From a virus, in IMG/VR virus record IMGVR_UViG_3300027965_000207, positions 1 to 25,565 of that record: a DNA stretch of 25,565 nucleotides. One strand, 5' to 3'. The notes under the pieces were generated by a model. That model made no database searches. It saw nothing but the letters and a program-made list of their open reading frames with translations, and was not told the origin of the DNA. This document shows, piece by piece, positions 1-25,565 of this stretch (position 1 is its first letter; each line of letters begins with the position of its first letter). A program made the position numbers and the translations under genes.

Positions 1-1125
1 ATGACAATGAGCGGGCGGAATCCCGAAAAGGTAGCCGCGCGCGGCTACCTTTTGAAATCGGCCGACAACCAGAGCGTGGTCATCCCGGACGGCGATTTTT
101 ACATCAACCCGAAAGCCCGCTGCCGCCGCATGATGCTGAATTCCCTCTCTGCGGAAGCTCGCCGGGTGTACGCCTGCCTGGAATTGGCGACCATGGCTTT
201 TCACCAGGAACTGGCCGTTACTATGGAGGGCGGCAAGCAACGGCCGCTTACGCCCGCCGACATTTCCCACCAGACGGGTCTATCCAAGCAGCACACCCGG
301 CGCGCTCTCGCCGAACTGGAGGCGGAAGGGCTGGTGGAGCGCCGCGCGGCGGATGGCGGCCGTTTACGCAACGGCCAAATTCTCATATACTCATGGGCGG
401 AACCGCGCAAGGCGGGAACCCAAAAAGGTAGCCGCGCGCGGCTACCTTTTCCGCACTGGTTTCCAGAGCCATGGGAGCCGCTCAAGCCCCTCATCACCCG
501 GTTAAAGCTCCAAGTGTCAATCAACGAGGTAGCCGCGCGCGACTACCTTCAGCAAGGCGCAGAAGCCGCGCGCAGCTACCAAAAAGCCGAAAAGGTAGCC
601 AGGGAATTCCTGGAAAGGGTCTGCGCGCGCCCCCCCTCTAATAAGGAAGAAAGAACTGAAAGAAAGATTGAAAGAAAGAGCGGTCTGTCGGTAGGTCAGA
701 AGGATAGTAGAAGGGACCGACCGACCGACTCCTCTTCCCCGGAGGCCGAAATCCAAAAGCTCCCCCAGGTACGGCGCCTGAGCACACGGCTGAAAGACAC
801 GCCCAGCCCGCAACTCTATGCGGACATCCTGCGCGCCCTGGCGGGCGCCCCGCTGGCGGATCTGGACGCGCGCATCGCGCTGCGCTTCGAGAAGATCACG
901 TCCCTCGGGATGCTCGTGAAACTGGCCGGCGACGTGGGCCGCGCGCACGCCGCGCGGGAGGCCGAGCGGCAGGCCGACCAACGCGCGCACGCGCGCCAGA
1001 TGGAGCGCCAGCGCCAGGCGCTGATCGCCGATCTGCGCGCGCACTGGAGCGAGTTGAGCGACGAGGACCGCGACTACTACCGCCGCGAAATCCCCGAGCT
1101 GCGGGCCGCGGGAGCCGGCGCATGA
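1..1125 (+). CDS. Winged-helix phage replication initiator-like protein
   Basis: This 374-residue protein probably binds DNA and starts phage replication, by analogy with lambda O. Residues about 45-135 look like a winged helix: a helical lead-in (SLSAEARRVYACLELATM), then PADISHQTGLSKQHTRRALAELEAEG broken by a turn, then a basic wing. Residues 140-260 are low-complexity and charged and overlie the palindromes and the A-rich tract. Residues 265-374 form a helical C-terminal part rich in Arg and Ala. The architecture of DNA-binding domain, repeat-bearing middle and C-terminal domain is that of lambda-type initiators, but I do not recognise a named family. The ATG is the first base of the window, so a start further upstream cannot be excluded. 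The last four bases overlap the next gene (ATGA), indicating translational coupling. It could instead be a transcriptional regulator; the initiator call is inference from context and repeats. Confidence 0.6.
   Translation: MTMSGRNPEKVAARGYLLKSADNQSVVIPDGDFYINPKARCRRMMLNSLSAEARRVYACLELATMAFHQELAVTMEGGKQRPLTPADISHQTGLSKQHTRRALAELEAEGLVERRAADGGRLRNGQILIYSWAEPRKAGTQKGSRARLPFPHWFPEPWEPLKPLITRLKLQVSINEVAARDYLQQGAEAARSYQKAEKVAREFLERVCARPPSNKEERTERKIERKSGLSVGQKDSRRDRPTDSSSPEAEIQKLPQVRRLSTRLKDTPSPQLYADILRALAGAPLADLDARIALRFEKITSLGMLVKLAGDVGRAHAAREAERQADQRAHARQMERQRQALIADLRAHWSELSDEDRDYYRREIPELRAAGAGA
26..53. repeat. 28-bp perfect palindrome, copy A
   Basis: The core is GGTAGCCGCGCGCGGCTACC, flanked by AAAA on the left and TTTT on the right; all 28 bases are self-complementary. 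It lies in codons 9-18 of the initiator-like gene and is read there as KVAARGYL. It could bind a dimeric protein, or form a terminator-like hairpin in RNA on either strand. Confidence 0.9.
423..450. repeat. 28-bp perfect palindrome, copy B, identical to copy A
   Basis: All 28 bases match the copy at 26-53, but this copy is read in a different codon phase (KGSRARLPF rather than KVAARGYL). Identity across two frames points to selection on the DNA or RNA rather than on the peptide, or to recent copying. Confidence 0.9.
528..547. repeat. Palindrome copy C, one mismatch in the 20-bp core
   Basis: This matches the 20-bp core of copies A and B at 19 of 20 positions; a G to A change breaks one base pair. 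It is followed by TTC rather than TTTT. Its codon phase is that of copy A (VAARDYL). Confidence 0.8.
561..580. repeat. Degenerate palindrome copy D
   Basis: This matches the core at 17 of 20 positions: AGCCGCGCGC and GCTACC are kept, and the left end and one central base differ. Its centre is 33 bp from that of copy C, about three helical turns. Confidence 0.65.
590..600. repeat. Half-site of the palindrome (AAAAGGTAGCC)
   Basis: Eleven bases match the left arm of copies A and B exactly, with no right arm. It lies 10 bp after copy D and before the A-rich tract. Confidence 0.6.
644..680 (+). repeat. A-rich purine tandem repeat (about 12-bp units)
   Basis: TGAAAGAAAGA occurs at 657-667 and again at 669-679, a period of 12. 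A weaker copy (AGGAAGAAAGAA, 9 of 12) precedes them at 644-655. One strand is almost all purine. It encodes a charged stretch (EERTERKIERKS) in the linker of the initiator-like protein. It resembles a DNA-unwinding element beside initiator sites. Confidence 0.65.
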
Positions 1126-1442
1126 GCAACCTCACGCGCATGGAGGCCTCCACGGCCTATCAGGAGCGCTTGCTGGCGCGCGTAGCGGCCGAGCAGGACG
1201 CCGCGCCGGACGATCTGATCTTCCCCGTGCATCTGGATCTGGCCGCCGTGCTGGCCCTGGTGGGCAACCTGCAACTGGCTCTGCGGCATCCGCGCAACTG
1301 CGGGCCAACGGCCGACACCGCGCGGGCCTTCATCGCCGGCATGATCGCCAAGCTCCAGGAGCACGGCTTTGCGGCGCACGCGGAACTGCTAGATCTGGGC
1401 AACCACCCGGAGCTGGACGCACGGCCGGGAGATTACGTTTGA
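1122..1442 (+). CDS. Small unknown protein coupled to the initiator gene
   Basis: This 106-residue protein overlaps the initiator-like gene by four bases (ATGA), so the two are probably translated as a unit. The middle contains a hydrophobic helix (LDLAAVLALVGNLQLALRH) followed by the segment GPTADTARAFIAGMIAKLQ, which looks amphipathic and helical. There is no signal peptide, cysteine cluster or nucleotide-binding motif. I do not recognise the family. Its place directly behind the initiator makes a role in replication possible, such as a helicase-loader partner, but nothing in the sequence shows this. The next gene begins 66 bases downstream. Confidence 0.65.
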   Translation: MSNLTRMEASTAYQERLLARVAAEQDAAPDDLIFPVHLDLAAVLALVGNLQLALRHPRNCGPTADTARAFIAGMIAKLQEHGFAAHAELLDLGNHPELDARPGDYV

Positions 1443-1508
1443 GGAGCGGGCAGATTCGCGCGGCGAGGCCGCCGGCCGCATGACCAACTGGCTCCCGTGA
1501 GGGCAGTC

Positions 1509-1805
1509 ATGAGCCACAACTTTCGCCGGCCGAAATCGTTGCTCCCTACGCCCGCCCCGAAACGCCTGCGGATGGCCGAGCAGTGGGACCAGTTCGCCCG
1601 CGCCGTTCTCCCGCCTGGCGTGAGTGAGATTCAGCGGCGGGAGATGCGGCGGGCCTTCTACGCCGGCGCCGAGTCCATCCTGTTTCGCGTGATCCAGGCT
1701 TTCGCCCCGGAATCGGAACCCACCGACGCAGACCTCCAGATCATGGAAGACTTGCATCAGGAACTCAGGGACTTCGGCGAGATGGTCAAGCAGGGCCGCG
1801 CGTGA
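1509..1805 (+). CDS. Small unknown protein, third gene of the early block
   Basis: I chose the ATG at 1509 (98 residues) because GAGGG lies eight bases upstream. A GTG at 1497 in the same frame would add four residues and would place the ribosome site inside the coding part. The N-terminus is basic (NFRRPKSLLPTPAPKRLRM). The remainder is helical (EIQRREMRRAFYAGAESILFRVIQAF) and ends in an acidic, helical tail. The family is not recognised; small helical proteins of this kind are common in phage early operons. Its stop lies 46 bp before the converging end of the minus-strand LuxR pair, so this gene probably ends the early + transcript. Confidence 0.65.
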   Translation: MSHNFRRPKSLLPTPAPKRLRMAEQWDQFARAVLPPGVSEIQRREMRRAFYAGAESILFRVIQAFAPESEPTDADLQIMEDLHQELRDFGEMVKQGRA

Positions 1806-1850
1806 GCCCGGCCCCCGGTCTGTTCGATGGAACCTACCTTGCGGTCTATT

Positions 1851-2090
1851 CTACGCCGCGAAGACTGCTTGGCAGTACGGGCAGATGAGCGAGTGGCACT
1901 CGGCCGCCTGCCGGCGCAGCCACCACGCGGCTAAGCCCGCGCGGTTCTCGACGCCGACGCGCTCGAACAACGCGGATAAGTAGACTTTCACCGTGCCCTC
2001 GCTGAGTCCCAGCCGATAAGCAATCTCTTTGTTGGCCAGGCCCTCGGCCACCAGCGCGGCGAGGTCGGCTTGGCGCTTGGTGACTTTCAT
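1851..2090 (-). CDS. Single-domain LuxR-type helix-turn-helix protein with C-terminal cysteines
   Basis: This 79-residue DNA-binding protein is almost entirely a LuxR/NarL-type domain. Residues 4-58 contain KRQADLAALVAEGLANKEIA, then YRLGLSEGTVKVYLSALFER and VGVENRAGLAAW, matching the family pattern of four helices with NKEIA and TVKVYL at the turn and recognition helix. There is no receiver or ligand domain. The tail has C65, H66, C70 and C73 (CHSLICPYC), a possible small metal knuckle, which is unusual for this family. I chose the ATG at 2090 because it overlaps the stop of the preceding gene (ATGA), a classic coupled pair. Longer in-frame starts would run through the upstream HTH gene in another frame. 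Likely role: transcription control of the phage switch (inference). Confidence 0.75.
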   Translation of the reverse strand: MKVTKRQADLAALVAEGLANKEIAYRLGLSEGTVKVYLSALFERVGVENRAGLAAWWLRRQAAECHSLICPYCQAVFAA

Positions 2091-2317
2091 GCCGCCTTGC
2101 GCCACTCCAGGCCCCACATCGCCAACTGCACCCGGTTGCGCGCGCCCACGGCCCGCGCCAGGCGCGCCACATACGTGCCCGCCGTGCCCGGGGTGAGCCC
2201 CAGCAACGCCGCAATTTCCTTGTTCGAGCATCCCCCGCAGACCAGGGCTAACACCTGGGCCTCCCGCAGCGACAGGCGCCACTCCGGGCCATCCGTCCCG
2301 CCGCTTAGCCGGCGCAT
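2087..2317 (-). CDS. Single-domain LuxR-type helix-turn-helix protein
   Basis: This 76-residue protein has a LuxR-type DNA-binding domain at about residues 13-70: WRLSLREAQVLALVCGGCSNK, EIAALLGLTPGTAGTYVARLA and GARNRVQLAMWGL. The family hallmarks RE.QVL, SNKEIA, a recognition helix and the final NR.QLA are all visible. No sensor domain is present, so activity is probably set by amount or by pairing with the second HTH protein, whose start overlaps this stop. The ATG at 2317 is the only good start, because an in-frame TAA lies a few codons upstream; GGTGGG just before it may be the ribosome site. It is first in a two-gene minus-strand unit and divergent from the gene at 2421. Confidence 0.78.
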   Translation of the reverse strand: MRRLSGGTDGPEWRLSLREAQVLALVCGGCSNKEIAALLGLTPGTAGTYVARLARAVGARNRVQLAMWGLEWRKAA

Positions 2318-2420
2318 CCCACCACTTTAGTTCTAGTACGTCCCTGACAGGCGCCGCCAGTTTCGTACCGCCAGAAGATAAGCATACCTCATTGTATGAA
2401 ATCGTGCATAAAATAAGAGC
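2318..2420. promoter_or_regulatory. Divergent control region between the LuxR pair and the NusG-side genes
   Basis: This 103-bp gap separates divergent genes and its right half is clearly AT-richer than the window. CATAC at 2383-2387 and GTATG at 2394-2398 form an inverted repeat with a 6-bp gap, a plausible operator for a dimeric HTH protein. A second, weaker pair is GTACG at 2336-2340 and CGTAC at 2364-2368. TAAAAT at 2409-2414 could be a -10 box for the + strand; a start about seven bases on would fall at the GTG at 2421, implying a leaderless message. No clear -35 was found, so promoter positions are tentative. Confidence 0.5.
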
Positions 2421-2858
2421 GTGATTCCCAGCATTGAGCTGGCTCAAGAGCAGGCCCGGCGGTTGGCCATCGTGGATGAATTCGGGGAGTTGGAGCGCCA
2501 AATCGCTGAATTCAAACCCAAAACCGAACGCCACAAGGCCCTAAAAGAGCAGATTTTAAGCTGGTACGCGGACCTGGACGGCGCCGCGACGGCGCAGGCG
2601 GAAGGCCGGCGCTACAGCGTGCAGATCGGCACGCGCCAGAACCAGCGCACCATCACCAAGCCCTGGAAAGCCTGGGCCTTGCTGCGGCGGGCCATCGGCC
2701 TGGACCAAGTGATGGAACTGGTGACCATTCCGCTGGCAGCCATCGACCGCTACATTCCCGCGGAGCAACACGCGTGGATCCTCTCCGAAGCGCGCACTGG
2801 CGCCCGGAAAGTCGTAGCGGTGGCCAAGGCCTCCGAAGTGGTGGCGCAGGCTGCCTGA
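2421..2858 (+). CDS. Unknown phage protein, coiled-coil-like N-terminus
   Basis: This 145-residue protein starts at GTG; no in-frame ATG lies near. Residues 1-50 look like a helical or coiled segment (AIVDEFGELERQIAEFKPK, then HKALKEQILSWYAD). They are followed by a small beta part (RRYSVQIGTRQNQRTI) and a helical end. This layout resembles short phage early proteins in which a helical lead is joined to a compact domain, but I cannot name the family. It is the first gene of the + unit that continues to the NusG-like gene, with 46 bases between them, and it is divergent from the LuxR pair, so it may be under that control. The start is uncertain because an upstream ribosome site is weak (AAGAG). 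Confidence 0.65.
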   Translation: MIPSIELAQEQARRLAIVDEFGELERQIAEFKPKTERHKALKEQILSWYADLDGAATAQAEGRRYSVQIGTRQNQRTITKPWKAWALLRRAIGLDQVMELVTIPLAAIDRYIPAEQHAWILSEARTGARKVVAVAKASEVVAQAA

Positions 2859-2863
2859 GATAT

Positions 2864-2905
2864 CGAAGTTTCCCGCGTGCGATGGGACTTCGCCGGCGGT
2901 AGCTG
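2864..2905 (+). promoter_or_regulatory. Leader hairpin and ops-like pause element before the NusG-like gene
   Basis: CGAAGT (2864-2869) pairs with ACTTCG (2887-2892), and CCC (2872-2874) with GGG (2884-2886), leaving a TT bulge and a 9-nt loop. Three bases on is GGCGGTAG (2895-2902), identical to the core of the E. coli ops site that recruits RfaH. T2904 and G2905 with G2895 fit the elemental pause rule G at -10, pyrimidine at -1, G at +1, and the hairpin base lies 12 nt from T2904, the spacing of a hairpin-stabilised pause. Sequence facts are direct; function is inferred. Confidence 0.45.
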
Positions 2906-3429
2906 TGCCTGAAGGCTGGTACGCGCTGATGGTGCGCACCGGACGCGAGGCCACCGTGCGCGGGCTGCTGACCCGCCGCGGCATCCAGGCCTTCCTGCCG
3001 GTGTTCCGCATCGAAACGCGCTGGAGTGACCGGCGCAAGATCCTGGAGCGACCGGTTTTCCCGAGCTATCTGTTCGCGCGCTTCCGCGCCGACGCCCGGC
3101 TGCCCATCCTGCAAGTGCCCCACGTGCTGCACATCCTGGGAGACGCCCGCGGCCCCGTGGCCGTGCCCGACGAGCAGATCGGCGCCGTGCGGCGCCTGGT
3201 AGAGACCCCCGCGGTGCCCGTGGTGCCCTGGATGTACCTCCATAGTGGCGATCGAGTCTTGGTCGAGCGCGGCCCACTGGCCGGCCTGGAGGGCCTCGTG
3301 GTGCGCACCAAAGACGCCTGCCGCGTGGTGGTGTCGGTGGACCTGATGCACCGCTCCCTAGCCGCCGAAGTGGACGCCGACAGTCTGCGCCGCCTGGCAT
3401 CCGCCCCCGAAATTCCTCGAGCTGCCTAG
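2905..3429 (+). CDS. NusG/RfaH-like transcription antitermination protein
   Basis: This 174-residue protein should bind RNA polymerase and increase processivity or block termination. Residues 5-98 are an NGN domain: WYALMVRTGREATVRGLL, GIQAFLPVFRIETRWSDRRK, then the hallmark RPVFPSYLFARF, and ending VPDEQIGAVRRLVE. Residues about 112-160 are a KOW domain (GDRVLVERGPLAGLEGLVV). The length equals that of specialised NusG paralogues (RfaH, LoaP and UpxY types). The GTG start is the reasonable choice because the NGN domain begins five residues in; its ribosome site would coincide with the ops-like GGCGGTAG. It sits between early genes and the packaging operon, where lambdoid phages keep their late antiterminator, so a late-gene role is likely but inferred. 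A housekeeping NusG is unlikely in this phage context, since sec and ribosomal genes are absent. Confidence 0.88.
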   Translation: MPEGWYALMVRTGREATVRGLLTRRGIQAFLPVFRIETRWSDRRKILERPVFPSYLFARFRADARLPILQVPHVLHILGDARGPVAVPDEQIGAVRRLVETPAVPVVPWMYLHSGDRVLVERGPLAGLEGLVVRTKDACRVVVSVDLMHRSLAAEVDADSLRRLASAPEIPRAA

Positions 3430-3434
3430 ACAGA

Positions 3435-3495
3435 ACGGAGCCCCCTCCTTTATCTGGCGGCAGGCCTTGCGCGCGCCGGGCCTGCCGCGCTCCGT
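3435..3495 (+). promoter_or_regulatory. Two-stem structured element between the NusG-like gene and the late operon
   Basis: An inner stem pairs GCGGCAGGCC (3457-3466) with GGCCTGCCGC (3479-3488), ten perfect pairs with a 12-nt loop. An outer stem pairs ACGGAGC (3435-3441) with GCTCCGT (3489-3495), seven perfect pairs. The right arms are contiguous; the left arms are separated by a 15-nt pyrimidine-rich bulge. There is no T-run after it, so it is not a standard terminator. It could be an antitermination, pausing or processing element in the RNA leader of the late genes. Confidence 0.5.
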
Positions 3496-3514
3496 CCCCG
3501 TGAGAAACGCCCCC

Positions 3515-3745
3515 ATGGCCGATCACATGCCCACGCTCATGTTCGTGCTGGCCCTGTTCTCGCTCATCAGCACCGCCCTGGGCATCTACGTGAAACTCTC
3601 CATGGCCGCGGAATTGCAGCGCACCATCAACGAGCTGAAGGACTACATGGAGCGCACCTATGTGCGGGAGAACGTCTGCCGCGAGCGCCACGCGCGGGCG
3701 CACGGGCGCGGGCACCCCCGCTTGGAACAACCGGAGGGCGCCTGA
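3515..3745 (+). CDS. Small single-pass membrane protein, holin candidate
   Basis: I chose the ATG at 3515 (76 residues); TTG and GTG codons further upstream would add residues that overlie the two-stem element. Residues 6-28 form one strong membrane helix (PTLMFVLALFSLISTALGIY). They are followed by a charged, helical, possibly coiled segment (AAELQRTINELKDYMERTY) and a basic, His- and Arg-rich tail. Small proteins with one membrane span and a charged helix include holins and other phage envelope proteins, and a place just before the terminase genes occurs for lysis genes in some phages. Nothing proves a lysis role, and no endolysin is visible in the window. Membrane insertion is well supported by sequence; function is open. 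Confidence 0.6.
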   Translation: MADHMPTLMFVLALFSLISTALGIYVKLSMAAELQRTINELKDYMERTYVRENVCRERHARAHGRGHPRLEQPEGA

Positions 3746-3748
3746 GTT

Positions 3749-4018
3749 GTGGCTGTGAATCCGCGTAGGAGACGGGTAAAAGTGGAGGATGCGGGCGGCA
3801 AGCCTGCCCCTGCTGGTGGTGAGCGCGGCGTGGCGGGACCGGAATGCGAGACCGAGGTAACCCGCGAGGCGGCCTGCCTGTTGCTGGGGCTGCAGGAGTG
3901 GCTGAGCCACCGCCCGGTGCTGCGCCAGGGCCGGCGGCGGTGGATCGAGATGGAGCAGGCGGAAGTCCAGCGCATCCTGGCACAGATCGACTACTGCCTG
4001 AACCGCTGGCCGAGCTGA
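3749..4018 (+). CDS. Small unknown protein before the terminase genes
   Basis: This 89-residue protein starts at GTG three bases after the previous stop, with GGAGGG about ten bases upstream inside the preceding gene. The first 35 residues are basic and Pro/Gly-rich and probably unstructured. The rest is helical (REAACLLLGLQEWLSHRPVL, then EMEQAEVQRILAQIDYCLNR). The family is not recognised. It lies in an unbroken + strand run leading into the small terminase gene, so it is co-transcribed with packaging genes. Confidence 0.55.
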   Translation: MAVNPRRRRVKVEDAGGKPAPAGGERGVAGPECETEVTREAACLLLGLQEWLSHRPVLRQGRRRWIEMEQAEVQRILAQIDYCLNRWPS

Positions 4019-4046
4019 GCTTCTGGCGCTGGTACGGAGACCTGGC

Positions 4047-4184
4047 ATGAGTGCCTGGCTGGATCCGGTGTTTCAAGACGAGGACGAGGAGCGCGGCCTG
4101 CAGGACTGGCTCATTTGGGACCTGCCCGGGCAGCGTCCGCGGCGGCGCGCCCGGCGCCAGCGGCGGAAGCTCCCGCGACGATGA
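4047..4184 (+). CDS. 45-residue acidic/basic small protein coupled to TerS
   Basis: This short frame has GGAG seven bases before its ATG, the best ribosome site in the neighbourhood. Its TGA overlaps the ATG of the small terminase gene (ATGA). The peptide begins with an acidic, Trp-containing half (LDPVFQDEDEERGLQDWLIW) and ends in a strongly basic half (RPRRRARRQRRKLPRR). It may be a real small nucleic-acid-binding protein, or mainly a coupling leader that sets TerS output. Coding is supported by signals and spacing; function is unknown. Confidence 0.5.
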   Translation: MSAWLDPVFQDEDEERGLQDWLIWDLPGQRPRRRARRQRRKLPRR

Positions 4185-4693
4185 AGCGCCAGAAGAAACC
4201 CTCCAAACCTTCCAAGCTGGTGGCCTTCCTGGAGGAATACCGCGAGAGCGGATCCGTCACCCTGGCCGCCAAACGCGCCGGCATCAGCCGCAACGCGCAC
4301 TATAAGCGTCTGAAGCAGGATCGCGCCTACGCCAAGGTCTTCCACGCCTGCCGCGACCAGGCCGGGGCCAGCCTGGAAGATGAAGCCATCCGGCGGGCTA
4401 CCCGCGGCGTGCTGGAACCGGTCTTTTACCAGGGCAACCGCTGCGGCTACATTCGGCGCTATTCCGATGGCCTACTGCAATTTTTGCTGAAGGGCGCACT
4501 GCCCGAGAAGTACCGGGAGCGCAGCAGCGTGGAGCACAGCGGCCCGGCGGGCGGCCCCATCGAATTCACCGACGCCACCCTGGCGCAACTGAGCGATACC
4601 GAACTTGAGTGCCTTATTGGCGTTGCCCGAAAGCTGCAGGACACTGCCGATGCTGGAGGCGGAACTGCGCCGCCGGCAGCAGAACAAGTTTAG
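4181..4693 (+). CDS. Terminase small subunit
   Basis: This 170-residue protein should recognise the pac site and load the large subunit. Residues about 12-45 contain a helix-turn-helix-like segment (SGSVTLAAKRAGISRNAHYK) after a basic N-terminus. The middle has GASLEDEAIRRATRGVLEPV and LLQFLLKGALPEKYRER, a combination typical of phage small terminases ending in Glu-rich or polar tails. P22 gp3 is about 162 residues, so the size fits. I chose ATG 4181 because it overlaps the preceding small gene; the frame is open to 4115, but that extension is Ala/Pro-rich and lies inside the other gene. The large subunit follows and overlaps its 3' end, as expected for a packaging pair. Confidence 0.85.
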   Translation: MKRQKKPSKPSKLVAFLEEYRESGSVTLAAKRAGISRNAHYKRLKQDRAYAKVFHACRDQAGASLEDEAIRRATRGVLEPVFYQGNRCGYIRRYSDGLLQFLLKGALPEKYRERSSVEHSGPAGGPIEFTDATLAQLSDTELECLIGVARKLQDTADAGGGTAPPAAEQV

Positions 4694-6062
4694 CCGCATC
4701 TTCCCCGCGGTAGGCCCCTGCCGGCGCGAGTTGTACGCGCGGCACCTGGAATTCTTCGCCGCAGGCGCGCAGTTCCGCGAACGGCTGTTCGCGGCCGGCA
4801 ACCGCACCGGCAAGACCGAGGCGGGCGCCTTCGAGCTGACCTGTCACGCCACCGGCATCTATCCGCCCTGGTGGACGGGCAAGCGCTTCTCCAAGGCCAT
4901 CGACGCCTGGGCCTGCGGCACCACCAACCAGACCACCCGCGACATCGTGCAGGAGAAGCTGCTGGGACCGGAAGGCGCGCGCGGCACCGGCATGCTCCCG
5001 GGCCACCGCATCGTGCATGTGGCCAACAAACAGGGGCTGCCCAACGCCGCGGATACCATTTGGGTCGAGCACGTCTCGGGCGGGCGCTCGATGATCGGGC
5101 TCAAGAGCTACGAGAGCGGGCGCAAGAGTTTCGAGGGCACCGCCAAACACGCCATCTGGTGCGACGAGGAGCCGGACCTGGGCGTGTATACCGAGTGCCT
5201 GTACCGCACCGCCACCACGGACGGGGTGCTCTATACCACGTTCACGCCGCTCAACGGCATGAGTGAAGTGGTCAAAAGTTTCTTCGAGCCGGAATCCGAC
5301 GCCGTGCGCCTGGTCAAGCACGTCACGCAGGCCACCTGGGACGATGTGCCGCACCTGACCGCGGAGGCCAAGGCGCAACTGATCGCCTCCACGCCGGCCT
5401 ACCAGCGGGACGCGCGCACGCGGGGCATCCCGCAGTTGGGCGTGGGGGCCATCTACCCGCTGGCGGAGTCCGACATCCTGGTGCCGCCGCGCCCGTTGCC
5501 GGCGCATTGGCCGCGGGTCTACGGCATGGATGTGGGCTGGCGCCGCACCGCGGCGCTCTGGCTGGCGCTGGATCGAGACACCGGCACCTGGTACGCCTGG
5601 CACGAGTATTACCGCAGCCAAGCCGAGCCGGCGGTCCACGCGGCGGGGATTACGGCGCCGGGCAAGTGGATCCCGGGCGTGATTGATCCGTCCTGCCTGG
5701 CCTCTTCGCAGATCGACGGCCGCAACCTGATGGAGATGTACGGCCAGTTGGGGCTGGACCTGGAGCCCGCCGAAAACGCCGTGGAGACCGGCATCTATGA
5801 GGTCTGGCAGGCGCTTTCCAGCGGGCGGCTCAAGGTCTTTGAAACGCTGGCCAACTGGATCAGTGAATTCCGCCGCTACCACCGCGACGAAAAGGGCCGG
5901 GTGGTCAAAGAGGACGATCACCTGATGGATGCCACGCGCTACGCCTGGATGAGCGGGCGGGCGCGCGCCAAGGTGGCCCCGCCGCCCTCCCCGGCGGCCG
6001 GCGGCTACGTGGATCCGTTCCGCGGGGGTGGCCAGGCCGGCCCCGGCAGTTGGATGGCCTAA
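4650..6062 (+). CDS. Terminase large subunit, P22 gp2-like
   Basis: This is the packaging motor and headful nuclease, about 470 residues from ATG 4650 (P22 gp2 is about 499). A TTG at 4605 would add 15 residues; the ATG has AGGA about ten bases upstream. Walker A is GNRTGKT at residues 50-56 and Walker B is IWCDEE at 169-174. TTFTPLNG follows at about 196-203, the coupling motif position. The nuclease part has its acidic residues in VYGMDVGW (D294), GVIDPS (D346) and EDDHLMDATRYAW (422-427). All expected catalytic residues are visible, so it should be active. The Pro/Gly-rich tail probably meets the portal. The start overlaps TerS by 44 bases. Headful packaging is inferred from the family. 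Confidence 0.95.
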   Translation: MLEAELRRRQQNKFSRIFPAVGPCRRELYARHLEFFAAGAQFRERLFAAGNRTGKTEAGAFELTCHATGIYPPWWTGKRFSKAIDAWACGTTNQTTRDIVQEKLLGPEGARGTGMLPGHRIVHVANKQGLPNAADTIWVEHVSGGRSMIGLKSYESGRKSFEGTAKHAIWCDEEPDLGVYTECLYRTATTDGVLYTTFTPLNGMSEVVKSFFEPESDAVRLVKHVTQATWDDVPHLTAEAKAQLIASTPAYQRDARTRGIPQLGVGAIYPLAESDILVPPRPLPAHWPRVYGMDVGWRRTAALWLALDRDTGTWYAWHEYYRSQAEPAVHAAGITAPGKWIPGVIDPSCLASSQIDGRNLMEMYGQLGLDLEPAENAVETGIYEVWQALSSGRLKVFETLANWISEFRRYHRDEKGRVVKEDDHLMDATRYAWMSGRARAKVAPPPSPAAGGYVDPFRGGGQAGPGSWMA

Positions 6063-6067
6063 GCGTT

Positions 6068-6088
6068 TCCCCTAAGTCTCCCCTAAGT
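6068..6088 (+). repeat. Short direct repeat TCCCCTAAGT, two copies
   Basis: TCCCCTAAGT occurs at 6068-6077 and 6079-6088 with an 11-base period, in the 54-base gap between TerL and the next gene. It may be a protein-binding or processing site, or chance. Confidence 0.5.
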
Positions 6089-6116
6089 TCTCACCCCGCA
6101 GTTCCAGGAGTTACCC

Positions 6117-6356
6117 ATGCCCACGAAAGCACACGTCACCGCCCACGCCGGCAAGAAGCCTGCGCCCAAAGGCAAGGCCATCGGCATGCACATCGAGCGC
6201 GCCAACAACGGCGGCTTCATCAGCCACACGCGGCGGGAAATGCCCACGCCCAAGCGCGGCGTCCCGATGATGGACTACCGCGAGCCGGCGCCCGACGCGC
6301 ACGCCGACATGGCCGCGCTGCACGATCACATCGACCAGACCTTCGGGGAGGAGTAG
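6117..6356 (+). CDS. Small unknown phage protein
   Basis: This 79-residue protein has a good ribosome site (CAGGAG, seven bases upstream). The N-terminal 25 residues are basic and Ala/Lys/Pro-rich. The centre (IGMHIERANNGGFISHTRRE) looks like a small beta unit, then KRGVPMMDYREPAP, then an acidic, His-rich helix (DAHADMAALHDHIDQTFGEE). Short proteins with this basic-beta-acidic layout are frequent between terminase and portal in phages with P22-type heads, but their role is not known to me. It is first in a cluster of five very small proteins. Confidence 0.7.
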   Translation: MPTKAHVTAHAGKKPAPKGKAIGMHIERANNGGFISHTRREMPTPKRGVPMMDYREPAPDAHADMAALHDHIDQTFGEE

Positions 6357-6572
6357 ATGCCGGCCGATGCGGCCAGTATCGAGGTCTTCGTAGACGAAGG
6401 CGAAGGCGTGGAATCCGTGGGCCTGGTCCTGCGGGGCGCCTCCATCGTGGACTACGACGGCGAGGAGTTGACGCCGGCCTGCCGGCTGGAGGCCCGCCAG
6501 GCGCGCGGGCTGGCGGCGGCTTTGCTGGAACTGGCCAACCAGATCGAAGGAGTCTCCGATGATCCAGATTAA
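6357..6572 (+). CDS. Small acidic unknown protein
   Basis: The ATG directly follows the previous stop codon (TAG-ATG) and GGGGAGGAG precedes it, a very strong ribosome site. The 71-residue product is acidic and starts with a beta-like half (IEVFVDEGEGVESVGLVLRG, then SIVDYDGEEL). It ends with a helical half (ARQARGLAAALLELANQIEG). There is no known motif. The tight stop-start junction shows coupling with its neighbours. Confidence 0.7.
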   Translation: MPADAASIEVFVDEGEGVESVGLVLRGASIVDYDGEELTPACRLEARQARGLAAALLELANQIEGVSDDPD

Positions 6573-6726
6573 GAAAAACCACCGCGGCCTGTTGCACCGC
6601 GACCTGGGCATCCCGCGCGGAAAGACCATTCCGCTGAGCGCCCTGCTGCGCGCCGAGCACGCGCGCAATCCGAAAGTGCGGCGCCGCGCGCAGTTCGCCG
6701 AAAACGCGCGGGAGTGGAACCACTAA
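6559..6726 (+). CDS. 55-residue basic protein with PLSALLR motif
   Basis: This frame starts at ATG 6559 with AAGGAG eight bases upstream, overlaps the previous gene by 14 bases, and ends in TAATG, sharing bases with the next start. The product is basic and His/Arg-rich, with GIPRGKTIPLSALLRAEHAR in the centre. The motif PLSALLR recurs as PLSAMLR in the next protein, suggesting a shared interaction or a common origin. The function is unknown. The coding call rests on the strong ribosome site and the overlaps on both sides. Confidence 0.75.
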   Translation: MIQIKKNHRGLLHRDLGIPRGKTIPLSALLRAEHARNPKVRRRAQFAENAREWNH

Positions 6727-6923
6727 TGCCGCGTTCGCAAGCCGAAGTGCGCCTGGCGCATGCCGTTCTGGAGGGCCACGCCACCGACAGCGGCATGAGC
6801 CCGAAGTATGCCGCCGAAGTGGTAGGCGCGATGCACGGGCGCGAGATGTCCAGCCTGCCGCAGCACGCCGGGCGGCACATGCCGCTCTCGGCCATGCTGC
6901 GCAAGAAGAAAAGGAAACACTAA
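6726..6923 (+). CDS. 65-residue basic protein with PLSAMLR motif
   Basis: I chose ATG 6726, which shares its A with the preceding stop (TAATG); a GTG at 6714 would add four residues inside the previous gene. GGGAG lies about ten bases upstream. The product is helical in its first half (EVRLAHAVLEG, SPKYAAEVVGAMHG) and ends HMPLSAMLRKKKRKH, a motif shared with the preceding protein plus a very basic tail. It could bind nucleic acid or a virion partner; function unknown. Confidence 0.7.
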   Translation: MPRSQAEVRLAHAVLEGHATDSGMSPKYAAEVVGAMHGREMSSLPQHAGRHMPLSAMLRKKKRKH

Positions 6924-6925
6924 CC

Positions 6926-6952
6926 ATGGCCGACAGCGGCATGATCGGCTAA
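6926..6952 (+). CDS. Micro-ORF (8 codons) that may couple to the next gene
   Basis: MADSGMIG is encoded by nine codons including the stop. AAGGAA lies nine bases before its ATG, a better ribosome site than the next gene has, and its TAA is followed at once by ATG 6953. This looks like a leader whose translation delivers ribosomes to the next start. The peptide itself need not have a role. Confidence 0.4.
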   Translation: MADSGMIG

Positions 6953-7198
6953 ATGCTGACCCGGCAGGCCTTCCTGCGGCTGTGCGCGGCGGCGGCGCGC
7001 CTCCAGCCCTCCGCGTTTGATGAGCGCGTGGAACAGATGAACCGCGCCTGGAACGAATTTTACCGGGCGCTGCACGGCTGTTCGGCCGAAGCGCTGCGCA
7101 TCGAGGAGTGCCGGGAAGGCGACGGCCATCCCGACCGGCGCGCCTTCGAGGCCGCCCGCCAGGCCGCCAAACGCCTATTCGACCTGCGCGACGCTTGA
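6953..7198 (+). CDS. Small helical unknown protein
   Basis: This 81-residue protein starts immediately after the micro-ORF stop. It is predicted mostly helical (RQAFLRLCAAAARLQPSAFD, EQMNRAWNEFYRALHG, then FEAARQAAKRLFDLRDA) with no cysteine pair, signal or membrane helix. The family is not recognised. It is the last of the small-protein cluster; 43 bases separate it from the methyltransferase gene. Confidence 0.65.
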   Translation: MLTRQAFLRLCAAAARLQPSAFDERVEQMNRAWNEFYRALHGCSAEALRIEECREGDGHPDRRAFEAARQAAKRLFDLRDA

Positions 7199-7241
7199 GC
7201 GCATCGGATCGGCGCAGCGCCGCTCCCATGCTCCGTTACCC

Positions 7242-8363
7242 ATGAGCTACCAGATTCTGACCGGCGATGCCCTGACCCTGCTGCGCACGCTGCCGGATTC
7301 GAGCGTGCAGACCTGCATCACCTCCCCGCCCTATTACGGCCTGCGCGATTACGGCACGGCCCGCTGGCGCGGCGGGCGCAAGGATTGTCCGCACCGGGCC
7401 GGCCAATTGCGCCGCGGCGTGAACCTGGCGCAGTCGCCCGCGTCCACCCGCGGCGGAGCCAAGAAAGCCGCAGAGGTGGGCTGGCTCCAGGCACGCGAAG
7501 TCTGCCGCCACTGCGGGGCCCGGCGCGTGGATCGGCAACTCGGTCTGGAGCGCACCCCCGAGGAGTATGTGGCGCGGCTGGTGGCGGTCTTCCGCGAGGT
7601 GCGGCGCGTGCTCGCCGACGATGGCACGCTCTGGCTGAACCTGGGGGACGGCTTTCGGGGCAAGAATCTGCTGGGGATGCCCTGGCGCATGGCGCTGGCC
7701 CTGCAAGCGGATGGCTGGTATCTGCGCTCCGACATCATCTGGCACAAGCCCAACCCCATGCCGGAGAGCGTGCGCGACCGCCCCACCAAGAGCCACGAGT
7801 ACCTTTTCCTGCTGAGCAAGAGCCGGCGCTACTACTACGATTGCCTGGCCATCCAGGAACGGACCACGGGCAACGCGCATGATCGCTCACGCAAGCATCG
7901 CGCACGGGAGGGACAGAAGACCTTTCCGACCGCCCAGTGCAACGGCATACGGGCTCCCGGCGTGAACCCCAAAGCGCAGAAGTGGCCCAACGCCTGGAGC
8001 GCCGAGCCCGGGCGCCACGATGGGATCGGCAACGGCCGCTTCCGCCCTAAGCAAAATGCATCTTTCTCTGCGGCCGTAGTGCGAACGGTGGATCGCCGCA
8101 ACAAACGTACCGTCTGGACCATCCCGACGTTCCCGTTCCCGCAAGCTCACTTCGCCACATTCCCGCCGCGCCTGGTCGAGCCCTGCGTGCTGGCGGGTTC
8201 TCGAGCTGGCGATACCGTGCTGGATCCGTTTGCCGGCGCCGGCACCACCGGCCTGGTGGCCCTGGCCCACGGCCGCCGCTTCCTGGGTATCGAACTGAAT
8301 CCGCGCTATGTGCGCATGGCCCTGGCGCGCCTCGACCCGCCGGCCCTGGCCCGGGCGGCCTGA
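7242..8363 (+). CDS. Orphan DNA methyltransferase, beta-class N4-cytosine/N6-adenine type
   Basis: This 373-residue enzyme should transfer a methyl group from S-adenosylmethionine to an exocyclic amine of a base. The catalytic motif TSPPYYGLRDYG is at residues 27-38 and the cofactor motif DPFAGAGTT at 328-336, so the order is IV then I, as in the beta class. TSPPY is commonest in N4-cytosine enzymes, but N6-adenine cannot be excluded. A possible metal site is C49-P-H51 with C88 and C91 (CRHC), within an insertion also seen in related phage enzymes. No restriction enzyme gene is nearby, so it is an orphan enzyme. It sits between TerL and portal; protection against host restriction or pac-site marking are both plausible. 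The ribosome site is weak. Confidence 0.9.
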   Translation: MSYQILTGDALTLLRTLPDSSVQTCITSPPYYGLRDYGTARWRGGRKDCPHRAGQLRRGVNLAQSPASTRGGAKKAAEVGWLQAREVCRHCGARRVDRQLGLERTPEEYVARLVAVFREVRRVLADDGTLWLNLGDGFRGKNLLGMPWRMALALQADGWYLRSDIIWHKPNPMPESVRDRPTKSHEYLFLLSKSRRYYYDCLAIQERTTGNAHDRSRKHRAREGQKTFPTAQCNGIRAPGVNPKAQKWPNAWSAEPGRHDGIGNGRFRPKQNASFSAAVVRTVDRRNKRTVWTIPTFPFPQAHFATFPPRLVEPCVLAGSRAGDTVLDPFAGAGTTGLVALAHGRRFLGIELNPRYVRMALARLDPPALARAA

Positions 8364-8376
8364 AAGTCTCCCTCTC

Positions 8377-10512
8377 ATGTTTCCCCTCCCTCCCCGCCGG
8401 CGATCCGGCGCGCACGTCACCGTGGAGGCCTCCGCGCCGGCGGCCCCACCCTCGGATCGCGTCCGTCACGACGCTTTTCTGCGCAAGGTCAAAGAGCGCT
8501 TCCAACTGGCTGCCGAAGCCGAGAGCGAGATCCGCCAGGAGGCCCTGGAGGATCTGGACTTCTACCTGGGCAAGCAGTGGCCCGCCAGCATCGAGAGCGA
8601 CCGCCTGGCGGACCAGCGCCCCTGTCTGACCATCAATCGCCTGCCGCAATTCATCAAGCAGATCACCAATTCGCAGCGCGAGAATCGCCCCGCCATCCAG
8701 GTCAACCCGGTGGGCGACGGCGCCGACCAGGACACCGCCGAAATCTACCAGGGACTCACCCGCCACATCGAAATCAATTCCGCGGCGGACGTGGCCTACG
8801 ATACGGCCTTCGAGCATGCCGTCATTTTCGGCTTCGGCTATTTCCGCGTGCTCACCGAATACCAGGACGAACGCAGCTTCGATCAGGAAATCCTCATCGA
8901 GTCCATCCAAAACCCCTTCACGGTGTACCTGGACCCCACCGCGCAGAAGCGCGACCGTTCGGATGCCAAGTGGGGCTTCATCGTGGGCGATCTGCTGCCC
9001 GACGACTACAAGGCGCAGTATCCCCACTCGGAGCTGGCCAGCCTGGACGAGTTCAGCAGCCTGGGGGACGAAGGCCCGCTGTGGTTTCCGGGCGGCAAGA
9101 TCCGCGTGGCCGAATATTTCGAGTACGAGCCCGAGAAGGCCACCATCTGCGAACTGCCGGACGGTTCGGTAGTGGACCAGGCGGACCTCCCCGCCGGCGT
9201 CGAGCCGGTGCAGACGCGCGAAACCGAGCGCCCGCGCTTCCACTGGTACAAGCTGAACGCGCGGGAAGTGCTGGACGAGCGCGTGCTGGCGGGCCGCTAT
9301 CTGCCCGTGATCGGGGTCTACGGCGAGGAGATCAACGTCAACGGCAAGCGCGTGCTGCGCGGCGTGGTGCGCAACCAGCGCGACCCGCAGCGACAATACA
9401 ACTACATGCGCTCCGCGCTGGTGGAATCCATCGCCCTGGCGCCCAAAGCGCCCTACGTGGCCGAGGAATCGCAGATCGAGGGCCACGAGCAGGAATGGAA
9501 GAACGCCAACGTGCGCGCCGTGGCGGTGCTCAAGTACAAAGCCAAGACGGCCGGCAACAACCTGCTGCCGCCGCCGCAACGCAACTTCGGGGAAGCGCCC
9601 ATCCAGGCCATCGCCGTCGCCGTGGCGCAAGCCGACAACGATCTGAAGGCCACCGCCGGCATCTATGATGCTTCCCTGGGCGAACGCGGCCCGGAGCAGA
9701 GCGGCAAGGCCATCCTGGCGCGCCAGAAGCAGGGCGATGTTGCCAACTTCAACTTCACCGACAACCTGGCGCGCTCCATCAAGTACCTGGGCAAAGTGCT
9801 GTTGGACCTGGAGCCCAAGATTTACGACCGCCCGGGGCGGGTGGTGCGCATTGTGCGGCCGGACGAAACCCACGAGACCGTGACCCTCAACGCGCCGTTT
9901 GTCCAGAAGGGCCTGCAGAAGTTCTACGACCTCTCCACCGGGCGCTATGACGTGACCGTGAGCGTCGGGCCATCCTACCAGTCCAAGCGCCAGGAGGCGG
10001 TGGCCTCCATGGTGCAGCTCACGCAGAGCTATCCGCAGATCATGCAGATTGCCGGCGACCTGATGGTGCGCAACATGGACTGGCCGGGAGCCAGCGAGAT
10101 CGCCGACCGGCTCAAGAAGACCCTGCCGCCCGCGCTCCAGGAAGGCGATGGCCAGCAGATGCCCATTCCGCCGCAAGTGCAGACACAACTGGCGCAACTG
10201 ACGGCCATGAACCAGCAGTTGACCGCGGCGCTGAATGCCGCCACCGAGGACATCAAGACCAAGCGCCTGGAGTTGGAATCGCGCGAGCGCATCGCCGCCA
10301 TGCAGGCGCAGGCCTCCATCGTAGCGGCGGAGCTACGCGCCAAATCCAGCGACGCGCAAGCCCTGGCCAAGCTGGATTACGAATCCATCCAGCACCGCCT
10401 GGAGTTGCTGCACGAGGCCGAACAGATCGGCCACGAGCAGGAGATGGCCCAGCCGTCCGCGGCCGAGCCGCAGCCGCCCCCCGCCGGCCAGACTGAGCCG
10501 CAGGCCGCCTAA
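8377..10512 (+). CDS. Portal protein, P22 gp1-like
   Basis: This forms the dodecameric DNA channel at one head vertex and nucleates the procapsid. From ATG 8377 it has 711 residues, close to the 725 of P22 gp1; the frame is open upstream, but that stretch overlaps the methyltransferase. Family features are the N-terminal segment with DFYLGKQW and LTINRLPQFIKQITN, then FEHAVIFGFGYFRVLTEY and NPFTVYLDPTAQKRDRSDAK. Residues about 590-690 form a long Gln- and Ala-rich helical barrel (QTQLAQLTAMNQQLTAALNA and on), as in P22. The Pro-rich tail is short. Scaffold follows after 115 bp. Confidence 0.95.
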   Translation: MFPLPPRRRSGAHVTVEASAPAAPPSDRVRHDAFLRKVKERFQLAAEAESEIRQEALEDLDFYLGKQWPASIESDRLADQRPCLTINRLPQFIKQITNSQRENRPAIQVNPVGDGADQDTAEIYQGLTRHIEINSAADVAYDTAFEHAVIFGFGYFRVLTEYQDERSFDQEILIESIQNPFTVYLDPTAQKRDRSDAKWGFIVGDLLPDDYKAQYPHSELASLDEFSSLGDEGPLWFPGGKIRVAEYFEYEPEKATICELPDGSVVDQADLPAGVEPVQTRETERPRFHWYKLNAREVLDERVLAGRYLPVIGVYGEEINVNGKRVLRGVVRNQRDPQRQYNYMRSALVESIALAPKAPYVAEESQIEGHEQEWKNANVRAVAVLKYKAKTAGNNLLPPPQRNFGEAPIQAIAVAVAQADNDLKATAGIYDASLGERGPEQSGKAILARQKQGDVANFNFTDNLARSIKYLGKVLLDLEPKIYDRPGRVVRIVRPDETHETVTLNAPFVQKGLQKFYDLSTGRYDVTVSVGPSYQSKRQEAVASMVQLTQSYPQIMQIAGDLMVRNMDWPGASEIADRLKKTLPPALQEGDGQQMPIPPQVQTQLAQLTAMNQQLTAALNAATEDIKTKRLELESRERIAAMQAQASIVAAELRAKSSDAQALAKLDYESIQHRLELLHEAEQIGHEQEMAQPSAAEPQPPPAGQTEPQAA

Positions 10513-10539
10513 CGAGATTTTTCCCCCGCAAGCGACTAA

Positions 10540-10567
10540 CGGGCCGGCTCCGCTGTGCGCCGGCCCG
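10540..10567. other. Strong hairpin in the portal-scaffold gap
   Basis: CGGGCCGGC (10540-10548) pairs perfectly with GCCGGCCCG (10559-10567) around a 10-nt loop. No T-run follows, so it is not a typical terminator. It could be an RNA-processing or stability element that lets scaffold be made at a level different from portal. The rest of the 115-bp gap shows no gene. Confidence 0.6.
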
Positions 10568-10627
10568 CCCAAACCCCGCCTCACGGCCGGCTTCGTAGAC
10601 CGCGCCCCCAAGGGAGACCCCCTACGC

Positions 10628-11602
10628 ATGAGCGACAGTAGCATCACCCTCGTTTCCACCACCGACAGCCCCGAAGAGGTGCAAGCAGCCCTCGCGGAGT
10701 ACGGCTACCAGACCGATACCGTCGAGACCATCGTGAGCGGTTCGGCTGGCAAAGCGCCGGAGTCGGGAGAGACCGAGAAACCCGCGCCCGAGGCCGCGCC
10801 CAGCGACGATTCCGCGGCCACGGACAAAACCGCCCCGGAGTCGGACCCGGAGAAATCGGAGCAGGTACGCGACGAGAACGGACGTTTCGTTTCGCCCAAC
10901 GTGCAGAAGCGCATCGACAAGGCCATCGCCAAACAACGCGAGGCCGAGCGCAAGGCCGCGGAACTGGAAGCGGAACTGGCAAAACTGCGGGGAACGGACC
11001 CCGCCGCGCAAGCGGAAACCACCGAGCCGGCCGCCCCCGAAAGCGCCGCCACCCCCGCCAAGCCCAAGGTAGAGGACTTCGAGACCTACGAAGAATTCAC
11101 CGAGGCGCTGGCGGAGTGGAAGGCCGAGCAGAAGATCACCGCCAAGCTGGCCGAGATCGAGCAGAACAAGCAGACCCAGGCGAGACAAGAGGCCTGGGGC
11201 CGCCAGCTCGATGACGCGCGCACGCGCTACCAGGACTACGACCAGGTAGTGGGCAACGACGACATTCAGATCACCGAGTACATGCAGGCGGTGATTCTGG
11301 AGAGCGAAGTGGGCGCGGACGTGTGCTACTACCTCGGGCAACACCCCGAGGAAGCCGAGCGCATCGCCGCCCTGCCGCCGCTGGGCCAAGCCCGCGCCAT
11401 CGGCCATCTGGAAACCAAGTTCACGCGCGAGGCGGCCAAACCGGCCGCCCGCAGCGCCGCTCCGCAACCGCAACCTCGCGCCGGCTCCCGCGCCCCCGCG
11501 CCCATCCGCCCGGTATCCGCCTCGGCCTCCGCCGAGAAGGACCCGGAGAAGATGACGCCGGTGGAATGGCGGGCCTGGCGTGCTGCCGGCGGCGGCCGAT
11601 AA
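10628..11602 (+). CDS. Capsid scaffolding protein (gp8-like position)
   Basis: This 324-residue protein lies between portal and coat exactly where P22 has its scaffold gp8 (about 303 residues). It should direct coat assembly and then leave the head. It is acidic and helical: residues about 45-85 are a disordered Pro/Ser/Glu stretch, about 92-125 a charged coiled coil (VQKRIDKAIAKQREAERKAA and on), and 150-210 further helices (FETYEEFTEALAEWKAEQKI). The C-terminus is basic and ends MTPVEWRAWRAAGGGR, like the coat-binding end of many scaffolds. A protease is not evident, so recycling as in P22 is possible. The assignment rests on position, composition and size; sequence identity to gp8 itself is not obvious. 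Confidence 0.85.
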   Translation: MSDSSITLVSTTDSPEEVQAALAEYGYQTDTVETIVSGSAGKAPESGETEKPAPEAAPSDDSAATDKTAPESDPEKSEQVRDENGRFVSPNVQKRIDKAIAKQREAERKAAELEAELAKLRGTDPAAQAETTEPAAPESAATPAKPKVEDFETYEEFTEALAEWKAEQKITAKLAEIEQNKQTQARQEAWGRQLDDARTRYQDYDQVVGNDDIQITEYMQAVILESEVGADVCYYLGQHPEEAERIAALPPLGQARAIGHLETKFTREAAKPAARSAAPQPQPRAGSRAPAPIRPVSASASAEKDPEKMTPVEWRAWRAAGGGR

Positions 11603-11683
11603 GCCGCACGCCACGGGTGCCCGGCGACGGTCGTGAGATAGACGTCGGCCCCACTACTGCCGCGAGGCAGAAGGACGAATCAC

Positions 11684-12949
11684 ATGGGCAACGTGTTTTT
11701 GACCCCCAGCATGATTACGCTGGAGGCCCTTTCCTCTCTCAAGAACCAATTGCAGTTCACCAAGAAGGTGAACCGCCAGTACGACGACAAATTCGGCAAA
11801 GAGGGTGCCAAGATCGGCAACACTCTGAACGTGCGTATGCCGCCGCGCTACGTGGGCCGGCGCACCTCCGCGCTGGCGGTGGAAGACATCACGCAGACCA
11901 GCACGCCGCTGGTGCTCAACACGCAGTACGGCTGCGACATCAACTTCACCAGCGCGGATCTGCTGCTCTCCATCGAGCGCTTCAGCCAGGACATCATCCA
12001 GCCGGCGGTGGCCAGTATCGCCAACGCCATCGACTACGACGGCCTGGCCCTGAGCGCGCAGATCGCCAACTACGTGGGAACCCCGGGCGTGGATCTCACC
12101 GGCGCCTCCTCGCCCACCATCACGCAAGCCGTGTTGAGCGCCAAAGTGGCGCTGGACAACTCTTCGGCGCCGCGCGATGGCAAGCGCTACCTGGTGCTGG
12201 ATCCGCAACTGGAAGCCAACGCCGTGGATGCTCTGAAAGGCCTGTTCCAAAGCTCCAACCACATCAAGGAGCAGTACGAGATGGGCGAGATGGGCACCGC
12301 TCTGGGCTTCCAGTGGTCCATGGACCAGAACACCCAGGCGCACACGGTCGGCAACCTGGCCGGCGACCTGCTGGTGGACGACGCGGACCAGACCGGCTCC
12401 CAGATCACCGTCAAGACCGGCACCGCCGGCACGAAGATCAACCCCGGCGACATCCTCCAGTTCGAGGGCGTCTACCAGGTCAACCTGCAGAACCGCCAGA
12501 CCACCGGCGTGCTGCAGCCGTTCACCGTCACCGAACTCTGCACCATCGGCGGCGACGGCACGGCTACGGTCAAGATCGCGCCGCCGCTGACTCCGCCCGA
12601 CAAGGACACCGGCGACAAGGTGGCGGGTCAGACCGTCACGGCTTCCCCGGCCTCCGGCGCCAAGGTCTATCTGTTCAACAAGGGCACCGCGAACTACGCC
12701 GACGTGACCGGCAAAGTCTCGCCCACCTCCATCGCCTTCCACCGGGATGCCTTTGTGTTTGCCACCGCCGACCTGCCCATGCCCCGCGGCGTGGACATGG
12801 CCGCGCGAATCGTGGATCCCGAAACCAACATCAGCATGCGTCTGGTTCGCGCCTATGACGTGAACGCGGACAAGTTCCCCTGCCGCCTCGATGTGCTGGG
12901 CGGCTGGGCCGTGCTGCGGCGCGAGCTGGCCTGCCGCATTCAGCGGTAG
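11684..12949 (+). CDS. Major capsid (coat) protein, P22 gp5-like
   Basis: This HK97-fold shell protein has 421 residues; P22 coat has 430. The ribosome site AAGGA lies ten bases upstream. Recognisable are an N-terminal arm (SLKNQLQFTKKVNRQYDDKF), the segment GNTLNVRMPPRYVGRR, and the inserted I-domain at about 225-340 with INPGDILQFEGVYQVN followed by LQPFTVTELCTIG, a beta-barrel insertion characteristic of P22-type coats. The C-terminus ends with the conserved-looking VLGGWAVLRREL. No prohead protease site is visible. It is followed by a terminator-like hairpin, often seen after very highly expressed coat genes. Confidence 0.93.
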   Translation: MGNVFLTPSMITLEALSSLKNQLQFTKKVNRQYDDKFGKEGAKIGNTLNVRMPPRYVGRRTSALAVEDITQTSTPLVLNTQYGCDINFTSADLLLSIERFSQDIIQPAVASIANAIDYDGLALSAQIANYVGTPGVDLTGASSPTITQAVLSAKVALDNSSAPRDGKRYLVLDPQLEANAVDALKGLFQSSNHIKEQYEMGEMGTALGFQWSMDQNTQAHTVGNLAGDLLVDDADQTGSQITVKTGTAGTKINPGDILQFEGVYQVNLQNRQTTGVLQPFTVTELCTIGGDGTATVKIAPPLTPPDKDTGDKVAGQTVTASPASGAKVYLFNKGTANYADVTGKVSPTSIAFHRDAFVFATADLPMPRGVDMAARIVDPETNISMRLVRAYDVNADKFPCRLDVLGGWAVLRRELACRIQR

Positions 12950-12965
12950 CCGGCACGCTGCGCTG

Positions 12966-13014
12966 GGGGCCGGGCCGCTCCTCCCATCTGCGGGGCGGCC
13001 CCGCCCCCGTTTTT
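12966..13014 (+). terminator. Terminator-like hairpin after the coat gene
   Basis: GGGGCCGGGCCGC (12966-12978) pairs with GCGGGGCGGCCCC (12990-13002), with two mismatched positions in the middle and an 11-nt loop. GCCCCCG and five T (13010-13014) follow within eight bases. This fits a rho-independent or partial terminator that would lower transcription after coat, unless overridden by an antiterminator. Confidence 0.55.
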
Positions 13015-13033
13015 CCCCCAGGAGTTTCTCCCC

Positions 13034-13294
13034 ATGCCGAAGAAGCAATACCCCAAGTGGAAGCGTTCGCTCACGGGCGATTCGCGCATCGTGCACGATC
13101 CCGCCGAAGAGGCCGCGCTGGGCCCGGACTGGCTGGACACGCTGCCCGCGCAGGCGCCCGTGGATCCGCTGGCCGCGCTGCGCGCCGAGCGCGACCGCCT
13201 GGCGGCCCGCTGCGCCGAGTTGGCCCAGCAGTTGGAGGCCATCCGCGCGGATGCCGCCGAACGCAAGCCCGCAAAGAAAGGCGGATCCAGATGA
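13034..13294 (+). CDS. Small coiled-coil protein between coat and connector
   Basis: This 86-residue protein has a clear CAGGAG site nine bases upstream and ends with an ATGA overlap with the gp4-like gene. It begins with a basic stretch (MPKKQYPKWKRSLTG), then a segment rich in Asp and Pro, then a coiled coil at about 49-75 (LAALRAERDRLAARCAELAQ and on), ending in Lys-rich residues. Small proteins of this type directly after coat are common in phages, sometimes as head-completion or decoration accessories. The function is not known here. Confidence 0.7.
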   Translation: MPKKQYPKWKRSLTGDSRIVHDPAEEAALGPDWLDTLPAQAPVDPLAALRAERDRLAARCAELAQQLEAIRADAAERKPAKKGGSR

Positions 13295-13977
13295 AGGTGC
13301 AAGACCTGATCGACAGCGCCCTACGCCTGTTTGGCGAGTTTGAAGTGGGCGAGGGTGGCAACGACGAGGACCGCGCGGACGGCCTGGCCGTGCTCAACCA
13401 GATGCTGGCGGAGTGGAACACCCAGCAGTTCACCGTCTACACCATCCAGAACAAGCAATTCCCGCTCACCGGCAGCAAGGGCACCTACACCATGGGCACG
13501 GGCGGCGACTTCAACAGCGCCCGCCCTGTAAAGATCCAGCGGGCCAACGTGATTCAGTCCAACGGCCTGAGCGACGAGTTGGACCTGATCGGCCCCGACG
13601 AGTGGGCCGCGATCGAGGAGAAGAGTCTCAGCGGATTGCGCCCGCTGAAGCTCTACAACGATAACGACTATCCCCTGGCCAAGCTGAACCTGTGGCCCAA
13701 ACCATCGGGCACGCCCACGCTGGATCTGTACGTGTGGGAAGAGATCGGCACGCTGGCGCTGGACGACGATCTGGACTTCCCGCCGGGCTACGAGAAGGCC
13801 ATCCGCTACAACCTGGCGCTGGACCTGGCGCCCGAGTACGGCCGCGAGGTCTCCGCCTCGGTGGCCGCGCAAGCCGCGCAACTGAAAGCCGAACTGGCGG
13901 GGCTGAATGTCTCCAACCTGGCCGCCACCACGCCCTTGCGGCCCGCGCCCGCGGCGCCGCAGCAAGTAGCCGCGTAA
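13291..13977 (+). CDS. Head-tail connector, P22 gp4-like, first copy
   Basis: This 228-residue protein should bind under the portal and keep packaged DNA inside. I chose ATG 13291, which overlaps the preceding stop (ATGA). Family features are the N-terminal helix pair (VQDLIDSALRLFGEF, ADGLAVLNQMLAEWNTQQFT), then YTMGTGGDFNSARP, then the helical end PPGYEKAIRYNLALDLAPEY. P22 gp4 is 166 residues, so this is longer, the extra part being an Ala/Pro-rich tail. The next gene is a second member of the same family, with clear similarity through the first 90 residues and around the PPGY motif. Confidence 0.88.
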   Translation: MKVQDLIDSALRLFGEFEVGEGGNDEDRADGLAVLNQMLAEWNTQQFTVYTIQNKQFPLTGSKGTYTMGTGGDFNSARPVKIQRANVIQSNGLSDELDLIGPDEWAAIEEKSLSGLRPLKLYNDNDYPLAKLNLWPKPSGTPTLDLYVWEEIGTLALDDDLDFPPGYEKAIRYNLALDLAPEYGREVSASVAAQAAQLKAELAGLNVSNLAATTPLRPAPAAPQQVAA

Positions 13978-13989
13978 AGGAATCCGCGC

Positions 13990-14718
13990 ATGACCGTCAG
14001 CGACCTGATCTACACGGGCCTGCGCCTGGCCGGCGTGCTGGGCCGCCCGCGGCGCACCGCCAGCCCGAGCGAACTGGCCGAAGGCCTGGACGTGCTCAAC
14101 GCCATGCTGGACGCCTGGAACATCGAGCGGCTGATGGTCTACACCACGCCGCGCAGCGTCTGGAACGTCCAGGCCAACCAGCAGACCTACACCATCGGCC
14201 CGGGCGGCGACTTCGATACCGCCCGGCCGCCGCGCATCGAGCGCGCCGGCTACCTCTGGCTGGCCAATCCGGCGCAACCGCTGGAACAGCCCATGGAAGT
14301 GCTCACGCTGGAGCAGTGGCAGGCCGTGCCGCTCAAGACCCTGGCCAGTACGCTGTGCACCAAGCTCTACTACCAGCCCGATTTTCCCCTGGGCAAGATC
14401 ATTCTGTGGCCGGCGCCCACCGTGAGCAACCAGTTGGCGCTCTATAACTGGCAGCTCACCAGCGCCTTTGCCAGCCTGGAGGACCCGGTAGCTTTTCCGC
14501 CGGGGTATCAGAACGCGCTGGAGTACAACCTGGCGCTGGAACTGATCCCGCGCTATCCGGGGCGCTCCACGCGCGATCCGCTGGTGATCGAGCGCGCGGC
14601 CGACACTAAAGCGCGCATCAAGAGCCTGAACGCGCCCACCCTGGAGATGCGCTGCGATGCGGCGCTGAGCAGTCCCAGCGGGCGCTGGAACTGGTACACG
14701 GGCGAATACCAGAAGTAA
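13990..14718 (+). CDS. Head-tail connector, P22 gp4-like, second copy
   Basis: This 242-residue protein is a paralogue of the preceding one: VSDLIYTGLRLAGVLG and LDVLNAMLDAWNIERLMVYT match VQDLIDSALRLFGEF and LAVLNQMLAEWNTQQFTVYT; YTIGPGGDFDTARP matches YTMGTGGDFNSARP; and PPGYQNALEYNLALELIPRY matches PPGYEKAIRYNLALDL. The loops between differ strongly, so the copies are old. The C-terminus is longer (SPSGRWNWYTGEYQK). AAAGGA lies upstream. The two may stack as successive rings or mix in one ring (inference). P22 itself has a single gp4. Confidence 0.88.
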   Translation: MTVSDLIYTGLRLAGVLGRPRRTASPSELAEGLDVLNAMLDAWNIERLMVYTTPRSVWNVQANQQTYTIGPGGDFDTARPPRIERAGYLWLANPAQPLEQPMEVLTLEQWQAVPLKTLASTLCTKLYYQPDFPLGKIILWPAPTVSNQLALYNWQLTSAFASLEDPVAFPPGYQNALEYNLALELIPRYPGRSTRDPLVIERAADTKARIKSLNAPTLEMRCDAALSSPSGRWNWYTGEYQK

Positions 14719-14733
14719 CTCCCGCCTCCTCCC

Positions 14734-16401
14734 ATGCAGTTCAACTTCATTGGCGACGCCTACACGCTCGAATCGTTGGACGCGGATTGTCAGAGCGCCA
14801 TCAACGTCTATCCGCAGTTTGTGGAGAGCGGCACGGGCAAGAGCAAGTGGGTGCTGCGCGGCAGACCCGGCCTGGCCAAAATCGGCACGCTACCCGGCGC
14901 CGTGCGGGCCTTGTGGCCCGGCGAGAATCGCCTGTTTGCGGTGGCGGGCTCGCGTTTGTGCGAAATCTTTGCCGGCGGCAGCTACGACGATCGCGGCGAT
15001 GTGGGTAACGATGGCAACCCGGCGGTGATCCTGCCCAACGGCAACCAGTTGCTGGTGGTCTCCGCGGGCAAGGTCTACTGCGACAACGGGGACGGCCCCG
15101 TACAGCCGCGCTTCATCGTCACTGAGTACACCGACTTAGCGATTGACGGCACCGACAACACCAAGGTGTCCAGCACGGCTTACCCGTTCGACGCCACCGA
15201 TGTCGGTCTCATCCTGCACATCACCGGCGGAACTGGCTTCACCGTGCAGGACGTGACCATCCTTTCCGTGGATGGGGACGGCGTGGCCACCTGCAGCGCC
15301 GCGTTGGGCACGCTGGGCTCGACGGGCGGCGAAGCGCGCGAGCTGGGCGACCTGGTGACCGGCGCCACCGGGGCGCTGCTGGATGGCTTCTTCCTGGTGG
15401 GCGAGGCCTTCACCAGCAACAAATTCTTCAAGAGCGCGCTCAACGACGGCACCACCTGGTACGCCGACGAATTCGAGTTCAAAGAAGCCTATCCCGACAA
15501 CCTGTGGGCCATGCTGGCGGATCACGAGGATCTTTGGCTGTTCGGGTCCGAGCAGTCCGCCGAAGTTTGGCGCAACACCGGGGCGGCGGATTTCCCCTTC
15601 GAGCGCGATCCGGGCGCGGTGCAGCACTACGGCCTGCTGGCGCCCGCCTCGCCGGTGCGCTTAATGAACGGGGTGGCCTGGCTGGGCGGAGACGTTTCCC
15701 GCGGCGGGCCGCAGGCATTCTTTTCGCAAGGCTTCATCCCCCAGCGCGTCTCCACACACGCCATCGAGCAGGCCTGGGCCGGCTATGCCACCTGCAAAAA
15801 CGCGGTGAGCTGCTCGCTGATCTGGAACGGGCACCACTTTTGGGTGATCTCGTTTCCCAGCGGCAACGCCACCTGGGTGTACGACGCCACGCTTTCGCAG
15901 CGGATCGGCCGGCCTGCCTGGCATCAGTGGGGCTGGTGGAACGGCACGGGCTTCGACCGCCACCGGGTAGCCTTCCACGCCTACGTGGACCTGGGCGACG
16001 GCCCCAAGCACTACGGCGGGGATTGGCAGACCGGCGACCTGTATGTGATGTCGGCCGCCTACACCGACGACGCCGGCACCATCATCATGCGCGAGCGCAC
16101 CGCGCCGCACCTGTTCGATGAGCAGGAAGAGGTTAAGATCGTCCACCACCGCCTGCAACTGGACGTGGAAACCGGGCAGATCACGGACCCGCAATTCTCC
16201 CTGTACTGGTCCAACGATCACGGGCACACCTGGACCAGCGCGCACACGCGCACCGGCGGCGCCAGCGGCAACTACACCACGCGCGTGATCTGGCGGCGCT
16301 TGGGCGCGCCGCGGGATCGCGTTTACCGCATCCGCTCCAGCGCGGGCATGCGGCACACCTGGATCAACGCCTACCTGCGGGCCACGAAAGGGACCAGTTG
16401 A
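14734..16401 (+). CDS. Packaged-DNA stabilisation protein, P22 gp10-like, with an inserted domain
   Basis: This 555-residue protein should form the hub below the gp4 ring. Recognisable are the start FIGDAYTLESLDADCQSAIN with NVYPQF, the glycine-rich blade pattern (RALWPGENRLFAVAGSRL), and later WLFGSEQSAEVWRNTG, GLLAPASPVRLMNGVAWLGG and the Trp-rich WHQWGWWNGTGF, all typical of the family. Residues about 132-204 are an additional beta domain (DATDVGLILHITGGTGFTVQ and following) of a type found in phage tail and fibre proteins; removing it leaves about 482 residues, close to P22 gp10 (472). So a domain was inserted into a standard gp10. The stop overlaps the next gene (TTGA). Confidence 0.92.
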   Translation: MQFNFIGDAYTLESLDADCQSAINVYPQFVESGTGKSKWVLRGRPGLAKIGTLPGAVRALWPGENRLFAVAGSRLCEIFAGGSYDDRGDVGNDGNPAVILPNGNQLLVVSAGKVYCDNGDGPVQPRFIVTEYTDLAIDGTDNTKVSSTAYPFDATDVGLILHITGGTGFTVQDVTILSVDGDGVATCSAALGTLGSTGGEARELGDLVTGATGALLDGFFLVGEAFTSNKFFKSALNDGTTWYADEFEFKEAYPDNLWAMLADHEDLWLFGSEQSAEVWRNTGAADFPFERDPGAVQHYGLLAPASPVRLMNGVAWLGGDVSRGGPQAFFSQGFIPQRVSTHAIEQAWAGYATCKNAVSCSLIWNGHHFWVISFPSGNATWVYDATLSQRIGRPAWHQWGWWNGTGFDRHRVAFHAYVDLGDGPKHYGGDWQTGDLYVMSAAYTDDAGTIIMRERTAPHLFDEQEEVKIVHHRLQLDVETGQITDPQFSLYWSNDHGHTWTSAHTRTGGASGNYTTRVIWRRLGAPRDRVYRIRSSAGMRHTWINAYLRATKGTS

Positions 16402-16856
16402 GCACCGGCACCTCCATCCCCAGCGTTCCCATCCGCACGCCCATGTTCGATGCGGACGGGCGGCTGACGCGGCCCTGGATTCTGTTCTTCGAGCGCACCC
16501 CCAAGGCCAGCGGGGGCGGCGGCCCCTACATCCGCACCCTGCTCCTCAAGGACACTGCCGTGGGCGACGACATCGCCGATCATGTGCCCATCTTCGTGGA
16601 GGGCGCGGCGGTGCGGGTGGTGGGCGTGCTGCGCCTGCCGATCAGTGCCGATCTGACCGTGCGCATCAACCTGGACGGCGCCGCGCTCGTGAGCATCACC
16701 ATCCCCTCCGCGACTGCCGTGGACACCCCGGTAGTGGCGTCCGCCTTCACCGGAGATCACCTCGGCGACCTGGCGGTACTGAGCTGGGATGTGGTGGCCT
16801 CGGATGGTTCCACCGATGCCGCAGGCGTGGCCAGCTTCACCTTGCAGTGGCAGTGA
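16398..16856 (+). CDS. Tail-associated virion protein, unknown family role
   Basis: This 152-residue protein starts with TTG overlapping the previous stop; AAAGGGA lies just upstream. The next start option, ATG 16443, would remove a conserved-looking N-terminus. The motif IRTPMFDADGRLTRPWILFF is typical of small phage tail proteins in which PM...G.LT..W..FF recurs. The remainder is beta-rich (VVGVLRLPISADLTVRINLD) and would form a small globular domain. It occupies the place of P22 gp26, the tail needle, but lacks a long coiled coil, so I do not call it a needle. Confidence 0.72.
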   Translation: MSTGTSIPSVPIRTPMFDADGRLTRPWILFFERTPKASGGGGPYIRTLLLKDTAVGDDIADHVPIFVEGAAVRVVGVLRLPISADLTVRINLDGAALVSITIPSATAVDTPVVASAFTGDHLGDLAVLSWDVVASDGSTDAAGVASFTLQWQ

Positions 16857-16871
16857 GACGGAGAGGGTTTT

Positions 16872-17282
16872 ATGTCGGATTTCAACTACATGAAAAATTT
16901 GGACGCCATCGGCAAGAAGCTCATTGACCTGGTGGGCGACACCATCAAGGTAGGCCTGTGCACGGCCGCCTACACGGCGGATGTGAACGCCGACGAGTTC
17001 CTCAGCGCCGTGGGCAGTGCCATGGTGCAGGCCGCGGCCCTGACCACCAAAAGTCTGACGGGCGGCGTGTTCGACGCCGACGACGCCACCCTGGCGGCGG
17101 TGCCGGCGGGCTCGACCATCACGCAGTTCATCCTGTACCAGGACACCGGCAGCCCGGCTACCTCGCGCCTGATTCGGCATTTCGACAGCTATAGCGGCCT
17201 GCCCTTCCTGACTAACGGCCTGGATGTGGTCATCACCTGGCCGAGCGGCAGCAACAAGATTTTCGCCTTCGTCAACGCCTAG
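16872..17282 (+). CDS. Phage structural protein, small beta domain family
   Basis: This 136-residue protein has a strong ribosome site (GGAGAGGG, seven bases upstream). It matches a common phage virion family by pattern: a helical N-terminus (MKNLDAIGKKLIDLVG), then DTIKVGLCTAAYTADVNADE, TGGVFDADDATLAAVPAGST and ITQFILYQDTG, ending with beta strands. In other phages members occur among tail or head decoration genes. Its exact place in the particle is unknown. Confidence 0.8.
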   Translation: MSDFNYMKNLDAIGKKLIDLVGDTIKVGLCTAAYTADVNADEFLSAVGSAMVQAAALTTKSLTGGVFDADDATLAAVPAGSTITQFILYQDTGSPATSRLIRHFDSYSGLPFLTNGLDVVITWPSGSNKIFAFVNA

Positions 17283-17300
17283 CTAAGCTAGGGGCAGCTT

Positions 17301-18227
17301 ATGAGCACAGTCTTTAGCGGCGGCACCTACGTCAACACGACGCTGGATGGCTCGACCAAGGCCAACCTGATCGCGGACATCCAGGCCAAGCTGACCACGG
17401 CGGGCTGGACGGTTTCCTCCGGCGGCGGCACCACCAACCTGCTCATGCAGACCGCGCAGGACGGCACTACGCTCAACCAGGGGCGCGTGCGCTTCAAGGA
17501 TAACGGCGGCAACTGCGTGCAGGTCACGCTCGAAAACGTCAGCGGCAGTTGCGTGCAGACCAGCGGCACCACCCACGGCGGGAATCTGCTCTGCGCCGCC
17601 GGCAAGGTCTATCATGTCCTGGCCAGCAAATACCGCTTCGAGATTTTCACGATCGGCAACAATGCCCGCGAGGTGACCTATGCCGGGATTCTCTGGATTC
17701 CGGCTCCGTATCAGGGCGTGATTACGGAGGCCATTTACCTCGGCGCGAACGCCATCAACGACACCGACAGCACGCTGCGCAATTCCTTCCGCAACTCGTT
17801 TGGGCACGGCTCGACCTCCAACCAGGGCAACTGCGCCGGCATTCTGAACGCCTCCCTGATGGAGGTTTCCAACACGGGTTCGACGCAGTGCGGGATGCTG
17901 CAAATGCGCGTGCCGGTCAACGGACAGATGGCCGGCAGCGGCTACAACTCCGGCAGTATCACCAATCCAGGCCAAAACCTGTATCGCTGGCACGATCTGG
18001 CGCTGGATCAGGCGGATTGTCTGGTGGGATGGGCCACCGCCAGCATGACCGACGAGGCCTTGCTGCGCGGCCAGATGTATGACTGGACGCAACTCTCCGA
18101 CGCCTTTTCACTGGACAGCACCGACTCCTGGAGCGATGGCGGCAGCTCGCATAACTTCTACTGCTTTAGCAGCATCGCCGGATCGGCCAGCCAGGGCCGC
18201 GGTTCGCTGTGGGTAGCCTACTCCTGA
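17301..18227 (+). CDS. Probable tail or virion protein
   Basis: This 308-residue protein is rich in Gly, Ser, Thr and Asn, with beta-like segments. After VNTTLDGSTKANLIADIQAK comes LTTAGWTVSSGGG, a pattern seen near the N-terminus of many phage tail proteins, where it is followed by an Ig-like or jelly-roll part. Six or more cysteines (positions about 70-200) are present, unusual in a cytoplasmic protein, but their pairing is unknown. No enzymatic motif is seen. The location, composition and operon place make it a virion component. GGGGCAG lies ten bases upstream of the ATG. Confidence 0.72.
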   Translation: MSTVFSGGTYVNTTLDGSTKANLIADIQAKLTTAGWTVSSGGGTTNLLMQTAQDGTTLNQGRVRFKDNGGNCVQVTLENVSGSCVQTSGTTHGGNLLCAAGKVYHVLASKYRFEIFTIGNNAREVTYAGILWIPAPYQGVITEAIYLGANAINDTDSTLRNSFRNSFGHGSTSNQGNCAGILNASLMEVSNTGSTQCGMLQMRVPVNGQMAGSGYNSGSITNPGQNLYRWHDLALDQADCLVGWATASMTDEALLRGQMYDWTQLSDAFSLDSTDSWSDGGSSHNFYCFSSIAGSASQGRGSLWVAYS

Positions 18228-18228
18228 T

Positions 18229-18975
18229 ATGCTGCGCGTTCTATTAACCCTGGCCATCGCGGCCAATACGCAGGCCCACGGGCCGCAGGTCACGCAGGCC
18301 AGTTCCGGCAAGAAGCTGGTGCTGGGAGGCGGCGCGCGCGGGATGTGGCGCCAGGTGGCGGCCGTGGAGCGGGCGCCATCCTCCCTGGCGGCCGTGAGCA
18401 TTCATCTCGGCGCCACCGCCGGGAGCGCGACGCACAGCCCGGAGGTCACCCTGGCCAGCTCCGGCAAGAAGCTGGTGCTGGTGGGCGGCACGCGCGGCTG
18501 GGTGTGGCGTCTGCGCCTGGTGCAGGGCATCACCGCCAGCAGCACTACGCTGATCGGCGCCAGCGGCACGGTCCAGGTGAGCGGCGCCGCCGGGCAGGTC
18601 CTCCACGCGGCGAGCCTCACGGGCGGCAGCGGCACGGTATTGGTTACCGCGCCGGGCGGCACGGTGGCGGTACGCCTGCCGCCGCTGACCGGCGCCAGCG
18701 GTACCGTGGAGGTGCGCGGCGCCGCGGGCGCGATCGGCGTCCCCACGGTCCTGCTGGCCGAGGGAGATGCGCAAGTCCTGCTCACCGGCGACGCCGGCGG
18801 CATCGGCATGACGCACGGGCTCACCGGCACGAGCGGCACCATCGACATCAGCGGCGATCCCGGCGGCGCTACCCGCACGGTCAACGGGCTGCACGGCAGC
18901 GACCCGGGCGGCAGCGTCCAGGTGGTGGGCGGCCCGGGCAGAACCCGCGGGCGCGTTCCCAACTACGTCTTCTGA
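18229..18975 (+). CDS. Gly-rich repeat protein, probable tail fibre or appendage
   Basis: This 248-residue protein starts two bases after the previous stop. Residues 18-38 and 70-90 are a duplicated unit (PQVTQASSGKKLVLGGGARG; PEVTLASSGKKLVLVGGTRG). From about residue 108 there are six tandem units of 22-23 residues that begin at 108, 130, 153, 176, 198 and 221 with the pattern L-x-G-x-S-G-T-V, for example LTGASGTVEVRGAAG. This would suit a beta-solenoid or stacked beta fibre. The hydrophobic N-terminus looks like a signal peptide, but it resembles the lead-in of the second duplicated unit, so it is probably part of the fold. No enzyme motif is visible. Confidence 0.7.
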   Translation: MLRVLLTLAIAANTQAHGPQVTQASSGKKLVLGGGARGMWRQVAAVERAPSSLAAVSIHLGATAGSATHSPEVTLASSGKKLVLVGGTRGWVWRLRLVQGITASSTTLIGASGTVQVSGAAGQVLHAASLTGGSGTVLVTAPGGTVAVRLPPLTGASGTVEVRGAAGAIGVPTVLLAEGDAQVLLTGDAGGIGMTHGLTGTSGTIDISGDPGGATRTVNGLHGSDPGGSVQVVGGPGRTRGRVPNYVF

Positions 18976-18985
18976 GGCCACGCGC

Positions 18986-20008
18986 ATGGCGCTTTTGTTT
19001 TGTGACAGCTTCGACCATTACGACACCCCCGAATGGACTACCAAATGGTCCGGCGGCACCTTCGGGGTGATTGTCCCCGGCGGCCGCACGGGCAACTGCC
19101 TGAGTTGCTCCGCGGTGGGCCCCTGGAAGGCCTTTCCGGCCGACTACGCCACGCTGGTGGCCGGCTTGGCGCACAATCCGGGCGGCTTCGCCAACGCGGT
19201 GGTCTACTTCGATAACGCCGTCTCCATGCTCCGCACCTATCTGAATCACGTGGGCGACGGGCGCTTGCGTTTCGGCTATCACGCCGGCTATACCGACGTG
19301 GCCGGCGATGTGATCTCCACATTCATGCTGAGCCTGAACGTGTGGTATTACGTGGAGCTAAAGGCCACTGTCAGCGTCTCCGGCCGCAACGTCACCTTCA
19401 CCGCCGAGGCCCGCGTCAACGAAATCGTAATTCTCAACGAGACCAAGACCATCACCGCCACCGGCATCGACCCGGCCATCCTGGCCGCACATCCAGGCTT
19501 CAACCAGGCGCACCTGCAGGCGGCCGGCGCCAGCTACGGCGCCCTGGTGGATGATGTCTACGTCACCGATGGCGATTACCTGGGAGACATCAAAATCGGC
19601 GTGCTGTATCCCAACGCGGACGGGGACGCCGGCGACTGGACGCCCAGCTCCGGCGCGGATCACTACGCCATGGTGAAGGAGCACCCGCCCGACGAAGACA
19701 CTACCTACAATTCCGCCACCATTGCGGGCCAGACGGATCTCTACCAACTGGATGACATCCCGCCGGACTTTTCCGGCGACATCCGCGGCGCTCAAGCCCT
19801 CTGGCGGCTGAAAAAATCGGATGCCGGCAGCGCCACCGTGCGCAGCCAAATCAAAAGCGCCGGCGTGGTGCTCGAAGGCAGTGATGTGCCGCCCAGCTAC
19901 ACGGCCTACAACTACATCATCCAGCCCTACGGCGTGAGTCCGTTCACCGGCGCGCACTGGAGCGCCGCGGAGATCAACGCGCTCCAGTTGGGCATCAAGA
20001 GGACCTGA
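18986..20008 (+). CDS. Tail protein with lectin-like (LamG/concanavalin-type) fold
   Basis: This 340-residue protein begins FCDSFDHYDTPEWTTKWSGG, the usual opening of phage structural proteins in which FDHY and KW lead into a concanavalin-like beta sandwich. A middle strand series (TFMLSLNVWYYVELKATVSV) and the segment GALVDDVYVTDGDYLGDIKI are characteristic of this fold. The second part (YPNADGDAGDWTPSSGADHY to YQLDDIPPDF) is also typical of these proteins and ends in a helical tail. A glycan- or receptor-binding role is plausible by fold, not shown. It overlaps the next gene by one base. Confidence 0.8.
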   Translation: MALLFCDSFDHYDTPEWTTKWSGGTFGVIVPGGRTGNCLSCSAVGPWKAFPADYATLVAGLAHNPGGFANAVVYFDNAVSMLRTYLNHVGDGRLRFGYHAGYTDVAGDVISTFMLSLNVWYYVELKATVSVSGRNVTFTAEARVNEIVILNETKTITATGIDPAILAAHPGFNQAHLQAAGASYGALVDDVYVTDGDYLGDIKIGVLYPNADGDAGDWTPSSGADHYAMVKEHPPDEDTTYNSATIAGQTDLYQLDDIPPDFSGDIRGAQALWRLKKSDAGSATVRSQIKSAGVVLEGSDVPPSYTAYNYIIQPYGVSPFTGAHWSAAEINALQLGIKRT

Positions 20009-20205
20009 TGACCAGCATCGACATGACCCAGCTCGCGCTGGAGGTCTTGGACCGGGAGCCGGCTACCGTGCCGCAGATCACGCAGGTAGCCTGCGAGGTG
20101 GTGGACCATCCGCCCGGCAATCAGGCCCGCATCACGCAGGTGTGCCTGGAAGTGCTCTTTCCGGCATCGGTGAGCCGTCCCGTCAACTCCAACGTGGCGT
20201 TTTGA
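20008..20205 (+). CDS. Short 18-residue-repeat tail-associated protein
   Basis: The ATG shares a base with the previous TGA (TGATG). The 65-residue protein contains three units of 18 residues starting at residues 6, 24 and 42: MTQLALEVL, ITQVACEVV and ITQVCLEVL, ending in a short tail. This (I/V)TQ.x.EVL pattern recurs in phage tail clusters next to lectin-like tail proteins, and resembles the VTQ units of the repeat protein at 18229. It may be a fibre-tip or bridging protein. Two cysteines lie inside the repeats. Confidence 0.7.
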   Translation: MTSIDMTQLALEVLDREPATVPQITQVACEVVDHPPGNQARITQVCLEVLFPASVSRPVNSNVAF

Positions 20206-20208
20206 ACT

Positions 20209-20694
20209 ATGGATCCGCGCGTGGCCCTGTGCGCACCCTTCCCCGCGGCGAGCATTCCGCAGTTGTGGGCCTGGCTGCAGGAATTTCCGGACGCCAATTT
20301 CGATGACGACGGCCCGCGCACCCTGGAGGAGTTCACCGCACAGATGCAGGATCGGATCGGATCGGAGCGCACCTGGGGCGCCGAAGCCAATGGCGAATTG
20401 TGCGGGGCCATCGGCTACCGGCAGCTCGACCCGCAGGCGGGCCTGTTTCGCGGTATCTGCTTCGCGCGGCGGGTGCACGGTACGGGAATCGCCCGCGCGG
20501 CCGTCAGCCAGGTGATCGCGCAGGCCTTCGCGGAAGGGACGCAACGGATTTACGCGCTGCACTTCGCCGATAACGTGCGGGTGCATCGGTTGTTACTCGC
20601 CCTGGGCGCCCGGGCGCAGGCGGTGCTGCCGCGCTGGACGCGGCGGCACGGCCAGCCGCTCGATGTGCGCCTGGTGGTTTTTTCGAGGAGTTAG
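20209..20694 (+). CDS. GNAT-family N-acetyltransferase
   Basis: This 161-residue enzyme should transfer acetyl from acetyl-CoA to an amine. The core is GICFARRVHGTGIARAAVSQ: RRVHGTGIA at 87-95 gives the R-x-x-G-x-G/A pyrophosphate-binding loop, followed by the helix AVSQVIAQAF. The later segment IYALHFADNVRVHRLLLALG has the family's Asn and helix. The length is standard. The substrate cannot be read. It sits between tail and ejection genes, so it may modify a virion protein, the host surface, or a defence or toxin molecule. The start ATG follows the previous stop by three bases; no strong ribosome site is visible. Confidence 0.87.
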   Translation: MDPRVALCAPFPAASIPQLWAWLQEFPDANFDDDGPRTLEEFTAQMQDRIGSERTWGAEANGELCGAIGYRQLDPQAGLFRGICFARRVHGTGIARAAVSQVIAQAFAEGTQRIYALHFADNVRVHRLLLALGARAQAVLPRWTRRHGQPLDVRLVVFSRS

Positions 20695-20699
20695 TCACA

Positions 20700-21818
20700 A
20701 TGCCATTCGGCGGATTACTTGCCGCGGGAATCTCCGCGGGCACTTCCATTTTCGGGGGTCTGCTGGGATCTTCCGCGTCCAAGAAGGCGGCCCAGCAACT
20801 GGCCGACAAAGGAATCCAGGCGGGCCGCAACGTGCAGCAGGCCGGCGCGGAAGCGCAGGGCGGCATGGATCGGGCCGTCTCTGCGGCCGCGGGCGACGTG
20901 AATGCCGGCGCGGATCGCGCCATCCAGGACGTATGGAGCGGCACGGATCGCGCCAACGCCACGCTCTCGGATGTCTACGCGCAGCAGCAGGCCAACCTGA
21001 ATCCCTACCTGGCGGCCGGCCAGCAGGGCGTCACCAGCCTGGCCAGCATGCTGGCGCCGGGCGGGGCACTCAGCAAGGAATTCAGCTTCAACCCGGCGGA
21101 CCTGAAAAACGAGCCGGGCTACCAGTTCACCTTGCAGCAAGGCACGCGCGCGTTGCAGAATGCCGCTTCCGCCCGCGGCGGGGCCAGCGGCAGTTCCAGC
21201 TTGAAGGCTCTGACGCGCTTCAGCCAGGGGCTCGCGGACACCACCTATCAGAACGCCTACAACCGCGCCCTGACCACCTTCCAGACCAACCGCAACAATA
21301 CGCTCGCCGGGATGCTGGACCTGGCCAACCTGGGGCAGTTCGGCACGCAGCAGTTCAACGCCACATCCACCAACTTCGGCAACCAGACCGCCGCCAACAC
21401 CCTGAACGCGGGTTTGTTCAGCGGCAACACGCGCTATAACGCGGCCAACCGGGTGGGCGACATCGGCCTGACCGGCGCCGAATACAACGGCAACCTGGGG
21501 CTACGCACCGCCGAGGACGTGGGCAACGATCTGATGGGCGTGGGCAACGCGCAGGCCGCCGGTACGGTAGGCGCGGCGAACGCCTGGCAGACCGCCCTGG
21601 GCGGCGTGGCCAATGCCGCGCAAACCTACGGCCTCAGCCGGATGCTGAACCCGTATGGCTCCGGCACGGTGGGCGCCTATGTGCCCAATCCGGGCTACGG
21701 CGGCGCGCCGCCCGCGGTGATGGACCAGGTAATTGCCAGCACCCCGGCGGCCAGCCTGCTGCCGCCGCCGGCGGTGAATCCCGACCCGTACAACTACTAC
21801 GGGCTGACGCACCCGTAA
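20700..21818 (+). CDS. DNA ejection (internal virion) protein, P22 gp7 position
   Basis: This 372-residue protein has GAGGAG upstream. Its N-terminus is a glycine-rich hydrophobic stretch (FGGLLAAGISAGTSIFGGLL) that suits membrane insertion and is common in podovirus ejection proteins. Next come helical Ala/Gln-rich repeats (KAAQQLADKGIQAGRNVQQ), then NPYLAAGQQGVTSLASMLAP with FNPADLKNEPGYQF, and LQQGTRALQNAASARGG, all familiar in phage internal proteins. Asn/Ala/Gly-rich parts follow, and a Pro/Tyr-rich tail ends it. P22 gp7 is smaller (229). The gene order (7-20-16) supports the call. Confidence 0.85.
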   Translation: MPFGGLLAAGISAGTSIFGGLLGSSASKKAAQQLADKGIQAGRNVQQAGAEAQGGMDRAVSAAAGDVNAGADRAIQDVWSGTDRANATLSDVYAQQQANLNPYLAAGQQGVTSLASMLAPGGALSKEFSFNPADLKNEPGYQFTLQQGTRALQNAASARGGASGSSSLKALTRFSQGLADTTYQNAYNRALTTFQTNRNNTLAGMLDLANLGQFGTQQFNATSTNFGNQTAANTLNAGLFSGNTRYNAANRVGDIGLTGAEYNGNLGLRTAEDVGNDLMGVGNAQAAGTVGAANAWQTALGGVANAAQTYGLSRMLNPYGSGTVGAYVPNPGYGGAPPAVMDQVIASTPAASLLPPPAVNPDPYNYYGLTHP

Positions 21819-21833
21819 ACAGGAGCTTTCCCC

Positions 21834-23465
21834 ATGCTAGACGCCTCGATCCCCCTGGCCGTGCGCCCCGCCCCCGTCGAGAACCCCATGGAAGTCTACG
21901 GGCGCGTGCTGGCGCTGCGCGGCATGCTGCAGCAGCAGCAACTGCACAACGAGCAGCTTCACGCCTACCAACTGGAGAACCAGCAACGCCAGCGCGAGAT
22001 GGACGCGCAGCAGACCTTGGGCCGGCTGCTCGATCAGCACTCCGCCATTGACCCCGCCGGCAACCTGGTGACCGACTCGGCGGCGGTGATGAAGGGCTTG
22101 GGCGCGGCCGGCTACGGCAGCGAAGCGCTGAAATACGACACCGCCCGGCGCGCCAACCTGAAATCCGCTTTTGATGCGGCCGAGGCACAGGTGAAGCTGA
22201 ACGGCACGCGGGCGGGCCGCCTGGGTTCCCTCTTCGGCGCGGTGCTGGGCGCCGATCCAGCCAGCCGGCCGCAGGCCTACCAGACTGCTGTGCAGCAAGC
22301 CGTCAACGAAAGGCTCCTGGATCCGCAGAAGGCCCAGGAGATGCTGAGCCATCCCTACGGCCCGGATCTGGAGGCCTCCATGCAGCGCTTCCAGGATCAG
22401 GCCATGACGGCCCAACAACAGCACCAGGCGGCGCTGGCCACGCTGCGGGAAATGCGCGAGAAGGCCGTATCGGATTCCATTATCGCGCGAAATCAGAGCA
22501 CCACGGCCAAGAATCAGGCGGACCTGGCGCAGACCAACCGGCAGAACGCGGCCGGCATACTGGCTGCCGCCCCCGACCAGGCCGGCTACGCCAAGGTCTG
22601 GTATGGCCTGGATGCGAAGGTACGCGATCAATTCCCACATCCCGATGATTGGGACGAAGACACCGCGCAACAGGTAGGCCGCATCGGCATGACCCCGGCG
22701 CAACAGACCCAAGCCGACCGGGAAGCCCAAATGGAGGAACACCAGGCGCAACTGGAGAAGCAAGGCTGGGCGCGCATCGGGCTGGAACGTCAGCGCGTGA
22801 GCGCAGAACTCCAGCGCCTGAACGCGGCCAACGGCACCGGCCCCATCGACCGGCGGGAAGCCGATCGCCTGTTGGCGCGCCTGGCTCCCGTGGAGAACGG
22901 ATTGAACCGGCAGCGCAAGCAGTTGGGCGCGGCCATCGCCGGCACCAAAGAGAACGATGGCACGGTGAATCACAAGCTGTATGTGGATCGCCTGGGCAAC
23001 GTCAAGCCCATGGCGGCAGCTTCGCAGGGCGACGAGGAGACGGCCGCGGCGCTGGTGGAAGAGATGCGCGGGCGCTATGGCGATGTGACCGACGAACTCA
23101 AAAGGACCATCGCGGACAAAAACAGCCTGCTGCAGCGTTCCGGGCGCCAGGTGGGCGTGGCCACCGAGGACGCCTGGGCGGCGCTGGACGCCGGCGATGC
23201 CAAGCTGTTTGGCACGGGGCGGCCCGCGAATGGTCCGCAACAAAGCGCCGGCACGCCGGCGCCTGCCCAGGCCGGCCTGCAGACTGCCGGCACGCCGGCC
23301 GCCAAACCCACCGCGCCGGTGCCCAGCAAGACCGCGGCGCCGCAGCAGTACAAAATCAACGGCGCCAGCTACACCGTGGGCCAGACCATCGTGAGCGGCG
23401 GCAAGCGCTACAAGTTTCTCGGCCTGAAGCCCAACGGCAAAGTCAGCGCCGAGCCTCTGGACTGA
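21834..23465 (+). CDS. DNA ejection (internal virion) protein, P22 gp20 position
   Basis: This 543-residue protein has AGGAGC upstream and is very rich in Gln and Ala. Residues about 19-65 form a long coiled helix (LQQQQLHNEQLHAYQLENQQ and on). Residues 160-240 and 280-330 are further charged helices. The end (380-543) is Pro/Ala-rich, then a small beta part YKINGASYTVGQTIVSGGKR. This layout of long Gln-rich helices and a disordered linker is typical of ejected proteins that form a channel across the envelope; P22 gp20 is about 471 residues. No enzymatic site is seen. Confidence 0.8.
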   Translation: MLDASIPLAVRPAPVENPMEVYGRVLALRGMLQQQQLHNEQLHAYQLENQQRQREMDAQQTLGRLLDQHSAIDPAGNLVTDSAAVMKGLGAAGYGSEALKYDTARRANLKSAFDAAEAQVKLNGTRAGRLGSLFGAVLGADPASRPQAYQTAVQQAVNERLLDPQKAQEMLSHPYGPDLEASMQRFQDQAMTAQQQHQAALATLREMREKAVSDSIIARNQSTTAKNQADLAQTNRQNAAGILAAAPDQAGYAKVWYGLDAKVRDQFPHPDDWDEDTAQQVGRIGMTPAQQTQADREAQMEEHQAQLEKQGWARIGLERQRVSAELQRLNAANGTGPIDRREADRLLARLAPVENGLNRQRKQLGAAIAGTKENDGTVNHKLYVDRLGNVKPMAAASQGDEETAAALVEEMRGRYGDVTDELKRTIADKNSLLQRSGRQVGVATEDAWAALDAGDAKLFGTGRPANGPQQSAGTPAPAQAGLQTAGTPAAKPTAPVPSKTAAPQQYKINGASYTVGQTIVSGGKRYKFLGLKPNGKVSAEPLD

Positions 23466-23480
23466 CCTCTCTCGAAAATC

Positions 23481-25565
23481 ATGCCTGTCGAACTGGACGC
23501 TTCGAGCATCGAGCTAGATCCGCGTGCGATCGCGCCCGCCCCGCTCGCCAGGACGGTAGAGCTGGAGCCCAACTCTATCGAACTGGAACCCAGCGCCATC
23601 GCGCCCGAGGCGCCGGTCACGCGCACCACCGGGCCGCAACCCGGCAGCTACACACCACCGCCCGCGGGCCGTGCGCCCATCCCGGCCGGTTTGCAGGGAC
23701 CGCCAGAGCCCGGCCGGCGCGGGGTGTACCACGGCGAGCCGATCGAGGAGACGCCACCCTCCCATCCGGGCGAGATGCGCGAGGCGCTGGGCTTCGGCGG
23801 CAGCTACGCCAAGCTGATTCCGCCCGCAGACCAGGATGCCAGTGTGCCCGCGCAAATCACCCGCGGGGCGCTGCGCGGCATCGTCAACACGCTGAGCCCC
23901 GAGAGCGCCAGCTATGCGCTGGCCTTCCTGGTGGGCGGCGAAGCGTTGCCGGCGGCTGCCAACCTGGCGCCGGTGGCGCGCGCGCTGAAGGATCTGCCCA
24001 GCGTCTTGAAGGCCCTGGATGTCACCGCCCATGCGGCCGTACCGGCCGCGGGCCTAGTGGTGGGCGGCAAGAACCTGGCCCAAGGCGGCGTCCCGCGGAA
24101 CATGGAGCAGGCCGCGGAAACGGCCATCAACGCGCTACTGTTGGGCGCCAGCGCAGTAGGGGCGATCCGGGCCGGCCACGAAGTTCTGAAGGCCTACCCT
24201 GAAGGCCCCACGCCCGAGGCCCAAACCCGGGCGACCCAAACCGGCGGCATCGCCACGCCCCCGGTCTCCAATGAGCAGGCCGCGGCCACGGCAGAAGCAC
24301 TCGCCCAGCAGGGCCGGCGCCTGGCGGCGCAGGCCTGGAAGGACCTGGACCGCAGCCAACCGCTCCCCATCCAGATCGGCAACCAGACGGTGTATTTGCA
24401 GCCGCCCGCCAAAGTGCCGCGGGTGGTGGGCGAAGTGCAGAACCCGGATACGCCCTGGAACCCGCCCACGCGCGTGACCAAGGGCTCGCGGGTGGTGCAC
24501 ACCATCACCGAGAGCGCCGACCCCACCAGCAAGGCCCTGGTCAGCGGCACGCCGGAAGTAGTCCAGAACTGGCTGCAGAGCCGGCAGGCCACGGTGTCGC
24601 GCACGCCCTACAGCGGCCCCGGCGACGTAGGCGGCGCGCCTCCGGTAGTGCCTGCGGCTGAAGTCTCCACACTCACCCAAAACCACGCTCTGCCCTCTGA
24701 TATCCAGCCCGGCCCCAACGGCACGGTAGTCATCGAGCGGCCCAGCGGCAAGTACACGATTCACGCCATTCAGCAGGGGCAAGTGTCCTTCGTGGCCGAG
24801 ACGCCGGCGGGAAACGTGCGCGGCACGCTGCCGCTACCCATCTTCCGGCAGATGATCGAGGCGCCCCCAGCCGCCCCGGCGCCGGCGGCCACGGCCAACG
24901 CCCCGGCCCCGGCGGCGGCGGGCGGCGCCGTAGAACTGGATCCGGCCACGGTGCAGCCGGCCCCGGCGGCCACCCAACAGAAACCCGAGCCGCAGCGCCA
25001 GACGCCCGCGCAGGTACAGGCGGGCGTGCTGGCCGCGCTGCGCGCGGACCTGGCCAAAGCCGAAGCCGCCGGCAACCAGCAGGTAGCCGCCGACAAACGC
25101 GCGGCCATCGCCCGCATCGAGGCCTCCATCGCGCGCAGCCAGCAGGCGCCGGCCGCCGGCGTGGCCAACGGGCAGCCAGAGAGCGCCCCAGCGGCGCCCG
25201 GGCAGCCGACCCCTCCCCCGGCCGTGGCAGCCCCGCCAGCGGCCCCGCTAGCGCAGCCAGCAGGGGATTTGGGGTCCGAGAGCCAGGCGGAGCCGGATCT
25301 GTTCGGCCAGGCCGGGCTCAGCGTGGACGACATCGTAGCCGGCCTGGAAGAGGCCGGCCTGGCGCCGGCGCAGAAAAGCACGCCGGCAGGCTTACCACAT
25401 GAGCCTCCTACGGCCGCGCAGGCAGGCGGAAAGGTATGGCCCGGCAGAGAAATTCCGCTCAGCCAGGATGCCGAAGGCAAGTCACGGTATTGGGTTCTGA
25501 GCGAGCGCGGCAGCGTGATCGTGGCCACCGATTACGAGCGCGGGCAGCGTGGCGTCATCCCGATC
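23481..25565 (+). CDS. Large partial internal virion protein, P22 gp16 position (open at the window end)
   Basis: The frame starts at ATG 23481 and continues to the window end with no stop, giving at least 695 residues; P22 gp16 has 609, so this one is larger. It begins with a short repeat (VELDASSIELDPRAIAP and VELEPNSIELEPSAIAP, residues 3-43), echoed once later (AVELDPATVQPAPA). Residues about 140-240 are hydrophobic and helical (SYALAFLVGGEALPAAANLA, INALLLGASAVGAIRAG), suitable for membrane interaction. Much of the rest is Pro/Ala-rich linker with a helical segment (VLAALRADLAKAEAAGNQQ). No lytic motif is visible yet. It may be an ejection protein or a long polyvalent virion protein; the missing part decides. 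Confidence 0.75.
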   Translation, partial: MPVELDASSIELDPRAIAPAPLARTVELEPNSIELEPSAIAPEAPVTRTTGPQPGSYTPPPAGRAPIPAGLQGPPEPGRRGVYHGEPIEETPPSHPGEMREALGFGGSYAKLIPPADQDASVPAQITRGALRGIVNTLSPESASYALAFLVGGEALPAAANLAPVARALKDLPSVLKALDVTAHAAVPAAGLVVGGKNLAQGGVPRNMEQAAETAINALLLGASAVGAIRAGHEVLKAYPEGPTPEAQTRATQTGGIATPPVSNEQAAATAEALAQQGRRLAAQAWKDLDRSQPLPIQIGNQTVYLQPPAKVPRVVGEVQNPDTPWNPPTRVTKGSRVVHTITESADPTSKALVSGTPEVVQNWLQSRQATVSRTPYSGPGDVGGAPPVVPAAEVSTLTQNHALPSDIQPGPNGTVVIERPSGKYTIHAIQQGQVSFVAETPAGNVRGTLPLPIFRQMIEAPPAAPAPAATANAPAPAAAGGAVELDPATVQPAPAATQQKPEPQRQTPAQVQAGVLAALRADLAKAEAAGNQQVAADKRAAIARIEASIARSQQAPAAGVANGQPESAPAAPGQPTPPPAVAAPPAAPLAQPAGDLGSESQAEPDLFGQAGLSVDDIVAGLEEAGLAPAQKSTPAGLPHEPPTAAQAGGKVWPGREIPLSQDAEGKSRYWVLSERGSVIVATDYERGQRGVIPI

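Follow-up and report, generated by a model that had tools for sequence, protein, structure and literature searches.

A UpxY-type NusG paralogue with an ops-type element ahead of the late operon of an acidobacterial P22-like prophage, a likely late antiterminator

The prophage and its late unit

The analysed window, 25,565 nucleotides in length, is part of a P22-like prophage of a soil acidobacterium with an 8.2-Mb genome. Two genomes of the host's family encode proteins identical to those of named Bryobacteraceae records, and thus the host was assigned to the Bryobacteraceae. Within the 8.23-Mb genome, the window belongs to contig C35. Host-like genes, one of them resembling cinA, begin about 0.4 kb before it, and a serine recombinase is encoded on the other side of the prophage contig.

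The P22-like late module occupies one strand and encodes the small and large terminase subunits (TerS and TerL), a DNA methyltransferase, the portal, scaffold, capsid and head-closure proteins (Table 1). The late unit covers about 36 kb from the terminase and extends about 15 kb past the end of the window through a 15-kb gene, encoding a protein of 5144 amino acids, and smaller genes. The middle part of this large ORF (from 23481 onward into the adjoining record L043) resembles, by eye only, methyltransferase and helicase stretches. The DNA methyltransferase gene (7242-8363) lies within the packaging module, between the terminase and portal genes.

The NusG-like gene is situated between the replication-initiator-like gene and the terminase. 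It is separated from terS by about 0.7 kb with two or three small ORFs, and TerL, methyltransferase, portal, scaffold and capsid genes follow on the same strand, so the earlier placement directly before the late operon holds. This position before the terminase is the one occupied by the late antiterminator in phages with Q. No sigma-70 promoter was recognised upstream of the gene. Two adjoining genes for small LuxR-type HTH proteins (1851-2090 and 2087-2317, both on the minus strand), possible phage regulators, are divergent from the unit containing the NusG-like gene. The replication-initiator-like gene contains palindromic repeats GGTAGCCGCGCGCGGCTACC at 25-53, 422-451, 526-549, 564-580 and 584-600, which resemble the origin iterons within lambda O.

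Table 1. Features of the window and positions of the structured RNA in other phages and contigs
Feature	Record	Coordinates	Strand	Remarks
Replication-initiator-like gene	window	1..1125	+	winged HTH; 5' end outside window, 462 aa in total
ORF without assigned function	window	2421..2858	+	no Pfam match; directly upstream of NusG-like gene
Composite ops-type element	window	2883..2907	+	TGGGACT-N5-GGCGGTAGC-TGTG; overlaps GTG start at 2905
Upstream box of composite element	window	2883-2889	+	TGGGACT
ops core of composite element	window	2895-2903	+	GGCGGTAGC, first nine ops bases
NusG paralogue (UpxY family)	window	2905..3429	+	NGN and KOW, 174 aa, GTG start
GC hairpin	window	3457..3489	+	GCGGCAGGCC...GGCCTGCCGC; strong, no T-run; z = -2.4
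Terminase small subunit	window	4115..4693	+	phrog_4044; given as 4115/4181; first late gene with known function
Terminase large subunit	window	4605..6062	+	PHROG
Portal protein, P22-like	window	8308..10512	+	PHROG
Major capsid protein	window	11684..12949	+	PHROG
Intrinsic terminator in late operon	window	12964..13014	+	hairpin, 3' of capsid gene
Gene for 5144-aa protein, start	window	23481..25565	+	continues past window end
Structured RNA	L204	9626-9693
Structured RNA	L205	9599-9665
Structured RNA	L206	6596-6664
Structured RNA	L208	6733-6800
Structured RNA	L209	6714-6778
Structured RNA	L210	5557-5624
Structured RNA	L214	8759-8825
Structured RNA	L302-L381			further loci

Two hairpins stand out. 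One of them, GC-rich, lies directly downstream of the NusG-like gene. The other, at 12966-13014, ends in GTTTTT and is a real candidate terminator, as had been noted before. However, the suggestion that it is a special partner of the NusG-like factor has to be abandoned. A similar hairpin with a T-run occurs downstream of the capsid gene in a related prophage lacking any NusG-like gene, and thus a terminator at this place is not a mark of the factor.

The NusG-like gene is not shared by related prophages. The G069 prophage has homologous TerS (44% identity), TerL (55%), portal (51%) and capsid (52%) proteins and no NusG-like gene before terS; the NusG-like genes of this genome are on other contigs. 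In G232 and G201, the contigs with the portal gene likewise contained no NusG-like gene in the 20 kb read. Thus, although their portals are homologous, three prophages have no such gene nearby; the gene is optional in this phage group, and the late operon can function in its absence. A role in late regulation is weakened by this, but not refuted, as late regulators are exchanged among phages.

The NusG-like protein and the ops-type element

The frame of the NusG-like gene is open and intact. Its product has an NGN domain (Pfam NusG/NGN, 60.9 bits with a cut-off of 22.2) and a weak Pfam match to KOW at residues 115-137, in agreement with the first-pass description of a complete NGN-KOW protein. 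Although it had been labelled NusG/RfaH-like, it is of the UpxY type and is not an RfaH. The protein passes the cut-off of the UpxY family (antiterm_UpxY, NCBIfam NF033644; 108.9 bits against 100, residues 5-159), whereas it does not reach those of the RfaH equivalog TIGR01955 (64.3 bits against 144.5) and LoaP NF033641 (65.6 against 125), nor that of the housekeeping NusG equivalog TIGR00922 (36.7 against 135.7). In a quick tree it is placed, on a long branch, inside a clade of acidobacterial UpxY-like proteins (SH-aLRT 97). It also matches PHROG 6386, 'transcription antiterminator', with 105 bits; phage-encoded NusG-like proteins are already clustered in this family without a described role. 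Only NusG-type families in Pfam, NCBIfam and PHROG match the protein, and no homology to Q was seen. A single-sequence search of viral contigs yielded no close relatives.

The nearest chromosomal relative is encoded in an acidobacterial exopolysaccharide cluster. Polysaccharide loci are the known setting of UpxY, which regulates capsule operons in Bacteroides; factors of this family counteract early termination in the 5' leader. The window gene resembles UpxY genes in its location near the start of a long operon, since it heads the one-strand late unit, its presumed target by position. It differs from them in that this operon is a phage late operon, and in having an ops-type element before its start.

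The AlphaFold2 model, built with an alignment of 52 sequences, has a mean pLDDT of 83 and a confident NGN domain (the single sequence gave a useless model with pLDDT of 34). The KOW domain is predicted to be of the beta type, formed by strands, with moderate confidence (blocks of about 58-82 pLDDT). The alpha-helical autoinhibited KOW of E. coli RfaH is not predicted. The best PDB match of the model found by Foldseek is RfaH bound to the ops-paused complex.

Recruitment of RfaH at ops requires G4, G5, A7 and G8 and involves direct reading of G5 and T6; the side chains in contact with ops are K10, H20, R23 and R73 (PMC5995543). In the alignment, R23 is kept in the window protein and K10 is replaced by arginine, whereas H20 and R73 are replaced by leucine and proline, so that only two of the four contact positions are basic. 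Nearly all positions invariant among the relatives are retained, for example, W5 and the WSDR motif.

The positions 2882-2907 of the window, immediately upstream of and including the GTG start, read ATGGGACTTCGCCGGCGGTAGCTGTG. The nine exact ops-core bases are preceded by a second box, and the exact composite GGGAC-N6-GGCGGTAGC at 2884-2903 abuts the start codon. The same core was recognised upstream of many acidobacterial UpxY-like relatives, again with a box at constant spacing before it, G[G/T]GAC-N6-GGCGGTAGC; the consensus of the extended element is about TG[G/T]GACTCTAAnGGCGGTAGCTTGnCC. In the upstream regions of the acidobacterial UpxY-like genes L216 and L219-L291, the box TG[G/T]GAC is located exactly six bases upstream of the core. 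The element with this box was not found described in the literature searched, and the ops-type element with an additional upstream box is new here.

The element is concentrated at genes of this family. The exact composite occurs upstream of 14 of 29 relatives from the class and nowhere else in 192 kb, both strands counted. Among 80 acidobacterial UpxY-like loci, which were retrieved by alignment and partly overlap with the 29 relatives, the 250 bp before the gene contain the composite in 30 cases and the core in 33 (21 kb of upstream sequence), as compared to five and 46 matches, respectively, in 1.63 Mb elsewhere. None of these 80 loci is in a prophage context. On the other hand, the composite pattern alone means little on the genome scale, and its significance comes only from its position: in 200 genomes of the class there are 82 listed matches against about 64 for the reversed control, and about 25 of these 82 precede a listed UpxY-like gene by no more than 140 bp. 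The composite matches in viral contigs were dismissed as chance occurrences, as no NusG-like gene was present in any of the 80 loci examined.

In the 8.23-Mb genome the composite has a single copy, at the prophage NusG-like gene. Besides the product of this gene, the genome encodes just one NGN protein, the housekeeping NusG on contig C193. Therefore the factor and the element look like a private pair.

In two respects the phage element deviates from those of the relatives. Its distance to the start is 10 nt, less than in the relatives, where the element mostly precedes the matching residue by about 40-140 nt, and the pause-inducing TG (ops positions 11-12) is displaced by one base, whereas many relatives retain its position. 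As both the position of this TG and the contact residues differ, the protein is not called RfaH despite the common ops signal; compared to E. coli RfaH, it is also encoded in cis with its element. By family and tree it is classified as a UpxY-type NusG paralogue. The ops signal is common to RfaH and the UpxY-like factor, and the manner in which it is read may differ.

NusG-like genes before the terminase in other phages

A NusG-like gene just before the terminase was observed in 11 phages or contigs, including the window. The order NusG-like gene, terS, terL was found in Sinorhizobium phages phi3LM21 and phi2LM21, Mesorhizobium phage vB_MseS-P1, Nostoc phage Nsp-JY10, Synechococcus phage Yong-L2-223 (the layout in Ssp-JY38 is near-identical), viral contigs L195 and L214, and, across the record ends, in Rhizobium phage PPF1 and Agrobacterium phage Rivra. 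In several of them the upstream neighbour of the NusG-like gene is annotated as replication initiator. In the Synechococcus phages the NusG-like gene is the first one of the rightward unit. The paper on phi2LM21 and phi3LM21 does not mention antitermination.

Some candidates were discarded. Scaffolds from human faeces filed as phages look like Bacteroides capsule loci; in Microcystis phage MaAM05 the NusG-like gene belongs to a secE-nusG-rplK-rplA block; Bacillus phage G has no terminase within 5 kb of its NusG-like gene. Three records filed as phages (L297, L298, L299), the Bacteroides-like capsule loci with upxY and the block of 'Microcystis phage MaAM05', appear to be bacterial.

The NusG-like proteins of rhizobial and cyanobacterial phages are similar to the window protein in gene position, immediately before terS-terL, but share only about 27-30% identity with it. 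The rhizobial and Nostoc proteins fall outside the acidobacterial clade, on long branches of the quick tree, and this topology favours separate captures over a single origin.

The putative loading signals differ as well. In place of the ops-type element, a structured RNA motif of about 68 nt follows the NusG-like gene and precedes the late genes in seven rhizobial and Nostoc phages or contigs. Its two helices covary: none of 500 shuffles reached the observed score with these seven sequences, nor with 78 distinct sequences, the latter alignment being fitted to the model. The pattern of the 3' half of the motif was found in at least 120 viral contigs. Among the matches listed, a NusG-like ORF ends about 90-150 nt before the motif in all 69 contigs with enough upstream sequence, and terL follows 1-2.5 kb after it in all 41 contigs with enough downstream sequence; these contigs were found by the RNA motif only, and many of them are close kin that do not count as independent cases. 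A terminator-like hairpin lies within 120 nt after the motif in 44 of 80 cases, as compared to 27 of 400 control windows.

At gathering scores, Rfam has no match in the window, in the acidobacterial leaders, or at the loci of the RNA motif; BjrC174 matches the RNA motif weakly, below the threshold. A motif search did not find the rhizobial RNA in the window. The motif is apparently undescribed so far, and it provides a ready-made reporter system for rhizobial phages.

An RNA element followed by a terminator is a layout common to these modules and to LoaP (PMC12691694). LoaP of the Bacillus dfn and mln operons is, as the window protein, a NusG paralogue associated with very long operons. However, the window protein is below the LoaP cut-off, and the window contains an ops-type DNA element in place of the RNA.

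Proposed late antitermination and its alternatives

The most likely interpretation, based on comparison of sequences, is that the window gene, which is of the UpxY type, is preceded by an ops-type element and occupies the position of Q, encodes the late antiterminator. It is probably an operon-specific, processive factor that loads in cis at the element and drives the late operon in place of Q. The polymerase transcribing the unit with the upstream ORF 2421-2858 would pause at 2884-2907, before the factor's own gene. The NGN domain would then read the exposed non-template strand and clamp the polymerase, displacing the host NusG. The modified polymerase would ignore pauses, Rho and hairpin terminators, including that at 12964-13014, over roughly 36 kb, and read through the head, tail and giant-protein genes. 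Since the element precedes the gene of the factor itself, low initial readthrough would raise the factor level, and the late switch would feed itself. Indeed, long operons and very long genes are typical targets of NusG paralogues (PMC7593976, PMC12691694), and the late unit, with its gene of 15 kb and a terminator inside it, is a target of this kind. The similarity to the lambdoid Q system is in the genome position, after the replication genes and before the terminase and late operon. The protein families are unrelated, and no Q-type loading site at a late promoter was seen.

Another explanation is that the gene is a moron, a captured host regulator acting in trans on surface polysaccharide operons of the lysogen and altering the cell surface. 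The closest relatives are UpxY-like genes from genomes of the class, the nearest one from the exopolysaccharide cluster, and phages often bring genes that alter the host surface. However, the only copy of the composite element in the host genome is at the prophage gene itself, no second target with the element being known there, and the gene, embedded in a one-strand unit, has neither a promoter nor a terminator that could be recognised as its own. Thus we consider this explanation unlikely.

Similarly, it is improbable that the factor acts mainly by coupling transcription to translation, recruiting ribosomes in the manner of RfaH for weakly initiated late genes and the 5144-aa protein, with little effect on termination. 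The overlap of the element with the start codon and the predicted beta-type KOW would fit ribosome recruitment, which is known for RfaH (PMC7819879), and its targets would typically include very long genes such as this one (PMC7593976). On the other hand, the late unit has an internal terminator that needs readthrough; sequence data as such cannot separate coupling from antitermination.

Finally, a neutral remnant of a host gene that was captured recently and does nothing for the phage could explain the absence from three relatives and the long branch, but is very unlikely given the intact frame, the conservation of nearly all invariant positions, the element retained alongside the gene, and the NusG-like genes at the same position in unrelated phages.

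Late antitermination by NusG paralogues may be wider than this prophage. We are inclined to think, with less certainty, that phages have repeatedly turned captured NusG paralogues into regulators of their late genes, with a UpxY-type protein and an ops signal in the acidobacterial case and a NusG-like protein and a structured RNA in the rhizobial and Nostoc phages. If so, the acidobacterial lineage took the UpxY-type factor from host loci together with its ops-type DNA signal, and both modules are equivalents of Q that differ in protein, loading signal and history. The wider pattern of NusG paralogues before phage terminases is apparently undescribed. In the open literature, which leaves most subscription journals outside, no publication was found that deals with NusG paralogues of phages or treats RfaH, the ops element and Acidobacteria jointly, so that a report may have been missed.

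RfaH recruitment at ops is known in detail. For paralogues encoded within their own operons the mode of recruitment was unknown in 2020 (PMC7593976), and the RNA hairpin of LoaP has since been worked out (PMC12691694). The conserved ops-type element at the UpxY-type genes of many Acidobacteriota and of this phage makes the recruitment of UpxY directly testable. Its presence at these genes also questions the view that the use of ops arose late, within RfaH. Finally, for phages, the findings point to late antiterminators that belong to neither the N nor the Q type but form a class apart.
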